Part shown: in pieces, positions 1-64,000 of the stretch
How positions within the stretch are numbered: the stretch's first letter is position 1
Layout of the letters: each line of letters opens with the position of its first letter
Source: Geothrix sp.
Lineage (GTDB): Bacteria > Acidobacteriota > Holophagae > Holophagales > Holophagaceae
Direction: 5' to 3'
Length of the DNA: 64,000 bases
Assembly (NCBI GenBank): GCA_019449415.1
Contig: JAGRPP010000011.1
Coordinates: 1 to 64,000, forward strand
Position numbers and translations under genes: made by a program
The notes under the pieces: model-generated
What the model saw: the letters and a program-made list of their open reading frames with translations, nothing else
Told to the model about the DNA's origin: nothing
Databases searched by the model: none

Positions 1-1
1 C

Positions 2-1261
2 CCCGCCAAGACCTGGCTGGAGAGCGCCCACCGCTTCGAGCAGATGCAGGTGGCCGACGACTACGGCATCGACGGCGTGGACGCCAAGGCCCTGAAGGCC
101 AACCTCGGCACCATCGTGAAGCGCAAGGGCCGCATCGTCCTCAAGAACGCCAAGGGCATCGAGTTCCTCATGAAGAAGAACAAGGTGACGGTGCTCAAGG
201 GTTTCGGCAAATTGCTGGGCGGCGGCAAGGTGGAGGTGGCGGGCGAAGTCCACGAGGCCAAGCGCATCATCCTGGCCACGGGCTCGGCCCCCAAGCCCAT
301 CCCCGGCCTGGAGACGGATGGCGTCCGGGTGCTCAACAGCGACCACATCCTGGACCTCACCGAGCTGCCGAGCCACCTGGTGATCCTGGGCGCCGGGGCC
401 ATCGGCGTGGAGTTCGCCTCGGTGTTCAGCCGCCTGGGCTCCAAGGTCACCCTGGTCGAGTTCATGGACACGATCCTGCCGCTCGAAGACGAGGAGATCG
501 GCGTCGAGCTGGCCAAGATCTTCCGCAAGACCTACAAGATGGATGTGCGCACCAAGACCAAGATCACCCGCATCGAGAAGCGCGATGATGGCGTGGTGTG
601 CTTCCTCGAAGGCGAGACGCCCGGCGAGGTGGTGGGCAGCCACCTGCTGGTGGCCGTGGGCCGCGCGCCCATGGTGGAGGGCATCGGCCTGGAGAAGACC
701 AAGGCGCAGGTGGACCGCGGCTGCGTCGTCATCGACAAGTTCATGCAGACCGGCGAGCTCGGCCTCTACGCCATCGGTGACATCGTGCGCACGCCCTGGC
801 TGGCTCATGTGGCCAGCGACGAGGGCATCGTGGCCGCCGAGCACGCCGCCCAAAGCCTGGGCAAGGATGTGCATCCCCACCCCGTGCGCTACGACCGCTT
901 CCCCGCCTGCACCTACTGCGATCCCGAAGTGGGCACCATCGGCCTCAACGAGAAGGCCGCCAAGGCCAAGGGCTACGAGGTGCAGGTGGGCACCTTCCCC
1001 TTCGCGCCCATGGCCAAGGCCAACATCGTGGGCGAGCCCCACGGCTTCATCAAGATCGTGGCCGACAAGAAGTACGGTGAGATCCTCGGCATCCACATCC
1101 TGGGTCCCAAGGCCACCGAGCTGGTGGCCTCCAGCGTGGCCCTCATGGGCGGCGAGTTCACGGTGGACGAGCTGATCAACACCATGTATCCCCACCCCAG
1201 CCTCAACGAAGTGTTCCCCGAGGCGGCGCGGGCCGTCTACGGGCGTGCCCTGAACATGTAG
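2..1261 (+). CDS. lpdA: Dihydrolipoyl dehydrogenase (E3), 5'-truncated by window edge
   Basis: FAD-dependent E3 component that reoxidises the lipoyl groups of 2-oxoacid dehydrogenase complexes using NAD+ (cytoplasm). The gene is cut by the window edge: the frame is already open at base 2 and reads PAKTWLESAH, which in this family directly follows the redox-active CxxxxC disulfide, so about 45-50 N-terminal residues lie outside. Visible are the NAD-binding GAGAIGVEFA motif, the FAD-binding YAIGDI motif, and the C-terminal HPHPSLNE box with the catalytic His-Glu pair. Nothing in the fragment looks broken. No E1 or E2 gene is in view, so the complex it serves cannot be told. Confidence 0.95.
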   Translation, partial: PAKTWLESAHRFEQMQVADDYGIDGVDAKALKANLGTIVKRKGRIVLKNAKGIEFLMKKNKVTVLKGFGKLLGGGKVEVAGEVHEAKRIILATGSAPKPIPGLETDGVRVLNSDHILDLTELPSHLVILGAGAIGVEFASVFSRLGSKVTLVEFMDTILPLEDEEIGVELAKIFRKTYKMDVRTKTKITRIEKRDDGVVCFLEGETPGEVVGSHLLVAVGRAPMVEGIGLEKTKAQVDRGCVVIDKFMQTGELGLYAIGDIVRTPWLAHVASDEGIVAAEHAAQSLGKDVHPHPVRYDRFPACTYCDPEVGTIGLNEKAAKAKGYEVQVGTFPFAPMAKANIVGEPHGFIKIVADKKYGEILGIHILGPKATELVASSVALMGGEFTVDELINTMYPHPSLNEVFPEAARAVYGRALNM

Positions 1262-1432
1262 GGTTGAGCGCGGAAGACCTGCCGGGTCTCTGCCTGCCGG
1301 GGCCCGGTCGGGAATCGGCCGGGGCAGGTAGTCCTTTATACCTAGAATTCCCTGCATCATTGGGTGGGACTCCCCATGGGTTGGAAAGGGATGAGCTCGT
1401 AACTTAAGGCTCCATCCCCCGAGGAGGCTGTC

Positions 1433-3223
1433 GTGAATATGCCTCAACCCCAATCCATTCTCCGGACCGCCCTGCTCGTGGCAGGCCTTGCCGCGGGACC
1501 CTTGGCCGTCCCCCTGAGGGCGGAGCCCCCCATGCTGGGGGTCAGTCCCGTCCTGACCAAGTATGTGGATCCTCTGCCGGTTCCCCCCGCCGCAACACCC
1601 AAATTCGTGCGCGGGTTCTCGGAGCGGGCGGATTTCTACGAGATCGCCATGACCCAGCACCAGCACCAGTTCCACTCGGAACTCGGGCCGGCGACCGTGT
1701 GGACCTACGGCATGAAGGGCCAGCCCGGCGTCTACCTGGGGCCCACGATCGTGGCCCACAAGGATCGCCCGGTGATCGTGAAGTGGATCAACCAGCTTCC
1801 CAATGACCCGAACACCTTCCCGCTCAAGGACTCCATCGACCCGACGATCATGGGCGCGGACCTGCCGACCGGCCGTGCCATCCCCCACCTTCACGGCGGC
1901 AAGACCGCGGCCCGCTTCGACGGCACCCCCGGCCAGTGGTGGACCGCCTCGGGACAGAAGGGACCGGATTTCGTCACGGACACCTTCACCTACACGAACG
2001 AGCAGCCCGCAGCCCTCCTCTGGTACCACGACCATTCCATGGGCGCCACCCGGTTCAACCCCTACCTGGGGCTTGCGGCGGCGTACCTGATCTTCGACAA
2101 GGTCGATACGGGGACGACCATCAACGGCCAGAAGGTCCCCTCCGGCAACTACCACCTTCCGATCGTCCTCCAGGACAAGGTCTTCAACGGGGACGGCACG
2201 CTGTTCTATCCCACCCAGGGCAACAACTCCGTCCACCCGATCTGGGTGCCCGAATTCTTCGGCGACACCCCCGTGATCAACGGCAAGGCCTACCCGCGCC
2301 TGGATGCCGAGCCGCGGCGCTACCGGCTCCGGCTCCTGAACGGCTCCCAGGCCCGCTTCTACGACCTGACCTTCGACCACGACGGAACCGCGCTGCCCTT
2401 CCATGTGATCGGCTCCGAGCAGGGCCTGCTGCCCGCGGCGGTCCCGAAGACCAACCTGCTGATCGCGCCCGGCGAGCGCTTCGATGTCATCGTGGATTTC
2501 ACAGGCCTCCCGCTGGGCACCAAGATCACGGTGAAGAACTCGGCCCTGGCGCCCTATCCCGACGGCGGGATGTCCGACATCCCGGAGCTGATGCAGATCG
2601 CGATCAACACCCCGCTGGCGGGCGCTGATCTCAGCGTACCCGCGGCTGCCCTGAAGCTGCCGGCGGTTCCCCGCCTGATTCCCACCCCCCACCTGGCCCA
2701 CCGGGAAGTGGTGGGGGAGGAGACCGCCGATCCCGCCACGGACACGCCAGTCGGGGTGAAGTTCAACGGCTACGGCTCCATGGATCCGACCACTGATTTC
2801 ATCAAGGCGGGATCGACGGAAACCTGGGAGTGGATCAACCTCACCGGGGACGCGCACCCCATGCACATCCACCTGGTGTCCTTCCAGGTCCTGGACCGCC
2901 AGCCCTTCGATGTGGATGGCTACGAGGCCGCCTGGGATGCCTATCTGGCCTCGGGACGCCTGCCCGCCCTGAAGCCGGCCCTCAGCACCTTCCTCACCCT
3001 GGGCCCGCCCATCCCGCCGGCTCCCGAGGAGATGGGCGGCAAGGACACCGTGAAGGCCTACCCGGGTTTCGTCACGAGGGTCCGGGCCAAGTTCGACCTC
3101 CCCTGGACTTCGGCGCTGGATATGGATTTCAGGACCCGGTCCTTCGGCACCTATGTGTACCACTGCCACATCCTCGAGCATGAGGAGAACGACATGATGC
3201 GGCCGTTCGAGATCACCTTCTGA
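1433..3223 (+). CDS. Exported multicopper oxidase (CotA/bilirubin-oxidase-like)
   Basis: Multicopper oxidase that couples one-electron oxidation of a substrate (metal or phenolic; not predictable) to reduction of O2 to water, probably in the periplasm. The start is GTG 1433, six bases after GAGGAGG (1421-1427). Residues 1-30 look like a Sec signal peptide ending LRA. Copper ligands are visible in order: HLH at 152-154, WYHDH at 197-201, HPMHIH near 475, and the C-terminal HCHILEH block at 577-583 with the axial Met588 of the type 1 site. At 596 residues it is full length for three-cupredoxin-domain enzymes of the CotA type. The 171 bases upstream hold an AT-rich patch near 1333-1350 that may be its promoter. 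It stands alone, with a strong hairpin after it. Confidence 0.9.
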   Translation: MNMPQPQSILRTALLVAGLAAGPLAVPLRAEPPMLGVSPVLTKYVDPLPVPPAATPKFVRGFSERADFYEIAMTQHQHQFHSELGPATVWTYGMKGQPGVYLGPTIVAHKDRPVIVKWINQLPNDPNTFPLKDSIDPTIMGADLPTGRAIPHLHGGKTAARFDGTPGQWWTASGQKGPDFVTDTFTYTNEQPAALLWYHDHSMGATRFNPYLGLAAAYLIFDKVDTGTTINGQKVPSGNYHLPIVLQDKVFNGDGTLFYPTQGNNSVHPIWVPEFFGDTPVINGKAYPRLDAEPRRYRLRLLNGSQARFYDLTFDHDGTALPFHVIGSEQGLLPAAVPKTNLLIAPGERFDVIVDFTGLPLGTKITVKNSALAPYPDGGMSDIPELMQIAINTPLAGADLSVPAAALKLPAVPRLIPTPHLAHREVVGEETADPATDTPVGVKFNGYGSMDPTTDFIKAGSTETWEWINLTGDAHPMHIHLVSFQVLDRQPFDVDGYEAAWDAYLASGRLPALKPALSTFLTLGPPIPPAPEEMGGKDTVKAYPGFVTRVRAKFDLPWTSALDMDFRTRSFGTYVYHCHILEHEENDMMRPFEITF

Positions 3224-3238
3224 GATCTCGAGGCTGAA

Positions 3239-3270
3239 GACCGGGGGGCCGCACCAGCGGCCCTCCGGTC
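3239..3270. terminator. Hairpin between convergent genes
   Basis: Arms 3239-3252 and 3257-3270 pair over 14 bp with one G-U, around loop ACCA. It lies 15 bases after the oxidase stop and before the convergent 3317-4138 gene. No T-run follows on either strand, so terminator function is inferred from position and stem strength. Confidence 0.6.
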
Positions 3271-3316
3271 GTTCGGGGAGGGGCGGGCCCAGGGGCTGCG
3301 CCCGTCGATCAGACCC

Positions 3317-4138
3317 TCAGCACCGCGCACAGAAATGGGGCGGCGCGGGCAGCTGCGCCAGCCGCTCGAAGGCCAGCTCCCAGGCCCCCACGGGCCCGCG
3401 GAAGGCGGTGGCCTCCGGCGTGAGGCTGCGCAGTGCAAGCAGCGGGGCGGGGTCTCCCGGCAGGGGCAGGACGGGGATGGGCTGGCCCAGGGCCGTCCGC
3501 AGCGCGGACCGGAGGGCCTCGGTGAGCGGCGTGGATTCCGGCAGCACCAGGGGTGGCACGCGGAGCTCCGCTCCGGCGGGCACGGGCACGCCGGACCAAA
3601 GGTCCACCTCGAAGCCGCCGTGCTCGGCGTGATCCGGCGCCTCGCGCCACTCCGGCCGCCGGAAGGTCATCTTGCGGCGGGCCTTGTCCCAGTCCGGCAG
3701 GAAGAGCTTCAGCTCCGCCTTTTCCAGGGGGCCCATGGGGGCCTTTTCCAGGGCCACCGGGACGGGCCGCGCCAGACGGCCCGGCAGGCGCCGCACGAGC
3801 ATGGGCTTTCCCGCCAGCCAGGGCAGGCCCGCGTCGAGGGCGCAGACCAGGGCGCCCAGGCGGCGACGGTGGAGGGCCAGGGCCACCGCCAGGTCCGACA
3901 CCCCCTGGTCTGAATCCGACAGCAGGAGCAGGCCGAGGACATTCAGGGCCACGCCCCGGGCCTGGACGACATCCGCCGCCTCCAGCGGCTCCCGCAGATC
4001 GGCCGCCGACCGCCCCAGCACCAGGACCTGGGGCAGGCCGTGGCCCTGGATCCGCTCCGCCAGGACGAGACTCCCTCCCGGGATGGTGAGCAGGGACCCG
4101 CCCAGGTCGGCGGCGAGTTGCAGGGCCTGGGGGTTCAT
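3317..4138 (-). CDS. Uncharacterised 273-aa protein, third gene of SPFH operon
   Basis: I do not recognise this family. The 273-residue product is soluble-looking and rich in Leu/Pro/Ala, with no convincing signal peptide or membrane segment. The N-terminal half has alternating hydrophobic stretches ([36 protein letters not shown]) suggesting an alpha/beta fold. The middle contains a charged patch ([19 protein letters not shown]), and the protein ends in CARC. Its ATG overlaps the stop of the small ribbon-helix-helix gene by four bases (4135-4138), so the two are almost certainly translationally coupled and co-transcribed with the SPFH gene. A longer overlapping frame on the same strand is low-complexity Pro/Gly/Arg shadow and was discarded. 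Confidence 0.7.
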
Positions 4139-4314
4139 TCGGGGGCCTTTGGGGGGGGCTTCTCGGGGCCGAGGCGCCCCTCCCGCTGGAGGGCCTGCCG
4201 CAGCAGGAATTCGATGTGTCCGTTGAGACTCCGCAGATCCTCGCTGGCCCAGCTCTGCAGCTTGGCCAGCAGCTCCGGATCCATCCGGAGGAGGAAGGGT
4301 TTGCGTTCGGCCAC
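4135..4314 (-). CDS. Small Arc-like ribbon-helix-helix DNA-binding protein (59 aa)
   Basis: A 59-residue protein starting at GTG 4314 and beginning [20 protein letters not shown]. The short basic strand (KPFLLRMD) followed by two helices and the [14 protein letters not shown] segment is the Arc/CopG ribbon-helix-helix pattern, in which the strand reads operator DNA as a dimer; Arc-family members of this type usually repress their own operon. The C-terminal tail is Pro/Lys-rich. It sits 9 bases after the SPFH stop, where TGAGGT gives a ribosome site, and its stop overlaps the next start (ATGA). A plausible target is the imperfect palindrome at 5218-5236 in front of the operon. The fold call is from motif reading only. 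Confidence 0.75.
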
Positions 4315-4323
4315 TTCGAAACC

Positions 4324-5193
4324 TCAGTGGTACAGAGTGCCCGCATTCACCACGGGATTGGCCGCGCGCTCGCTGCAGAGCACCACCAGCAGGTTGGACA
4401 CCATGGCGGCCTTGCGCTCTTCATCGAGGCGCACGGTGCCTTTCTGCTCGAGCAGTTCCAGGGCCATCTCGACCATGCCCACGGCCCCCTCCACGATCTT
4501 CTGGCGGGCGGCGATGATGGCCGAGGCCTGCTGGCGCTGCAGCATGGCCTGGGCGATCTCCGGCGCGTAGGCCAGGTGGCTGATGCGGGCGTCCTGCACC
4601 TCGACGCCGGCCTGCGAAAGGACGCGCTGGAGTTCCTGCTTCAGCTTGGCGGCCACTTCGTCCATGCTGCCGCGCAGGGAGCGTTGCCCTTCCTCGTGCG
4701 CATCGTAGGGGAAGTGGGAGGCCAGGGCGCGCAGCGCCGCCTCGCTCTGGACCGTCACATACTTCTCGCAGTCCTCCACCTCGAACAGGGCCTCCGCCGT
4801 GTCCACCACCCGCCAGACGACGATGGCGGCGATCTCCACGGGGTTGCCGTCCAGGTCGTTCACCTTCAGGCGCTGGCTCTCGAAGCTGCGCACCTTGGTG
4901 CTGATCTTCCGCTTGGTGAGGAAGGGATTGGCCCAGGCCATGCCCGCCGAGCGCACGGTGCCGCGGTAGGCTCCGAACAGCTGCAGGGCGGCCGCTTCGT
5001 TGGGGTTCACCACGAACAGGCCCGTCAGGACGAAGAGGCCGAGCACCAGCACGGGCACGGTGTAGAAAAAGCGGCCGGGATCGTTCTGCAGGCCGCCCTG
5101 GATCGTCAGGGCCAGGGCCCCCAGGACCACCAGCAAATCCAGCAGCAGGATGGGCAGGCCGGGAAAGGCAAATGCCGGGCGTTCCTTGAGCAT
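4324..5193 (-). CDS. SPFH/Band 7 (stomatin-like) membrane protein
   Basis: SPFH-domain protein of the stomatin/slipin group: membrane-anchored scaffolds that oligomerise in the inner membrane and organise or protect membrane domains. About 289 residues. Two hydrophobic segments lie near residues 12-33 and 41-62, followed by [19 protein letters not shown], the typical entry to the Band 7 domain, and a helical Ala/Glu/Gln-rich C-terminal region ([21 protein letters not shown]) typical of SPFH oligomerisation. ATG 5193 is chosen over an upstream TTG because GGAGG lies five bases before it. It is first of three minus-strand genes, followed by a ribbon-helix-helix regulator and an unknown protein, and faces away from the SDR gene. 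Confidence 0.88.
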
Positions 5194-5217
5194 GGGGTCC
5201 TCCAAGAGCGCTCAATG

Positions 5218-5236
5218 TGATATCATATTGGTATCG
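5218..5236. promoter_or_regulatory. Candidate operator/promoter of the SPFH operon
   Basis: TGATATCATATTGGTATCG is an imperfect palindrome with GATA...TATC half-sites. It starts 24 bases upstream of the SPFH start codon and directly abuts a perfect -35 hexamer TTGACA on the minus strand (5242-5237), so a bound dimer would cover the promoter spacer. The patch is AT-rich in a GC-rich region. Use by the operon's own ribbon-helix-helix protein is inference. Confidence 0.45.
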
Positions 5237-5329
5237 TGTCAAGCCCTGCTCTGGAACCCGGTCCCCTTCCTTCCGGCCCGGAGGCCGCAACCCTCCCGTC
5301 CGCCTATGCTGGGAGATCAGGAGGACGAC

Positions 5330-6118
5330 ATGGATCTGGGCATTCGCGGCAAGGTGGCCATGGTGGCGGCGGGCAGCAAGGGACTGGGCCGGGCCGCGGC
5401 CCTGGCGCTGGGAGCCGAGGGCTGCGCCGTGTCGATCTGCGGACGCAGCGCCGAGGCCCTGCAGGCGGTGAAGACCGAGCTGGAAGCGCTGGGGGTGCCT
5501 GCCCTGGCGGTGGTGGCCGATGTCGCCAAGGCTGAGGACCTGGCCCGGTGGCATCAGGCCACGGCCTCGGTCCTGGGCGCGGTGGACATCCTGGTCACCA
5601 ATACCGGCGGTCCCAAGGCGGCCACCTTCGAGGGGCTTTCCGATGCCGATTGGGCCGATGGGGTGGAGTCCACCCTCATGAACGCGGTGCGCATGACCCG
5701 CTTGGTGCTGCCCGGGATGAAGGCCCGGAAGTGGGGGCGCATCATCCACATCACCAGCCTGGTGGCCAAGCAGCCCTATCCTCTGCTCACCATCAGCTCC
5801 ACCCTGCGGGCGGGGCTGTCCGGCCTGACGCGCACCCTCGCCATGGAAACCGCCGCCGATGGCATCACCGTCAACGCCCTGCTCCCGGGCCACATCATGA
5901 CGGACCGGCAGCACCACCTGGCCGAGGTGAAATCCAAGGCCGAGGGCATCACCGTGTCCGAGCACTTCGCCCGCCAGGCCGCCGCCATCCCCGCGAAGCG
6001 CATCGGGGAACCTGCCGAGATCGGCGCCGTCATCGCCTTCCTGTGCAGCGGCCCCGCGAGCTATGTCACCGGCCAGAGCCTGCTGGTGGATGGAGGGCTG
6101 GTGCAAGGGACCTTCTGA
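5330..6118 (+). CDS. SDR-family oxidoreductase with atypical active site
   Basis: Short-chain dehydrogenase/reductase of 262 residues resembling 3-oxoacyl-ACP reductase FabG. Start ATG 5330 follows AGGAGG (5319-5325). The nucleotide motif is present as AGSKGLG near residue 15, with NTGGPK in place of NNAG and the usual C-terminal GQSLLVDGG. Where FabG-like enzymes carry YxxxK before AGL, this protein reads SSTLRAGL, so the catalytic Tyr and Lys are replaced by Ser and Arg while the upstream ITS serine is kept. It may therefore act on an unusual substrate or be a non-catalytic binder. It is transcribed away from the SPFH operon and ends at a strong bidirectional hairpin. The substrate is unknown. 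Confidence 0.85.
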   Translation: MDLGIRGKVAMVAAGSKGLGRAAALALGAEGCAVSICGRSAEALQAVKTELEALGVPALAVVADVAKAEDLARWHQATASVLGAVDILVTNTGGPKAATFEGLSDADWADGVESTLMNAVRMTRLVLPGMKARKWGRIIHITSLVAKQPYPLLTISSTLRAGLSGLTRTLAMETAADGITVNALLPGHIMTDRQHHLAEVKSKAEGITVSEHFARQAAAIPAKRIGEPAEIGAVIAFLCSGPASYVTGQSLLVDGGLVQGTF

Positions 6119-6126
6119 CGCAAAAA

Positions 6127-6146
6127 CGCCGGCCCGAAGGCCGGCG
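6127..6146. terminator. Bidirectional terminator
   Basis: An 8-bp perfect stem CGCCGGCC/GGCCGGCG with loop CGAA, preceded by AAAAA and followed by CTTT, lies between the convergent SDR and dipeptidase stops. It could stop transcription from both sides. Confidence 0.8.
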
Positions 6147-6166
6147 CTTTCGCGAAGGGGATGGGC

Positions 6167-7543
6167 TCAGCGCTTGATTCCGCTCACCGTCTCGAAGTAG
6201 TGGGCGAAGGCCGCCATGCCGCCGCTGGCCTGCTCCCAGTCGTAGTTCTCGTTGGGGGCGTGGTAGCCGTGGCTGGGGAGGCTGAGGCCCAGGAAGAACA
6301 CCTCGCAGCCCAGGATGTCCTCCATGGTCTTCACGGCACCGATGCTGCCGCCCTCGCGGGTGAAGGAGCAGGGCGCGTCGAAGGCGAAGCGGTAGGCATC
6401 CTTGATGGCTTCGGCGTAGGGGCCCGTGACATGGCCCTTGAAAGGCGCCAGGCCATGCTCCTCGTGGAACTGCACATCCGGGAAGTGCTTGGCCACGAAA
6501 GCCCGGATCAGGTCGATGGTCTTGTGCTCGTCCATGTCGGGCACCAGGCGGCAGCTCATCTTCACCTCGGCCCGGGGCGGCACGGCGCTCTTGATGCCGG
6601 GGCCCGTGTAGCCGCCCACCACGCCGTGGACTTCCATCGTGGGCCGGCCCCACACGCGCTTCATGACCTTGATGGGGTCCTCGGTGCGCATGCCGGTGAT
6701 CATGTGGTCCTTCTTGAAGGTCTCCACACTGAAGCCCGCGTGAGCCCACTCCTCCAGTTCCTGCTTGGAGGGCTTCACCACATCGTCGTAGAAACCGGGG
6801 ATCAGCACCTTGCCCGTCTCGCCGTCCATCATGGTGGCCACCACCTTGATGAGCTCGGCCAGGGGGTTGCGGGCCGCGCCGCCCACCACGCCGCTGTGCA
6901 GGTCGTGATCGGCGGTCTCCAGGGTCAGGCGGAAGCCCTTGAGGCCGCGCAGGCCCGCGGGGGTGCTGGGCTTGCCGCGGGTGATCCAGACCGTGTCGCT
7001 CACCACGATGGCATCGGTCTTCAGGCGGTCCTTGTGGCGGTTCAGGCCGCCCTCGAAGCTGGGAGATCCGATTTCCTCTTCCAGCTCCCACAGGAAGTGG
7101 ATGTTGAGAGGCACGCCCGCCCGCCGGGCGGCCAGGGCGCCGAAGAGGGCCGTCACCGCCGGACCTTTGTCGTCCGTGCTGCCGCGGCCGCGGTAGGTGT
7201 CGCCGTCCACGACGAACGAGAAGGGCTCCGCTGTCCACTCGGGCTCGTTGGCGGGCTGGACATCCATGTGGTTGTAGACGGTGATGGTGGACTGGCTGGG
7301 ATCCTCGCCGAACCAGCCGTGGATGAGCGGATTGCCGCTGGTCTCCAGGATCTCGGCCTTGCCGCCGTGCCGCTCGAAGAGGGCCCGGGCCGCCTCGGCG
7401 CAGCGCCGCACATCGCCCTGGCGGGCCGGGTCCGCGCTGATGGAGGGGATCTCCACCAGGGTTTTCAGCTCCGCCTCGAAAGCCGCGCGGCTTTCGCGGG
7501 CGAACTGGCCCAGGGCCTCGCGGGTGAGAAGGGAAGGATTCAT
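6167..7543 (-). CDS. M20-family dipeptidase
   Basis: Cytoplasmic zinc dipeptidase of the M20 family, 458 residues. Metal and catalytic residues are recognisable: NHMDVQPA (His and bridging Asp region), GRGSTDDKGP (bridging Asp), ELEEEIGSPSF (general-base Glu followed by a ligand Glu), VVSDT (ligand Asp) and the late SHGYHAPNE (ligand His). The lid/dimerisation domain occupies roughly residues 200-320. It lies just downstream of argC on the same strand but is separated by 88 bases that include an AT-rich patch, so it may have its own promoter. It probably works in peptide nutrition or turnover; a direct part in arginine synthesis is not indicated. Confidence 0.88.
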   Translation of the reverse strand: MNPSLLTREALGQFARESRAAFEAELKTLVEIPSISADPARQGDVRRCAEAARALFERHGGKAEILETSGNPLIHGWFGEDPSQSTITVYNHMDVQPANEPEWTAEPFSFVVDGDTYRGRGSTDDKGPAVTALFGALAARRAGVPLNIHFLWELEEEIGSPSFEGGLNRHKDRLKTDAIVVSDTVWITRGKPSTPAGLRGLKGFRLTLETADHDLHSGVVGGAARNPLAELIKVVATMMDGETGKVLIPGFYDDVVKPSKQELEEWAHAGFSVETFKKDHMITGMRTEDPIKVMKRVWGRPTMEVHGVVGGYTGPGIKSAVPPRAEVKMSCRLVPDMDEHKTIDLIRAFVAKHFPDVQFHEEHGLAPFKGHVTGPYAEAIKDAYRFAFDAPCSFTREGGSIGAVKTMEDILGCEVFFLGLSLPSHGYHAPNENYDWEQASGGMAAFAHYFETVSGIKR

Positions 7544-7631
7544 GGGTGCTCCGGAATAGGGATCCCATCATCCCACGGCCCGAAGTGTTGTCTATAAATG
7601 GACCTACGGGTCGCTCATCCCCTGCCCGTAG

Positions 7632-8630
7632 CTAGCCGGGGTAGCCGCCCGCCACCTTCAACCCCGTCCATTCCGGCAGGCCCAGGGCCAGGTTGAGGTT
7701 CTGCACGGCCTGGGCCGCCATGCCTTTGCCGAGGTTATCCAGGGCGACCATCACGGCGCCGTGGCCGTGGCGGGCGGCGACGCCGATGTCGGCGAAGGCG
7801 CTGCCGGTGGTGGCGGCCACGCGGGGGGACCCGTCCACCATCCGCACGAAGAAGCGGTCTCGGTAGAACGCCTCGTAGTGGGCCCGAAGGTCCCCGGCTT
7901 CCATACCCGCAGGAAGGGGGAATTGAAGGGTGGCGAAGATGCCGCGCACCATGGGCGCGCTCTGGGGGATGAAGCTGAGGGGGGCCTCCCAGCCTTCTGC
8001 CGCAAGGGTGCGCAGGACCTCGGCCTCGTGCTGGTGACCGAGCATCTTGTAGGCGCGGAAGTCGTTGGCGCGGGTGGGATGGTGGGTGGTGTCCGATGCG
8101 GCGGCGCCTGATCCCGAGGAACCCGTGGCGGCGGTGACGGCTACGAAGGCAGGCTTCCACCCGGCCAGCGGCAGCAGGGCCAGCTGCAGGGCCGTGGCGA
8201 AGCAGCCCGGGTTGGCGATGCGACGGGCGCCCTTCATGCGCTCTGGCTTCCAGTCCACCAGCCCGTAGGTCCAGGCGGGATCCAGGCGGAAATCCGCCGA
8301 GAGGTCGATGACCGTGAGCCGGTCCGTCAGTCCGTGGGCCTTCCATGCCACTTCGAGCTCGGACCACTGCTTGCCCAGTTCGCCGTGGGGCAGGGCGGAA
8401 AAGAGCACCGGATGCGGGCTCTTGGCCAAGGCCGCCCAGTCCGGCGCGGCCTCGAAGGTGCCCTCGACGAGCCCCCGCAGGTTCGGGTGCTGGGCGTGGA
8501 AGGGCTTGCCCGCATGGCTGCGGGCCGTGCCGTGGATCGTCGTCACGGCCGGGTGGAGGGAGAGCCAGCGCAACAGCTCCCCGCCGCCGTAGCCCGATGC
8601 GCCGAGAATCAGGACATCCACCGATTTCAT
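7632..8630 (-). CDS. argC: N-acetyl(acyl)-gamma-glutamyl-phosphate reductase
   Basis: NADPH-dependent reduction of N-acyl-glutamyl phosphate to the semialdehyde, third step of arginine synthesis. 332 residues. Seen: the N-terminal Rossmann GASGYGGGELLR, the ALPHGE segment, and NPGCFAT with the catalytic cysteine. Last gene of the minus-strand arginine operon, separated from the P-loop gene upstream by 132 bases that are mostly a CACAGATT-type repeat. Only a weak GAG-type ribosome site precedes ATG 8630. Whether its natural substrate carries acetyl or succinyl is open, because the operon's carbamoyltransferase is of the N-acylornithine type. Confidence 0.95.
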   Translation of the reverse strand: MKSVDVLILGASGYGGGELLRWLSLHPAVTTIHGTARSHAGKPFHAQHPNLRGLVEGTFEAAPDWAALAKSPHPVLFSALPHGELGKQWSELEVAWKAHGLTDRLTVIDLSADFRLDPAWTYGLVDWKPERMKGARRIANPGCFATALQLALLPLAGWKPAFVAVTAATGSSGSGAAASDTTHHPTRANDFRAYKMLGHQHEAEVLRTLAAEGWEAPLSFIPQSAPMVRGIFATLQFPLPAGMEAGDLRAHYEAFYRDRFFVRMVDGSPRVAATTGSAFADIGVAARHGHGAVMVALDNLGKGMAAQAVQNLNLALGLPEWTGLKVAGGYPG

Positions 8631-8646
8631 AGGAACTCGCAGGAAA

Positions 8647-8750
8647 AATGTTTATCCACAGATTTCACAGATTCACACAGATTGAAAAACAGAAACGAGG
8701 CCTTTGAATCTGTGAAATCTGTGGAATCCGTGGAATCTGTGGAATCTGTG
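8647..8750. repeat. Inverted/tandem CACAGATT repeat
   Basis: The right arm is five tandem 9-mers of the form GAATCTGTG (8706-8750; variants start AAA or contain CCG). The left arm (about 8650-8679) carries the complement, CCACAGATT, CACAGATT and CACACAGATT, so the whole can fold into a long slipped hairpin. It fills the argC/P-loop gene gap, has lower GC than its surroundings, and gives only low-complexity Ser/Asp/Glu/Val repeats if translated. Confidence 0.85.
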
Positions 8751-8762
8751 GACCGAAATTCC

Positions 8763-9818
8763 TTAGGCCTTGGCCCCGATCTTAGGCTCGACGAGGCCGA
8801 GCACGAACTTGCCGAGGGCATCCGCGTCGGCGCGGGCGTTGCGGGCGGGAAGGCCCAGGGTGGCCACGAAGCGTTCGCCCACCCGGTTGTCTGTGGCGGG
8901 GCCGGCGATGAGATCAGCCTGGATGCCGAAGGCAGCCTTCAGGTTGGCCACGCCGCCCGCGGCCCCGACGGGATCGTTGGCGCAGAGGATGAAGGTGCCG
9001 CTCAGTGCCTTCAGGTCGGGATCCTGGAGGATGGCCTGGACGCCGTACTCACCCATGATGCCGTCGCCGGTCTCAGCCACGATGACATCCACACCGTGGG
9101 CCGCCAGCTCCGAGAAGATGATCCGGGACACGCCCGCGGCGCTGCCCGCGTCCGTGCACACGATGCCCGCATCAGTGAAGTCGAGGGCCACTTCCGCGCC
9201 GTAGTCGCGCATGGCCAGGGCGTCGCGCATGAGCGAGACCCCCGTGAGCTTGCAGGCGCCCACCCGGTAGCCCGCGCGGCTCAGCTGGCGGATGACGGCG
9301 CAGGCGGCGGCGGTCTTGCCGGCGTTCATGCAGGTGCCCGCCACATAGACCACGGGGCAGTGGGCGGAGAGGCCCGTGCCTTTGAGCGCGCCCATGCGGA
9401 TGTGGGCGGGCTGGCCGGCGCGCGACTGGAATTCCGGGAAGACCAGCACCTGGCCCAGCACCTCGAGGTCGAAGGGCTTGCCCACATCGGGATTGTGCGA
9501 GAGGCACTGGCCGATGACGCCGCCCATGTTCAGCAGGTTCACAGTGTCGCCGGGCTTCAGGGCCTTGGGCATGACGCCCTCGTAGCCCTGCAGCGCGTTG
9601 CGGTGACCCAGGGCGCCCACGAGGATGTCGCCGTCGTGCAGGGTGCTCATGCGGCCGTGGGGATCCTCCAGCTGGTTGTAGGTGCTCTTCTCGCCCTTCA
9701 CCCGGCAGGCGAGGACGGAGCCCTCCTCCAGCAGGATCTCGGGAGAGAGGGTCAGCGTGCGGCCCAGCCTCAGGTTGCGGGTGACCGAGGCCAGCTTGTC
9801 GACATGGATGCGCATCAT
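8763..9818 (-). CDS. P-loop NTPase of unknown function in arginine operon
   Basis: A 351-residue protein with a clear Walker A, GTCMNAGKTA near residue 182, followed by helix and strand patterns (GYRVGACKLTGVSLMRD; VDVIVAETGDGIMG) typical of the dethiobiotin-synthase/MobB/CobQ branch of P-loop NTPases. The first about 130 residues are a separate beta-rich domain (FQSRAGQPAHIRMG marks its end). I do not know its function. It lies in the arginine operon between argG and argC, 12 bases after the argG stop, so it is co-transcribed with amino-acid biosynthesis genes. It may ligate or activate a small molecule; some DUF1611-like proteins look similar. ATG 9818 follows a TGAGGT ribosome site; ATG 9815 is an alternative. 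Confidence 0.75.
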   Translation of the reverse strand: MMRIHVDKLASVTRNLRLGRTLTLSPEILLEEGSVLACRVKGEKSTYNQLEDPHGRMSTLHDGDILVGALGHRNALQGYEGVMPKALKPGDTVNLLNMGGVIGQCLSHNPDVGKPFDLEVLGQVLVFPEFQSRAGQPAHIRMGALKGTGLSAHCPVVYVAGTCMNAGKTAAACAVIRQLSRAGYRVGACKLTGVSLMRDALAMRDYGAEVALDFTDAGIVCTDAGSAAGVSRIIFSELAAHGVDVIVAETGDGIMGEYGVQAILQDPDLKALSGTFILCANDPVGAAGGVANLKAAFGIQADLIAGPATDNRVGERFVATLGLPARNARADADALGKFVLGLVEPKIGAKA

Positions 9819-9830
9819 GGGAACCTCAGA

Positions 9831-11018
9831 TCAGTTGGACTTGGCTTTGAGGGTGAGGGTCTGCTGGACGCCGAAGACCTTGGCGAAGCCCGCGGCTTCG
9901 GCGCCGGTCCAGAGTTTGTTGGCTTCGCCGTAGGTGGCGATGCGGGGATCCATCAGCGAGTAGGGGGACTGCACACCCTCCACCACGAAGGCCCGGGGGT
10001 GCAGGGTGAGGCGCACCTCGCCGCGGACGCGATCCTGGCTGGAGGTCAGGAAGGCTTCCAGGTCGCGGGCCAGGGGATCGAAGAAGTGCCCTTCATGGAG
10101 CAGGCTGCCGTAGAGGTTGCCCAGGCTTTCCTTCCAGAAGAGCTGCTTGCCGCTGAGGACCAGCTTCTCCAGCTCCCGGTGGGCGCCGATGAGCAGGTGC
10201 GCGGCCGGGGCCTCGAAGCCCACCCGGCCCTTGATGCCGAGGATGGTGTCACCCAGGTGCACGCCGCGGCCGATGCCATAGGGTCGCCCGAGGGCATTGA
10301 GCTGGGCGATGAGGGTGACGGGGTCCATGGCGTTGCCGTCCAAGGCCACGGGCACGCCCTGGTCGAAGCTGAGGGTGAGGCATGTCGGCGCGACGGATCC
10401 GATGACGCCGCCAGGGAAGGCCGCTTCCGGCAGGGTGGTCCAGGCGTCCAGCGTCTCGCGGCCGCCCACGCTAGTGCCCCACATGCCTTCGTTGATGGAA
10501 TAGTCCTTGGTCTTCTCCGGGAACACCACGCCGCGCTCGGCACAGTAGGCCATCTCCTCGGCGCGGGATAGCCCCAGATCGCGGATGGGCGTGAGGATCT
10601 CGAGTTCCGGCGCCAGGGCCCGGAAGGCCACATCGAACCGCACCTGGTCGTTGCCCGCGCCCGTGGAGCCGTGGGCAATGGCCGCCGCCCCCATCTCCTT
10701 GGCCAGTTCCGCCACGGCCCGGGCCTGGCAGACCCGCTCGGCCGAAACGGACAGCGGGTACATCTGGCCGCGCAGCACATTGCCGTAGACGAGGTAGCGC
10801 AGGTAGCCCTCGAAGAGACCGGCGCGGGCGTCCACTGTGGTGTGGCTCACGGCGCCCAAGCGTGGCGAGGCGGCCTCGATGCGGGCCAGTTCCTCAGGTG
10901 AGAAGCCGCCGGTGTTGACGGTGACCGTGGCCACCTCGTAGCCCTGCTCCTTGAGGTAGAGGACACAGAAGGAGGTATCGAGGCCGCCGGAAAAGGCGAG
11001 AACGGCGAGCTTGCTCAT
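9831..11018 (-). CDS. argG: Argininosuccinate synthase
   Basis: ATP-dependent joining of citrulline and aspartate to argininosuccinate. 395 residues, normal length. The N-terminal PP-loop reads AFSGGLDTSF; GSTGAGNDQVRFD and KDYSINEGMWG are further family signatures in the substrate-binding region. Fifth step of the operon route, upstream of the P-loop gene (12-base gap). The 127-base gap to argH holds an inverted repeat rather than a gene. Confidence 0.96.
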   Translation of the reverse strand: MSKLAVLAFSGGLDTSFCVLYLKEQGYEVATVTVNTGGFSPEELARIEAASPRLGAVSHTTVDARAGLFEGYLRYLVYGNVLRGQMYPLSVSAERVCQARAVAELAKEMGAAAIAHGSTGAGNDQVRFDVAFRALAPELEILTPIRDLGLSRAEEMAYCAERGVVFPEKTKDYSINEGMWGTSVGGRETLDAWTTLPEAAFPGGVIGSVAPTCLTLSFDQGVPVALDGNAMDPVTLIAQLNALGRPYGIGRGVHLGDTILGIKGRVGFEAPAAHLLIGAHRELEKLVLSGKQLFWKESLGNLYGSLLHEGHFFDPLARDLEAFLTSSQDRVRGEVRLTLHPRAFVVEGVQSPYSLMDPRIATYGEANKLWTGAEAAGFAKVFGVQQTLTLKAKSN

Positions 11019-11056
11019 GGGAGGCCTTTCATGTTTGAGGCAGGGCGAACGGATTT

Positions 11057-11133
11057 GAAACCACAGAGATCACAGAGTTCGCAGAGAAGAGAGGTTTTTT
11101 CTCTGCGCCCTCCGTGTCCTCCGGGGTGAATCG
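11057..11133. repeat. Intergenic ACAGAG/CTCTGCG inverted repeat
   Basis: CCACAGAG, CACAGAG and GCAGAGAA on the left are mirrored by TTCTCTGC, CTCCGTG and CTCCGGGG on the right. The core GCAGAGAA/TTCTCTGC encloses GAGAGGTTTT, giving a hairpin. It lies between argH and argG on non-coding sequence and belongs to the same style of short-period AT-richer intergenic repeat as 8647-8750. Confidence 0.75.
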
Positions 11134-11145
11134 TCTTTGGCATGT

Positions 11146-12504
11146 TCAATGGGCCCACAGGCTCTCCTCGGCTCGGGCATGGGTCTGCTGCTTGGCCTCG
11201 ATCCAGCCGCGAGCGGCGGCGAGGTCGGCGGCCAGGTCGTCCAGGGCCAGGTTGCCGGCGCCACCGAGATGGGTGGCGGTGAGGGCGGCGCGGTCGGGCG
11301 CGAAGGTCCCGTCCTGGAGCTGCTGGGCGACCTTGCGGTAGGCCTCGCGGAAGGGCAGGCCCTCCTGCACGAAGACATAGGCCTGGTGCGCGGCGTAGAG
11401 GTCATCGCTGGAGGCTGCGGCCGCCGCCTCGGCCTGCACCTGGAGGGCGGGCAGGAGGGGCTTGAGCACGGCGAAGAGGTCGTCGGCGCTGCGCAGCCCG
11501 TGGACGAGGGGCCGCTTCAGCAGCTGCAGGTCGCGGTGGTAGCTGGAGGGCAGGCCCGCGGCGATCTGGTCGATGAGGGCCGCGGTGCCGCGCAGCTCCC
11601 GGCAGCGGCCCCGGGCCAGCTCCACCACATCGGGGTTCTTCTTCTGGGGCATGATGCTGGATCCGGTGGTGAAGGCGTCCGGCAGCTTGAGGAAGCCGAA
11701 TTCCTCAGTGCTGAAGAGCGAGACATCCCACAGGAACTTCTCGAGCACGCCACCGGCGGAGGCCGCCCACTGGAGCACGGCGGTCTCGTGGCGGCCCCGG
11801 CTGTTCTGAACATCGATGGGGCTGCGCTGGACCTTTGAGAAGCCCAGCAGGCTGGCGGTGAGCTCGCGGTCGATGGGCAGGGGCACGCCGAAGCCGGCGG
11901 CCGATCCCAGCGGGCAGCGGTCCAGGCGGCCGTAGACGCCCTGCAGGGCCTCGAGCTCCTCCAGGAGGCCCTCGGCGAAGGCCGCGCCCCAGAGGCCGAA
12001 GGTGCTGGGCATGGCCCGCCGCAGGTGGGTGTAGCCCGGCAGGGGCGTGTCCTGGTGGGCGCGGGCGAAGGTGAGGAAGCCCTCGGCCAGGTCGGCCACG
12101 CGGAGGCCGAGGGTCACCAGGGCGTTCCGCAGGTAGAGGCGCAGGGCGAGGATCACCTGGTCGTTCCGGGACCGGCCCAGGTGGATGCGCGCGCCCGCGG
12201 GCCCCAGGTTGCGCGTGAGGTCGGCCTCGATGGCCGTGTGGCCGTCCTCCATGTGGGGTGGGATGGGGAAGGCGCCCTGACGGGCCAGGTTGGCGATGCG
12301 CCGCAGGCCCCGCACCAGGGAGACGGCGTCGGCCTCGGGGATGAGGCCCTGGGCCGCCAGCATCTTCGCGTGCGCAGCGCTGCCCAGGGCATCCCAGGCC
12401 AGGAGGGACAGGTCCGTATCGGGGTCCTCGCCCACGGTGAAGCGGTGGATGGCCGCGTCCAGGGGCAGGTCCTTGGCCCAGAGGGTGGTGGCTTCAGGCC
12501 TCAT
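11146..12504 (-). CDS. argH: Argininosuccinate lyase
   Basis: Splits argininosuccinate to arginine and fumarate, final step of the pathway; aspartase/fumarase superfamily, homotetramer. 452 residues. The superfamily signature loop is GSSIMPQKKNPD, carrying the flexible catalytic-serine region. HLGRSRNDQ and the GYTHLRRAMP segment (catalytic His region) are also present. The start overlaps the end of the deacylase gene by 11 bases, so translation is coupled. Confidence 0.96.
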   Translation of the reverse strand: MRPEATTLWAKDLPLDAAIHRFTVGEDPDTDLSLLAWDALGSAAHAKMLAAQGLIPEADAVSLVRGLRRIANLARQGAFPIPPHMEDGHTAIEADLTRNLGPAGARIHLGRSRNDQVILALRLYLRNALVTLGLRVADLAEGFLTFARAHQDTPLPGYTHLRRAMPSTFGLWGAAFAEGLLEELEALQGVYGRLDRCPLGSAAGFGVPLPIDRELTASLLGFSKVQRSPIDVQNSRGRHETAVLQWAASAGGVLEKFLWDVSLFSTEEFGFLKLPDAFTTGSSIMPQKKNPDVVELARGRCRELRGTAALIDQIAAGLPSSYHRDLQLLKRPLVHGLRSADDLFAVLKPLLPALQVQAEAAAAASSDDLYAAHQAYVFVQEGLPFREAYRKVAQQLQDGTFAPDRAALTATHLGGAGNLALDDLAADLAAARGWIEAKQQTHARAEESLWAH

Positions 12505-13561
12505 GCGGCACCTGCATCTTGAAGAAAGCCGGGACGAGAGAGGCGTAAAAGGCGGCGCCGGACTCGAGTTCGGGGAGGGTCAGGTATTCGTTGGGCCGGT
12601 GGCTGCGGAAGGTGTCGCCGGGCCCCGCCTTCACGGCCGGGATGTCGCCGAGGAAGGCCCAGTCCGAGGTTGTGCCCGAGCCCACGGGCCCCGCCTTGCC
12701 GGCCGCCTGCAGGGCCGCGCGGACGATGGGATGGGCGGGGTCGGTGCCCTTGGGGAGGTAGCGCTTGGAGTGCAAGGTCACTTCGCTTTCCAGCTGCCGC
12801 TGGAAGTCGGCGGCCAGCTCGTCGTGGTCCTGGTCGGGCCCCGTGCGGAGGTCGATGAAGAACTCGCAGGCGTCCGGCACCTGGTTGCGCCGCAACCCGC
12901 CCTGGATCTGCGTGACCTGGGCCTTCTGGGAGCCCAGCAGCGGATGGGCCGGGAAGTCCATGGCGGCGATCCTGGAGATGTCCCGGGCCGCCTTGTGGAT
13001 GGCGTTCTCGGCACCCAGCATCTGGGCGTGGGCCACATGGCCGCTCTGGCCCCGGGCCGTGCACTTCAGCACCAGCAGGCCCCGCTGGGCGGCGCAGATG
13101 CGCAGGCCCGTGGGTTCACCCACCACGGCGCCATCGAGGGGGCCCAGCTGATCGAGGATGGTGGCGATGCCCTGGCCTCCGGTTTCCTCTTCGGCGCTGA
13201 GCGCCACCACGACTTCGCCTTCCAACGGCCGCTTCGAGAGCTCGAAGGCCGCCAACAGGATGGCCGCCACGCAGCCCTTGGCATCGTTGGCGCCCAGGCC
13301 CTGAAGCCGAGGACCGTGCCAGACGGGCGTGAAGGGATCGCCCTCCCAGCCGGTGCTGGGAGGCACCGTGTCGAGGTGCGAGTTGAGTAGCAGGCGCGAC
13401 CCGCCGGGCTTCCCGAAGGTGAACCAGAGGTTGTTCCCCTGGCGGTGGACCTCGAAGCCCTGCGCCGCGACCAGGCTCTGCACGAGGTCGGCCAGGGGGC
13501 CCTCCTCGCCGGACACGCTGGGCGTGCCGACCAGGAGCGTCAGCAGTTCGGCGGGGCTCAT
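12494..13561 (-). CDS. M20 deacylase of the arginine pathway (ArgE-like)
   Basis: Zinc-dependent M20 amidohydrolase, 355 residues, of the acetylornithine/succinyl-diaminopimelate deacylase group. Seen: LNSHLDTVPPS (ligand His and flanking Asp), GLGANDAKG (bridging Asp), SAEEETGGQG (general-base Glu and ligand Glu), GEPTG, and a C-terminal HRPNEYL ligand His. Because the operon's carbamoyltransferase belongs to the N-acylornithine type, the expected substrate is N-acylcitrulline rather than N-acetylornithine; that is inference from context. Start ATGA overlaps the argB stop (13558-13561) and the end overlaps argH by 11 bases. I leave the symbol open because the acyl group is unsettled. Confidence 0.87.
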   Translation of the reverse strand: MSPAELLTLLVGTPSVSGEEGPLADLVQSLVAAQGFEVHRQGNNLWFTFGKPGGSRLLLNSHLDTVPPSTGWEGDPFTPVWHGPRLQGLGANDAKGCVAAILLAAFELSKRPLEGEVVVALSAEEETGGQGIATILDQLGPLDGAVVGEPTGLRICAAQRGLLVLKCTARGQSGHVAHAQMLGAENAIHKAARDISRIAAMDFPAHPLLGSQKAQVTQIQGGLRRNQVPDACEFFIDLRTGPDQDHDELAADFQRQLESEVTLHSKRYLPKGTDPAHPIVRAALQAAGKAGPVGSGTTSDWAFLGDIPAVKAGPGDTFRSHRPNEYLTLPELESGAAFYASLVPAFFKMQVPHEA

Positions 13562-14505
13562 GGCTTGGCTCCGCCGGCGGGCGCGGCCAAAGATCCGGTG
13601 GCGGGCTGGGCGGCCACGATCATCGTCCCGCTGCCCTCGTTGGTGAAGACCTCCGCCAGCAGGGCGTCCGGCGCGAGGCCGCTGACCAGGTGGACGCTGG
13701 GAACGCCGCCCTGGATCGCCGCCTTCACCGCCGCCGCCTTGGGCCGCATGCCGCCGGTGATGATGCCCTTGGCCTCGAAGGCCGTGAGCTGATCCAGGGT
13801 GGCGTGGGGAATGAGGGAGGAGGTCTTGGCGACATCCTTCAGCAGGCCCGGCACGGAAAGCAGGAAGAAGAGCTTTTCGGCGCCCAGGGCCGAGGCCAGG
13901 CTCGATGCGATGGTGTCGGCATTGGTGTTGTAGATGGCGCCGTCCTCGCCGCCGGACAGGGGCGCCACCACGGGGACGAAGCCGCCGTCCAGCAGGTGGC
14001 TGAGGACATGGGGATCCACGGCGTCGATGTCGCCCACCAGGCCGAAGTCCACCAGCTGGGGTTCGGTGGCACCGTCCGGCACCACGGCCACCGGCGGCCG
14101 CTTGCTGGCTTTCAGCAGGCCGGCATCGAGGCCCGTGAGGCCCACGGCCGGCACGCCCGCGGCCTGCAGGTCCGCCAGGAGGTCCATGTGGACCTGGCCC
14201 GCGAAGACCATCTTGGCGGCATCCAGCACCTCGGGGCTCGTCACGCGGCGACCTGCCACCTTCTGCACGGGGATGTGCATGGCCTTGCAGACGGCGTCCA
14301 GCTCGGCCCCGCCCCCATGCACCACCACCACGCGGATGGAGAAGGACCAGAGCAGGGCGATCTGCTCGCAGAGGGCCTTGCGGATCTTGGGTTCCGTCAG
14401 CACCTCGCCCCCGACCTTCACCACGAAGGTCTTGCCGCGGAACAGGCGGACATAGCGGGAGGCTTCCTTGAGGGCGGCGTAGGGATTGGGGGACAGGGGC
14501 ATCAC
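13558..14505 (-). CDS. argB: Acetylglutamate (acylglutamate) kinase
   Basis: Phosphorylates N-acylglutamate, second step of arginine synthesis; amino-acid-kinase fold. 315 residues. Seen: GKTFVVKVGGEVL (phosphate-binding Lys and GG), VVVHGGGAE, GLTGLDAGL, YNTNADTIAS (nucleotide/Mg region) and GGMRPK. The N-terminal RGKTFVVKVGGE resembles the kinase-like domain of ArgA, but no acetyltransferase domain is fused. An Ala/Pro-rich tail extends the C-terminus. It is coupled to the downstream deacylase by ATGA overlap. Arginine feedback inhibition is possible but cannot be judged here. Confidence 0.93.
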   Translation of the reverse strand: MMPLSPNPYAALKEASRYVRLFRGKTFVVKVGGEVLTEPKIRKALCEQIALLWSFSIRVVVVHGGGAELDAVCKAMHIPVQKVAGRRVTSPEVLDAAKMVFAGQVHMDLLADLQAAGVPAVGLTGLDAGLLKASKRPPVAVVPDGATEPQLVDFGLVGDIDAVDPHVLSHLLDGGFVPVVAPLSGGEDGAIYNTNADTIASSLASALGAEKLFFLLSVPGLLKDVAKTSSLIPHATLDQLTAFEAKGIITGGMRPKAAAVKAAIQGGVPSVHLVSGLAPDALLAEVFTNEGSGTMIVAAQPATGSLAAPAGGAKP

Positions 14506-14521
14506 AACCTCGGGGATCGAT

Positions 14522-14549
14522 GACTGAAGACTGGGGACTCAGGACTGCG
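14522..14549. repeat. Four tandem 7-mers GACTnnn across argF' stop
   Basis: GACTGAA, GACTGGG, GACTCAG and GACTGCG run head to tail from 14522 to 14549. The carbamoyltransferase stop codon (14539-14541, minus strand) lies inside the array, so its last residues are encoded by repeat sequence. The array fills the short gap before argB. Confidence 0.8.
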
Positions 14550-15531
14550 ACAGCAGGGAGTGGATGGTGGCCCGCTGCACATGGAAGCGGTTCTCGGCCT
14601 CGTCCACCACGCGGCTCCAGGGCCCGTCGAGGACGCTGTCGTGGACTTCGAGGTTGCGGCGCACGGGCAGGCAGTGGATGAAGATGGCCTCCCTCGAGGC
14701 CTTCTGCAGGTGGGCGGCGGTGGGCATCCAGGCCGCCAGATCGGCCATGGGAGCCGCTTCGATTCCGGAGCTGGTGGAAGGCCCCCAGGCCTTGGCGTAG
14801 ACGGCGGCGCTGCCCTCCAGGGCGGCATCCTGGTCGTTCGTGTAGGTGATCTTCCCGCCGGTGGCCGCGGCATAGGCCTCGGCCTCGGTGCGGACCTCCG
14901 GCGCCAGTTCGTAGCCCTTGGGGTGGGCTACGCGGATCTCGGCCCCGCAGGCCGCGGCCGTCAGGAGGAAGGAGTTCGGCACGGCCTTGGGCAGGGGCTT
15001 GATGTGGGGCGCCCAGGTGAGGGTGACGGGCACCTTCGTGCTGCCGTGGGTCTCCTGGATGGTGAGCAGGTCCGCCAGGCCCTGATGGGGGTGCTCCCGG
15101 GCGCTCTCCATGCTGAGCACGGGCACCGTGGAGAAGCGCCGGAAGGCGTTGATGACGGGATCGGTCTCATCCACTGCATCGCCCTCGCCGCCGCTGAAGG
15201 TGCGCACGGCCAGCAGGTCGGCGTAGCGGCCCAGCACGGGCACGCCCTCGCGCACATGCTCCGCCCGGTCGCCGTTCATGACGGCGCCGTCGCGGTCCTC
15301 CAGCTTCCAGGTGCCTGCGCCCACTTCCAGCACGATGGCGTGGCCGCCGTGGCGCAGCATGGCCGCCTCGAAGCTGGCCCGGGTGCGCAGGCTGGGATTG
15401 AAGAAGACCATGCCCAGGATGCGGTCCGTGAAGATGGCGCCGGGCCGCTCGCGCTTCCAGGTGGCGGCCTTGGCCAGGATCTGCTGGACCCCTTCAGGTC
15501 CGAGATCCGAGATGCGGGTGAAGTGCTTCAT
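14539..15531 (-). CDS. N-acylornithine carbamoyltransferase (AOTCase/SOTCase type)
   Basis: Transfers a carbamoyl group to N-acylated ornithine, giving N-acylcitrulline. 330 residues from ATG 15531. Diagnostic features separate it from ordinary ornithine carbamoyltransferase: FFNPSLRTRASFE (carbamoyl-phosphate site in the acyl-enzyme form), TWAPHIKPLPKAVPNSF, HCLPVRRN, and the EAENRFHVQ C-terminal box. Known enzymes discriminate acetyl from succinyl by Glu92 (Xanthomonas) or Pro90 (Bacteroides) in the MDGDxxEH loop; here the loop reads MNGDRAEH, with Ala at that place. Several segments (GTWKLE, HPKGYELAP) look closer to the Bacteroides succinyl enzyme as I remember it. Start overlaps the argD stop by ATGA. 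Confidence 0.9.
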   Translation of the reverse strand: MKHFTRISDLGPEGVQQILAKAATWKRERPGAIFTDRILGMVFFNPSLRTRASFEAAMLRHGGHAIVLEVGAGTWKLEDRDGAVMNGDRAEHVREGVPVLGRYADLLAVRTFSGGEGDAVDETDPVINAFRRFSTVPVLSMESAREHPHQGLADLLTIQETHGSTKVPVTLTWAPHIKPLPKAVPNSFLLTAAACGAEIRVAHPKGYELAPEVRTEAEAYAAATGGKITYTNDQDAALEGSAAVYAKAWGPSTSSGIEAAPMADLAAWMPTAAHLQKASREAIFIHCLPVRRNLEVHDSVLDGPWSRVVDEAENRFHVQRATIHSLLSQS

Positions 15532-16676
15532 TTCTGCTCCGGCACGAAGGACTGGATGGCGGTGATGAGGGCGATGAGAGCTTCGCCGCTGACATTGAGG
15601 GGCGGCATCAGGCGCAGCACCGTGGGGTCGCCCGAGCCGCCCACGAGGATGTGGCGGGCCAGCAGGTGCTTCTTGAGGGCGGCGGCGTGGGGGCTTCGGA
15701 GACCCAGCAGCAGGCCCTCTCCGAGGACCTCCGTCACCACGGAGCCCTTCAATTCCTGCCGTAGGCGCGTGGCGGCGGTGGTGGCGTTCTTCATCAGGCT
15801 CTCGCCCTCGATCACACCCAGTGTGGCGATCAGGGCGGCGCAGGCCAGGGGGCCCCCGCCGAAGGTGCTGCCCAGGTCCCCGCCCTTGAGCCTCGATGCC
15901 ACCGCGGCCGTCATGAGCAGGGCGCCCATGGGCACGCCCGACGCCAGGCCTTTCGCGGAGGTGATCAGGTCGGGGCGGACGCCGTAGAACTGGGCGGCGA
16001 ACGGGGTGCCGAGGCGACCCATGCCGGTCTGCACTTCGTCGAAGATGAGCAGGGCGCCGGCCGCATCGCACTTGGCCCGCAGGGCCCAGAACCAGTCGGC
16101 GGCCGCGGTCTTCACGCCCGCCATGCTCTGAATGGGCTCCAGGATGACGCCGGCGATATCCGAGAAGTCGGCCGTTTCGAGCGCGGCGAGGTCCCCGAAG
16201 GGCAGGCGCAGGCAGGGCACGAGCTGGTCGGTGAAGGGCGCGGTGATCTTCGGATCATCCGTGACGGACAGGGCCAGGAGGGTGCGCCCGTGCCAGCCGC
16301 CCTCGAAGGCCGCCAGCTTCTTCCGGCCCGTGAGGAGCAGCGCCATCTTCAGGGCGTTCTCGTTGGCCTCGGCGCCGCTGTTGCAGAAGAAGACTGAATC
16401 CATGCCGGCGAACGCGGTGATCTGCGCGGCGGCTGCGTCCCGCACCGGCAGGGCCGCCGCGGCCGAGTAGAAGAGCAGCGAGGCGGCCTGATCGGCCACG
16501 GCCTTCACGACGGCGGGGTGGCTGTGGCCCGTGGCGCAGACACAGTGGCCGCCGTAGAAGTCCCACCAGGCCTGGCCCTGGTCGTCGAAGACCCGGTCAC
16601 CCTCGCCCCGGATCAGGAGGAAGGGATAGGGGGCGTAGGTGGGGAGCAGGGCGGGGACCGGAAGGGGGGTGGTCAT
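15528..16676 (-). CDS. argD: Acetylornithine (acylornithine) aminotransferase
   Basis: PLP-dependent class III aminotransferase that makes N-acylornithine from the semialdehyde with glutamate as donor. 382 residues from ATG 16676 (MTTPLPVPALL); an in-frame extension upstream runs into the operator region and was rejected. Seen: NSGAEANENALK, GGWHGRT, IFDEVQTGMGR (PLP pyridine Asp) and SAKGLASGVPMGA with the Schiff-base lysine. First gene of the arginine operon, directly behind the AT-rich region shared with argR. Confidence 0.93.
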   Translation of the reverse strand: MTTPLPVPALLPTYAPYPFLLIRGEGDRVFDDQGQAWWDFYGGHCVCATGHSHPAVVKAVADQAASLLFYSAAAALPVRDAAAAQITAFAGMDSVFFCNSGAEANENALKMALLLTGRKKLAAFEGGWHGRTLLALSVTDDPKITAPFTDQLVPCLRLPFGDLAALETADFSDIAGVILEPIQSMAGVKTAAADWFWALRAKCDAAGALLIFDEVQTGMGRLGTPFAAQFYGVRPDLITSAKGLASGVPMGALLMTAAVASRLKGGDLGSTFGGGPLACAALIATLGVIEGESLMKNATTAATRLRQELKGSVVTEVLGEGLLLGLRSPHAAALKKHLLARHILVGGSGDPTVLRLMPPLNVSGEALIALITAIQSFVPEQK

Positions 16677-16680
16677 GCGG

Positions 16681-16825
16681 GAATCCTGTGCATATGCGCG
16701 CATGGGGTATGCATATCCAAACGCTTGAATGCATAATATGCAAGATTCGCGAATTTGAATCAAGCATTATTTCTAGGAATTTCAGAAACATGTTTGTGAA
16801 GAGCTTGCAAATTCATGCAAATTCA
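16681..16825. promoter_or_regulatory. Divergent argD/argR promoter and candidate ARG operators
   Basis: A strikingly AT-rich stretch between divergent argD and argR, with several ARG-box-like elements: TTGAATGCATAATATGCAA (16725-16743) with the perfect palindrome TGCATAATATGCA inside; GATTC...GAATC around ATTCGCGAAT (16744-16761); and two direct copies of TGCAAATTCA (16806-16825) that run into the argR start. The minus strand offers TTGATT followed after 17 bases by CATATT as a possible argD promoter. Arginine-dependent repression of both genes by ArgR is inferred from context and from the TGAAT/ATTCA half-sites. Confidence 0.6.
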
Positions 16826-17244
16826 TGCAGTCTTCATGCATGGAATTGGACCAACTCATCCTGCGGCTCCTGGAGGCCCACCCCATCGCGGATCAGACGG
16901 ATCTGCTGCTGCGGCTGTCCGCCGAAGGCCACGAGCTCACCCAGTCCACCCTGTCCCGCCGGCTGAAGCGCCTGGGGATCCTCAAGGTCCAGGGCCGCTA
17001 CCGCCGGGTGGAGGGCTCTGCCCAGATCCTGCCGGAGGTCACCCTCACCGAGGTGCCGCCCAACCTGCTGGTGCTGCGCACGGCCCCGGGTTTCGCCCAG
17101 GCCCTGGGGCTCACCGTTGATGCGGAACCTGTTGCGGGGCAGATGGGCACCCTCGCCGGCGACGACACGGTGTTCGTGGCGGTCCTGCCGGAGCGCCTGG
17201 CCGAAGTGAAGGCGCATCTGGCGCAGGTGCTGGCGGCACGCTGA
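16825..17244 (+). CDS. argR: Arginine repressor ArgR
   Basis: Hexameric transcription factor that binds operators when arginine is present. 139 residues. The winged-helix DNA-binding part carries TQSTLSRRLKRLGILKVQGRYRR (residues about 38-60, quoted in two overlapping blocks in the family as TQxTxSRxL and KVxxxYRY); the C-terminal oligomerisation part has the arginine-contact motif GTLAGDDT. ATG 16825 or ATG 16840 could be the start; neither has a good ribosome site. The start region overlaps the TGCAAATTCA repeats, fitting autorepression. Divergent from the arginine operon. Confidence 0.92.
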   Translation: MQSSCMELDQLILRLLEAHPIADQTDLLLRLSAEGHELTQSTLSRRLKRLGILKVQGRYRRVEGSAQILPEVTLTEVPPNLLVLRTAPGFAQALGLTVDAEPVAGQMGTLAGDDTVFVAVLPERLAEVKAHLAQVLAAR

Positions 17245-17278
17245 GACCGCTACACTCGAAGGGTCCTCGGGAGCTTTC

Positions 17279-18022
17279 ATGGATCGTTTCGGGAGTTCGA
17301 AGCTGCGCATCGGCTGGACGCTGGTCTGCCTGTTCCTCGCGGGGCTGGTGGCCATGGGCGTCCGGGGACAGCAGGGGGCGGAGGGCTCGCAGATCATCGC
17401 CTTCGGGACGCAGGTGCCCCTAGGTGCGGACTCGCTGAGATCCTATGTCCTGGGCAACCTCCAGGGCGTGATGTACTGGGTGGTGTCGCTGGTGGTGCTG
17501 CTGGGCGCCTTCGGCCCCGTGAGCCAGTGGACGGCGGCCGCCGCCCGGGGGGAGCGCCTCAAGGGCTTCTTCGCGGGCACGGGCCTGGGGTTCGTCCACG
17601 GGCTCTTCCTGTCCCAGGTGGCGCTGATCCCGGTGTGGGTGCTGAGCTGGCGCCTCATCGGCGAGGCCTGGCCGCCGGAGCTGTTGCGGGCGGATCTGCA
17701 CGGCCTGCTGCTGGGCCTCCAGATGCTGCTGTGGGCGGTGCTGCTCTCGCGGCTGCTGAAGTCCAGCGCGGGCCTGGCCCTGCTGCTCACGCTGCTGCTC
17801 CGCGAGCTGGGGCCGAAGCTGAGCTTCTTCCTGGATTTCGGCCAGGATCTGGGCTGGAGCGCCGGCCAGGTGAAGGTGCTGGAGGTCTTCGTCCGCCTGC
17901 TGCCCATGGCCCAGCTGCCGTCGGATCCCTTCTCGCCGCTGGCCCTGCCCCTCTCCATCGGCGGTCCGCTGGTGCTGGGTGCGCTGGCCATGCTCCTTCC
18001 CGCGGGCGGTGGGCGGAAGTAG
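17279..18022 (+). CDS. Integral membrane protein, unknown function
   Basis: A 247-residue polytopic protein with about six hydrophobic segments (around residues 12-30, 60-82, 95-125, 140-165, 168-190, 225-243). The first is followed by a polar periplasmic-looking stretch (residues 30-55). I do not recognise the family. Its end overlaps nothing, but the next gene (an EnvC-like activator) begins five bases after its stop, so the pair is probably co-transcribed. In other bacteria EnvC works with FtsEX; this protein does not look like FtsX (no large periplasmic loop), so a shared role is only a guess from adjacency. Confidence 0.7.
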   Translation: MDRFGSSKLRIGWTLVCLFLAGLVAMGVRGQQGAEGSQIIAFGTQVPLGADSLRSYVLGNLQGVMYWVVSLVVLLGAFGPVSQWTAAAARGERLKGFFAGTGLGFVHGLFLSQVALIPVWVLSWRLIGEAWPPELLRADLHGLLLGLQMLLWAVLLSRLLKSSAGLALLLTLLLRELGPKLSFFLDFGQDLGWSAGQVKVLEVFVRLLPMAQLPSDPFSPLALPLSIGGPLVLGALAMLLPAGGGRK

Positions 18023-18026
18023 ATCC

Positions 18027-19166
18027 GTGCGCCGCAGCCTCGGGCTCCTTCTCCCGGCGCTCCTCGTGGCGCAGAGCGCCCAGGACCCGGCGGAGCTGCG
18101 CCAGAAGCTGGCGGCGATCCAGGGCCGGCTGGGACAGGTGGACCGGCAGCTGGAGGTTCTGAAGAAGCGGCGCAAGGGCGTGCTGGTGGAGATCCAGGGC
18201 ATCTCGCTGCAGCGGGACCGGGCGAAGGCCCAGGTGGAGGGTGCGCGGCTGCGGCGGGACCAGGCCCAGAGCGAGGTCCAGACCATCAGCCGGGAACAGA
18301 CGCGCATCCAGGGCGAGGTGCTGAAGCTCCAGGGCGATCTGCGGAAGCAGGTGCGGTGGATGCAGGCCCTGGGACCCCTGGGGGACCTGGGGTTCTATTC
18401 GACCTTCCGGGACCTGGAGGCGTGGCTGGTGGAGGGCCGCATGCTGGCCTGGGTGCGCCTGCAGGAGCGCAAGCGCCTGGACCACATCCATCGCCTGCAG
18501 GGGGACCTCAGCGCCAAGGAAAAGGCCTTGAAGGAGGTCCTGACGCGCCTGGCCAGCGAGGAGCGCGAAGCCGCCCAGCTCCAGGCCGCCCTGCGGCTCC
18601 AGGAGGAGAAGCTCAACGGATTTCTCGACGGCCTGCAGAAGGACGAGGTCGCCCAGAAGCAGGCCCAGGCAGAGCTGGCAGAGGAGGCCGTGCAGCTGGA
18701 GCGCCTGCTGGCCGGCCTGCTGGCCAAGCCCAAGGGCGAGGCCTTCGAGGCGGCCGTGGCCTTCGCCAACCTCCGCGGGGAGTTGCCCCAGCCCGTGGAA
18801 GGAACTCTGGCGCTGGGATTCGGCGAGCACCTGCATCCCCGCTTCCGCACCAAGACCCTGCAGAGCGGCCTGCTCATCGCGGCCAGCGGCGGCGCGCCGG
18901 TGAACGCGGTGGCCGATGGCAAGGTGGCCTTTGCCGACTACTACCAGAGCTACGGCCCCATGGTGATCCTCGACCACGGCGGCGGCTGGTTCAGCCTCTA
19001 CACCCACCTCCTGGGCCTCCAGGTCGCCAAGGGCCAGGTGCTGAAGGCCGGCGAGGCCGTGGGTGCCGTGGGCGACACGGTGGATGGCCCCCGCCTCGGC
19101 TTCGAGATCCGCCACCAGGCCCAGCCCCAGGACCCTCAGAAGTGGCTGAAAAGGCGGTACCGGTAG
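18027..19166 (+). CDS. EnvC-like murein hydrolase activator (coiled coil + degenerate LytM)
   Basis: Exported protein of 379 residues. GTG 18027 is chosen because it yields a signal peptide (RRSLGLLLPALLVAQS) directly; a longer frame starts inside the previous gene. Residues about 20-250 form a long coiled coil (repeating Gln/Leu/Arg/Glu). The C-terminal LytM/M23 domain covers about 255-370. Zinc ligands are degenerate: where active enzymes have HxGxD it reads SGLLI, and GPRLGFE replaces GxLHFE, though YTHL is kept. This is the pattern of EnvC, which activates amidases rather than cutting peptidoglycan itself. It probably acts in the periplasm during cell division. Confidence 0.85.
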   Translation: MRRSLGLLLPALLVAQSAQDPAELRQKLAAIQGRLGQVDRQLEVLKKRRKGVLVEIQGISLQRDRAKAQVEGARLRRDQAQSEVQTISREQTRIQGEVLKLQGDLRKQVRWMQALGPLGDLGFYSTFRDLEAWLVEGRMLAWVRLQERKRLDHIHRLQGDLSAKEKALKEVLTRLASEEREAAQLQAALRLQEEKLNGFLDGLQKDEVAQKQAQAELAEEAVQLERLLAGLLAKPKGEAFEAAVAFANLRGELPQPVEGTLALGFGEHLHPRFRTKTLQSGLLIAASGGAPVNAVADGKVAFADYYQSYGPMVILDHGGGWFSLYTHLLGLQVAKGQVLKAGEAVGAVGDTVDGPRLGFEIRHQAQPQDPQKWLKRRYR

Positions 19167-19171
19167 TTAGT

Positions 19172-19187
19172 CCGGGGGTTCCGCGCT
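19172..19187. repeat. Half copy of palindromic repeat family P
   Basis: CCGGGGGTTCCGCGCT, six bases after the envC-like stop, is the exact complement of the right half of the intergenic palindrome seen at 29794 and 32285 (AGCGCGGAACCCCCGG). The left half is absent. It lies between convergent genes. Confidence 0.65.
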
Positions 19188-19254
19188 CGATGCGGCCCAG
19201 CCGCGCCCCGCTTTCATTCCCCTGAAGGTTTCGCCCTGCGCGATATCGATGGGG

Positions 19255-20442
19255 CTACCGCACCACGCTGCTGGCGTTGAAGAGCGGCACATAGATGGCG
19301 AGCAGCAGGGCGAGGACGACGACGCCCATGAAGAGGATGAGCACGGGGCCGATGAGGCTGGTGACCACCGTGGTGGCCTTCTCGACCTCCTGATCGAAGA
19401 AGTCGGCCACATGGTCGAGCATCTCGGGCAGGGCGCTGCTCTGCTCGCCCACCCGCACCATCTCGACGGCCAGGGGATCCAGCAGCTTCGCCTGCTCCAG
19501 AGCCTGATGCAGGCTGCTGCCCGCGCGCACCTTGTCGGTGACCAGGCGCAGGCCGGTCTTCATGCGCTCGCTGGGGCTGGTGCGCTGCACCACCTCGAGG
19601 GCCTGCACGGCGGGCATGCCGCCGGCGAGCAGCACGCCCAGTGTGCGGGAAAAGACGCTGGAGCTGTACATGCGGTACAGGGTGCCGATCTTGGGCAGCA
19701 TCAGCAGCAGCCGCTCCGCCAGCTTGCGGCCGGCCTCGGAGGCCACCATCCAGCGGATGAGCACGACGAGCCCGATCACGGCCAGGCCCTGGAGCCACAG
19801 GGTGGAGCTGATCACCTTGCCCATGTTGAGCAGCACGCGGGTGAACAGGGGCATCTCGATGTCGCCGCCCGCATAGAACTCGGCGAAGCGGGGCAGCACC
19901 ACATTGAAGATCACGCCCATGGCGAGGACCAGCACCATCACCAGGAAGGCCGGGTAGAACAGGGCCTCGATGATGCGGCGGCGGCTGGTCTGCGCGAACT
20001 TCTGGAAGGCCAGCCAGCGGGCCAGGACTTCGGGCATGGTGCCGCTGCGCTCGCCGGCCACCACATTGCTGCGGTAGACCGCCGGGAAGGTGCCGGCCTG
20101 CTCCAGGGCGTCGGAGAAGGACATGCCCTCGCGGACCAGCTCCACCACTTGGGTCAGGCTGCGGCGCAGCAGGGGATCCTTGCCGTGGCCCACCAGCAAT
20201 TCCAGGGACTGGAGCAGGGGGATGCCCGCCTTCAGCAGGGCCAGCAGTTCCTGGTTGAACAGCACCAGCGATTCGGTCTTCAGCTGGGCGCGGCTCCGGA
20301 AGGCCGTGTCCGTGCGGGTGATGTCCAGGGGGAAGCCCCCTTCGGCCAGCACGCGGGCCCGCAGGGCTTCGGCGTTATCGGCCTCGAAGTCCCGGGTCAG
20401 GACCTCGCCGTTGGAATGGGTGAGCCGGACCGTGAATCGCAT
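19255..20442 (-). CDS. Type II secretion/type IV pilus inner-membrane protein (PilC/GspF)
   Basis: Polytopic platform protein of type IV pili or type II secretion, 395 residues from ATG 20442. Contains two T2SF domains with matching architecture (about 65-190 and 270-390), each with the conserved F/L-x-x-x-L-L-x-x-G-x-P pattern (FNQELLALLKAGIPLLQSLE; SRTLGVLLAGGMPAVQALE) and GE-x-S-x-x-L/M-P (GERSGTMPEVL; GEQSSALPEML). Three membrane segments lie near 168-190, 215-238 and 365-388. No other pilus or secretion gene is nearby, so the gene is an orphan here and the system it serves is undetermined. Confidence 0.9.
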   Translation of the reverse strand: MRFTVRLTHSNGEVLTRDFEADNAEALRARVLAEGGFPLDITRTDTAFRSRAQLKTESLVLFNQELLALLKAGIPLLQSLELLVGHGKDPLLRRSLTQVVELVREGMSFSDALEQAGTFPAVYRSNVVAGERSGTMPEVLARWLAFQKFAQTSRRRIIEALFYPAFLVMVLVLAMGVIFNVVLPRFAEFYAGGDIEMPLFTRVLLNMGKVISSTLWLQGLAVIGLVVLIRWMVASEAGRKLAERLLLMLPKIGTLYRMYSSSVFSRTLGVLLAGGMPAVQALEVVQRTSPSERMKTGLRLVTDKVRAGSSLHQALEQAKLLDPLAVEMVRVGEQSSALPEMLDHVADFFDQEVEKATTVVTSLIGPVLILFMGVVVLALLLAIYVPLFNASSVVR

Positions 20443-20539
20443 GGGCACCTGGACAGACTTTGAGGATAGCTGGAACTCCGCCGGCCCCCCTAAGGCGAGT
20501 TCCCTGGGAAAGTAGTCTTGGTCATCACCTGGAGGCCGC

Positions 20540-23053
20540 GTGCCGCGCCGTTCGTTCACCTTGTTCCCTGTCCTCGCCTGCACCCTGGCGTTTCCCCTCG
20601 CCGCCCAGGCGCTCCCCCAGAACGCGCCCGGGGCGCCCCTTCGCAGCGCGGTGCCAGAGCCCGTTTCCCTCGACCTCCGCGGGGTGGACGGCACCCAGCT
20701 GGTGCCGAAGGACAACCGGGACGCCGCCCAGGTCGAGGCTGTCCGCCAGCGCTGGGTACCCCTGGTCGCGGGGCTGAAGGGGGCTCCGGCGGTGCGTCTG
20801 CTGCTACCGACCGGCGAGGGGCGCCTGCCCCTGTTGCTGGCCGCGGCCCAGGCCCTGAAGGCCCAGGCCCCGACCCAGCGGCTCTATGTCGCCTTCGATC
20901 CCCAGGCGATGCCCCTGTTGGAGGAGACCGCCTGGGGGGCCGTGGATGGCGGCGCCCTGGTGGCCGCGGACCTGAACCCGGATCCGGAGGCCTGGCGGGG
21001 TCAGCTCACCCGGGCCCAGGACACCTTCCCCGGGCGCCCCTGGACCCTGTGGCTGCCCTCGGACCCCGGGCCCCTGCTCTCCGTCCTCATGGGCGATGGC
21101 GGGCGCGTGGTGGTGCCCGCCGGGGGCCCGGCCGCCCGGCTGGCGGAGGCCCTGCCGCCGGGCTTCACGGAGGTGGAAGGAGGGCCGGGCGACCTGACCC
21201 TGCGCAACCGCAAAGGCGAATCCCGGCGTTGGGTGTTCGCAGAGGGGGCCTGGTCTCCGGCCCCCCTGCCGAAGGACCGGCATGAAGTGGCCGTGACGGC
21301 CGCCGAAGCCTACGATGTGGGCGCCCTGCTGGCGAAGGTGCGGGCGACTCAGCTGCGGTCCCGGGCCGCCGTGAAGACCGTGCAGGCCAAGGCGGATCTG
21401 GATCTGCACCTGCAGGGGGGCCGGGGGCCGGGCGGGGACCTGGGCTTCCGCTTCGCCTACTTCGAGAAGGCCGGGGAATGGCCCGAGCTGCTGCAGAAGG
21501 AGGTGCGCTTCAACGGCGTTACCGCGAAGCTCGATGGGGAGGTGCAGCTGCCCCTCATCGAGAGCCGCCAGTCCATGTCCCTGCCCGTGGCGCTGGGCCT
21601 GACGGAGCGCTACCGCTACCGCGACGGCGGCCCGGCTGGCCCCGGACGCCGTCGACTGCGCTTCGAGGCCGTAGGGGCGGATCCCCTGCTGTATTCGGGT
21701 GAGCTGGAGGTGGATGAGGCCACCGGACGGATCCTGATGGAGCGGCGCGAGCGGACCAACCTGCCGGGCACGGTGAAGAGCGAGCGGGAGATCCTGACCT
21801 ATGGCCAGGTGGCGCCGGATGCCTGGCGGCCGACCTCGGTGCAGACCTTCGAGCGCTGGGTGAGCGCCGATGGCGTGGTGCAGGTCCAGCGGCGCTTCAC
21901 CTATCGCGATTTCGAAGTGAACGGCGGCGGCTTCGAGACCGCCCGCACGGCGGCACGGACCTCCGGTTCCACCATGCTGAAGGTGACGCCGGAGGGGGCC
22001 CGCTACTTCACGCGGCAGGGTGATGGCACGCGGAAGATCGAGGAGAAGCCCAAGAGCAGCGGCCGGGCCCTGGCGGCCGTGGTCCTCGTGGATCCGGGCC
22101 TGACGCCGCCCGTGGCACCCCTGGGGGGCTTCCTCTACTTCGACTACAACGCCTTCGGCAAGGGCATCCAGCTCAACGCCCTCACGGCGATCCTGTTCAA
22201 CACCGCGAGCCTGGCCATTCCGCGGGGGCTGGGCAGCTTCGATGTGAGCGCCGACGCCACGGCCCTGCTGATCAAGGGCACCGAGCGCCCGGTCGAGAAC
22301 GGGCGGCTGGCCGACAAGGACGGCGTGGGCCGGCGCTTCGGCAAGGTGGGCCTGGAACTGGGACGCGATCTGGGGCTGGGCTTCCGCTTGGAAGGGCGTG
22401 GGGACTTCGAATACGACGACTTCAGCGAAGGCGACAGCAAGTACCGCACCCCGGGCTATCTCCTGCCGCCCTCGGGCCTGACGCGCGTGGGCACCCTCCA
22501 GGGCTCCTGGCTCTACCGGGGCTTCCAGGTGCGGGCCTTCCATGGGTGGGGCCGGCGCCCCGATGGCACCTACGGCCTGGCCACGGATCCCCAGCTGGTT
22601 CCCGAAGGGGGCGACTTCCGGCGCTGGGGCGGCAGCCTCGGCCTGGATCGCGAGGTGCGGCCGGGGTACTGGTTCCACGGCGAGGCCGGCTGGGCTTCGG
22701 GCCGCGCCTTCGACCGCTTCAAAGCCCTGGATGTGGGCGGTCTCGGGGGGGCCGTGCGCATCGCGGGCATCCGGGCCAACGCCATCACCGCGGATCGGCT
22801 GGTCTATGCGAAGACGGCCCTGGCCATTCCCACGGGGCCGAACCTGCGCCTCTCCGTGAGCCTCGAGCATGCCCGGGCCCGCAGCCTGGACGACCAGAAG
22901 ACCTATGGCGTGAGCGGCGTGGGACTCGCCGGGGACCTGCCGGGGTTCTGGGTCTTCACCGCCGTGCGCGTGGACCTGGGCGTCGGCGTCCAGAGCGACA
23001 TCGCGGGGGTCAAGACGGTGAACGGCTTCATCGCGTTGCTCAGGGTGTTCTGA
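20540..23053 (+). CDS. Large exported protein, probable outer-membrane C-terminal barrel, unknown
   Basis: 837 residues from GTG 20540, four bases after GGAGG. Residues 1-23 are a signal peptide (LACTLAFPLAAQA). The N-terminal region (about 50-230) is Ala/Leu/Pro-rich and alpha/beta in character; residues 230-540 contain beta-rich stretches with many charged residues. The last about 300 residues alternate hydrophobic and polar positions with many aromatic residues and end in LLRVF; a C-terminal Phe is typical of outer-membrane barrels. I do not recognise the family. It is divergent from the pilC-like gene and precedes a lipoprotein gene. Confidence 0.7.
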   Translation: MPRRSFTLFPVLACTLAFPLAAQALPQNAPGAPLRSAVPEPVSLDLRGVDGTQLVPKDNRDAAQVEAVRQRWVPLVAGLKGAPAVRLLLPTGEGRLPLLLAAAQALKAQAPTQRLYVAFDPQAMPLLEETAWGAVDGGALVAADLNPDPEAWRGQLTRAQDTFPGRPWTLWLPSDPGPLLSVLMGDGGRVVVPAGGPAARLAEALPPGFTEVEGGPGDLTLRNRKGESRRWVFAEGAWSPAPLPKDRHEVAVTAAEAYDVGALLAKVRATQLRSRAAVKTVQAKADLDLHLQGGRGPGGDLGFRFAYFEKAGEWPELLQKEVRFNGVTAKLDGEVQLPLIESRQSMSLPVALGLTERYRYRDGGPAGPGRRRLRFEAVGADPLLYSGELEVDEATGRILMERRERTNLPGTVKSEREILTYGQVAPDAWRPTSVQTFERWVSADGVVQVQRRFTYRDFEVNGGGFETARTAARTSGSTMLKVTPEGARYFTRQGDGTRKIEEKPKSSGRALAAVVLVDPGLTPPVAPLGGFLYFDYNAFGKGIQLNALTAILFNTASLAIPRGLGSFDVSADATALLIKGTERPVENGRLADKDGVGRRFGKVGLELGRDLGLGFRLEGRGDFEYDDFSEGDSKYRTPGYLLPPSGLTRVGTLQGSWLYRGFQVRAFHGWGRRPDGTYGLATDPQLVPEGGDFRRWGGSLGLDREVRPGYWFHGEAGWASGRAFDRFKALDVGGLGGAVRIAGIRANAITADRLVYAKTALAIPTGPNLRLSVSLEHARARSLDDQKTYGVSGVGLAGDLPGFWVFTAVRVDLGVGVQSDIAGVKTVNGFIALLRVF

Positions 23054-23220
23054 ACGACCTTAATCCGATGGATCTACATAAAAAATAAACACTTGGGAAT
23101 TGTGTCGGGTCGAGAGGCGGTCGCGGCCGGGTGCTACTGCAAGCATGGCTGCGGTTGGGCCCGACGGTTGCGGGCGGCGGCGGGGAAGCTATGGTTTCCT
23201 CCTCTTGCCAAGGAGGTCCC

Positions 23221-24393
23221 ATGCTTCGATGGCGCACCGCGCTTCTGCTCGCAGCCACGCTCGCAGTCACGCTCGGAGGGATGCTCACCCTGGGTTGCGG
23301 CGGGTCTTCCTCGGGCTCGGGTTCCGGCACTGGAACCATGACTGTGCACCTGGTCGACGGGCCCATCTCGGGCTACCAGGAGATCAATGTCAACCTCCAG
23401 ACCGTGGAGATCGCCGGCAACGGCGGCTGGATCACCCTCGGCACGCCCCATAAGACCTTGAACCTGCTCAGCCTCGTGGGTGGCGTGGACGAGACGCTGG
23501 CGGCCGGCGCGACGCTGCCCGCGGGCCACTATGGGCAGATGCGCCTGATCCTGGGCGCGGGCAACACCGTGAAGCTGGCGGATGGCACCGTCCATGACCT
23601 GACCGTGCCCTCGGGCCTTCAGACGGGCATCAAGCTCATCGTGAACTTCGATGTGGCCGCGGGTACCACGAAGGATGTGTGGATCGACTTCGATGCGGCC
23701 CACTCCATCCAGGTGGTGCAGGCGGGGATGTCGGGCCAGTATCTCCTTCGCCCCACGGTTCGGGCCTGCGACAGGCTCGTCACGGGCTCCATCCACGGGA
23801 CGCTGACGGATGCCGCGACTTCGGTGGCGCTGCCGGGGGTCCTGGTCCATGCCGAAACCCTCGATGGCTCGGGCCATGCGGTCCTCGCGCGCAGCACCGT
23901 GACGGATGCCGCCGGCGCCTACACCCTGGATCTGCTTCCCGTGGGTGCGACCTACTTCGTGGTGAGCCAGCCCGTGACGGGGGCGGCGCCCACCCTCAAG
24001 GCCTATGATGCCAAGGCCAGCGACGGCCTCGCCCTCACCGCGATGACCCCCGTGTTCACCTACAGCGCGGCCTTCACCGCCAACGCCGCTCTCGGCGGCG
24101 TGGCGGGCGGCCTCACGCCCGTGGCCACCAGCAACCAGAGCGACCGGGTGGACCTGCTCCAGTCGCTGACCACGCCGTCGGGGAGCCACTCCTTCATCGT
24201 GCAGACGACCATGGCCACCGTGGGCACGGCCGCGGAGACCTACGGCTTCACGACCGTCCCGGCGGGCGCCTACAGCGTCCAGGGCCTGCGCTTCACCGCG
24301 AACGCCGACGGGACCACCACCCAGTCCACCTCGGCGGTCCAGACGGTCACGGTGGCTTCGGGTGCGACCGTGACCGTGAACCTGGGGCTCTGA
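23221..24393 (+). CDS. DUF4382-type lipoprotein
   Basis: Putative surface or periplasmic lipoprotein of 390 residues. ATG 23221 is preceded by a near-perfect ribosome site AAGGAGGT (23210-23217), which overrides a longer frame. Signal peptide with lipobox LTLGC, then a Ser/Gly linker. The MTVHLVDGPISGYQEINV start of the mature domain is typical of DUF4382. The rest contains carboxypeptidase-regulatory-like beta repeats (SIHGTLTDAATSVALPGVLV...AGAYTLDLLPVG) suggestive of an adhesin-like or binding role. Function is unknown. Convergent with the SulP gene. Confidence 0.82.
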   Translation: MLRWRTALLLAATLAVTLGGMLTLGCGGSSSGSGSGTGTMTVHLVDGPISGYQEINVNLQTVEIAGNGGWITLGTPHKTLNLLSLVGGVDETLAAGATLPAGHYGQMRLILGAGNTVKLADGTVHDLTVPSGLQTGIKLIVNFDVAAGTTKDVWIDFDAAHSIQVVQAGMSGQYLLRPTVRACDRLVTGSIHGTLTDAATSVALPGVLVHAETLDGSGHAVLARSTVTDAAGAYTLDLLPVGATYFVVSQPVTGAAPTLKAYDAKASDGLALTAMTPVFTYSAAFTANAALGGVAGGLTPVATSNQSDRVDLLQSLTTPSGSHSFIVQTTMATVGTAAETYGFTTVPAGAYSVQGLRFTANADGTTTQSTSAVQTVTVASGATVTVNLGL

Positions 24394-24413
24394 GCCCGTC
24401 CGCAGCCGGGATT

Positions 24414-24441
24414 CGGAAGGCCGCTACTTCGGGGCCTTCCG
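24414..24441. terminator. Hairpin at convergent gene ends
   Basis: CGGAAGGCC (24414-24422) pairs with GGCCTTCCG (24433-24441) across the SulP stop, between two convergent genes. There is no clear T-run, so termination is inferred. Confidence 0.45.
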
Positions 24442-26286
24442 GATCTTCGCCTTCTCGCGGTGCAGCACCTGGAAGCGGATGGGTCCGAGCTCCAGGCGCC
24501 GGTAGGTGTGGAGCTTGGCTTTCATGATCCGGAAGGCATCGGTCATGGTGTCGCAGATGGCAAGTTCGTCGGCCTTCCCATGAATGCCGCCGCGCGCGAA
24601 GACCTCCCGGGCCTGGCCGTGGAGCCCCACGATGATGGCCTTGATCCCCTGCCGCGCCATCTCCCGGAGCACGCCTTCCATGGCCACCAGGCCCGTCACA
24701 TCGGCGCTGGGGACCTGCTCCATGCGGAAGATGATGACGCGGACATCCGCGCCGATGGCCCGCATGGCGCCCATGGCCCGCTCGGCCGCACCAAAGAAGA
24801 GGGGGCCCGCCAGGTCGTAGATCACCACGCCCTCAGGCAGGGGACCCGGCAGGGCGCGGTGGTCCGGGTGGGTGACCTGGCCGCCGGACAGGCCGGCCAT
24901 GCGGCGCATGAAGAGCAGCGAGGCCAGCATGATGCCCACGGTCACGGCGATCACCATGTCGAAGACCACGGTGAGGAAGTAGCAGGTCAGGAGGACCGCC
25001 ACATCGCTCTTGGGGGCGACCTTGAGGGTGTGGAGGAAGTGCTCGGCCTCCGACATGTTCCAGGCCACCAGCAGCAGGAGCGCGGCCAGGCTGGCCATGG
25101 GCAGGAAGCGGATGAGGGGGGCCAGCAGGAGGATGGCCAGGAGGATCGTCAGGGCGTGGGTCATGGCGGCGATGGGCGTGCGCCCGCCATAGCGGAAATT
25201 CGTGGCCGTCCGCGCGATGGCGCCTGTGGCCGGGATGCCGCCGAAGAAGGGGGCCAGCACATTGCCCACGCCGAGGGCCATCAGCTCGGCATCGGGGTCG
25301 TGGCGAGTGCGGGCCATGCCGTCGGCCACCACGGCCGACAGCAGCGACTCGATGGCGCCGAGCATGGCCACGGCGAAGGCGCTGGGGAGCAGCATCCGCA
25401 GGGTGCCCAGGTTCATCCCCAGGGGCTGGCCGCCGGGCCCCGGCGCGTGCCAGGGCCACATGGGCAGGGGGGGGATCTGGGGGATGCCGTCCACCATCCG
25501 CCCGCCGATCAGGGTGTGGAACCGGGTGCCGATGGTATCCACCGAAAACCCGGCGAGGAGGTGGGGAAGGGCCCAGCCGGCCACTGCCGCCAGGGGCAGG
25601 GCGATGAGGGGCGCCGGGATTTTGCGCAGGGGGCGGGGCAGCCGCACCAGCCAGCGCTTGGGCAGCCTCGGGAGGAGGAGGATCGCCAGGGTGCCCAGGC
25701 CCACCAGGAACTCCCAGGGCGAGGCCGTGCCCCGGGCCTGGATCATGGCGCCGAGCCGCTCGAAGAAGTGGTCGGGGTTCCCTTCGAGTTTCAGGCCGAA
25801 GAGATCCTTGAGCTGGAGGGCGGCGATCACCGTGGCGATGCCCGTGGTGAAGCCGGTGGTCACGGGGAAGGGGATGTATTCGATGAGGCGGCCCAGGCGC
25901 AGGGCGCCCATGCCGATGAGGATCAGGCCCGCCATGAGGCCGGACATGAGCAGCCCGGCCAGGCCGAAGCGGGCGTACAAGGGGGCCAGCACGACGATGA
26001 AGGCCGCGGTGGGCCCCGCCACCTGGATGCGGGATCCCCCCAGCAGCGCCGTGAAGAACCCGGCGACGATGGCGGTGTAGAGTCCCTGCTGGGGCGGCAC
26101 GCCCACGGCGATGGCCAGGGCCATGGCCAGGGGCAGCGCCACGATGCCCACCAGGAAGCCCGCGGTGAGGTCCTGCCGGAACTGCCGCCCCGAATAGCCC
26201 TCGGCCAGCACCGCGCGGAGCGCGGCGGCTGGAAGGCCGGTCAGCGGGACACTGTCTCCCGCGTCCTGGAATCGCGTTCTGGCCAT
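24424..26286 (-). CDS. SulP/SLC26-family anion transporter with STAS domain
   Basis: Inner-membrane transporter of 620 residues. The transmembrane core (about residues 40-430) has the SulP pattern, including AGFLVGIVALPLAMALAIA, GLYTAIVAGFF and GSRIQVAGPTAAF. The cytoplasmic STAS domain follows (about 465-570), with DVTGL where anti-sigma antagonists have the phosphorylatable DS/TG. Substrates of the family include sulfate, bicarbonate and dicarboxylates; none can be assigned. It resembles DauA-type proteins. It stands alone between the lipoprotein gene and gdhA. Translation start ATG 26286 lacks a strong ribosome site. Confidence 0.9.
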   Translation of the reverse strand: MARTRFQDAGDSVPLTGLPAAALRAVLAEGYSGRQFRQDLTAGFLVGIVALPLAMALAIAVGVPPQQGLYTAIVAGFFTALLGGSRIQVAGPTAAFIVVLAPLYARFGLAGLLMSGLMAGLILIGMGALRLGRLIEYIPFPVTTGFTTGIATVIAALQLKDLFGLKLEGNPDHFFERLGAMIQARGTASPWEFLVGLGTLAILLLPRLPKRWLVRLPRPLRKIPAPLIALPLAAVAGWALPHLLAGFSVDTIGTRFHTLIGGRMVDGIPQIPPLPMWPWHAPGPGGQPLGMNLGTLRMLLPSAFAVAMLGAIESLLSAVVADGMARTRHDPDAELMALGVGNVLAPFFGGIPATGAIARTATNFRYGGRTPIAAMTHALTILLAILLLAPLIRFLPMASLAALLLLVAWNMSEAEHFLHTLKVAPKSDVAVLLTCYFLTVVFDMVIAVTVGIMLASLLFMRRMAGLSGGQVTHPDHRALPGPLPEGVVIYDLAGPLFFGAAERAMGAMRAIGADVRVIIFRMEQVPSADVTGLVAMEGVLREMARQGIKAIIVGLHGQAREVFARGGIHGKADELAICDTMTDAFRIMKAKLHTYRRLELGPIRFQVLHREKAKIRKAPK

Positions 26287-26353
26287 GGGAGCCCCGACGG
26301 ACGATCAGCGATGGAGGTGCAGACCCCCATCCTACCCCAGGGCGGGCGGCCGG

Positions 26354-27607
26354 CTAGGCGTAGAATCCGCGGTATCTCATGGCCTGGGCCACGCGATCGA
26401 GGGCCAGGATGTAGGCGCCGATGCGGGGGTTGGTCTTGTACTTGTCGGTGGTGGCGAAGGTGGCCTGGAAGGCGTGGGTCATGTAGTCCACCAGGCGCTC
26501 GTTGACTTCGCGCTCCCGCCAGTAGAAGCCCTGGCGATTCTGCACCCACTCGAAGTAGCTGACGGTGACGCCGCCGACATTGGCCAGGATGTCGGGCACC
26601 ACGAGGACGCCGTGCTCCAGCAGGATGGGATCGGCCTCGGGGGTGGTGGGGCCGTTGGCGCCCTCCACGATGACCTTGGCGCGTACCTGGGCGGCGTTGG
26701 CCTCGGTGATCTGGTTCTCCGACGCGGCGGGCACGAGGATGTCCACCGGGTGGGTCAGGAGGGTCTTGGGGTCCATGGGCTCGGCGCCCCGGAACCCGGC
26801 GACGGTGCGGGCCTCGGCCACATGCTTGAGCAGGGCGTGGATGTCCAGGCCGCGGTCGTTCTTGACGGCGCCCTGGATGTCGCTGATGGCCACGACGCGG
26901 GCCCCGGCCTCATGCAGCAGCCGCGCGGCCTGGCTGCCCACATTGCCGAAGCCCTGCACGGCCACGGTGGCCCCGGCCAGGGGCTTGCCCAGGCGCTGCA
27001 TGGCCTCGCGGGCGGTGATGAGGATGCCGCGGCCCGTGGCTTCGGCGCGGCCCAGGCTGCCGCCCAGACCCAGGGGCTTGCCGGTGACGACGGCGTTCTC
27101 GGTGCGGCGGACATGCATGGAATAGGTGTCGAGGACCCAGGCCATGGTCTGGGCATCGGTGCCCATGTCCGGGGCGGGCACATCGCGATCGGGGCCGATG
27201 ATGTCCATGATCTCGGCGATGTAGCGGCGGGTGAGCCGCTCCTTCTCGCCCAGGCTCAGGCGGGTGGGGTCGCAGACGATGCCGCCCTTGCCGCCGCCGA
27301 AGGGCACATCCACCACGGCGCACTTCCAGGTCATCCAGGCCGCGAGGGCCTTGACCTCGTCGAGGGTGACATTGAGGTCGTAGCGGATGCCGCCCTTGGC
27401 AGGCCCGCGCGCCACATTGTGCTGAACGCGGTAGCCGGTGAAGACCTCCCAGTGCCCGTTGTCCATGAGCACGGGCAGGCTGACGATCATGGAGCGGCTG
27501 GGCGCCATGAACACCTTGAAGAGCGCATCGTCCAGTCCGTAGAGTTGGGAGGCGACCCGCAGACGGGCCTGCATGGCCTCAAAGGCGTTGGTCTGGTCGA
27601 TGGGCAT
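26354..27607 (-). CDS. gdhA: Glutamate dehydrogenase
   Basis: Catalyses reversible oxidative deamination of glutamate to 2-oxoglutarate, linking nitrogen and carbon flow and feeding glutamate to arginine synthesis. About 417 residues. Seen: GPAKGGIRYD and KCAVVDVPFGGGKGG with substrate-binding and catalytic lysines, PAPDMGTD (catalytic Asp) and the Rossmann motif GFGNVGSQAA. I choose ATG 27607 over ATG 27616 because AGGAG is nine bases before the former and directly abuts the latter. It follows rsfS closely and is the last gene of the rplU-obgE-nadD run. Cofactor choice is not settled by motif. Confidence 0.93.
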   Translation of the reverse strand: MPIDQTNAFEAMQARLRVASQLYGLDDALFKVFMAPSRSMIVSLPVLMDNGHWEVFTGYRVQHNVARGPAKGGIRYDLNVTLDEVKALAAWMTWKCAVVDVPFGGGKGGIVCDPTRLSLGEKERLTRRYIAEIMDIIGPDRDVPAPDMGTDAQTMAWVLDTYSMHVRRTENAVVTGKPLGLGGSLGRAEATGRGILITAREAMQRLGKPLAGATVAVQGFGNVGSQAARLLHEAGARVVAISDIQGAVKNDRGLDIHALLKHVAEARTVAGFRGAEPMDPKTLLTHPVDILVPAASENQITEANAAQVRAKVIVEGANGPTTPEADPILLEHGVLVVPDILANVGGVTVSYFEWVQNRQGFYWREREVNERLVDYMTHAFQATFATTDKYKTNPRIGAYILALDRVAQAMRYRGFYA

Positions 27608-27619
27608 GGAGGTCATCTC

Positions 27620-27997
27620 CTACGGGCGGGCATCGGAGGCGGGGGGGAGCTCGGCGGGCAGTTCCAGCTCGCGGCCGGCATTCCAGAGTTCCTCGAGGTT
27701 GTAGTGGCGGCGGGTCTCCTCGTCCATGACATGGACGACCAGGTTGCCGAAATCGAGCAGCACCCAGTTGCCGTTGGTCTCGCCTTCGCGGGAGATGGGA
27801 CGCTCTCCATCCGCCAGCTTCAGGGCGTCCTCGATGGCCTCGGCGATGGCGCGGTTCTGACGGTCGCTGCCGCCGCTCATGAAGGCGAAGGTGTCAGTGA
27901 AGCTGGCGATGTCCTTCACATCGAGGAGGCGGATGCGGAAGGCTTTCTTGGACCGGGCGGCGTCGACGACGGTCGCAAGCCGGGAATCAAGGGTCAT
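27620..27997 (-). CDS. rsfS: Ribosome silencing factor RsfS
   Basis: Binds ribosomal protein L14 and blocks joining of subunits under poor nutrition. 125 residues from ATG 27997. Family features: DVKDIASFTDTFAFMSGGSDRQNRAIA and GNWVLLDFGNLVVHVMDEETRRHYNLEELW, each typical of the RsfS/Iojap fold (quoted here only as landmarks near residues 23-48 and 78-108). The usual neighbour nadD is immediately upstream, as in many bacteria. Confidence 0.94.
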   Translation of the reverse strand: MTLDSRLATVVDAARSKKAFRIRLLDVKDIASFTDTFAFMSGGSDRQNRAIAEAIEDALKLADGERPISREGETNGNWVLLDFGNLVVHVMDEETRRHYNLEELWNAGRELELPAELPPASDARP

Positions 27998-28014
27998 GCG
28001 GGCTCCAGAGCAGG

Positions 28015-28628
28015 CTAACGATACAGGTTTTCGGTGCGGATGGCAGCCATAACTTGGGGCGGAATGCCCCCCGGATCCTGGGCAGGATCCGCCGCCAGAC
28101 AAAGGCGGAGATCCGTCGAGGCCAGGTCCAGCTCCGTGGCGGGAAGCCAGACCAGCTCCCCGGGGCGGCCAGACCAGGACGCGGCGGGATGCAGGCCCGG
28201 GACTTCAGGGACCGCGCCCGGCGCGCCGGGCCGGAGGGCCACCGCGGCGGAGGCGAGCTGGAACACCCGCTCGGGCTGCCGCCAACGGGGCAGGCCCGGC
28301 AGCTGATCGCTGCCCATGACGAGGATCCAGGCCGCGCCGGGCTCCCGAACCGCCAGGGTCTCCAGGGTGTCCACGGTGTAGCTGGTGCCGCCGCGATCCA
28401 GCTCAAGGCGCTCCACCCGGCAGCGCGGATCGAAGGCCCGGAGGGCCTCGGTCAACAGGTGCAGGCGGGCCTCGCCACCGGGACCGCCCGGATCGGGCTT
28501 GTGGGGGCTGACGAAGGTGGGCACGAAGCGCAGCTCATCCAGACCGAGATGATCCAGTGCCAGTCGGGCAAGTTTCAGGTGACCCTCATGTGGGGGATTG
28601 AATGCCCCCCCGAGCAGGCCGACGCGCA

Positions 28629-28629
<1 letters not shown>
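28015..28629 (-). CDS. nadD: Nicotinate-nucleotide adenylyltransferase
   Basis: Adenylates nicotinate mononucleotide to deamido-NAD, a step of NAD synthesis. 204 residues. GGAFNPPHEGHLKLAR is the nucleotidyltransferase (T/H)xGH motif; FVSPHKPDP and GSDQL follow as in NadD. The start is GTG 28629, overlapping the obgE stop by one base (TAGTG), so translation is coupled. Confidence 0.94.
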
Positions 28630-29729
<1,100 letters not shown>

Positions 29730-29753
29730 TCACTTCAAGAAGGGGGGTGGAAT

Positions 29754-29825
29754 GATCACAGGCCGGGCTTGGCCCGGCCTGTGATCGGGAGTCCCGGGGG
29801 TGTGCGCGTAGCGCGGAACCCCCGG
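29754..29825. repeat. Palindromic repeat family P: hairpin plus core element
   Basis: Two units. 29754-29786 is a perfect 15-bp stem (arms 29754-29768 and 29772-29786, loop TTG) with core GGCCGGGC/GCCCGGCC. 29794-29825 is the core element: outer stem CCGGGGGT/ACCCCCGG enclosing an inner GCGC-GTA-GCGC hairpin. It lies between rpmA and obgE and may tune read-through; no T-run is present. Confidence 0.85.
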
Positions 29826-29832
29826 ACAGCAT

Positions 29833-30093
29833 TCATCCTTCGATGGGATCGATGTGGATGAAGCGGCCGCTCTGGCCCTTGTCCTGGAAGCGCACCTTGC
29901 CGTCGATGAGGGCGAACAGGGTGTGGTCCTTGCCCATGCCAACATTGATGCCGGCCTTGAACTTGGTGCCGCGCTGGCGGACGAGGATGGAGCCGCCGGG
30001 GACGACTTCGCCGCCGAACTCCTTCACGCCGAGGCGCTGGGAATGGGAATCACGACCGTTGCGGCTGGAACCGACGCCTTTTTTATGAGCCAT
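29833..30093 (-). CDS. rpmA: 50S ribosomal protein L27
   Basis: 86 residues starting [16 protein letters not shown], the standard N-terminus of L27 that reaches the peptidyl-transferase centre, followed by [22 protein letters not shown]. There is no N-terminal cleavage extension of the Firmicutes type. Second gene of the rplU-rpmA-obgE order. Confidence 0.98.
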
Positions 30094-30145
30094 GGAAGTA
30101 CCTCTTAAGCTTGATGTCGAATGGAATGAAAAGGCTTTGCTCTAC

Positions 30146-30170
30146 CTGTTTTCGCCTCAGGCGAAAACAG
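30146..30170. repeat. Perfect hairpin between rplU and rpmA
   Basis: CTGTTTTCGCC (30146-30156) pairs perfectly with GGCGAAAACAG (30160-30170), loop TCA. It lies six bases downstream of the rplU stop. Without a T-run it may be an mRNA-processing or attenuation element separating L21 and L27 expression. Confidence 0.7.
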
Positions 30171-30175
30171 CCGGA

Positions 30176-30487
30176 CTAGGCCTTAATGCTCTTGATCCGA
30201 ACTTCCGTGTAGCCCTGGCGGTGGCCCTGGGTGCGCTGGTAGGTGGTGGTCTTCTTCTTCTTGAAGATGATCACCTTCTTGGCGCGGTCATGGGTGATGA
30301 CCTCGGCCTCGACCTTGGCGCCGGCCACGGTGGGCTTGCCCACCTTCAGGTCGCCGTCGTTGTCGATGAGGAGGACTTCCTCAAAGGTCACGGCCTGCTT
30401 GGGATCCTTCTCGAGCAGCTCCACGCGGAGGATATCGCCCTCGGCGACGCGGTACTGCTTCCCGCCGGTCTTGATGATTGCGAACAT
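30176..30487 (-). CDS. rplU: 50S ribosomal protein L21
   Basis: 103 residues from ATG 30487 (MFAIIKTGGKQYRV), the standard start; a longer open frame upstream is ignored. FKKKKTTTYQRTQGHRQGYT is the conserved rRNA-binding C-terminal region. First gene of the rplU-rpmA-obgE-nadD-rsfS-gdhA run. Confidence 0.98.
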   Translation of the reverse strand: MFAIIKTGGKQYRVAEGDILRVELLEKDPKQAVTFEEVLLIDNDGDLKVGKPTVAGAKVEAEVITHDRAKKVIIFKKKKTTTYQRTQGHRQGYTEVRIKSIKA

Positions 30488-30694
30488 GAAAACCTCTTCA
30501 GTTGGGGCGTGTGGGCGGCAGTCCATCGGACGCGCTTGGGAGCCCACGGCCAGGGCAAGGCCCATCAGTATGCGGGGAAAGCCCTGTCACCTCAAGGGAA
30601 ATTCCTGAAGCCAGGGGCGGTTGGACTGCGGTCAGGGGACATTGGGTTCCAGGGATCGGCCCGGGGATGGGATGATCGGGATCCGGAGATTCCC

Positions 30695-32164
30695 ATGGGC
30701 CGCGATTTCCAGACCTTCCTTAAGCAGCTCGAGGCCGCCGGCGACCTGAGCCGCGTGGCTGCCGAAGTCGATCCATTCCTGGAGATGGGGGCCATTGCCG
30801 ACCGGATCTCCAAGGAGCCCGGGGGAGGCAGGGCCCTGATCTTCGACCGGCCCAAGGGCAAGGCCATGCCCGTGGCCATGAATGCCTTCGGCAGCCTGAA
30901 GCGCATGGAGATGGCCCTGGGTGTGGACCAGGAGCCCCGCGGCCTGGACGCCATCGCCGACCGCATCGAGAAGCTGGTGCAGGAGGCCATGCCCAAGCCC
31001 GGCACGGGCTTCTTCGAGAAGCTGGCCAAGCTGCCGGTGCTGGCCGAAGTCTCCAACTGGATGCCCAAGACCGTGCGCAAGGGCCTCTGCCAGGAGATCG
31101 TGCTGAAGGGCGACCAGGTGAAGCTCACGGACCTGCCCGTGCTCACCACCTGGCCCGAGGACGGCGGTCCCTTCATCACGCTCGGCATGAGCCACACCCG
31201 CAACAAGCAGACCGGGCACCGCAACACCGGACTCTACCGGCTGCAGGTCTACGACGACCGGACCCTGGGCTTCCACACCCAGCTGCACCACGATGGTGCC
31301 CGCAACCGCCACGGCTATGGCAAGGACGAGCGCATGCCCGTGGCGGTGAGCTTCGGCGGCGACCCGGCCCTCACCTACGCCGCCACGGCCCCCCTGCCGC
31401 CCTTCCTCAGCGAAGTGATGTTCGCGGGCTTTCTGCGGGGGGAGGGCATCGAGATGGTGTCCTGCGTGACCAACGATCTGGAAGTGCCCGCCGATTCGGA
31501 GCTCGTCATCGAGGGTTTCGTGAACCCTGGCGAGCTGCGCCGGGAGGGCCCCTTCGGCGACCACACGGGCTACTACTCCCTGGCCGACGACTATCCCGTG
31601 CTCCATGTCGAAGCCATCACGATGCGGAAGAACCCCGTGTTCCCCGCCACCATCGTGGGCCGCCCGCCCCAGGAGGACGCCTACCTGGGTCTGGCCACGG
31701 AGCGGATCTTCCTGCCCCTGCTCCGCATGGTGCTGCCCGAGATCCAGGACATGCACCTGCCCGCCGCCGGCGCCTTCCACAACCTGGTGATCCTCTCCAT
31801 CAAGAAGGAATACCCCGGTCACGCCCAGAAGGTGATGAACGCCATCTGGGGCACGGGCCAGATCATGTTCACCAAGGGCATCGTGGTGGTGGACGAGGAC
31901 ATCGATCCCCACGACCTGAACGAGGTGCTTTTCCGCCTCACCAGCAATGTGGATCCCAAGCGCGACATGCTCTTCACGGAGGGCCCGCTGGATGTCCTGG
32001 ATCACTCCGCCGACCGCTTCGCCTTCGGCTCCAAGGTGGGCATCGACGCCACCCGCAAGAACCGCCCCTGGGACGGCTTCACCCGCGAATGGCCGCGGGA
32101 CCTGGTGTTCCCCGACGAGATCCTGGACCGCCTCGGCAAGCGCTGGAAGGAATACGGGCTCTGA
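30695..32164 (+). CDS. UbiD-family (prenylated-FMN) decarboxylase
   Basis: Reversible non-oxidative decarboxylase of the UbiD family, which uses prenylated FMN made by a UbiX partner. 489 residues from ATG 30695, seven bases after GGAG. Seen: NTGLYRLQVYD (active-site Arg region), HHDGARNRH, and REGPFGDHTGYYS with the catalytic Glu/Asp pair. These are the E-R-E/D network landmarks of the family. Substrate could be a polyprenyl-hydroxybenzoate (quinone synthesis) or another aromatic acid; nothing nearby decides. No ubiX gene is in the window. It is followed by a cluster of palindromic repeats. Confidence 0.9.
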   Translation: MGRDFQTFLKQLEAAGDLSRVAAEVDPFLEMGAIADRISKEPGGGRALIFDRPKGKAMPVAMNAFGSLKRMEMALGVDQEPRGLDAIADRIEKLVQEAMPKPGTGFFEKLAKLPVLAEVSNWMPKTVRKGLCQEIVLKGDQVKLTDLPVLTTWPEDGGPFITLGMSHTRNKQTGHRNTGLYRLQVYDDRTLGFHTQLHHDGARNRHGYGKDERMPVAVSFGGDPALTYAATAPLPPFLSEVMFAGFLRGEGIEMVSCVTNDLEVPADSELVIEGFVNPGELRREGPFGDHTGYYSLADDYPVLHVEAITMRKNPVFPATIVGRPPQEDAYLGLATERIFLPLLRMVLPEIQDMHLPAAGAFHNLVILSIKKEYPGHAQKVMNAIWGTGQIMFTKGIVVVDEDIDPHDLNEVLFRLTSNVDPKRDMLFTEGPLDVLDHSADRFAFGSKVGIDATRKNRPWDGFTREWPRDLVFPDEILDRLGKRWKEYGL

Positions 32165-32176
32165 CCCGCGTCAGGT

Positions 32177-32316
32177 CCGGGGGTGTGCGCGCAGCGCGCC
32201 CATAGATCCCCGCCACGCATGCGTGGCGGGGGAACCCCCGGAGAGCAAAGCGATGCCCGGCTATGCCGGGCATCGCGCGGGGGTCTGGGGGTGTGCGCGC
32301 AGCGCGGAACCCCCGG
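32177..32316. repeat. Composite palindromic repeat cluster (family P), one copy nested
   Basis: Three units between convergent genes. (1) 32177-32241: a core element (outer stem CCGGGGGT/ACCCCCGG, inner GCGC-GCA-GCGC) whose right part is interrupted by CCCATAGAT plus a perfect 24-bp palindrome at 32208-32231 (half CCCCGCCACGCA). (2) 32250-32276: perfect 12-bp stem GCGATGCCCGGC with loop TAT. (3) 32285-32316: an uninterrupted core element ending six bases from the next stop codon. GAGAGCA follows both core copies. Confidence 0.88.
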
Positions 32317-32322
32317 AGAGCA

Positions 32323-32856
32323 TTAAAACCGGACGGTCACACCCGCCTGCAGGGCGTTGGCCTGGAAGCCCTTGGTGATGCGGGAATGCAGGAAGCGGGC
32401 TTCGGTGCCCACGGTGGCATTCCACTGGTAGCCTACGCCGGCGGCCAACCCGAACTTGGTGGTGTCGCTGGTCTCCTTGAGGGCGCCGAGCTTGGATTCA
32501 AAGGACCAGCGCACGGCCGCGAGACCTCCCGTGAGGTAGAGCCCCTCCGGTTTGCCGGCGACGAAGTAGAGGTAGTCGCCGCCCAGGCTGAGGTTGGAGG
32601 CGGTCTGCTTCACGGAGCCGAAGGTGGCCTCGGGGTAGATGCTGTAGTCCAGCCGAGGCCGCACCATGTGGCCATCGCCCAGGTCGAAGGTGCCGTGGAC
32701 GCCGATGCCCGGGCCCGGCTTGTTGTCGACGAAGTCCTTCAGGTCGCCCAGGGGGAGGTTCACCAGGCCCTGCACGCCGTAGCGCGGGGCCTCGGCCCCG
32801 AGGGACAGGGCGGCAGCGGCCAGCGTGGCCAGGGTCAGACGGGGCAGGGTCAGCAT
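32323..32856 (-). CDS. Small outer-membrane beta-barrel-like protein
   Basis: 177-residue exported protein from ATG 32856 with GGGAGGAA just upstream. Signal peptide LTLATLAAAALSLGAEA. The remainder alternates hydrophobic and polar residues in about eight short strands, rich in Gly/Tyr/Phe, and ends in VTVRF; a C-terminal Phe after alternating residues is the usual barrel-assembly signal. It resembles the OmpA-like/OmpW-like small barrels without an identifiable family. It stands alone, with the repeat cluster directly after its stop. Confidence 0.75.
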   Translation of the reverse strand: MLTLPRLTLATLAAAALSLGAEAPRYGVQGLVNLPLGDLKDFVDNKPGPGIGVHGTFDLGDGHMVRPRLDYSIYPEATFGSVKQTASNLSLGGDYLYFVAGKPEGLYLTGGLAAVRWSFESKLGALKETSDTTKFGLAAGVGYQWNATVGTEARFLHSRITKGFQANALQAGVTVRF

Positions 32857-33020
32857 GGTTCCTCCCGGGGGCCGGTCGACCTGGGGGGTCGGCCATGGTA
32901 CGGGACCATGTTCGCATGACCGCGACCTGGCCGCATCCTGCGCCGGATCCAAAAGAAGAGATAGAATTAAAGGACCAGCTTAGGTTAGATCGTTCGTGGT
33001 AGCGCTATTCTTTCTATGAA

Positions 33021-33044
33021 AAAGGCGCCCGGGTGGGCGCCTTT
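33021..33044 (-). terminator. Terminator after rplS
   Basis: AAAGGCGCCC/GGGCGCCTTT, 10-bp stem with loop GGGT, followed on the minus strand by a T-run (complement of GAAAAA at 33018-33023). It lies 20 bases past the L19 stop. Confidence 0.88.
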
Positions 33045-33063
33045 CCAAAGGGAAGGATTCGAC

Positions 33064-33423
33064 CTACTGGGCGCTGTCCGCGCGGCGCTCCTTGAGGCGG
33101 CCGGCCTTGCCGAGCTTCTCGCGCAGGAAGTAGAGCTTGGCGCGGCGGACCTTGCCGTGGCGCACGACTTCCAGCTTGTCGATGGTGGGGCTGTTCAGGG
33201 GGAAGATTCGCTCCACGCCCACACCGCTCGCGACCTTGCGGACGGTGAAGGAGGTGCGCATGCCGCCGCCCTTGATGCCGATGACGATGCCCTGGAAGAG
33301 CTGGATGCGCTCCTTCTCGCCTTCCTTCACCTTGACATGCACCTTGACGGTGTCGCCGGGGGCGATGCGGGGAAGGTCGCTGCGAAGCAGGCTGGCTTCG
33401 AGTTGATCGATGATGTGGCTCAT
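33064..33423 (-). CDS. rplS: 50S ribosomal protein L19
   Basis: 119 residues, with the family landmarks PGDTVKVHVKVKEG, RIQLFQGIVIG and FPLNSPTIDKLEVVRHGKVRRAKL. It follows trmD after 109 bases, the usual trmD-rplS order, but rpsP and rimM that normally precede trmD are absent here; exoD and rlmN stand in their place. Confidence 0.98.
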   Translation of the reverse strand: MSHIIDQLEASLLRSDLPRIAPGDTVKVHVKVKEGEKERIQLFQGIVIGIKGGGMRTSFTVRKVASGVGVERIFPLNSPTIDKLEVVRHGKVRRAKLYFLREKLGKAGRLKERRADSAQ

Positions 33424-33532
33424 GTGGGCTCCTGGGCCAGCGGTCCCAAGCCTACGATCAGGCGGACATGGCTCGAAAGTCCCCGGATGGGGAGTCAGTC
33501 AGTGTATCCGATGGGCCGGAAAAGGGAAGGGG

Positions 33533-34324
33533 TCATTCAGGGCGATAGCCCTTCCAGCCCTTCGGTTTGGGCCGCTCCCAGTCCCCCGGATGCTCCACCT
33601 GCCAGGCGCACCACTGGGCGGGGCGGTCCAGGTCCCGCAGGCGGTCCCTCAGATAAAGGGCCCACAGGTCGGGCCGCAGGCGCTTCGTCCGGGCCATGGC
33701 CTCCCGCAGGCGCCAGAGCCGGATGGCCCCGTGGTCGCCCCCCTGGAGGACGGCCGGCACCTCCGCCCCTTCAAAGGTGGCCGGGCGGGTGAAGTGAGGA
33801 TGGTCGAGCAGGCCGGTGGCAAAGCTGTCCTCCTCGGCGGAGGCTCCGTTCCCCAGCACGCCCGGCAGCCAGCGGCAGACGGCATCGATGAGGAAGAGGG
33901 CCGGGAGCTCGCCGCCGCTGAGGACGGCCTCGCCGATGCTGAGCTCCTCGTCCACGAGGGCCTCCACCGCCCGCTGGTCCAGGCCCTCGTACCGGGTGCA
34001 GACCAGGATCAGCTGGTCGAGCCGGGCCAGCTCCAGCACCTTGGCATGGGTGAGGGGCGGGGCCGCGGGGCTGAAGTGGATGATGCGCCCCGCGCCCTCC
34101 CGGGGCACGGAGGCCAGGGTGTCCCGCAGCACCTCCGGCCGCAGCACCATGCCCGGGCCGCCGCCGAAGGGCGCGTCGTCCACATGGCCAAAGGCATTGC
34201 CGGCGAAGGGCCGGTAGCTGTGGGTGTGCAGCCCATGTCCCAGCTCCCGGAAGGCCCGGCCGGTGATGCCGAGGCGGGCGGCCTCGAAGAACTCGGGGAA
34301 GAGGGTGAGGGCATCGATGCGCAT
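33533..34324 (-). CDS. trmD: tRNA (guanine37-N1)-methyltransferase
   Basis: Methylates G37 of tRNAs reading CNN-type codons with S-adenosylmethionine, preventing frameshifts. 263 residues. Trefoil-knot SPOUT features: FGGGPGMVLRPEV, LVCTRYEGLDQR, and ELSIGEAVLSGGELPAL. Start ATG 34324 overlaps the exoD stop by one base (TGATG); the preceding GTG is a less likely start. Confidence 0.96.
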   Translation of the reverse strand: MRIDALTLFPEFFEAARLGITGRAFRELGHGLHTHSYRPFAGNAFGHVDDAPFGGGPGMVLRPEVLRDTLASVPREGAGRIIHFSPAAPPLTHAKVLELARLDQLILVCTRYEGLDQRAVEALVDEELSIGEAVLSGGELPALFLIDAVCRWLPGVLGNGASAEEDSFATGLLDHPHFTRPATFEGAEVPAVLQGGDHGAIRLWRLREAMARTKRLRPDLWALYLRDRLRDLDRPAQWCAWQVEHPGDWERPKPKGWKGYRPE

Positions 34325-34926
34325 CACTGCACCAGGGCGTGGAAGGCCTTCAGGAAGCCCCGGGCGATGAGGCCGAAGCTGGAGGCGAAGTAGACCGTGT
34401 TGCCGAGGGAGGCCGCCGCGCCGATCCAGGCCCAGGTGGGCCGTTCCTCCAGGAGAGCGGCGCCCAGGAGGCAGAGGATGGCCGCGGGGAGCTGGTTCCC
34501 GAAGGGCAGGGGCACGGGGATGGCCAGCAGGAAGCCGGTCCAGGTGATGCAGGCGCCCACCCAGCGGTGGTTGAGGGGGCGCCGCTCGGCGCCGCGCCAG
34601 CGGAAGCGGTCCAGCTGCGCCTCGAGCTTGGCGAGGGCGTTCTTGATGCGGCCCTTGTGGATGGCCTGGTCCTGCACCCGGCGGGGCACCCAGGGATGGG
34701 CGGTCCCCCAGGCCAGCTGGGAGCCCAGGGCGATGAGGCCGATGCCGCCCACCGGGGCCAGCCCGATGTTCAGGCCCGGGACCAGGCTCGGCAGGGAGAG
34801 CAGCAGCGTCAGGAGGCCGTAGGTCTGCTCGCCCGCGGCATCCAGCAGTTCGCCCAGCGTGATCTCACCCTCCGCGTCGAGCAGGGCGTGGAGGGTTTCG
34901 AAGAAGGGTTTCGGCGCGGGCTGCAC
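34324..34926 (-). CDS. ExoD-family membrane protein
   Basis: 200-residue membrane protein of the ExoD family, named for an exopolysaccharide phenotype in rhizobia; its biochemical role is unknown. Features: LTLLLSLPSLVPGLNIGLAP near residue 45, a second hydrophobic block WVGACITWTGFLLAIPVPLPFGNQLPAAILCLLGAALL, and a last segment near 165-190. Start is GTG 34926. It is part of the tight rlmN-exoD-trmD chain, overlapping trmD by one base. Confidence 0.82.
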   Translation of the reverse strand: MQPAPKPFFETLHALLDAEGEITLGELLDAAGEQTYGLLTLLLSLPSLVPGLNIGLAPVGGIGLIALGSQLAWGTAHPWVPRRVQDQAIHKGRIKNALAKLEAQLDRFRWRGAERRPLNHRWVGACITWTGFLLAIPVPLPFGNQLPAAILCLLGAALLEERPTWAWIGAAASLGNTVYFASSFGLIARGFLKAFHALVQ

Positions 34927-34945
34927 CCGTCCAGCATGACCGAAG

Positions 34946-36253
34946 TCAGCGCGGTTTCGGGTGCCGGCCTTGGCCTTCCCTTACCAGCTGGCCGCAGGCT
35001 CCGGCCACATCCTGCCCGCGGCTGCGGCGGACGCTGACGGGCAGCCCCGCATCCGAGAGCAGCCGGCAGAGCGCGCCGACGCGGGACTCCTCCGGGGGCT
35101 CGAAGCCGCTGCCCTCGTGCGGATTGAACGGGATCAGGTTGATCTTGGCGGGGAAGCGACGGGCGAAGGCGGCCAGACGGCGGCCATCCTCCAGGCTGTC
35201 GGTGACGCCCTTCAGCAGCACATATTCGAGGGTGATGCGCTCGCCGGACTGCAGGGGGAAGGCCGCGAGCGCCGTCGCCAGGGCCTCCAGGTTCCACATC
35301 CGGTTCACGGGCATGATCAGGGAGCGGTGGATGTCCGTGGTGGCATTCAGGCTCAAGGCCAGCCGGGGCCGGCGGGCGAAGGCGCCCAGGCGCTCGATAC
35401 CGCTCACCAGGCCCGAGGTGGAGAGGGTGATGCGCCTCGGCGGGATGGCCAGACCCTTGGGATCCGTCAGCGGACCGAGGGCGGCCATCACATGATCGAG
35501 GTTGTGCAGGGGCTCCCCCATGCCCATGAACACCAAGTTGACGGGGCGCTCCGCGGGATGGCCGTGGTGGTTCAGCATGGCCACGACCTGGCCCACGATT
35601 TCCGCCGCGCTGAGGTTGCGGATGATGCCCATCCGGCCCGTGGCGCAGAAGGTGCACCCCATGGCGCAGCCCACCTGGCTGGAGAGGCAGAGGGTGACGC
35701 GGTCGAGGTCTTCAGGGTCCAGGACCGAGGGTGCAGGTCGCAGACCGGATCCCCGGACGGAAAGGCCGGGGACAGGCTCGGCCTGGCCCGGGCGCGGGGG
35801 CTCCGGGGGTGTAGGTCGCAGACCGGATCCCCGGACGGAAAGGCCGGGGACAGGCTCGGCCTGGCCCGGGCGCGGGGGCTCCGGGGGTGTAGGTCGCAGA
35901 CCGGGCCCCCGGACGACATAGGGCATGTGGACGCCCTCGACCTGCTTCCCGTCGGCGAGCTCGAACACATGCTTGGTCGAACCATCGGAGGAGGGCTGGC
36001 TCTGCGCGATGGTGGGCCAGGCGAGCTCTACCTCGGCCGCCAGGCGGGCCCGGAGGGCCTGCGGCAGGTGGGTGAACTGCTCCCAGCGGGTCCAGCGCTG
36101 CCGGTAGAGTCCCTCGAACAGCTGCGCCCCCCGCCAGGCGGGCTCGCCGAAGGTCGCGACCAGGGCCTTCAGGGCCGTCAGGTCCAGGCCCGCGGCGTTG
36201 GGACGCGGCGCCGAGCCGGCTTCGGGGGCCGGGAGATCCCAGGGCTGAACCAT
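34946..36253 (-). CDS. rlmN: 23S rRNA/tRNA adenine-C2 methyltransferase with in-frame repeat insertion
   Basis: Radical-SAM methyltransferase of A2503 of 23S rRNA and A37 of some tRNAs. 435 residues. The [4Fe-4S] motif is GCAMGCTFCAT (Cys196, 200, 203); GMGEPLHNLD, RRITLSTSG and the C-terminal GQDVAGACGQL with the second catalytic Cys are intact. Between the strand VEGVHMP (about 105-111) and DRVTLCLSSQVGC (from about 184), where relatives have only a few residues, lie about 67 residues made of a 26-residue unit repeated about 2.5 times (starting VRGSGLRP and ending PVPGLS). This Pro/Gly-rich insert sits in the loop before the radical-SAM barrel and appears tolerated, since all catalytic motifs remain. 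Confidence 0.93.
   Translation of the reverse strand: MVQPWDLPAPEAGSAPRPNAAGLDLTALKALVATFGEPAWRGAQLFEGLYRQRWTRWEQFTHLPQALRARLAAEVELAWPTIAQSQPSSDGSTKHVFELADGKQVEGVHMPYVVRGPGLRPTPPEPPRPGQAEPVPGLSVRGSGLRPTPPEPPRPGQAEPVPGLSVRGSGLRPAPSVLDPEDLDRVTLCLSSQVGCAMGCTFCATGRMGIIRNLSAAEIVGQVVAMLNHHGHPAERPVNLVFMGMGEPLHNLDHVMAALGPLTDPKGLAIPPRRITLSTSGLVSGIERLGAFARRPRLALSLNATTDIHRSLIMPVNRMWNLEALATALAAFPLQSGERITLEYVLLKGVTDSLEDGRRLAAFARRFPAKINLIPFNPHEGSGFEPPEESRVGALCRLLSDAGLPVSVRRSRGQDVAGACGQLVREGQGRHPKPR
35731..35913. repeat. 78-bp tandem repeat (family P) inside rlmN
   Basis: Units begin at 35731, 35809 and 35887 (third partial), period exactly 78 bp, near-identical. Each unit contains CCGGGGGTGT or a variant, an inner GGTC-GCA-GACC hairpin and CCCCGG, matching the intergenic element design at 29794 and 32285, and a linker GCGCGGGGGCTCCGGGGGTG that parallels GCGCGGGGGTCTGGGGGTG at 32275. 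78 is divisible by three, so the rlmN frame is kept. Confidence 0.92.
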
Positions 36254-36255
36254 CG

Positions 36256-36516
36256 CTAGTCCATCCGGATCTTGAAGGACTTCATCAGGCGCTTGTCGTC
36301 TTCGGAGAAGGGCAGGTCGGCGTCCTCGTCCCCCGGGGCCACGATCTCCCGCGACCGGGTCCCCACCGGCGAGGCCTCGAGGATGAGCATGAGGCCGTAA
36401 CCCTGGGCCTGGATCTGGAAGGTGAGATCCCGGCAGTGGTCATCCTCCGCCAGGGCCTTGACCAAGGAATCCCCCAGCTCGCTCACCAGATGGTGAAGGT
36501 GCTCTGGCAATTCCAT
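36256..36516 (-). CDS. Uncharacterised 86-aa protein
   Basis: Small acidic soluble protein of 86 residues (MELPEHLHHLVSELGDSLVK...). Helical N-terminus, then a beta segment GYGLMLILEAS, and an Asp/Glu-rich stretch before SEDDKRLMKSFKIRMD. I do not recognise the family. Its stop is two bases before the rlmN start, so it is almost certainly co-transcribed. Possible regulator or accessory protein; no catalytic motif is visible. Confidence 0.7.
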   Translation of the reverse strand: MELPEHLHHLVSELGDSLVKALAEDDHCRDLTFQIQAQGYGLMLILEASPVGTRSREIVAPGDEDADLPFSEDDKRLMKSFKIRMD

Positions 36517-36559
36517 GGGACCTCCGCCCCTCCAGGATACCAGTCGTTCCGGGCAGACC

Positions 36560-37981
36560 CTACAAGCCGAACCAGGCTCGGATCTGCCGCGACCACTGGG
36601 CCCGGCGGGACTCCTTCGGCGTCGAGGCCCCGGACTCGCCGAGGGCCCGGTGCTCGATGAGGTCCAGCAACCGTTCCAGCAGTTCCGGCTCCCGCTTGAG
36701 GGAGGTCTCGAAGGCCTCTTTCGGGAGCTCGGCGACCTCGGCTTCCGTGAGGGCGACCACCGTGGCGTTCCGCGGGGCGCCTGTGAGCAGACTGGCTTCG
36801 CCGAACCACTGGCCCGGGCCGAGCTCCGCCAGGGGTTTCCAGAAGATCCCGGTGTAGGGCTCCAGCCGCTCCTCGGCCCGCACCACCTGGAGGGTGCCGC
36901 GGTGCACGGCGAAGAGCGAGTGGCCGGGATCGCCTTCCCGGATGACGCCCTCCCCCGGGGCCAGCACCCGCAGGCGGAGGTGGCCGCGGAGATCCTCGGC
37001 CCAGTGGTCCGGCAGACCCAGCTGGCGGACGAGATCGTGCATCAGGGCCGGTTCCGGCAGCGGCTCCGGCCGCGCCACCAGCGGGGTCGGGCCGTGGGGG
37101 CCCATGAGCCGGAAGCCCTCCCGCGGCAGCACGGTGGCGGCCAGGCGCGTGGCCTGGAACGCGGCCTGGCGCCCGTGACGGAACCCCAGGGCCCAGAAGC
37201 GCATCTCCAGCACGGCGCCGCCCAGGTCCGAGCTGTGGACCACCACCTCGGGCCGGTGCTGGGCCGGGTGGGGCAGGCCCGCGAGGGCCCGGGTGAGGTG
37301 GTCCAGGGCGACATGGAGGTCGGGGCGCGGCTCGACGATGACTTTGGCCGTGCGGCGGTGCAGGCCCGAGGGCACATAGAGGTTCGTCACCACGGCCTGG
37401 GCGATGGCGCGGTTGGGCAGGATGTCCATGTCGCCGTTCTCGGTTCGGAGCTGCACCGTGCGCCAGGTCATGCTTTCGACCTGCCCGATGAGCGTCTCCC
37501 GGCCGGGGCCGCCCCGCAGGGTGCCCGTGATCTCTACCCAGTCGCCCACCTGGAAGGCCGGATCCAGGTGGAGGGAGATGCCGGCGAAGAGGTTGCCCAG
37601 CACCTCCTGGAGGCTGAGGCCCACCACGGCCGCGGCGATGGCGCCGGTGCCCAGCAGCTGGCCGAGGCTCACCTGGAGCACCTGCCGCAGGATGCCGCCC
37701 GCCGCCACGAGGTAGAGCACCACCACGAGGAGATCCCGCGCGAAGCCTGGCGTGGCCGTCTTCCGCTGGCTCAACAGAGGGTCGAGCAGCAGGAAGGAGA
37801 CCAGCCGGATGGCCCCGTAGGCCAGGACGGACCAGAGGATCACATCGGCCGCGCGGTGGATGATGGGGTGGGAGCTCGTGCGGGGCAGGACGAAGGCCGC
37901 CGCCAGCAGCAGCAGACCGAGCAGCACCCAGGCGGCCACCCGGCGCGGCGCGCTGACCTTCTCCCTCAAATCGCGAAACAT
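36560..37981 (-). CDS. MscS-type channel fused to cyclic-nucleotide-binding domain
   Basis: 473 residues from ATG 37981. Four hydrophobic segments (about 12-32, 42-62, 78-98, 105-130) precede the MscS pore and beta domain: LGTGAIAAAVVGLSLQEVLGN is the pore-lining helix and FQVGDWVEITG the beta-domain signature. The C-terminal region (about 335-450) is a cyclic-nucleotide-binding fold, with LAPGEGVIREGDPG and the phosphate cassette FGEASLLTGAPRNATV. Channels with this fusion are gated or tuned by cyclic nucleotides rather than only by membrane tension; that is a family inference. It is downstream of thiE on the same strand. Confidence 0.88.
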   Translation of the reverse strand: MFRDLREKVSAPRRVAAWVLLGLLLLAAAFVLPRTSSHPIIHRAADVILWSVLAYGAIRLVSFLLLDPLLSQRKTATPGFARDLLVVVLYLVAAGGILRQVLQVSLGQLLGTGAIAAAVVGLSLQEVLGNLFAGISLHLDPAFQVGDWVEITGTLRGGPGRETLIGQVESMTWRTVQLRTENGDMDILPNRAIAQAVVTNLYVPSGLHRRTAKVIVEPRPDLHVALDHLTRALAGLPHPAQHRPEVVVHSSDLGGAVLEMRFWALGFRHGRQAAFQATRLAATVLPREGFRLMGPHGPTPLVARPEPLPEPALMHDLVRQLGLPDHWAEDLRGHLRLRVLAPGEGVIREGDPGHSLFAVHRGTLQVVRAEERLEPYTGIFWKPLAELGPGQWFGEASLLTGAPRNATVVALTEAEVAELPKEAFETSLKREPELLERLLDLIEHRALGESGASTPKESRRAQWSRQIRAWFGL

Positions 37982-37997
37982 GGGGAAGAGAATACGC

Positions 37998-38564
37998 TCA
38001 TCGCTCCCGGAAACGCGCCACGGCCCGCGCGGGATCGCCCTCCCAGAAGGGCCGGATGGCGGCGAGGCCCGCCAGCCGAGGGTGCGAGAGGGCGGGGGCG
38101 TTCCGCGGATCCACGCCGCCCAGGGCCAGCAGCCGGGGACCTCCCGGGGGAAGCGGATCGAAAAAGCGGTGCAGCCGCTCCGGGCCCCAAGGTTCGCCCT
38201 TTCCGGGGCTGGGGAAGATCGGTGACACCAGCAGCTGGTCGGAACCGCGCCGGGCATCCCACTGATCCTCGTGATGAAGGGGGCGCGAGAGGGGCACCAG
38301 CCCCGGCTCCACCTCGGGATGGGCCCCGGGATAGGCCTCGGGGGCGTGGAGTCCGCACCCCGCGGCCAAGGCCACATCCAGCCGTCCGGCCACCCAGAGC
38401 TCGACGCCGGGCGCCTCGTCCTGGCACCACCGCGCGGCGTCCAGCAGGGCGCGGGCCTCCAGCTGCTTCTCGCGGATGAGGAAGGCATCCACCCCGGAGC
38501 GCAGCACGGCCGACCAGCGGTCGCGGTCGAAGCCCAGGCCCGGGGTGATGGCGAGGAGGATCAT
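37998..38564 (-). CDS. Thiamine-phosphate synthase/TenI-like protein
   Basis: TIM-barrel protein of the ThiE/TenI family, 188 residues (slightly short for ThiE at about 210). Landmarks: FLIREKQLEARALLDAA (pyrophosphate-site Arg region), SPIFPSPGKG and LLALGGVDPRNAP (phosphate-binding Gly loop). ThiE joins the thiazole and pyrimidine phosphates; TenI homologues aromatise the thiazole. The short length makes TenI-like function equally possible. The start overlaps the AKR stop by ATGA. Confidence 0.78.
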   Translation of the reverse strand: MILLAITPGLGFDRDRWSAVLRSGVDAFLIREKQLEARALLDAARWCQDEAPGVELWVAGRLDVALAAGCGLHAPEAYPGAHPEVEPGLVPLSRPLHHEDQWDARRGSDQLLVSPIFPSPGKGEPWGPERLHRFFDPLPPGGPRLLALGGVDPRNAPALSHPRLAGLAAIRPFWEGDPARAVARFRER

Positions 38565-39550
38565 CCGAAGAGGCTCTCCAGCGCGGCGCGATCGAGCTTG
38601 GGGGCGGCCATGACCGCCGCGTTCTCGACCGCATGCTCCGCCCGCCCCATGCCGCAGAGGGCCGTGGTGACGCCGGGGCAGGAGCGGGTGAATTGCAGGG
38701 CCGCCTGGGCGGGCGTGCGGACCCCCAGGGCTTCAGCGAACCCATCCGGCAGCTGCCGCAGGATGCGGGCCTGCATGATGGAGGCCGAAGTCTGGACGGA
38801 GAGGCCGCAGGCCTGGGCGGCCGCCAGGGGCGTCATGGCCGTGCCGTCCATCAGCTGCGTGGGGGCCAGGAAGGCCTCCGGCAGGGCCAGGTTGAGGGGC
38901 AGCTGGATCCAGCGGAAGTGGTGGTCCCGGCCCCCGGCGGCCTGGGCGGCGGCCAACAGGCGGGCGAGGCTCAGGTGCCCATCCTGCCCGGGCGGCACCC
39001 GGAAGCCGTTCCAGGTGGCCACGCCGTAGGCGCGGATCTTTCCGGCGGCCACGAAGCCTTCGCAGGCCTCGAAGGCCCGCCCGATCATGGCGTAGAAGGC
39101 CTCGGGTCCCAGGTGGGGCAGCTGCTGCTCGGGGTTGTGCAGATGGAACAGGTCCAGCGTCTCGAGACCCAGGGCGCTCCGGCTGATGTCCAGCTGATGA
39201 CCCAGGTACCTCGGCGTCAGGGCGTGGCAGCCGTCCACCAGATCGTCCACGGAGAGGATGCCCGGCTCCTCCAGCGCCCGGTGGAACCAGGCCCGGGGGC
39301 CCTCCTCGGTTCCCCCTTCCGGCATGGGGAGGTAGCCCGCCTTGGTGGAGATGAAGAACGCCTCTCGGGGAAGGTGCCGGAAGGCCGCGCCCAGGGCCCG
39401 CTCCGACCGCCCGCCGCGGTAGTTGGCGGCCGTGTCGAAGACCGTACCCCCGGCCGCATGGAAGGCCCGGGCGGCCTCGGCGTAGGCGGCATCGGCTGCA
39501 TCCGTGGACGGGCCCAGATAGGTGCCGAGGCCGAGGGTGCTCAGCTGCAT
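38561..39550 (-). CDS. Aldo/keto reductase family protein
   Basis: NAD(P)H-dependent oxidoreductase on an (alpha/beta)8 barrel, 329 residues. The catalytic tetrad is visible: Asp and Tyr in DTAANYRGGRSE, Lys in ISTKAGY, and His in FHLHNPEQ. The NADPH-binding C-terminal region (GVTTALCGMGRAEH) is present. Substrate unknown. First gene of a minus-strand chain with thiE (ATGA overlap) and the MscS-like channel. Confidence 0.88.
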   Translation of the reverse strand: MQLSTLGLGTYLGPSTDAADAAYAEAARAFHAAGGTVFDTAANYRGGRSERALGAAFRHLPREAFFISTKAGYLPMPEGGTEEGPRAWFHRALEEPGILSVDDLVDGCHALTPRYLGHQLDISRSALGLETLDLFHLHNPEQQLPHLGPEAFYAMIGRAFEACEGFVAAGKIRAYGVATWNGFRVPPGQDGHLSLARLLAAAQAAGGRDHHFRWIQLPLNLALPEAFLAPTQLMDGTAMTPLAAAQACGLSVQTSASIMQARILRQLPDGFAEALGVRTPAQAALQFTRSCPGVTTALCGMGRAEHAVENAAVMAAPKLDRAALESLFG

Positions 39551-39585
39551 GAGGGGACCTCCGGCTCCAGTCTGGCAGCGTCGGA

Positions 39586-40683
39586 TCAGGGGCCCACCAC
39601 CACCGTGGCGATGGCCCGGATCCGCATCTCCGCCAGGGGGGTGGCCACCACATGGTATGTTCCCGGCGTGGCCGGGGCCGTGTAGCGGCCGTCACTGGTG
39701 AGGATGCCGCCGATGCCCCGGCCCTCGAGGATCCACCACTCCACAGGCCGCTGGCGGGGCGGCAGGCCCCCCACGGTGGCCGTGAAGGTCGTGGTGGCGC
39801 CGGGTGCGAGCGAAAGGGTGGTCGGACTGATCTGGACGGTGGCCTTCACGGGGGTCGTGGCGGCGAACACCTCGATGGGGGAGGTCTGAACCAGCGCCGG
39901 GGCCGCAATGCTGCGCATCTGGACCTGGACCGTGCCGGGCTGATCGGGAAGGGTCACCACGCCATCGGGGTTCACGCTCCCTCCGCCCGTGATCGTCCAG
40001 GCGAGCCGGGTGTCGGAGATGCCCGAAAGCCCCTGGGTGAGCGCCACCGTGGTGGCACCGGGGAACCTGCCCCCTCCGAACAAAACATGGAAAGCCGGCT
40101 GGCTCGGGGCCTCCACGATCACTTGCACGGTCTTCTTAAGGCTCGGGTCCGCCAGGCTGGTGGCGGTGATCGTGCTGGTGCCGGGAACGGACGGCGCCGT
40201 GAAGAAGCCGTCCGCGTCCAGCTGGCCGGCGCCGCTCAGGCTCCAGGCGACCGCGTGGTTCCCCAGGTTGTTGAGGGGGGCCCTGAACAGCTGGGAGCCG
40301 CCCACGGCCAGGTGCAGGGGGCCGCTCGGGGTGATGAAGATCTCCGGCGTGCCGGCCACCACCTGGATGGCCGCCGTGGCCTGGTTCTCCCCTCGCCGTG
40401 CGGTCACATGGTAGGTGCCGACGGTGGCGGGGGCCGTGTAGTAGCCCTGGGCATCGATGGTGCCCCCGGGGGCGCCCTCGACCACGGCCCAGCTGACGCT
40501 GAGGGGCTGCCCGGCGTCGTTGGTCGCGGAGAACTGGAAGCCGTCCTCCGTGAGCATGGTCGTCATGGTCTGGCTGAGGTGGAGACCGCCCCCGTCGTTG
40601 GAGGAGCTGCCGCCGCCACAGGCGAGGCTCCCCAGGAGCGCGAGCAGGGACAGGGCGCGGAGGAGGAGCGTCATGGCGGGCAT
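39586..40683 (-). CDS. Ig-like-domain lipoprotein
   Basis: 365-residue lipoprotein. Signal peptide with lipobox LGSLACGGG, followed by a Ser/Asn/Asp linker. At least three bacterial Ig-like repeats follow, each with a variant of DAQGYYTAPATVGTYHVTA (about residues 75-95, 155-175, 340-358). Such repeats bind surface ligands or act as spacers. Probable surface or periplasmic role. ATG 40683 or ATG 40674 could be the start. It lies 69 bases after bamD on the same strand. Confidence 0.83.
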   Translation of the reverse strand: MPAMTLLLRALSLLALLGSLACGGGSSSNDGGGLHLSQTMTTMLTEDGFQFSATNDAGQPLSVSWAVVEGAPGGTIDAQGYYTAPATVGTYHVTARRGENQATAAIQVVAGTPEIFITPSGPLHLAVGGSQLFRAPLNNLGNHAVAWSLSGAGQLDADGFFTAPSVPGTSTITATSLADPSLKKTVQVIVEAPSQPAFHVLFGGGRFPGATTVALTQGLSGISDTRLAWTITGGGSVNPDGVVTLPDQPGTVQVQMRSIAAPALVQTSPIEVFAATTPVKATVQISPTTLSLAPGATTTFTATVGGLPPRQRPVEWWILEGRGIGGILTSDGRYTAPATPGTYHVVATPLAEMRIRAIATVVVGP

Positions 40684-40752
40684 CCTAATCAGGGACTTTC
40701 ACCCGCATGGTAAACCATCCCGTGGCCCCCTCCGGGCTGCCGGCCCAGATGG

Positions 40753-41682
40753 TTAGCTGTCCAGCTCCTCTTTCACGCCGGCGGTACCCATGGTCACCAG
40801 GCGATCGGCCGCGCGGCGGGCCCACTCGGAGCCGGGGTAGCTCTCCACCAGCTTCTGGTAGTAGCTCTTGGCCTCGGCGCGGAAGACCTTGATGCGCTCG
40901 TTGCTGAATTCCTCGGAGTCCTTGGAGTACTGCTTGATCTGCTCCTTGGTGAGGTCCTTGAGGTCCTCCTTCTGGAGCTTGACGGCGTAGTCCTTGTTGA
41001 ACTGGGTCAGCTCCTCCGGAGTCAGCAGGCGCTGACGCATGGCCTCGCCCAGGTAGAAGTAGGCGCGCTCGCGGTCCACATAGTCGGGGTAGGTCTCCAG
41101 CAGGGACTTCAGCCGCCGCTCGGCACCCGGGTAGTAGTAAGTGTTCACATAGAACACGCCCACGATCAGTTCGTGCTCGGCGATGCGCCGCCAGCACTGC
41201 AGGATCTTGGCCCGGGCCTCGCCGGCGTAGGGGCTGCCGGGGGCCTCCGCCAGCAGCACCTGGAAGCCGTCCAGGGCCTTGCGGGTCTCCGCCTGGTCGC
41301 GCTCGGCCCCCTCGATGGAGGAGAAGTGGCAGAGGGCGCGGTGATACAGGGCGTAGTCCCGCAGCTCATGGCGGGGGAAGTAGTTCAGGAAGCTCGCGTA
41401 CTCGACCTCGGCCTCGGGGTAGCTGGGGCTGGGCTGGAAGAAGTAGCTGTCGCCCAGCATGAGCTTAGCCTTGGGGAACTCGGGGGAGCCGGGCAGGTAC
41501 TGCTCCAGGTGGCGGAGGGTCAACCGGGCGTCATTGAACTTCCCCTGCTTCAGCTGTTTGTCCGCCGTGGCCAGCAGTTCCGAGGACTGGATGGTCTTGT
41601 CGATGCCCTTCGGCTTGCGGCAGCCCAGGCCCAGGCCCGCCAAGGCGGCGGTCAGGGTGAGGGCGATGAGGATGCGCTTCAT
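40753..41682 (-). CDS. bamD: Outer-membrane assembly factor BamD
   Basis: Lipoprotein subunit of the BAM complex inserting barrels in the outer membrane. 309 residues: lipobox GLGLGC near residue 20 and then a run of TPR-like helical repeats (ATADKQLKQGKFNDARLTLRHLE, PEAEVEYASFLNYFP, YPGAERRLKSLLETYP, YYQKLVESYP). The long helical stretch 220-265 (Lys/Glu-rich) is an insertion relative to E. coli. Coupled to the upstream hydrolase gene by overlapping stop/start (41679-41682). Confidence 0.9.
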   Translation of the reverse strand: MKRILIALTLTAALAGLGLGCRKPKGIDKTIQSSELLATADKQLKQGKFNDARLTLRHLEQYLPGSPEFPKAKLMLGDSYFFQPSPSYPEAEVEYASFLNYFPRHELRDYALYHRALCHFSSIEGAERDQAETRKALDGFQVLLAEAPGSPYAGEARAKILQCWRRIAEHELIVGVFYVNTYYYPGAERRLKSLLETYPDYVDRERAYFYLGEAMRQRLLTPEELTQFNKDYAVKLQKEDLKDLTKEQIKQYSKDSEEFSNERIKVFRAEAKSYYQKLVESYPGSEWARRAADRLVTMGTAGVKEELDS

Positions 41683-42683
41683 GCGGACTCCGGGGACAAC
41701 ACTTCAGACATGGCGGGACGATGGGAAGGGTTCCAGGGGCGGTGGGAAGGATTCCAGGCCTGGTGCAGCTTCTCGAGCCAGGGTTCGGCCAGGGCCTGGG
41801 CCTGGGCCCGGTGCCGGTCGTGGAACACTTCGTGGTAGAAGGCCGGCAGGCGGTGCCGTTCCAGCAGCCCGGGCTTTACGGCGGACCAGAGTTCCTCCGA
41901 GGCATCGGGATCCACCACGGTGTCCGTGCCGGACTCCAGCAGCAGGATGGGCCGGTCCAGCTCGTGCCCCAGGGGCAGCAGCTCGGCCCGGCCCTCCTCC
42001 AGGGCGGCGCCGAAGGCGGCGGTGGCCCAGCGGTGGCAGAGGGGGTCGGTTTCGTAGCGCTGAACGATCACCGGGTCGGAGCAGACCTGGCTCTTGTCCC
42101 CGTGGAGCTGGATGGGGCGGTGGGGCATCACCCAGCGCAGCACCCGGGAGAGCAGGATCAGCATCTTGGAATTGGACCTCACGGCCACGCTGGGGCTGGA
42201 GAGGATCAGGCCGTCGAGGGTGTCGGCATGCCAGAGCAGCGTCAGCAGGGCCACCAGACCCCCGAAGCTGTGGCCCAGGACCACCTGGGGGCACACGGGC
42301 AGGGGCGGCATGGGGACGCCTTCCACCACGCGCGCGGTGGCCCCGGTGCGCTCCGCATCGTGGCGGCGCTCCTGGCGCAGGAAGAGGGCGAAGTCGTCCA
42401 CGAAGGCCCGGATGCCGCCGGCGGCGTCGCCCCGGATGCCGCCGGAGCGGCCGAAGCCGCTGTGATCCAGGCTGGAGACGGACCAGCCGAGGTCGTGCAG
42501 CCAGTGCGCCGTGTGCCGGTACCGTTCGCCGTGTTCGCCATACCCGTGGGAAATCACGACCCGCCCCTTGGGCTCCGGGTGCTCCCAGCGCGCCCAGGCC
42601 AGGGGCAGGCCGCCGTGGCCGGTCAGGACCCCACGCAAGGTGGGCTCCAGGTCGGCAGGGATCACGGGGATGAACTCGGGCAT
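41679..42683 (-). CDS. Alpha/beta hydrolase (monoacylglycerol-lipase-like)
   Basis: 334 residues from ATG 42683. Serine hydrolase of the S33/lysophospholipase group: HGYGEHGERY (oxyanion region), nucleophile elbow GHSFGG, and a late catalytic Asp in ESGTDTVVDPDAS with the His in YHEVFHDRH. Probable esterase or lipase of unknown substrate. The C-terminus ends with a duplicated WNPSHRP, encoded by a 21-bp direct repeat. The bamD start overlaps its stop. A much longer frame covering prfB is a shadow. Confidence 0.85.
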   Translation of the reverse strand: MPEFIPVIPADLEPTLRGVLTGHGGLPLAWARWEHPEPKGRVVISHGYGEHGERYRHTAHWLHDLGWSVSSLDHSGFGRSGGIRGDAAGGIRAFVDDFALFLRQERRHDAERTGATARVVEGVPMPPLPVCPQVVLGHSFGGLVALLTLLWHADTLDGLILSSPSVAVRSNSKMLILLSRVLRWVMPHRPIQLHGDKSQVCSDPVIVQRYETDPLCHRWATAAFGAALEEGRAELLPLGHELDRPILLLESGTDTVVDPDASEELWSAVKPGLLERHRLPAFYHEVFHDRHRAQAQALAEPWLEKLHQAWNPSHRPWNPSHRPAMSEVLSPESA

Positions 42684-42770
42684 CCCCCCAGAATACCGTG
42701 AGCCTGGAATCCCACGGATTGCATTAAAGTTGAAGGTTCCCCGGCGCCGAACCTGGGGCCGGAGAGGCGG

Positions 42771-43880
42771 ATGATGGATTTCGAGACCCTGGTGCGAGCC
42801 AAGAACGAGCTGGAACCCCGCGTCCAGCAGTTGGTCGCCCACCTTGATCCGGAGCGCAAGGCCCTGGAGCTGGAACAGATCGAGGAGCGCACCACGGCTC
42901 CGGGCTTCTGGGACGACCCCGACGCCGCCAAGCCCCTCCTCCAGAAGCGGGGCTCCATCACCAACGACATCGCCCTGGCGAAGCGCCTGTCCGGCGGAAT
43001 CGAGGACCTGGACACCGGGCTGGAGCTCGCCCGGGAAGACGCGGACATGCTGGCGGAAGTTGAGGCCGTCGAGGCGGACCTCCGCAAGGCGGTGGAGGAT
43101 GCCGAGCTGCGCATGATGCTCAGCGGTGACCTGGACAGCAACCACGCCATCGTGGCCATCGCGCCCGGGGCCGGCGGCACCGAGAGCCAGGACTGGGCCG
43201 CCATGCTGTTGCGGATGTACCTGCGCTTCTGCGAATCCAAGGGCTGGGCCACGGAGATGATCGACTACCAGGACGGGGAGGAGGCCGGCATCAAGGGCGC
43301 CACCTTTATCGTCGATGCGCCGTTTTCGTACGGCTACCTGCGGGCCGAGGCCGGCGTCCACCGCCTGGTGCGCATCAGCCCCTTCGATTCGGCCAAGCGC
43401 CGCCACACCAGCTTCGCGGCGGTGTATGTGAGCCCCGAGTTGGACGACACCATCAATGTGGACATCCCCGAGAAGGATCTGAAGATCGATGTCTTCCGCG
43501 CCAGCGGCGCCGGCGGCCAGCATCTGAACCGCACCGAATCCGCCGTGCGCTTCACCCACCTGCCCACGGGGATCGTGGTGAGCTGCCAGAACGAGCGCAG
43601 CCAGATCAAGAACCGCGCGACGGCCCTGAAGGTGCTGCAGGGCCGGCTGTACGAACTCGAGCAGCGGAAGTTCCTGGACAAGGTGGCCGCGGCCAGCGGC
43701 GACAAGGCCGATGTGGCCTGGGGCAGCCAGATCCGCAGCTATGTGCTCCAGCCCTATCAGATGGTGAAGGACCACCGCACCGGCGAGGAGACCAGCCAGA
43801 CCCAGAAGGTGCTGGACGGCGACATCGATGCCTTCATCCGTACCCAGCTGCTGGCGAAGTCGCTTAAGGCCGAAGGCTAG
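42771..43880 (+). CDS. prfB: Peptide chain release factor 2
   Basis: Recognises UGA/UAA stop codons and triggers hydrolysis through GGQ. 369 residues. Seen: SPF stop-codon motif in RISPFDSAKRRHTSF and the GAGGQHLNRTESAVR loop. The N-terminus is continuous through CACCTTGAT at codon region 25-28, which aligns with the E. coli frameshift site CTTTGAC but lacks the in-frame TGA, so the usual programmed +1 frameshift autoregulation is missing. ATG 42771 follows GGAG. Divergent from the hydrolase/bamD pair. Confidence 0.96.
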   Translation: MMDFETLVRAKNELEPRVQQLVAHLDPERKALELEQIEERTTAPGFWDDPDAAKPLLQKRGSITNDIALAKRLSGGIEDLDTGLELAREDADMLAEVEAVEADLRKAVEDAELRMMLSGDLDSNHAIVAIAPGAGGTESQDWAAMLLRMYLRFCESKGWATEMIDYQDGEEAGIKGATFIVDAPFSYGYLRAEAGVHRLVRISPFDSAKRRHTSFAAVYVSPELDDTINVDIPEKDLKIDVFRASGAGGQHLNRTESAVRFTHLPTGIVVSCQNERSQIKNRATALKVLQGRLYELEQRKFLDKVAAASGDKADVAWGSQIRSYVLQPYQMVKDHRTGEETSQTQKVLDGDIDAFIRTQLLAKSLKAEG

Positions 43881-43884
43881 GCAG

Positions 43885-43943
43885 GTCGCGGAAGAGAACT
43901 TACTTCTTCTGTGTTTTCCGCGTGATTTCGCGTCGTTCGCGAC
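43885..43943. repeat. Intergenic inverted repeat after prfB
   Basis: GTCGCG (43885-43890) and CGCGAC (43938-43943) bracket GAAGA...TCTTC and a T/C-rich middle with TTCTGTGTTTTCCGCGTG. It is five bases past the prfB stop and before the convergent gene. Its composition resembles the repeats in the arginine operon gaps; it may also act as a terminator. Confidence 0.65.
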
Positions 43944-43950
43944 CCGCTTG

Positions 43951-44451
43951 TTATTCGCCCTTGGCGATCCGGGCCTGCTCGTCCTTCGGCAACCGGAAGA
44001 CCCAGCGGCCGGTGACGCGGTCCCAGAGGTCGAAGCAGCAGAGCCAGTTCAGGAGGCCGGCGATCATCACATAGGTGGCGCCGTATTCCTGGGTGAGGGT
44101 GCGCACGGGCTCGGTGCCCGCGCCGCCGAAGGCCCACGCGAAGGCCCCGTAGATGGGGCCGATGCCCCCTGTGGCGAAGGCGCCGAGGGTGGGCAGCCAG
44201 GCCCCGGCCACGGGCACGAAGACGCCGCCCTTCACGCCATCCACGGCCCCGTACTGCATCTGGAGGGCGCCCAGCACGCAGAAGAGCAGCCAGACCCCGA
44301 AGAAGGTCTTGGCCCGGCCCTTCTCCCCGATCATCCAGTAGCCGGCCCCCGGCACCAGCCACTGCATCAGCAGTGGCTTCCAGGCAGCCTTCAGGGCCTT
44401 CTGCTTGCGGAGGGGCATGGGCAGTCGCAGGGCGGGCTTTTCGTCGGTCAT
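43951..44451 (-). CDS. Small membrane protein, unknown (DUF6677-like)
   Basis: 166 residues with three to four hydrophobic segments (about 28-45, 48-66, 80-110, 128-145) after a basic N-terminus. MQWLVPGAGYWMIGEKGRAK and GPIYGAFAWAFGG are the most recognisable stretches; I associate them, with limited confidence, with DUF6677 membrane proteins. Function unknown. It is convergent with prfB and divergent from the kinase gene. Confidence 0.65.
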   Translation of the reverse strand: MTDEKPALRLPMPLRKQKALKAAWKPLLMQWLVPGAGYWMIGEKGRAKTFFGVWLLFCVLGALQMQYGAVDGVKGGVFVPVAGAWLPTLGAFATGGIGPIYGAFAWAFGGAGTEPVRTLTQEYGATYVMIAGLLNWLCCFDLWDRVTGRWVFRLPKDEQARIAKGE

Positions 44452-44539
44452 GGCCCCAGATTACCCCAGAATCGGGCGGCCTCCCGCCACCTGGAGGCTC
44501 ACCTCCCGGGCACCTTCCGCCCTAGGATGGTGATTGACC

Positions 44540-46141
44540 ATGCCGCGACTCCGTCCCATTCTCCCGCTCAGGGCCAGGATCACGCTCCTGGTCACCCTGA
44601 TCCTGGGTCTGGCCCTCGTCGTCACCGCCGTCATGGTGGATTGGCGCATGGCCCGCCAGACCCGGGAGACCCTGGGCGACAAGGTCATCCTGCTGTCCCG
44701 GATCACGGCCGAGGCCGAGGTGGTGCGCGATGGCCTGGTGGGCCTCCGTCCCCCGGACGAGGTGCAGGCCTACGCCGAGCGCATCCGGACCGAAGCCGGC
44801 GTGGACTATGTCGTGGTCATCGACATGAACGGCCTGCGGCTCTCGCACCCCAACCGCGCCCTCCTCGGTGCCCGGTTCGCCGGGGGGGATGATGCGGGTG
44901 TCTACCTGGGGCGTTCCTACCTGTCCGTTGCCAAGGGCACGCTGGGCATCTCCCTGCGGGCCTTCACCCCCGTGTGGAAGGGGGACCGGCAGGTGGGGGC
45001 CGTGGCCGTGGGCATCCTCCAGTCGGGGGTGGACCGCACGGTCGTGAGCGTGCGGAAGCGCATCGTCCTGGGGGGGGTCATCGGCTTCGCGGCGGGGATC
45101 CTGGGCGCCATGTATCTCGCGGGCCGGATCAAGAAGATCCTCCTGGGGATGGAGCCCCAGGAGATTTCGACCCTGCTCCAGCAGCGCAGTGCCATGCTGC
45201 ATTCGGTGCGGGAGGGCATCATCGGGGTGAACCGGGATCTGGTGGTCACCATCGTCAACGAGGAGGCGCTGCGCCTCTTCGCGCTGGCGGGAAGCCACTG
45301 CGAACTGGTGGGCCATCCGGTGGAGGAGGTCCTCCCCAGCTCGAGGCTCCGCACCGTGATCGAAACGGGGCAGGCGGAGTACGACCAGGAGGGCGACATC
45401 CTGGGACTGAAGATCCTGACGAATCGGGTCCCGGTGGTGGTCGAGGGGCGCATCACCGGGGCCCTGGCCACTTTCCGCGACATCACGGAGATGAACCGGC
45501 TGGCGGAGCAGCTGACGGGGGTCCGCTTCTATGCCGACGCCCTCCGGGCCCAGACCCACGAATTCATGAACAAGCTGCATGTGATCCTCGGCCTGGTGCG
45601 GCTGGAGGAGTACGAGCGGCTCAAGACCTTCATCACCGGGGTGGCCGGCCGACTGGATGACGAGGTGGGCTTCGTGGTCCAGCGGATCAAGGACCCTGTC
45701 GTCGCGGGCTTCCTGCTCGCCCGCTTCTCGTCGACGCGGGAGCAGAACATTCTCATGACCTTGGATCAGGACGCCTCACTGCCCCCCTGCCCGGATGATT
45801 CGGTCTCCCATGACCTCGTCACGGTCCTCGGCAACCTGCTGGAGAACGCGGTCGAGGCCATCGGAGAAGGGCCCCGCCGGGAGATCCAGGTTTCCCTCCG
45901 GCCCGAGGGCACCCAGCTGCACCTGTCCGTCCAGGACAGCGGCCCCGGCCTGCCCGAGGAGGTCCTGGCCCGGGCCTTCACGCTGGGGTTCTCCACCAAG
46001 GGCGAGAACCGCGGCTTCGGGCTGTGGCAGGCCGCCCGGACCATCGAGGCCCGGGGTGGCCGGCTGGTGGGCCGGAACCGGGAGAAGGGGGGCGCGGTCT
46101 TCACCGCCTCGCTGAACCTGTTTCCGGGGGAGGAACCATGA
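44540..46141 (+). CDS. CitA/DcuS-family sensor histidine kinase
   Basis: Membrane sensor kinase, 533 residues from ATG 44540. Segments: TM1 about 13-35, a periplasmic sCache/PAS-like sensor (about 36-170), TM2 about 173-193, a cytoplasmic PAS (about 205-315), a dimerisation helix with the phosphoacceptor His in RAQTHEFMNKLHVILGLV, and an HATPase domain with NLLENAVEAI, DSGPGLP and GFSTKGENRGFGLW. The layout is that of DcuS/CitA, which sense C4-dicarboxylates or citrate. It overlaps the regulator gene by ATGA and is upstream of a dicarboxylate symporter, fitting such a ligand. Confidence 0.92.
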   Translation: MPRLRPILPLRARITLLVTLILGLALVVTAVMVDWRMARQTRETLGDKVILLSRITAEAEVVRDGLVGLRPPDEVQAYAERIRTEAGVDYVVVIDMNGLRLSHPNRALLGARFAGGDDAGVYLGRSYLSVAKGTLGISLRAFTPVWKGDRQVGAVAVGILQSGVDRTVVSVRKRIVLGGVIGFAAGILGAMYLAGRIKKILLGMEPQEISTLLQQRSAMLHSVREGIIGVNRDLVVTIVNEEALRLFALAGSHCELVGHPVEEVLPSSRLRTVIETGQAEYDQEGDILGLKILTNRVPVVVEGRITGALATFRDITEMNRLAEQLTGVRFYADALRAQTHEFMNKLHVILGLVRLEEYERLKTFITGVAGRLDDEVGFVVQRIKDPVVAGFLLARFSSTREQNILMTLDQDASLPPCPDDSVSHDLVTVLGNLLENAVEAIGEGPRREIQVSLRPEGTQLHLSVQDSGPGLPEEVLARAFTLGFSTKGENRGFGLWQAARTIEARGGRLVGRNREKGGAVFTASLNLFPGEEP

Positions 46142-46854
46142 TCCGGGTGCTGCTGGTCGAAGACGATCCCATGGTGGCGGAGCTGAACCGGATGTACCTG
46201 AGCCGGATGGGCGGCTTCGAGATCGTGGCGTCCGTGCGCAGCGCCCCCGAGGCGCTGGCGCTGCTCCAGGAGCGGCCGGTGGACCTGCTGCTGCTGGACA
46301 TCTTCATGCCCGGGCAGAGCGGCATCGACCTCATGCGCGAAATCCGGAGGCAGGCCCTGGATGCGGATGTGATCTTCGTGACCGCCGCCCGGGACACGGC
46401 GACCATCGACCGGGCCCTGAAGCTGGGCGCGGTGGACTACCTCATCAAGCCCTTCGAGTTCGAGCGTCTCAAGCAGGCGCTCGAACACTACCGCGAGACC
46501 CGGCACATGATTCGGCGCGGGGAGAGCCTCGACCAGAGCGCGCTGGACCGGCGCCTGGGCCGACGGCCCCTGGAGGACCGGAAGGCGGAGGGGCTTCCCA
46601 AGGGGCTCGACCGGAACACCCTGGACAAGGTGCTGAAGGCGATCGGCGCGTGGCCGGAGCAGTCCCCCTGGTTCACCGCCGAGGAGATCGGCCAGCAGGT
46701 GGGCATCTCCAGGGTTTCCGTGCGGAAGTACTTCGAATTCCTCGGCACGCTGAAAGTGCTGCGCATGGAACCCGGGTATGGCACCGGCGGGCGCCCGGTC
46801 CACCGCTTCCTGCTTCAGAAGGCCTACCTGCGGGAGGCCCAGCGGTTCTTGTGA
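46138..46854 (+). CDS. DcuR/CitB-type response regulator
   Basis: 238 residues from ATG 46138. Receiver domain: acidic pocket EDD (8-10), phosphoacceptor Asp54 in LLLLDIFMPG, Thr82 and Lys104 (DYLIKPFEF). A linker (about 120-165) leads to a helix-turn-helix (WFTAEEIGQQVGISRVSVRKY) of the CitB/DcuR type. Overlaps the kinase gene (ATGA) and is 249 bases before the symporter. It probably activates that gene. Confidence 0.92.
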   Translation: MIRVLLVEDDPMVAELNRMYLSRMGGFEIVASVRSAPEALALLQERPVDLLLLDIFMPGQSGIDLMREIRRQALDADVIFVTAARDTATIDRALKLGAVDYLIKPFEFERLKQALEHYRETRHMIRRGESLDQSALDRRLGRRPLEDRKAEGLPKGLDRNTLDKVLKAIGAWPEQSPWFTAEEIGQQVGISRVSVRKYFEFLGTLKVLRMEPGYGTGGRPVHRFLLQKAYLREAQRFL

Positions 46855-46884
46855 GCCGCCTTCCAGGCTTCGCTTTCAAAAGTT

Positions 46885-46946
46885 CCAATTCCCGGAATCA
46901 ACTTCCAGAACGGCCGTGCCGCGTCCGGGCCATTCAGAATTGGGAA
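46885..46946. promoter_or_regulatory. Inverted-repeat candidate response-regulator site
   Basis: CCAATTC (46885-46891) and GAATTGG (46937-46943) are complementary and about 45 bases apart; the flanks extend the match imperfectly (TTCCAATTC versus TTCCCAATTC). They lie in the 249-base gap before the symporter. Binding by the adjacent regulator is inference. Confidence 0.35.
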
Positions 46947-47103
46947 ACCTACCCGTCGGTCATGTGAGCAGTGCGCCTGCTCGGCAATCGGGGCCCTCCC
47001 CGGTTTTCGCCTCGACCTCCGGCATCTTTCCCACCGCGTTTCCATCCGGCTCCATCGGGGCCGCCTATCACCCATGCCTGGATCTTCTGAAAGGACCATC
47101 CAC

Positions 47104-48411
47104 ATGTTCAAGCGAGCTGCCTCAAAACTGTACAACTGGGTCGCGCTCATGATCGTTCTCGGCGCGCTGCTGGGGCACTTCTACCCCAGCGTGGCCGTGA
47201 AAATGCAGCCCCTGGCCGACGGCTTCATCGCCCTCATCAAGATGCTCATCCCGCCGGTGATCCTCTGCAGCGTGGTGCTGGGCATCGCGGGCTCCGGCAG
47301 CATCAAGAAGGCCGGGCGCGTGGGCGGGAAAGCCATCCTGTACTTCGAGATCGTCAGCACGCTGGCGCTGGTGATCGGCCTCGTCATGGCCAATGTGTTC
47401 GGGCCCGGACGGAGCTTCCACGCCGACCCCTCCAAGCTCGATCCCAAGCTGGTGGCCGGCTATGTCGCCCAGGCGCAGCACCTGACCATCTCGGATCACC
47501 TCCTGAAGATGATCCCCAAGACGATGTTCAGCGCGTTCACCGATGGCGACATCCTCCAGGTGCTGCTGATCTCCGTGCTGCTCGGGTTCTCCGTCGCGGC
47601 CCTCAGCGAGAAGCACAAGGCGCCCCTCATCGGCTTCCTGGAGAATGTCAGCAAGATGTTCTTCGGCGTCATGCACCAGATCCTCTACCTCGCTCCCATC
47701 GGCGCCGGTGCCGCCATCGCCTACACCATCGGCAAGTTCGGCCTGAAGTCGCTGATCCCCATGGCGCAGCTCATCTTCCTCTTCTACGCGACCTGCGCCG
47801 TCTTCATCTTCCTCGTGCTGGGGCTCATCGCCCGGCTGGCGGGCTTCAACATCTTCAAGGTGGTGGGCTACATCAAGGACGAGCTCCTGCTGGTCATGGC
47901 CACCAGCTCTTCCGAGTCCGCGCTGATCCCCCTGATGGAGAAGATGGAGAAGCTGGGCCTCTCCAAGTCCATCGTCGGGCTGGTGATTCCCACCGGCTAC
48001 TCGTTCAACTTGGACGGCACGAACATCTACATGACCCTGGCGTCGCTGTTCATCGCCCAGGCGCTGGGCATCGAGCTCACGCTGGGTCAGCAGATGGGCA
48101 TTCTCGTGGTGGCGATGATCACCAGCAAGGGGGCCGCTGGCGTCACCGGCTCCGGGTTCATCACCCTGGCCGCCACCCTGGCGGTGGTCCCCGGCATCCC
48201 CGTGGCCGGCATGGCCCTCATCCTCGGCATCGACAAGTTCATGTCCGAGGCCCGCGCCATCACCAACCACATCGGCAACTGCATTGCCGCCGTCGTGATG
48301 GCCAGCTGGGAGAAGGAACTGGACTGGGACACCTTCCACGCCACCCTGGGACGGTCCAAGGTCGCGGCTCCCGTAGCTGAAGTGCCGGTCCTTGCGAGCG
48401 AAGTGGAGTGA
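47104..48411 (+). CDS. Dicarboxylate/amino-acid:cation symporter (DctA/GltP family)
   Basis: 435 residues from ATG 47104, eight bases after AAAGGA; an in-frame ATG at 47074 lacks a ribosome site. DAACS family hallmarks: [14 protein letters not shown], the serine-rich re-entrant loop [36 protein letters not shown], and [14 protein letters not shown]. The family imports C4-dicarboxylates or glutamate/aspartate with H+ or Na+; the neighbouring CitA/DcuS-like kinase argues for dicarboxylates. Its last 46 codons have a near-identical copy at 50366-50506. It is followed by a terminator. Confidence 0.92.
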
Positions 48412-48430
48412 CACCTGCGGGTGGAATCGG

Positions 48431-48454
48431 AAACGGGGGCTCAGGCCCCCGTTT
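48431..48454. terminator. Terminator between symporter and sigma-factor genes
   Basis: AAACGGGGGC/GCCCCCGTTT with loop TCAG, followed by a T and preceded by As on the other strand; lies between the two convergent genes. Confidence 0.85.
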
Positions 48455-48466
48455 TGATTGAGGCCC

Positions 48467-49471
48467 TCACCCCTCGGTGGTCCGCCAGGAAATCGCGGTG
48501 AGTTTCTGGGGCGCAAGGACGGACCGGATCCAGGCGATGCGGCCCTGGTCGTCCACGTCGATCAGCATGACCCAGCGCGGCGCGCGCGGGCCGGCCTCGG
48601 GGACGTCCCATTCCCCGAGCTGGGCGGGCAGGCCGTTGACCTCGCGAAGGGCCAGCCGCATGGGAGGGCCCTGCTGGGCGATGTTGAGGAAGAACCGGGC
48701 GATGGCGGAGGGCCCCAGGATGGGGATCCCCGCGGAGGCGTAGACTCCGCCGCCATCGCCGCAGGCCGTGGCCTGTGGGGTGAACAGGGCTTCCAGGGCG
48801 GGCAGGTTCTGGGCGGCCAGGGCCTCCTGGAACCGCCGCAGCGCCCGCTCGGTGAGTTCCCGCTTCCGGGCGGCCGGGTAGCTCGGCCGTTTGAGGGCCT
48901 TGCGCGCCCGGTGCAGGGTCACCTTCACGTTGGATTCGGACAGGCCCAGCACCCGGGCCGTTTCCTCCACCGAATGATCAAAGACCTCGCGCAGCAGGAA
49001 CACCGCCCGCTGCTGGGGGCTGAGGTCTTCCAGCGCCACGAGGAAGGCGTAGGAGCCGGCCTCCAGCAGGTCGAAGCGCTCCTGCGGGGCCTCGACCGCT
49101 GGGTCCGCAGCTTCCCACTCGACCGGCCCCGGCAGCCAGACCCCGGGGTAGGCCCGTGATCTCCTGCGCCGCAGCAGGTCCTTGGACAAATTGACCGCGA
49201 TGGTCACCAGCCAGGGGCGGAGGGTGGAGGCCTGGTCCGCCGGGGGGCGCTGGATGGCGCGCAGGAACGTCTCCTGCACGACGTCATCGGCATCCGCGGG
49301 CGACCCCGTCATGCGATAGCTGACCCCCCAGAGCAGCTTCCGGTGATGCTCGAACGCGTGGGCGAGGGTGGCTGGATCCACGGATTCCTCGGCGGGCAAG
49401 GGAAGGGGCCGGAGCGGCAGGCGCCGGTCCTCCCCCATTGGCAGGCTCCGGTGTCGCGAGCTGGTTGGCAT
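48467..49471 (-). CDS. ECF41-type RNA polymerase sigma factor (SigJ-like)
   Basis: 334 residues from ATG 49471. Region 2 (LAHAFEHHRKLLWGVSYRMT...DADDVVQETFLRA) and region 4 (LSPQQRAVFLLREVF...SESNVKVTLHRARKAL) are complete, followed by a SnoaL-like C-terminal extension (about 195-325). ECF41 marks: WLPGP after region 2, GDGGGVY and NGLPA in the extension, which regulates the factor without an anti-sigma. The next gene upstream is the partner carboxymuconolactone-decarboxylase gene, as is usual for this group. The signal it senses is unknown. Confidence 0.9.
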   Translation of the reverse strand: MPTSSRHRSLPMGEDRRLPLRPLPLPAEESVDPATLAHAFEHHRKLLWGVSYRMTGSPADADDVVQETFLRAIQRPPADQASTLRPWLVTIAVNLSKDLLRRRRSRAYPGVWLPGPVEWEAADPAVEAPQERFDLLEAGSYAFLVALEDLSPQQRAVFLLREVFDHSVEETARVLGLSESNVKVTLHRARKALKRPSYPAARKRELTERALRRFQEALAAQNLPALEALFTPQATACGDGGGVYASAGIPILGPSAIARFFLNIAQQGPPMRLALREVNGLPAQLGEWDVPEAGPRAPRWVMLIDVDDQGRIAWIRSVLAPQKLTAISWRTTEG

Positions 49472-49544
49472 GATGATCCCCTTCACGTCCCTTTGAAACC
49501 GTGAACCCACCTGGACCCAGGGGGGACATGCCCTCGGTGCAACG

Positions 49545-49576
49545 GCCCCCTCCTGGCGGCGAGTCCAGGAGGGGGC
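49545..49576. terminator. Hairpin after the decarboxylase-like gene
   Basis: GCCCCCTCCTGG (49545-49556) and CCAGGAGGGGGC (49565-49576) pair perfectly over 12 bp, loop of eight. It lies in the 130-base gap between the decarboxylase-like gene and the sigma gene, so the sigma gene may be expressed mostly from its own promoter. Confidence 0.6.
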
Positions 49577-49601
49577 TTCAGGAAAACCGAAAGCCGTGGG
49601 C

Positions 49602-50081
49602 CTAGGTGCCAGACACCAGGGCAGCCACGCTGTGGGCGACATAGGTCCCGGTCGGCGTCTGGAAGCCGATGTTCAGCCGGTTCCAGCCGTTGATGGCGAC
49701 GATGGCCAGGGTGAGGTCGACGAGCTGGGCCTCGCTGAAGTGGGCCCGAACCCGCTCGAATACCTCGTCGGGTACCCCGCCCTCGGGGAGGCGCGTGAGG
49801 GCTTCGCCCCAGGCCAGGGCGGCCTTTTCCCGGTCGGTGTACATGGGTGCCTCCCGCCAGGCGCTCAGGAGGTAGAGCCGCTGCTCGGTCTCCTCCGCGG
49901 CCCTGAGTTCCTTGGTGTGCATGTCGAGGCAGAACGCGCAGCCGTTGATCTGGGAGACCCGCAGCTTGACGAGTTCGACCAGCGAGGGTTCCAGCCCCGC
50001 CTTGTGCCCATGCATTTCCAGACCCAGCATCGCCCTGAGGGCGCCCGGCGAGGCCTTGGCGTAGTCCAATCGAGGTTGCAT
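49602..50081 (-). CDS. Carboxymuconolactone-decarboxylase/AhpD-like protein
   Basis: 159 residues from ATG 50081, with AAGGAG just upstream. CMD fold with the redox CxxC in NGCAFCLDMHTKEL (AhpD-like, cysteine pair plus His). Helices before and after (LVELVKLRVSQI; LVDLTLAIVAINGWNRLNIGF) fit. In ECF41 clusters such a gene is the usual target of the sigma factor and is thought to act in peroxide or radical handling; here that is inference. A matching promoter is seen upstream. Confidence 0.9.
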   Translation of the reverse strand: MQPRLDYAKASPGALRAMLGLEMHGHKAGLEPSLVELVKLRVSQINGCAFCLDMHTKELRAAEETEQRLYLLSAWREAPMYTDREKAALAWGEALTRLPEGGVPDEVFERVRAHFSEAQLVDLTLAIVAINGWNRLNIGFQTPTGTYVAHSVAALVSGT

Positions 50082-50187
50082 GGTAGCTCCTTGGTGGTGG
50101 CATCCGCGGCGCGACGTGCGGTGGATGCGGGTGGTTGATCGGGCACACCCCGGATCGGAACCCGGCTGGGACGGCCCTGCACCCCAT

Positions 50188-50216
50188 GACACGCATCGAG
50201 GTGCGGAAGGGTTACA
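50188..50216 (-). promoter_or_regulatory. ECF41-type promoter before the decarboxylase-like gene
   Basis: On the minus strand TGTAACC (50216-50210) and CGTGTC (50193-50188) are separated by exactly 16 bases. ECF41 promoters are known to carry TGTCAC-type -35 and CGTC-type -10 elements about this far apart. The start codon follows about 105 bases later. Confidence 0.5.
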
Positions 50217-50282
50217 GGGAACCTGATTGGATCCCGTCCGTTCGCCGGCCACCCGGGTCCACCGGAGCTCCGCGACGGTAGA

Positions 50283-50365
50283 ATGGCCGCCTTGAACCCA
50301 TACCATCCCTCCCTCCATGAGCTTGTGGCGGTGCTGGAACGCACGCCCGCCAGCCTGCCGGCGCT
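50283..50365 (+). pseudogene. 5' remnant of a gene, possibly DinB-family
   Basis: ATG 50283 opens a frame reading MAALNPYHPSLHELVAVLER and then TPASLPAL, which resembles the first helix of DinB/YfiT-type proteins. Homology ends abruptly at 50365 where the sequence switches to the 3' end of a symporter gene in another frame. No rest of this gene is present. Confidence 0.35.
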
Positions 50366-50506
50366 ATCGGCAACTGCATCGCCGCCGTGGTCATGGCCAG
50401 CTGGGAGAAGGAACTGGACTGGGACACCTTCCACGCCACCCTGGGACGGTCCAAGGTCGCGGCTCCCGTAGCTGAAGTGCCGGCCCTCGCGAGTGAAGTG
50501 GAATAG
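50366..50506 (+). pseudogene. 3' remnant of a second DctA/GltP-type symporter gene
   Basis: 141 bases, colinear with 48271-48411 through the stop codon. Within 46 codons there are seven substitutions, six of them synonymous (one Val-to-Ala), and the stop is TAG rather than TGA. This pattern says the copy was once part of a working paralogue. The 5' nine tenths are missing and the frame is broken at the junction with 50283-50365. Confidence 0.85.
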
Positions 50507-50524
50507 CGGCCGATCCAACTGACG

Positions 50525-50560
50525 CGCAAAGGGCGGGGGCTGCGGCCCCCGCCCTTTGCG
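50525..50560. terminator. Hairpin after the symporter remnant
   Basis: CGCAAAGGGCGGGGGC (50525-50540) pairs perfectly with GCCCCCGCCCTTTGCG (50545-50560), loop TGCG. It is probably the old terminator of the lost paralogue. Confidence 0.75.
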
Positions 50561-50622
50561 TTGGTGCAGTTCTCAGGGTGAGGACCCGAGGTGGAGCTTG
50601 CGACGGGAGGCTTTCGGGCAAA

Positions 50623-50650
50623 GCAAAGGGGGCCATGCGGCCCCCTTTGC
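50623..50650. terminator. Hairpin upstream of rpsR end
   Basis: GCAAAGGGGGCC/GGCCCCCTTTGC, 12-bp stem, loop ATGC, about 95 bases past the rpsR stop. On the minus strand it is followed by TTTGC. It probably ends the rpsF-rpsR transcript. Between it and rpsR lies a small AACTTCC/GGAAGTT hairpin but no gene. Confidence 0.6.
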
Positions 50651-50745
50651 GCAAGGCTACCAGCGCTTGCGAACTAGCCCCAAACTTCCTGCGGAAGTTC
50701 GGGATAAGGCGCTGTAACGACCGAGCGAGCTCGGCCTAACAGTGC

Positions 50746-51012
50746 CTAATCCGTGGCGAAGGGCAGCAGCGCGATGTTGCGGGCGCGCTTGATGGCTTCC
50801 ACGAGGGCGCGCTGGTGGACGGCACACACGCCGCTGGTGCGGCGGGGCAGCACCTTGCCGCGCTCGGGGGTGAAGGCCTGGAGGGTCTTCACATCCTTGT
50901 AGTCGATCATGAGGGACTTCTCGACGCAGAACTTGCAGAACTTGGCGCGTCGGCCCCCAAAGGCCTTCTTCTTCTTGGGCTTGCCCTTCTTGGCGTCGCT
51001 GCGGCGCTTCAT
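50746..51012 (-). CDS. rpsR: 30S ribosomal protein S18
   Basis: 88 residues with the S18 core CKFC...[23 protein letters not shown]. The N-terminus is Lys-rich. Overlaps rpsF by four bases (51009-51012). The usual ssb gene between S6 and S18 is absent. Confidence 0.97.
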
Positions 51013-51398
51013 CCCATCACCTCTTCAGCGGAGCGTTCCTTGATGCCGGCCTGGGCCTTGCGCTTGGCTTCGCGCTCGATGCGCTGCTTGGCGCGACCCG
51101 CGGCCTTTTCAGCCTCGTCCATGCGGACGCTCAGGTACTTGATGACCGAATCGTGGTTGCGGAAGCGGCGCTCCAGCTCGGCGATGAGGTCGGGTCCGGC
51201 GTTCATCTCGAAGAGCGTGTAGTAGCCCTCGCTGAACTTCTGGACTTCGTAGGCCAGCTTCTTGCGGCCCCACTTGTCGGTCTTGAGCAACTCGCCACCC
51301 TGCTCGGCAATGATCCCCTCGAACTGCTTGACGAGCTCATCGCTCTGCTCGTCTGTCAGCGTGGGGGAGGCGATGAAGATGGTCTCGTAATGACGCAT
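51009..51398 (-). CDS. rpsF: 30S ribosomal protein S6
   Basis: 129 residues beginning [15 protein letters not shown], standard for S6, with [18 protein letters not shown] and a Lys/Arg/Glu-rich C-terminal extension. Ribosome site AAGGAGG lies just before the start. The 123-base leader upstream contains CGCGAA/TTCGCG and CCTCC/GGAGG stems that could form the S6:S18-binding leader known in many bacteria; not verified. Confidence 0.97.
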
Positions 51399-51521
51399 CT
51401 GTCCTCCTTGTGGATGTGAAGCCCCCTATGGATTCCAGGGAGCAAGGAAGAGCCCTCCAGCGGAGGACGCGAAGGAACAGTTTCGCGTGGAAAGGCTTGG
51501 AGATCAATGAAAAGTCTGGAA

Positions 51522-52091
51522 TCAGGCCCCCCAGAACTCCGCCGGATTCACCTGGTTCGCGAGACCGCCCAGGTCCTCGGTGGCGCCCAGCAGCTCCAGG
51601 AAGCGCGCGAAGGGTGCGTCCTGGGCCTCCAGCCGCTCCCATTCGGGGTCGGTCCAGTGGCCCAGCACGAAATCCACGAGGGGCCGCTGGAAGGGGCCGA
51701 TACCGAGACGCAGGCGGGCGATGTCCTGGGTGCCCAGGCACTCGAAGACCGAGCGCAGGCCGTTGTGACCGCCATCCGAGCCGTTCAGGCGGAAGCGGCC
51801 CGTGCCCAGGGGCAGGTCCTTGTCGTCATAGAGCAGGATCAGGCGGCGGGGGTAGATCCCGGCGCCCTCCGCCTGGGCGCAGGCCTCGCCCGAGAGGTTC
51901 ATGTAGGTGTTGGGGACCAGGGCCTGCAGGCGGTCCGTCAGGGGGTAGAGGGCCCCGGAGGGGAACCGTCTCGTGGGCGCCGGCGCCAGATTCCGGTCCG
52001 CCATCCAGCGCTGCAGCAGCAGGCGGCCGAGGTTGTGACGGGTGTCCTGGTAATCAGGGCCCGGATTTCCGAGGGGTACCAAGGTCCACAT
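51522..52091 (-). CDS. pth: Peptidyl-tRNA hydrolase
   Basis: Releases tRNA from stalled peptidyl-tRNA. 189 residues from ATG 52091 (MWTLVPLGNPG), a canonical length for the family; ATG 52103 is possible. Catalytic residues present: Asn in GNPG, His in TRHNLG, Asp in DDKDLPLG and Asn in GGHNGLRS. It normally follows rplY directly; here tetR and a DUF6448 gene lie between. Confidence 0.95.
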   Translation of the reverse strand: MWTLVPLGNPGPDYQDTRHNLGRLLLQRWMADRNLAPAPTRRFPSGALYPLTDRLQALVPNTYMNLSGEACAQAEGAGIYPRRLILLYDDKDLPLGTGRFRLNGSDGGHNGLRSVFECLGTQDIARLRLGIGPFQRPLVDFVLGHWTDPEWERLEAQDAPFARFLELLGATEDLGGLANQVNPAEFWGA

Positions 52092-52137
52092 GAGCTGATG
52101 CATCCCGAGTCGTGAGGTCCCAGTCTTCAGCAAACGC

Positions 52138-52161
52138 GGTGGGCGCCGCAAGGCGCCCACC
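52138..52161. terminator. Hairpin after the DUF6448 gene
   Basis: GGTGGGCGCC/GGCGCCCACC, 10-bp perfect stem with loop GCAA, about 20 bases past the DUF6448 stop and ahead of pth. On the minus strand GCGTTTGC follows. Confidence 0.75.
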
Positions 52162-52181
52162 GGGGGAAGGGACCTTCACAC

Positions 52182-52799
52182 TCAGTGCTGGTGGTGGGAC
52201 TCGGCCTTGGGAGCCTCGGCGGTCCCGGCATGGGCGCCGCCGGCCGCCGCGCGGTAGACGCCGTCCACATAGTGGAGGAAGTCCACATAGGCGGCCACGG
52301 CCCGGCGGCCTTCGGCCAGGTCCACGGATTCCTGGGCCCGGGTCGCGCGGGCCTGCTTGAAGCGGGCCTCGAGCCCGGGCTTGAGGACGCCGTGCATGAG
52401 ATCGAACACGGGCTTCAGGTCGCCGGAGGCCAGGGCCTTGTCGGCGGCGGGGATGGCAGGACCCAGGTCCAGGCCCGCAGGCTTGAGGCCCGTGTAGGGG
52501 GCGCCTTCGCCCGCACGGTGGACCCGGACGAGGGTCTCGAAGAAGTAGGCGTCGGCCAGGTCCTTGGCCTCGGTCCCGAGGGCGCGGACGGCGAGGGTGC
52601 GCGCGAAGGCGGCGCGGATCTGGGGCTCGTCGTCCGGTTTCACCCAGACCAGGACTGGGCCCGCGTCGCCCTTGGCGAGGGCTTTCCGGGCGGCCACGAC
52701 CACGGGGCCGTCGAGGGCGTCGCAATGGGCCTGGAGTGGCCAGGCGGAGAGGCCCAGCAGGGCGGCGGCCAACAGCGCGGGAAGAGGGGATAGTCGCAT
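52182..52799 (-). CDS. Exported DUF6448-type protein
   Basis: 205 residues from ATG 52799. Signal peptide LPALLAAALLGLSAWPLQA; the mature protein opens HCDALDGPVVVAARKAL and contains ADAYFFETLVRVHRAGEGAP and AYVDFLHYVDGVYRAA, stretches I associate with DUF6448. It ends in a His-rich tail ESHHQH that could bind metal. Function unknown; periplasmic. Follows tetR by 32 bases, so it is probably the repressor's target. Confidence 0.78.
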   Translation of the reverse strand: MRLSPLPALLAAALLGLSAWPLQAHCDALDGPVVVAARKALAKGDAGPVLVWVKPDDEPQIRAAFARTLAVRALGTEAKDLADAYFFETLVRVHRAGEGAPYTGLKPAGLDLGPAIPAADKALASGDLKPVFDLMHGVLKPGLEARFKQARATRAQESVDLAEGRRAVAAYVDFLHYVDGVYRAAAGGAHAGTAEAPKAESHHQH

Positions 52800-52831
52800 G
52801 GCGTTCCTTTCGTGCGGAGGACCGCAGGGGC

Positions 52832-53425
52832 TCAAGGGACGGGCGGGGGACTCAGGAGGGCGAGGAGGGTGTCGCAGGCTTCGTCGGCCTCGGCGCTGCG
52901 GGCCCCCCCCGTGGCCTGGGAGAAGACCAGGTTCATGAGGACGCCGAAGACCACGGGCAGCAGGGCCTTGGGGGTGAGGTCCGATCGGATGGCCCCCTGG
53001 GCCTGGGCGGCCTCCAGCGCCGCGAGGAGAAAGGCCCGGGTTCGGGTGACGAGGCTCCGGAGGCGCCGGGCGGCCGGATCCGGCAGCGCCATGGCGAACT
53101 GCTCCGAGAGCATGAGCCGTCCGATGCCCTGGCGGCCGCCGATCACCTGCGCTCGGGCCCGGAGCAGGGCCAGCAGTCGCTGGAGAGGCGGGTCCCCCTC
53201 GGGGGGGAAGGTTTCGAGGATCAATTCCTCCACCCGGAGGGCCACGGCCTCCAGGATCTCGCTGCGGCCCGCGAAGTGGCGGAAGGGGGCGCCGCTGCTC
53301 ACGCCCAGTTCTTGGGCCAGGGCATTCGTGGTCAGGGCGGCGATGCCCCGCTCGCCGATGATGCGAAGGGCGGCATCCGCGATTTCAGTGCGCTTGGGGG
53401 TGAGCTCCAGGGGCGATCGAGTCAT
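52832..53425 (-). CDS. TetR-family transcriptional repressor
   Basis: 197 residues. N-terminal helix-turn-helix with IADAALRIIGERGIAALTTNALAQELGVSSGAPFRHFAGRSEIL, whose second half (LAQELGVSSGAPFRHFAGR) is typical. The C-terminal ligand domain is all-helical and of unknown specificity. A perfect palindrome lies 16 bases before the start, fitting autorepression. It and the DUF6448 gene form a cassette between rplY and pth. Confidence 0.9.
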   Translation of the reverse strand: MTRSPLELTPKRTEIADAALRIIGERGIAALTTNALAQELGVSSGAPFRHFAGRSEILEAVALRVEELILETFPPEGDPPLQRLLALLRARAQVIGGRQGIGRLMLSEQFAMALPDPAARRLRSLVTRTRAFLLAALEAAQAQGAIRSDLTPKALLPVVFGVLMNLVFSQATGGARSAEADEACDTLLALLSPPPVP

Positions 53426-53440
53426 GGGTTGAATGTAAGT

Positions 53441-53452
53441 AAGTAATTACTT
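53441..53452. promoter_or_regulatory. TetR operator palindrome
   Basis: AAGTAATTACTT is a perfect 12-bp palindrome 16 bases upstream of the tetR start, in an otherwise GC-rich region and preceded by GTAAGT. TetR repressors commonly bind such sites next to their own gene; this assignment is inference. Confidence 0.6.
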
Positions 53453-53464
53453 TCGGTCAATCCC

Positions 53465-53500
53465 AAAAAAACGGGCACCGCGAGGCACCCGTTTTTGGGG
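53465..53500 (-). terminator. Terminator after rplY
   Basis: CGGG/CCCG stem flanked by AAAAA on one side and TTTTT on the other, with an interrupted inner part. On the minus strand a long T-run follows. It lies 13 bases past the rplY stop and before tetR. Confidence 0.8.
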
Positions 53501-53509
53501 AGTTCGGAG

Positions 53510-54151
53510 CTACTTCTTCTCTTCCTTCTTGCCCTTCTTGGCCACTTCGGGCTCGGCGGCGGCGGGGGCGGCGGCGACTTCCTCCTCGGGGGCCTTGCCG
53601 CGGACGGAGCAGACCGTCTGGTGGGCGTCGCCGATGAGGACGATGTTCGGCACGAGGGTGATCTGCTCGAAGCGGATGCTATCGCCGATGTTGAGGTTGC
53701 TCACATCCACATCGATGTGGCCGGGGATGATGCTGGGGAGGCACTCGATCTCGATCTCGCGGTGGGTGAAGTCGAGGACGCCACCCATGCTCTTCACGCC
53801 GATGGAGGTGCCGACCAGGCGCACGGGCACCTTCACGCGCACCTTGTGGGTCATGTCCACGCGCATGAAGTCGACATGGCGCAGGCGGCTGGTGATGGGA
53901 TCGCGCTGCAGATCCTTGATGATCACATGGCGCTTGATGTCGGTGCCCTCGCGCTGGAGGAACATCACGGAGTTCATGCCGGCATCGCTGGCCAGCACGC
54001 GGGCCACGGCCTTGGGGCTGATGGCGATGGCGATGGGGGGCTCATTCAGGCCGTAGACCACGGCCGGGATCATGCCGCTCTTCTTCAGGTCGCGGACGGC
54101 GGCCTTGCCGAAGGTTTCGCGCTTGGGGACGATCAGGACTTCCTGGGACAT
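53510..54151 (-). CDS. rplY: 50S ribosomal protein L25/Ctc
   Basis: 213 residues. N-terminal 5S-RNA-binding domain (KRETFGKAAVRDLKKSGMIPAVVYG...ISSRLRHVDFMRV, landmarks near 10-35 and 85-96) and a C-terminal TL5/CTC beta domain (VRVKVPVRLVG...IGDSIRFEQI). It ends with a Lys/Glu/Ala-rich tail. A perfect GGCAGCC/GGCTGCC hairpin lies in the 219-base gap toward ppk1. Confidence 0.95.
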   Translation of the reverse strand: MSQEVLIVPKRETFGKAAVRDLKKSGMIPAVVYGLNEPPIAIAISPKAVARVLASDAGMNSVMFLQREGTDIKRHVIIKDLQRDPITSRLRHVDFMRVDMTHKVRVKVPVRLVGTSIGVKSMGGVLDFTHREIEIECLPSIIPGHIDVDVSNLNIGDSIRFEQITLVPNIVLIGDAHQTVCSVRGKAPEEEVAAAPAAAEPEVAKKGKKEEKK

Positions 54152-54370
54152 GGGTTCCTCCTACCTGGCAGCCCCGGCATGGGCCTGGCTGCCCTCTCGT
54201 TGGTGGTGGGTCCGGGCGGACCGTACGGGTCCTCCCGGTGGAGGGCCGAACCATCGATTCTGCCCGAAAAAGCCTCGAAAACAAAGGAAGTTGTTGGAGC
54301 GGGACGATCCATCGCCTGTACCATCAGGCCGTTACACCCAGGCTGTACCCTCCTGGATCAGAGGTCTCCT

Positions 54371-56503
54371 GTGTTCCACCCCATCCCCCGCCCCGAGGAA
54401 CTGCTCAACCGCGAGCTCAGTTGGCTGGATTTCAACGCCCGGGTCATGGAGGAGGCGGAGGATCCCACCGTGCCGCTGCTGGAACGGGTGAAGTTCCTCA
54501 GCATCGTCTCCAGCAACTGGGATGAGTTCTTCATGGTGCGGGTCGCGGGCATCTGGCGGCAGATCGACGCCGGCATCACCCAGCCCGGACCCGACGGCCT
54601 GACCCCCCGGCAGCTGCTGGAGCGGGTGTCCTCGCGGATCCACGCCTACTCCGCCCGCCAGCACGAGCTCTTCCACGCCATCCTGGAGCCGCAGCTGGAG
54701 GCGGCGGGCATCGCCATCCTGGATCCCAGGAGGCTGGACGAGGCGCAGAGCGCCTTCACCCTCGACTACTTCGAGCGCAGCCTCCTGCCGCTCATCACGC
54801 CGCTGGCGGTGGACACGGGCCACCCGTTCCCCCGCCTGGGGAACCGGGCCCTGGTGCTGGTGGTGGAGCTGGAGCCGGACGAGGATCTGCTGGATGGGGA
54901 TCTGCCGGCGTCGGAGCTCTCCTTCATCCATGTGCCCACGGGCCTGGCCTCCCGCTTCCTGAGGGTGCCGTCGGCCCCGGGCACCCACGCCTTCGTCATG
55001 CTCGAGGATGTGGTGCGGCACCACCTGTCGCGGCTCTTCCTGGGCTACACGGTGAAGTGCTGCCACGCCATCCGCGTCACCCGGGATTCCGACCTGCCGG
55101 TGGAGGAGGATCCCTCCGAGGACCTGCTCAAGACCGTGGAGGAGAGCCTCCGCGACCGCCGCCGCGGCGCCGTCGTCCGCCTCCAGTACGAGCACGGCCT
55201 GTCCTCCAAGGTGCTGGACCTCATCATCGAGGAGATGGAGCTGAGCCCCGAGGATCTCTACCCCTGCTCAGGCCTCACGGCCTTCTCGGACCTGATGCAG
55301 CTCTACGGCCAGCTGGACCTGCCGAGCCTCAAGGACACCCCGCTGCCGCCCCTTCCGGTGCCCCAGCTCGACCAGGCGGGCAGCGTCTTCGACGCCATTT
55401 CCCGCAACGACATCCTGCTGCACCACCCCTATCAGAGCTTCGACGACAGCGTGGTTCGCTTCGTGCGCGAGGCCGCGGAGGATCCCAAGGTTCTCGCCAT
55501 CAAGATGACCCTCTACCGCGTGACGGCCAACAGCCCCGTGGCGGCGGCCTTGGAGCGGGCCGCCGAGCGCGGCAAGCAGGTGGCGGCTATCGTGGAGCTG
55601 CGGGCGCGGTTTGACGAGGCGGCCAACATCGCCTGGGCGCGGCGTCTGGAGAAGACCGGCGTGCATGTGGTCTACGGCCTGCCCAACCACAAGATCCACT
55701 GCAAGGCCTGTCTCGTGGTGCGCCAGGAGGTCGGGGGCATCAAGCGGTACTGCCACCTGGGCACGGGCAACTACAACGAGCGCACCAGCCGCCTGTACTC
55801 GGACCTAGGCCTGCTCACGGCCCGGCCCGAGTTCGGCGAGGACCTGTCGAACCTCTTCAACATGCTCACGGGCTACACCCGGCCGCCCCGTTTCCATCGG
55901 ATCCTGCTGGCGCCCCAGCACCTGAAGAAGGCCCTCAAGGCCCGCATCCAACGGGAGATCGGCCACGCGCAGGATGGGCGGCCGGCCCGCATGGTGCTGA
56001 AGATGAACGCCCTGGTGGACCCCCAGATCATCCAGATGCTCTACGAGGCCAGCCGCGAGGGCGTGAAGGTGGACCTCATCGTGCGGGGCACCTGCTGCCT
56101 GCGGCCCGGCGTGCCCGGACTGTCCGAGAACATCCGCACCCTGTCCATCCTGGATCGCTTCCTGGAGCACACGCGGATCTACCATTTCGCCAACGACGGC
56201 CAGCCGGAGACCCTCCTCTCCAGCGCCGACCTCATGCCCCGCAACCTGGATCGCCGCGTGGAGCTGGCCTTCCCCCTGGTGGATCCGATCCTGGCGGCCC
56301 AGGTCATGGAGATGGTCGAGATGCAGCTGCACGACACCCTGAAGGGCCGCGTCCTGGGCCCCGAAGGCGATGTCCTCCGGCGGGGATTCGATGACCAGGA
56401 TCCGCCCCTCCGCAGCCAGCTCCGCATCTACGAGCACACCCTGCTCGCCAGCGGCGTGGGCGCCCTCACCCAGAAGTTGGGGCCGTTGGATCCGGATATT
56501 TGA
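54371..56503 (+). CDS. ppk1: Polyphosphate kinase 1
   Basis: Synthesises inorganic polyphosphate from ATP. 710 residues from GTG 54371, six bases after GAGGT; a longer in-frame ORF that runs opposite rplY is rejected. Seen: NRELSWLDFNARV near the N-terminus, autophosphorylated His in KIHCKACLV, CHLGTGNYNERTSRLYSD, and LLSSADLMPRNLDRRVE. Complete. No exopolyphosphatase gene is adjacent. Confidence 0.97.
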   Translation: MFHPIPRPEELLNRELSWLDFNARVMEEAEDPTVPLLERVKFLSIVSSNWDEFFMVRVAGIWRQIDAGITQPGPDGLTPRQLLERVSSRIHAYSARQHELFHAILEPQLEAAGIAILDPRRLDEAQSAFTLDYFERSLLPLITPLAVDTGHPFPRLGNRALVLVVELEPDEDLLDGDLPASELSFIHVPTGLASRFLRVPSAPGTHAFVMLEDVVRHHLSRLFLGYTVKCCHAIRVTRDSDLPVEEDPSEDLLKTVEESLRDRRRGAVVRLQYEHGLSSKVLDLIIEEMELSPEDLYPCSGLTAFSDLMQLYGQLDLPSLKDTPLPPLPVPQLDQAGSVFDAISRNDILLHHPYQSFDDSVVRFVREAAEDPKVLAIKMTLYRVTANSPVAAALERAAERGKQVAAIVELRARFDEAANIAWARRLEKTGVHVVYGLPNHKIHCKACLVVRQEVGGIKRYCHLGTGNYNERTSRLYSDLGLLTARPEFGEDLSNLFNMLTGYTRPPRFHRILLAPQHLKKALKARIQREIGHAQDGRPARMVLKMNALVDPQIIQMLYEASREGVKVDLIVRGTCCLRPGVPGLSENIRTLSILDRFLEHTRIYHFANDGQPETLLSSADLMPRNLDRRVELAFPLVDPILAAQVMEMVEMQLHDTLKGRVLGPEGDVLRRGFDDQDPPLRSQLRIYEHTLLASGVGALTQKLGPLDPDI

Positions 56504-56512
56504 TGTTCTTCT

Positions 56513-56707
56513 CCGGGGGTCCCCCTCGCAACGCATGCGTTGCGAGGATCTAGGGTCGCGCTGCGCGCCTCCACCTGACGCCACGCAGGGCGTGGCTCCC
56601 ACTCGCCCTTTGGGCTCGTGGAGATGGAGACTCCCCCCGGAACCCCGCGCTCAGCCCGGCAAAGCCGTGCCTCGCTGAGTCTTCTCCGGGGGGCTCGCGC
56701 TGCGCGG
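56513..56707. repeat. Composite palindromic repeat cluster (family P), inverted
   Basis: Downstream of ppk1, running opposite to the 32.2-kb cluster. 56524-56547 is a perfect 24-bp palindrome (half CCTCGCAACGCA), followed by ATCTAGGGT and GCGCTGCGCGC, the inverse of CCCATAGAT and GCGCGCAGCGCG at 32.2 kb. A second core-like unit CCGGGGGGCTCGCGC ends near 56707. In between are further hairpins, e.g. CCACGC/GCGTGG (56581-56595). It lies 9 bases after the ppk1 stop and about 50 before mrp. Confidence 0.85.
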
Positions 56708-56759
56708 CGGAGTGTCGGGCATTCATTCCCCGTGGCAGACTAATGGGCTGGAGATCCGC

Positions 56760-57794
56760 ATGACGAAGATCAGCCGCGCCGCCCTGTTCGAAGCCCTGAA
56801 CGCCTATACGGTCCCGGGGACCAATGCAACCCTGACCACCCTCAAAGCCGTGAAGGGGATCGATGTCACCGAGGGCAAGGTGACGGTGCTCCTCCAGCTC
56901 ATGGAGGCCTACCGGGACCGCGTGGCGGTCATCAAGGAGGCCCTGGAGGGGCTGATCCGCCAACAGCCCGGCGTGACCGGGGTGGACATCGAGATCGGCT
57001 GGGAGAAGACCGCCCAGGTGGAATTCAAGAACCTCATCCCGGGCATCAAGCGCTGCGTGGTGGTGGGCTCGGGGAAGGGCGGCGTCGGCAAGAGCACCGT
57101 CACCGTGAACCTCGCCATCGCCCTGTCCCAGCTGGGCCTCAAGGTGGGCCTGCTGGATTCCGACATCTACGGCCCCTCCATCCCCATGATGCTGGGCCTC
57201 AAGGACTCGCCGCTGGGCACGCCGGATGGCCAGATCCTGCCCCTCGAGAAGTTCGGCATCAAGATCATGTCCATGGGCCTGCTCATCGAAGAGGATCGGC
57301 CCGTGATCTGGCGCGGGGCGATGCTCAACAAGGCCCTCCAGCAGTTCCTGAAGGATGTGGCCTGGGGCGACCTCGATGTCCTGCTCATCGACCTGCCGCC
57401 CGGCACGGGCGATGTCCAGCTCACGCTCATCCAGAACGCCCAGGTGGACGGCGCCGTCATCGTCAGCACGCCCCAGGATGTGGCCTTCCTCGACGCCAAG
57501 AAGGCCATCGGCATGTTCGGCACCGTGAAGGTGCCCGTGCTCGGCATCATCGAGAACATGAGCAGCTTCATCTGCCCGGGCTGCGGCCAGGAGACCCAGA
57601 TCTTCGGCCACGGGGGCGTGAAGGCCGCGGCGGTCCGCATGGAGCTGCCCTTCCTGGGCGAGGTGCCCATCGACCTCGCCATCCGCGAGGGCGGGGACAG
57701 CGGCAAGCCCTTCGTGGCGGAGCATCCGCAGAGCCCCCAGACCAAGGTGTTCCAGGACATGGCGGACACCCTCAAGGGCGTGCTGAAGCTCTGA
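56760..57794 (+). CDS. apbC: Mrp/ApbC-family Fe-S cluster carrier ATPase
   Basis: Carrier that binds and transfers Fe-S clusters. 344 residues from ATG 56760 after GGAG. A DUF59-like N-terminal domain (about 1-85), deviant Walker A GKGGVGKST, DSDIYGPSIP, LIDLPPGTGDVQLT, and the cluster-binding CPGC in FICPGCGQET. Complete. Convergent with the pstS-like gene. Confidence 0.94.
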   Translation: MTKISRAALFEALNAYTVPGTNATLTTLKAVKGIDVTEGKVTVLLQLMEAYRDRVAVIKEALEGLIRQQPGVTGVDIEIGWEKTAQVEFKNLIPGIKRCVVVGSGKGGVGKSTVTVNLAIALSQLGLKVGLLDSDIYGPSIPMMLGLKDSPLGTPDGQILPLEKFGIKIMSMGLLIEEDRPVIWRGAMLNKALQQFLKDVAWGDLDVLLIDLPPGTGDVQLTLIQNAQVDGAVIVSTPQDVAFLDAKKAIGMFGTVKVPVLGIIENMSSFICPGCGQETQIFGHGGVKAAAVRMELPFLGEVPIDLAIREGGDSGKPFVAEHPQSPQTKVFQDMADTLKGVLKL

Positions 57795-58820
57795 TCAGTT
57801 GAGCTTGCCGACGCTCAGGGCGGCGAAGTCACCGGGGATGGCGACGGCGCCGAAGCTTGCCACGCCGGCCTGCCCCTCCTTCGAGAGTACGAAGCGGAGG
57901 AACTCCTTCACCGTGGGATCCAGAGCCCGGCCCGGCGCTTTGTTCACATAGATGTAGAGGAACCGCGTCAGCGGATAGGTGGCCTTCTGGATGTTCTCCA
58001 GGGTCGGCTCGATGAACCGGTCGCTGCTGAAGGAGGCGATGGGAACGCCCTTCACCATGCGGTTGGCGTACTGCAGGGGGCCGTAGCTGATACCGCCCCC
58101 ATCCACCGCCGGAGCCTCCACCACGGCGAATTGATCCATGAAGGCCTTCAGGGTGGGCTTGAACTCGCCCTTCTTCATCACATGCTCGCGGAAGAAGGCC
58201 CGCGTGCCGGAGTTCTCGTCGCGACCATAGGTCTGGATCTCCCGCTGCTTCCAGTCCCCGCCGAGGCCGAGGTCGCCCCACCGCTGGAGGTCGCTCTTCG
58301 CTCCGCCCTTGCGGGTGGTGGAGAAGATGGCATCGACCTCCTGCATGCGGAGCTGCTTGATGGGGTTGTTGGCGTTCACATAGACCACCAGGGCATCCAC
58401 CGCCACGGGGATGCGCGTGGGGGCGTAGCCGAACTGGGCCTGGAAGGCCGCCAGTTCCTGGTCGGTCATCTCGCGGCTCATCTGGCCCATCAGCGTGCTG
58501 CCCTCGATCAGCGCCTTGGGGGCGGTGCCCGAGCCCTTGCAGACGAACCGCGTGGAGATCCGCGGATGGAACCGCTTGAAGTCCTCCCCCCAGAGCACCA
58601 TCAGGGGCTCCATGGAATCCGAACCCACGCTCTTCAGCTCACCGGCGACGGGGTGTTCCGGCGTGTAGGCCTGGAGGGTGGTTTCCCGCGGGACCGTGGG
58701 AACCTCGTGGACCGGCTTGGCGGGCGTCTCCTCGGGAGGTCGGCACCCCAGGCCCAGCAGAAGCGGGGCGCTGAGCGCGCCAGCGCGAAGGGCCGTGCGA
58801 AAGGTGGTACGAAGGGACAT
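57795..58820 (-). CDS. PstS-like phosphate-binding lipoprotein
   Basis: 341 residues. Signal peptide with lipobox LLLGLGC. Mature domain is a type II periplasmic binding protein: VGSDSMEPL, KGSGTAPKALIEG, NANNPIKQL and TYGRDENSGTRAFF correspond to the phosphate-contacting loops of PstS. No pstCAB or phoU genes follow, so this is an orphan binding protein; it may feed a permease elsewhere or sense phosphate. Adjacent ppk1 makes a phosphate-related role attractive but is not proof. Confidence 0.88.
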   Translation of the reverse strand: MSLRTTFRTALRAGALSAPLLLGLGCRPPEETPAKPVHEVPTVPRETTLQAYTPEHPVAGELKSVGSDSMEPLMVLWGEDFKRFHPRISTRFVCKGSGTAPKALIEGSTLMGQMSREMTDQELAAFQAQFGYAPTRIPVAVDALVVYVNANNPIKQLRMQEVDAIFSTTRKGGAKSDLQRWGDLGLGGDWKQREIQTYGRDENSGTRAFFREHVMKKGEFKPTLKAFMDQFAVVEAPAVDGGGISYGPLQYANRMVKGVPIASFSSDRFIEPTLENIQKATYPLTRFLYIYVNKAPGRALDPTVKEFLRFVLSKEGQAGVASFGAVAIPGDFAALSVGKLN

Positions 58821-58936
58821 GGCGGAGCCTCCCGCTTCATTCCCCCACGGGGCGATGACGAGGCGATGAAGGTCCGGGATCTTCGCCGTAACCCTGCGCG
58901 GGGAGCCGCGAGGCTGGACATGGGCTATCCTGGACC

Positions 58937-59380
58937 ATGCCTAAGCCGCAGATCCCCGAGACCCTCGCTCCGGATCTCCTGGAGCGTCTGCGCGCAAGGT
59001 TCCACCCGTGGCCGCTCATCAGCGGCTGGGGACTCACCATCGAATCCATCGACCCCGGCCTGGCCGTCATGGTGCTCGTGCCCACCAAGGCCGTGATCAA
59101 CGGCGGCCGCGGCAATGTCAACGGGGGCGTGCTGGCCACCATGGCGGACATGGTGAGCGCTCTGGCTCTCAGCACGGCTTTCGACGGGGCCATGCCCTTC
59201 GCCACCTCTGACCTGCACATCCGCTACCTGGAGCCCGCCCGCGGCGAGGTGCGCGGAGAGGCGCAGGTGGTGCGGATCTCCGGCCGCAGCGGCATCCTGG
59301 AATGCCGGCTCACCTGCGGCGACCACCTGGTGGCCCTCAGCACAGCCAACTTCGCCATCAAGCCTGGGCTCGGGGGCTGA
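58937..59380 (+). CDS. PaaI-type hotdog thioesterase
   Basis: 147 residues. Hotdog fold with the catalytic region RGNVNGGVLATMADMVSALA (Asn/Gly and Asp near 60-72) and DLHIRYLEPARGEV. Acyl-CoA hydrolase of unknown substrate. Its stop is one base before the channel gene start, suggesting co-transcription with the K+ module. Confidence 0.85.
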   Translation: MPKPQIPETLAPDLLERLRARFHPWPLISGWGLTIESIDPGLAVMVLVPTKAVINGGRGNVNGGVLATMADMVSALALSTAFDGAMPFATSDLHIRYLEPARGEVRGEAQVVRISGRSGILECRLTCGDHLVALSTANFAIKPGLGG

Positions 59381-59381
59381 G

Positions 59382-60425
59382 ATGAGGGCCAGCACGCCGT
59401 TCCCCATGAGGCCGGACGACCAGCAGAACGGGCCGGTGAAGCGCCTGCGCTACACCCTGGCGCTGCTGGCGGCCGTCATCGCCTGCGGGGGGCTCGGCTA
59501 CCACTGGCTGTCGCACCTGAACCCGCTGGACAGCCTCTACATGGCGATCACCACCCTCTTCACGGTGGGCTTCCGGGAGCTGGGCGAGGTGAACGCCCGG
59601 ACGAAACTCTTCACGATCTTCTACCTCGTCGTCGGATTGGGCGTCGCCACCTACGCCCTGTCGAACCTGACCGCCCTGCTCCTGGAGGGTGACCTCAAGG
59701 GCTACATCATGGAGCGCCGCATGCAGAAACGCCTGGACGACCTGAAGGACCACATCATCGTCTGCGGCTTTGGGAAGATGGGCTTCCAGGCCGCCTGGGA
59801 GCTGAAGAAGGCCGGCATCCCCTTCGTCATCATCGAGCAGGACGATTCCAAGGGCCGCAGCCCCCGCTTTGCCGGAGAGCTGATCCTCTACGGCAACGCC
59901 ATGGACGAGCTGATGCTGGAACGGGCTGGCATCCGCCAGGCGCGGGGCCTCATCACGGCCCTCACCACCGACGCCGACAATGTCCTGGTGACGCTCACGG
60001 TCAAGCAGATCCGCCCCGACCTGCCCGTGGTGGCCCGCAGCGCCAAGCTCGGCACCGAGCGCCAGCTGAGGGCCGCGGGCGCCGACCACATCGTGAGCCC
60101 CTACGAGATCGGCGGCCGCCGCATGGCGGGCTTGCTGCTCAAGCCGGAGATGATGAACTTCTTCGACATCGTGCTCCAGCAGGAGCAGCTGGAGCTGGGC
60201 CTGGAGCGCATCGCCATCGCCCCGCAGTCGGCCCTGGTGGGCCAGACCCTGCGGGAGGCTCGGCTGCGCCACGCCACCGGCTCTCTGCTGGTGGGCCTGG
60301 TGCACCCCGGCGCCGGCCTGCGCTTCAACCCCTCCGGCGACGAGCGGTTCCAGGCCGGGGACGAGCTGCTGGTGATGGGCCCCGCCGAGGCCCTGGAAAA
60401 CCTCACCCGGCTGGCCAAGGGCTGA
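59382..60425 (+). CDS. Two-TM potassium channel with RCK domain (MthK-like)
   Basis: 347 residues. TM1 about 22-40, pore loop with selectivity filter TVGFRELG near 64-72 (TVGYG variant), TM2 about 82-105, then an RCK_N Rossmann domain (HIIVCGFGKMGFQAA...) and RCK_C (about 265-345). Ligand-gated K+ channel; the ligand may be Ca2+ or a nucleotide. ATG 59382 or ATG 59406 may be the start. Directly followed by a CPA2 antiporter. Confidence 0.9.
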   Translation: MRASTPFPMRPDDQQNGPVKRLRYTLALLAAVIACGGLGYHWLSHLNPLDSLYMAITTLFTVGFRELGEVNARTKLFTIFYLVVGLGVATYALSNLTALLLEGDLKGYIMERRMQKRLDDLKDHIIVCGFGKMGFQAAWELKKAGIPFVIIEQDDSKGRSPRFAGELILYGNAMDELMLERAGIRQARGLITALTTDADNVLVTLTVKQIRPDLPVVARSAKLGTERQLRAAGADHIVSPYEIGGRRMAGLLLKPEMMNFFDIVLQQEQLELGLERIAIAPQSALVGQTLREARLRHATGSLLVGLVHPGAGLRFNPSGDERFQAGDELLVMGPAEALENLTRLAKG

Positions 60426-60429
60426 AGGG

Positions 60430-62460
60430 ATGGAGGCCCACCACCGCCTTCTGCTCGACCTGGCCATGGTGCTGGGCGTGGCCGCGCTGACCTCGGTCCT
60501 GTTTCAGAAGCTGAAGCAGCCGGCGGTGCTGGGCTACCTGCTGGCGGGCATGATCGTGGGGCCCCATGTGCCGGTGCCGCTGGTGGCGGATCTCGGCAAT
60601 GTCCGGATCATGGGCGAGCTGGGCGTCATCCTCTTGATGTTCACCATCGGGCTGGAGTTCAGCCTCCCGAAGCTGCTCCACGCGGGTCCCCCGGCGCTGC
60701 TCACGGGCACGCTCCAAGTGGGCACCCAGCTGGTGGCGGGCTTTCTGGTGGCGCGGCTCCTGGGGTGGGCGCCGCTGGAGAGCGCCTTCTTCGGGGCCAG
60801 CCTCTCCATCGCCTCCACCATGATCCTGGCCAAGCTGTTTGAAGAGCGGGGCCTCCGCGGCGCGCTGAAGGACACGGTCCTGGGCGTCCTGCTGGTGGAG
60901 GATCTCCATGCCGTGCTGCTGCTGGCGGCCCTCACCGCCGCGGCCTCCCTCGGCGGGCCCAGCGCCGGGGCCATTGCGGGCACCCTGCTCAAACTGATGC
61001 TCTTCCTGGTCCTCCTCGTGGGCGCCGGACGGCTGGTGGTGCCGCGCGCTCTGCGATGGGTGGCCGATCACGCCCGGGACGAAGTGCTGCTGGTGGTGGC
61101 GGCCGGGCTCTGCTTCGGGCTGGCCCAGCTGGCGGCCTGGGCCGGCTTCTCCGTGGCCATGGGCGCCTTCGTGGCCGGCATGTTGATCTGCGAATCCGGC
61201 CGGGGACGCAAGGTGGAACACCTGGTCCATCCCCTGCGGGACCTCTTCGCGGCCATGTTCTTCGTGGCGGTGGGCATGATGATGGAGCCCGCGGTCCTGA
61301 TGCGGGATTGGCCTCTGGTGCTGCTCTTCACGGCCCTGGTCATCACCGTGAACGCCGTCTCCGTCACCGTGGGGGCCACCCTGGCGGGCCTGCCTCTGGC
61401 CCTGGCCGTGCGGGCGGGCCTGGCCCTGGGGCAGGTCGGTGAGTTCGGGTTCATCCTCCTGAGCGCCGGCATCGGCCTCGGTGTGGTGGATCCTTCCCGC
61501 TACGCCCTGCTGGCCGCCATCTGCGTGGCCACGGCCCTGGCCACCCCGGCCCTGCTGACCGCCGGGGAACCCGCGGCCCGGCTGCTGGAGCGGCGACTCT
61601 CTCCGGCTCTCAAGACTTACTTGGGCCTCTACCAGTCCTGGGCCGCGACCCTGCGCGCCCCGGCCATCCGGAAGGCCCCGGGCGCGGCCGTCCGGCGGAC
61701 CTTCCTGTTCCTGCTGCTGGACAGCATGCTCATCGGCCTGGTGGCCTCGCTGGCGCCCCGGGTGATGCGGATGGGCACGGCCTGGCTCGAAGGCCGGGGT
61801 ACTCTGGGGCACACCCTGGCCCAGGGTGCGGTCCTGCTGGCGGCGGCGGTCGTGGTGGTCTTCGTGGTGAGCCGGATGGTGCGCCGCAGCCGGATCCTGG
61901 CCGAGGGCCTGCTGGACCTGCCCGGCCCCGGCGACCTGGGCACCCGGCCCGACATCCGGCGGGCCTTCCGCACGGGCCTGCGGCTGGCGGTGCTGCTGCT
62001 GGCGGGCCTTCCGGTCCTGGCGGCCGTGCTGGCGCTGGTGCCCCTGGCCTCTCTCGGCGCCCTCGGCGCCGCCACGGCCCTGGCCATCCCCCTGCTGCTG
62101 TGGCGGCGGGCCCAGCGCCTCCAGAGGGACCTGGCCTCGGACTCCGGATGGATGGGTGCCGACGCTCGGGACCCCTGGGATGCGGATGAAGAGATCCCGG
62201 CCCCGCCCGTCCCGGGGGGCTGGCGCACGCTGCGCATCGGGGCCCGCTGCCCCTCCCTGGGCCGCAGCCTGGGCGAGCTGGATCTGCCCGGCAGCGCCGG
62301 GGTGGCCCTGGTGGCCCTGCTGCGGGAAGGCCACCTGCTGGAACCCAAGCCCGAGGCCCTGCTCCAGCCCGGCGACCTGCTGGCCCTCAGCGGCAGCGCC
62401 TCCGCCCTGGACGAGGCGGAGGCGCTGCTGGGGCGCGAGTCGACGGCCGGACCTGCCTGA
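60430..62460 (+). CDS. CPA2-family cation:proton antiporter with RCK_C tail
   Basis: 676 residues. Twelve or so hydrophobic segments over residues 5-380 with CPA2 landmarks PAVLGYLLAGMIVGP, GLEFSLPKL and LGQVGEFGFILLSAG. Then an unusual extra membrane block (about 415-560, four or so segments) and an RCK_C/TrkA-C domain (about 595-665). The RCK_N domain of KefB/KefC is missing. Probably K+ or Na+ efflux. It follows the K+ channel by four bases. Confidence 0.87.
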   Translation: MEAHHRLLLDLAMVLGVAALTSVLFQKLKQPAVLGYLLAGMIVGPHVPVPLVADLGNVRIMGELGVILLMFTIGLEFSLPKLLHAGPPALLTGTLQVGTQLVAGFLVARLLGWAPLESAFFGASLSIASTMILAKLFEERGLRGALKDTVLGVLLVEDLHAVLLLAALTAAASLGGPSAGAIAGTLLKLMLFLVLLVGAGRLVVPRALRWVADHARDEVLLVVAAGLCFGLAQLAAWAGFSVAMGAFVAGMLICESGRGRKVEHLVHPLRDLFAAMFFVAVGMMMEPAVLMRDWPLVLLFTALVITVNAVSVTVGATLAGLPLALAVRAGLALGQVGEFGFILLSAGIGLGVVDPSRYALLAAICVATALATPALLTAGEPAARLLERRLSPALKTYLGLYQSWAATLRAPAIRKAPGAAVRRTFLFLLLDSMLIGLVASLAPRVMRMGTAWLEGRGTLGHTLAQGAVLLAAAVVVVFVVSRMVRRSRILAEGLLDLPGPGDLGTRPDIRRAFRTGLRLAVLLLAGLPVLAAVLALVPLASLGALGAATALAIPLLLWRRAQRLQRDLASDSGWMGADARDPWDADEEIPAPPVPGGWRTLRIGARCPSLGRSLGELDLPGSAGVALVALLREGHLLEPKPEALLQPGDLLALSGSASALDEAEALLGRESTAGPA

Positions 62461-62487
62461 GATCCCCGGTCGAACGGGTCAGGCCTG

Positions 62488-63975
62488 TCAGGGCCGTCCG
62501 GAAGGAGCCGCGGGGCTGGCCGGCCGGACCGGGCGCCCATGGGGCAGGCGGGCCTCCATCTCCGCCAGCTCCCAGGCGGTGACGGTCAGGGCCTGGGCGC
62601 CCTGCACGAGCTGCTCGGGCACCACATGATCCGGGAAGTCCATCTGGCTGTGATGGGTGCCCAGGAAGTAGTCCACGGGCTCCTGGATGGCGGCGAAGGC
62701 GGGCACGCCGGCCCGGTCGAAGGGCGCGTGGTCGGTGCTGTTCATGGTGCGGAGGGACAGCTCCTTCACGCCCAGGTCGTTGAGGGGCGCGATGGCCTGG
62801 GCCATGAGGCCACGGCAGTTCTCACGGCCCTGCAGCGTGAAGCCCTTCACCATGCCCGTGCCCATGTCGTGGACCAGCACGGCCTGGATGGCGTCCAGGT
62901 CCGCCTTGTGCGCCTCGGCGTAGGCGCGGGAACCCAGGAGGCCCTGCTCCTCGCCGCTCCACAGGACCACCCGCAGGGTCCGGCGGGGCTTCAGGCCCGT
63001 GGCCTGCAGGGCCCGCAGCACCTCCAGGGCGACCGAGCTGCCCGTGGCGTTGTCCGTGGCGCCCGTGCCGAGGTCCCAGCTGTCCAGGTGACCGCCCACG
63101 ATGACGACCTCGCCGGGCTTCTCGCGGCCGGGGACCTCGCCAACGAGGTTGTAGGCCTGGACCGGCGCCGCGGAGTAGGTGCCGCCCAGGGACAGCTCCA
63201 GCTTCACGGGTTCCTTCCGGGCCAGCAGGCGGACCAGCATCTTGTAGGGCTCCTGCGGCACATAAGCCGCGGGGAGCGCGGGTTTTTTGGGGTCGCGCCC
63301 GGGGCCGCCGCTGGCGAAGCCCAGCCCATTCTTCCGCCCGGACATGGCCAGGGTGGCCAGGGCCCCCTCGTCGAGGAGGAACTGCATCATGCTCGCCTGT
63401 TCCGCCTGGTAGGCCTCCATGTCGCCTCCCCGGCGGCCCAGGGGCGGGCGCTTGTCGTCGGGGTTGGTGCGCAGCAGGATCTTGTTCCTCAGCTGGCCCT
63501 TGAAGGCCTGGAGCTCCTGAAGGGTCCGGGCATCCACCAGGATCAGCTCACCCTTGACGGCTCCCTTGGTGGCCGGGGTCCAGGCCAGCTGATCCACCCG
63601 GAAGCGCAGGCCGTTGTGGGTGAGCAGCCGCGCGCTGTCCACGCCGCGAGTCCAGGCCAGGCCGAAGTCGTAGGCTTCCTCGTGGACATTCACGGCCCCG
63701 AGCCGCGTCATCTCGGCCTTGGCCCAGGCCTGGGCCTGGCGGAGCTTCTCCGAACCGGTGAGGCGGGGGCCGATCAGATCCGAGAGGTATTCCACCCGCG
63801 CCACCACCTCGGCGTGTTCCTTGATCTCCCGCAGCAGCTTCCCGGCCGGGGTATCCGGGTACTCCTTCATCACCGGCACGGGCGAGGGCGCGGGGGCGGT
63901 CGGCGGGAAGGGGGCCTGGGCCTGGAGGAGGGCGCCCAGGGACAGGGCGAGCAGGACGACGGGGGTCCGCGGCAT
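62488..63975 (-). CDS. Exported M28-family zinc aminopeptidase
   Basis: 495 residues. Signal peptide LLALSLGALLQAQA then a Pro/Ala-rich stretch. A PA-like insert (about 150-240) precedes the M28 core: GGHLDSWDLGTGATDNATG (His and bridging Asp), SGEEQGLLGS (general-base Glu), VLVHDMGTG, STDHAPFD and THHSQMD with the last ligand. Periplasmic or secreted peptidase, probably used in peptide feeding. Complete; start ATG 63975. Confidence 0.92.
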   Translation of the reverse strand: MPRTPVVLLALSLGALLQAQAPFPPTAPAPSPVPVMKEYPDTPAGKLLREIKEHAEVVARVEYLSDLIGPRLTGSEKLRQAQAWAKAEMTRLGAVNVHEEAYDFGLAWTRGVDSARLLTHNGLRFRVDQLAWTPATKGAVKGELILVDARTLQELQAFKGQLRNKILLRTNPDDKRPPLGRRGGDMEAYQAEQASMMQFLLDEGALATLAMSGRKNGLGFASGGPGRDPKKPALPAAYVPQEPYKMLVRLLARKEPVKLELSLGGTYSAAPVQAYNLVGEVPGREKPGEVVIVGGHLDSWDLGTGATDNATGSSVALEVLRALQATGLKPRRTLRVVLWSGEEQGLLGSRAYAEAHKADLDAIQAVLVHDMGTGMVKGFTLQGRENCRGLMAQAIAPLNDLGVKELSLRTMNSTDHAPFDRAGVPAFAAIQEPVDYFLGTHHSQMDFPDHVVPEQLVQGAQALTVTAWELAEMEARLPHGRPVRPASPAAPSGRP

Positions 63976-64000
63976 GGGAACTCCAGATTGGAAAAGGAAA

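Follow-up and report, generated by a model that had tools for sequence, protein, structure and literature searches.

The rlmN gene of this Geothrix sp. contig, lying within the 64,000-nucleotide stretch that we analysed (the window), carries in frame what is very probably a coding copy of a REP-like, bipartite palindromic family of Holophagaceae with a 78-nt unit, which landed in a loop of RlmN and afterwards changed in unit number. The insert belongs to a family of dispersed elements, occupies one site in RlmN, and differs in both presence and copy number between species. In-frame coding palindromes are best known from Rickettsia, where an odd, decaying genome can be blamed; the Geothrix family is found in Acidobacteriota that are free-living and GC-rich, and alleles of one gene that are filled, half-filled or empty are available in culturable species (Geothrix fermentans and G. 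limicola, as well as G. fuzhouensis for a second gene, encoding an ABC ATPase). This allele series makes testable both the route to new sites without a known transposase and the neutrality of the added peptides, and nature offers a ready-made experiment in the changing number of 26-residue units within an enzyme that modifies the ribosome.

The rlmN gene of the window contains an in-frame tandem array

The whole array lies inside a single open frame on the minus strand (34946–36253), whose 435-aa product scores above the curated RlmN cut-off (TIGR00048: 318 bits against 290). Tandem Repeats Finder reports a period of 78, 2.4 copies and 96% matches, a strength that no other array of the window approaches, and between the two full units there are 2 mismatches in 78 positions, in agreement with an earlier reading of the sequence alone (the sequence-only reading), which had described about 2.5 near-identical, in-frame copies of a 78-bp unit. 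The features of the gene are as follows:

34946–36253, minus strand: rlmN, dual-specificity 23S rRNA A2503 / tRNA methyltransferase, 435 aa, carrying the insert
35725–35915, minus strand: tandem array of 78-bp palindromic units, in frame, 2.4 copies (hairpin 1 three times, hairpin 2 twice)
35840–35918, minus strand: unit 1, the 5'-most in the gene, abutting CTA in place of a stop codon (CCCTA/TGTCGTCCGGGGG)
35762–35840, minus strand: unit 2, full length, E 6.9e-8 with a covariance model made without rlmN copies
35881–35912, minus strand: hairpin 1 of unit 1, nested, with outer stem CCGGGGG and inner stem GGTC-TGC-GACC
35803–35834, minus strand: hairpin 1 of unit 2
35725–35756, minus strand: hairpin 1 of the third, truncated unit
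35844–35870, minus strand: hairpin 2 of unit 1, the variable hairpin (CCCGGGCCAGGC-CGA-GCCTGTCCCCGG)
35766–35792, minus strand: hairpin 2 of unit 2

Between the VEGVHMP strand and the radical-SAM core, the RlmN of the window has a loop of 76 residues, against 6 (Y[X]DRVT) in insert-free relatives. The insertion proposed earlier is therefore real, with its size corrected from about 67 added residues to a net gain of about 70. Residues C189, C196, C200, C203 and C420 are invariant across 35 aligned RlmN sequences, in keeping with the claim that all catalytic cysteines remain; matched to the E. coli residues, we take these to be the Fe-S motif cysteines and the two catalytic cysteines. The assembly that contains the window (G000) is 64% complete at 2.15 Mb; two near-complete relatives also carry the array, which makes an assembly artefact unlikely. 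Downstream of rlmN, trmD and rplS follow on the same strand. Elsewhere in the window, a 137-bp direct repeat (48271–48407 and 50366–50502, 96% identical, 2.1 kb apart) is unrelated to the palindromes.

The insert belongs to a dispersed family of bipartite palindromes

Related elements lie between genes of the same window:

29753–29831, minus strand: intergenic family member, 1 nt past a TGA stop; absent at the orthologous place in locus L148
32247–32322, minus strand: intergenic family member, beginning immediately behind the upstream gene's TAA stop; missing from the orthologous place in loci L148 and L185
32179–32239, minus strand: second intergenic copy, damaged, with another palindrome (CGCCACGCATGCGTGGCG) nested within hairpin 1
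56507–56678, plus strand: weak, probably composite member (E 0.084), its hairpin 1 holding about 109 nt of other palindromes, followed by linker and hairpin 2

The rlmN unit and the first two of these follow a common plan: a CCGGGGG outer stem, a 4-bp inner stem with a TGC loop, a CCCCCGCGC linker, a second hairpin and CTTT. We built a covariance model, R1, from 40 intergenic copies of many species, which align without gaps across 78 columns, and excluded the rlmN copies. Within the window, R1 found 32322–32247 (E 3.6e-15), 29831–29753 (E 1.3e-14) and the rlmN unit at the E value listed above; since a model made from intergenic copies finds the rlmN unit, the insert belongs to the dispersed family, and the likeness to the window's intergenic palindromes that had been noted from the letters alone is confirmed. 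With the covariance model under stricter filters, all 47 Geothrix genomes of our genus set contain family copies, at 4 to 51 per genome.

The consensus structure has an 8-bp outer stem, a 4-bp inner stem and a 13-bp second hairpin. In the 40-copy alignment, 95.7% of the cells at stem positions are paired, as compared to 81.0% in shuffles and 30–50% in neighbouring registers, and two-sided (compensatory) changes number 129 against 35.7 in shuffles. The element thus consists of a conserved nested hairpin and a hypervariable 13-bp hairpin, the latter kept by compensatory changes. A single unit does not fold with lower energy than its shuffles; as the unit is GC-rich, fold energy was not used as evidence and the structural case rests on covariation.

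A search of the genome for the exact 78-bp unit and its core, as suggested earlier, located them only within rlmN, with diverged relatives of the same design elsewhere. Across 84,980 genomes the exact core was found in 16 stretches, 15 of them from Geothrix, Holophagaceae or Acidobacteria and one a short actinobacterial match, and an exact 28-mer of the intergenic core is present in 37/47 Geothrix and 0/30 sister-genus genomes. Strict restriction to the genus was nevertheless rejected, with only the sequence type being genus-bound: the covariance model gives matches at E <= 1 in 18 of the 30 sister-genus genomes (best 6.7e-11, in a genome with 56 matches), so the element class is older than the genus Geothrix. 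One such relative, from another genus (locus L242), has an inner stem like that of rlmN and follows a TGA stop. Neither a known RNA family (no Rfam family at gathering score) nor a viral origin (no match of the 28-mer in 2.9 million viral contigs) was retained. The sequence-only reading had proposed an independent family able to enter coding sequence without breaking it; the family is indeed genus-wide, unmatched in Rfam and in frame in rlmN, but its invasion of coding sequence is exceptional, with one coding place among the 19 matches of G007, a complete genome of the window's own species.

Could the array be an ordinary intragenic minisatellite, arisen by local duplication of a GC-rich stretch in rlmN and resembling the intergenic repeats by chance or composition? 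The repeat is tandem, in frame and variable in copy number, and within the genome its exact unit is indeed confined to rlmN. However, a model without rlmN copies scores the rlmN unit at E 6.9e-8, nested hairpin, linker and 13-bp hairpin come in the same order in both, sister species and genera lack the insert, and a closely similar unit occurs in the ABC ATPase gene described below. The R1 match and the second invaded gene bring this explanation close to refuted, and we regard it as very improbable.

Two further observations concern the family at large. A second palindrome type (CGCCACGCATGCGTGGCG then GGGATCTA...) is nested in hairpin 1 of several copies (window 32179–32239 and 56507–56678; G007 loci L281, L291, L293 and L295), as if palindromes insert into palindrome loops. 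Furthermore, a related but longer element gives 56 matches at E <= 1 in one genome of sister genus g4 (G052; e.g. locus L239), where the class may have a more active branch.

Elements normally lie directly behind stop codons

The normal site of the element is intergenic, directly behind a stop codon, and coding sites are the exception. Among 73 first copies in the fetched loci, the stop of a long upstream ORF lies exactly 8 nt before GGGGGT in 36 and within 60 nt in a further 18, the element facing the sense strand; the opposite strand has no stop-codon peak in these 73 copies. The stops adjoining the 36 docked copies are 27 TGA, 8 TAA and 1 TAG. With TAG making up 26% of long-ORF stops in the same loci (Fisher p 7e-4 for the depletion), its near-absence means that T(G/A)A is either part of the element's left end or selected by it. 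Of the 19 matches in G007, those inspected include no coding place other than rlmN; G000 has 13 matches, two of which are rlmN units.

Hairpin 2 is nearly perfect in most copies, and the three bases that follow it are TTT in 20 of 40, the T-run being short. Some species have the element at a gene end where others, at the orthologous end, have a different terminator-like hairpin instead. Stop docking, together with a second hairpin that changes fast yet is always complementary, suggests a tie between mRNA 3' ends and the spread or function of the element, and we infer that intergenic copies may contribute there to termination, protect the 3' end or slow the ribosome as it terminates.

Presence and length of the rlmN insert vary among Geothrix species

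Alignment of rlmN from relatives, the check proposed earlier, revealed that the insert is not common to all. The site is filled in 14 of 45 Geothrix RlmN, with a net gain of 18 to 94 residues, and empty in 31, where the loop is either Y[X]DRVT itself or an equally long variant with one letter changed; the number of units in the gene ranges across species from 0 to about 3.5. The unit is lacking from all 24 RlmN of sister genera, which are empty, so the empty state is ancestral. In sister genus g6 (locus L247), this loop of RlmN is lengthened by a short sequence of another kind (YPPRGVHAPAPGRVT), and the site may tolerate other insertions.

Two genomes of the same species, G000 (76 residues) and G007 (50 residues), are exactly one unit apart in rlmN, and units within one genome have private variants in common (EPVPGLS in G000, EPDPGLS in G017), indicating recent duplication or homogenisation. 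The near-identity of the copies had been read as a sign of continuing expansion. The array is still changing, as the one-unit difference within a species attests, but near-identity reflects recent tandem duplication or homogenisation and not recent dispersal.

On an rlmN tree built with the insert left out, the filled state changes 11 times, with at least six changes forced by well supported branches, and filled and empty alleles form sister pairs (e.g. G020/G022 and G015/G030). All filled alleles have one common site, a Leu before DRVT (DWVT in one allele) and an element-derived Y(V/A)(V/A)RG start. The common site and the Leu point to one origin of the insert; one origin with a patchy distribution in turn needs loss or exchange.

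Loss would dominate if the insert entered rlmN once in early Geothrix and descended vertically, with gain and loss of units, many independent precise losses and no present mobility, a scenario to which we give a substantial chance while not holding it probable. It agrees with the common codon, start and Leu of all inserts, and a clean loss route is possible: judging by the near-repeats TCGTCCG at the left end and TCGACCG in the right flank, recombination would delete the insert and restore a 6-residue loop, Y(V/A)DRVT. The number of changes on the tree, at least six of them forced, argues against it, as do the 31 empty loops, each of exactly six residues and devoid of any remnant, set against the ragged decay inside filled alleles. 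Exchange, that is passage of the insert-bearing allele between Geothrix species by short-tract homologous recombination, appears rather unlikely to us, if plausible in outline. It would fit a patchy distribution with a common derived flank, and over the 60 nt directly upstream of the insert, filled alleles resemble one another more closely than expected from overall identity (the best of 33 windows; 0/300 permutations); yet no other window, and nothing on the downstream side, shows such an excess, and rlmN itself unites sister pairs, G020/G022 among them. We also rejected the horizontal spread of rlmN as a long tract, as a broad flank signal is missing and at most a short tract is common to the filled alleles. 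The insert may have come into rlmN a single time, with loss or exchange afterwards, and not by repeated invasion; no mobilising enzyme was found. Comparison of filled and empty sites disclosed neither a recognisable target-site duplication nor MITE-type terminal inverted repeats.

A second gene carries the element near its 3' end

In several species, an ABC-transporter ATP-binding protein gene adjoining a permease gene contains one to four units near its 3' end, and in others none; the unit is closely similar to that of rlmN. These two are the invaded genes found in the genus. Empty alleles of the ATPase gene end roughly 5–12 codons further on with a stop of their own, which places the insertion upstream of the stop, and stop-codon readthrough into a downstream element was rejected on this account. 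Spacing is 78 bp in 15/15 intervals of coding arrays and 78, 79, 80, 82 or 83 in non-coding arrays (multiples of three in 10/22), intervals of one array not being independent. At the ATPase/permease junction of Acidobacteria bacterium ADurb.Bin340 (locus L122, 2860–3190) we observed a 118-bp repeated unit, every copy of which comprises the element, the ATPase stop and the permease start codon.

Hairpin 2 is maintained in rlmN and the added peptide is predicted to be disordered

In the rlmN arrays, hairpin 2 varies from species to species, yet its arms match their own partners at 11.0/12 positions, as compared to 9.5/12 for swapped arms (0/5000 permutations as high; a statistic restricted to the hand-picked hairpin 2), and complementarity is also evident in a seven-sequence count. 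The sequence changes in hairpin 2 alter the peptide (QTQAQPESG, QGQAQPAPG, QRQAQPASG); because complementarity persists while the peptide changes, it is the nucleic acid and not the peptide that is being kept, either by selection or by template-switch correction.

Such maintenance would be expected were the rlmN palindrome kept for a function, as an intragenic terminator or a translation-coupled attenuator of downstream genes. The position of trmD and rplS downstream on the same strand is compatible with this, and ribosome stalling has been reported for REPs within 15 nt of the stop codon (PMC12306157). Most species, however, lack the insert and have no obvious substitute, and template-switch correction or homogenisation could also keep the arms complementary; we therefore think a function in rlmN unlikely.

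AlphaFold applied to 35 RlmN yields a model with a confident core (228 residues with pLDDT >= 90) matching E. coli RlmN (3RFA/5HR7) and a Sphaerobacter homologue, with residues 116–176 at pLDDT < 50 between strands 104–113 and 183–190. The insert is thus predicted to be a floppy, disordered surface loop in a beta hairpin. It would be tolerated because 78 nt equals 26 codons, the GC-rich unit is stop-free in the frame used, and the peptide forms this predicted disordered loop.

Proposed origin and comparison with known systems

The case for mobility of the element comes from its presence and absence between species, a comparison of sequences, and the route by which it spreads is one that we infer. 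In our preferred reading, that of a REP-like element copied into rlmN, a normal copy would sit directly behind a TGA or TAA stop on the sense strand as a double-hairpin mRNA 3' end, composed of the conserved nested hairpin, the linker and a fast-evolving, terminator-like 13-bp hairpin. Elements would be copied to new places by some process other than a recognised transposase; one copy would have landed in the beta-hairpin loop of RlmN, and unequal recombination or slippage would then have altered the number of units. A RAYT-driven REP was rejected, given that the Y1_Tnp transposase (PF01797) occurs in 5 of the 47 genus genomes, is found in none of G000, G007, G017 and G020, and is thus missing from the window's own species and most of the genus. 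More speculatively, and we would put it forward as a doubtful extension, the element may be a mobile 3'-end cassette, site-specific at TGA/TAA stops, that carries or reuses the stop and brings its own double-hairpin terminator; rare mis-insertions into coding sequence would be exact and precisely removable, so that one rlmN codon would be repeatedly filled and emptied between species.

Rickettsia palindromic elements (RPEs; Ogata 2000, 2002) are dispersed palindromic repeats found in frame in protein genes, where they add a peptide to an apparently functional protein; nearly half of the 44 integrations of the first report are in ORFs (PMC10969869). By sequence comparison, the Geothrix element appears to behave alike in rlmN (14/45) and, in several genomes, in the ABC ATPase gene, and by AlphaFold its insert, too, would lie at the protein surface and be compatible with the fold. 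While RPEs enter many unrelated genes, the Geothrix element has one coding place among 19 G007 matches and two genes in the genus; furthermore, its 78-nt unit is bipartite, stop-docked and tandemly amplified, a contrast drawn from published descriptions of RPEs.

REPs of the GTAG and CGTC super-families are likewise stem-loop repeats, mostly intergenic and close behind gene 3' ends, with some intragenic copies. In some cases a GTAG REP provides the flanking ORF with its stop codon, and some REPs lie wholly inside ORFs and can be grouped there (PMC3733652), so that this kind of element is already known. A REP, however, is a single palindrome of 20–40 bp with an unpaired GTAG or CGTC tag, whereas the Geothrix element spans 78 nt, has two hairpins of which the second is hypervariable, starts with TGYTSTCC and lacks a fixed GTAG/CGTC tag (CGTC in a minority only), and most genomes have no RAYT; its copy number is 4–51 per genome by the strict model search. 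With intrinsic terminators and hairpin clusters it has in common two adjacent hairpins directly behind the stop (PMC8355165), but its first hairpin is a conserved repeat, found behind many genes and present or absent at orthologous places, docking is precise to a single nucleotide and the T-run is short. MITEs with in-frame fusions are also short, non-autonomous repeats able to add codons to genes; unlike them, the Geothrix element has no recognised transposon terminal inverted repeats or target-site duplication. New here are a bipartite design whose second hairpin is hypervariable, docking to the stop with single-nucleotide precision, the avoidance of TAG and tandem growth in frame. A full-text literature search for Geothrix palindromic repeats returned nothing relevant, and the family is apparently undescribed.

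Finally, at the gene end bearing 29753–29831 (loci L171, L185 and L132), hairpin 2 is identical in G007 and the distant species G006 and G001, and G000 differs, with compensation, from its conspecific G007, which hints at between-species exchange at element sites.
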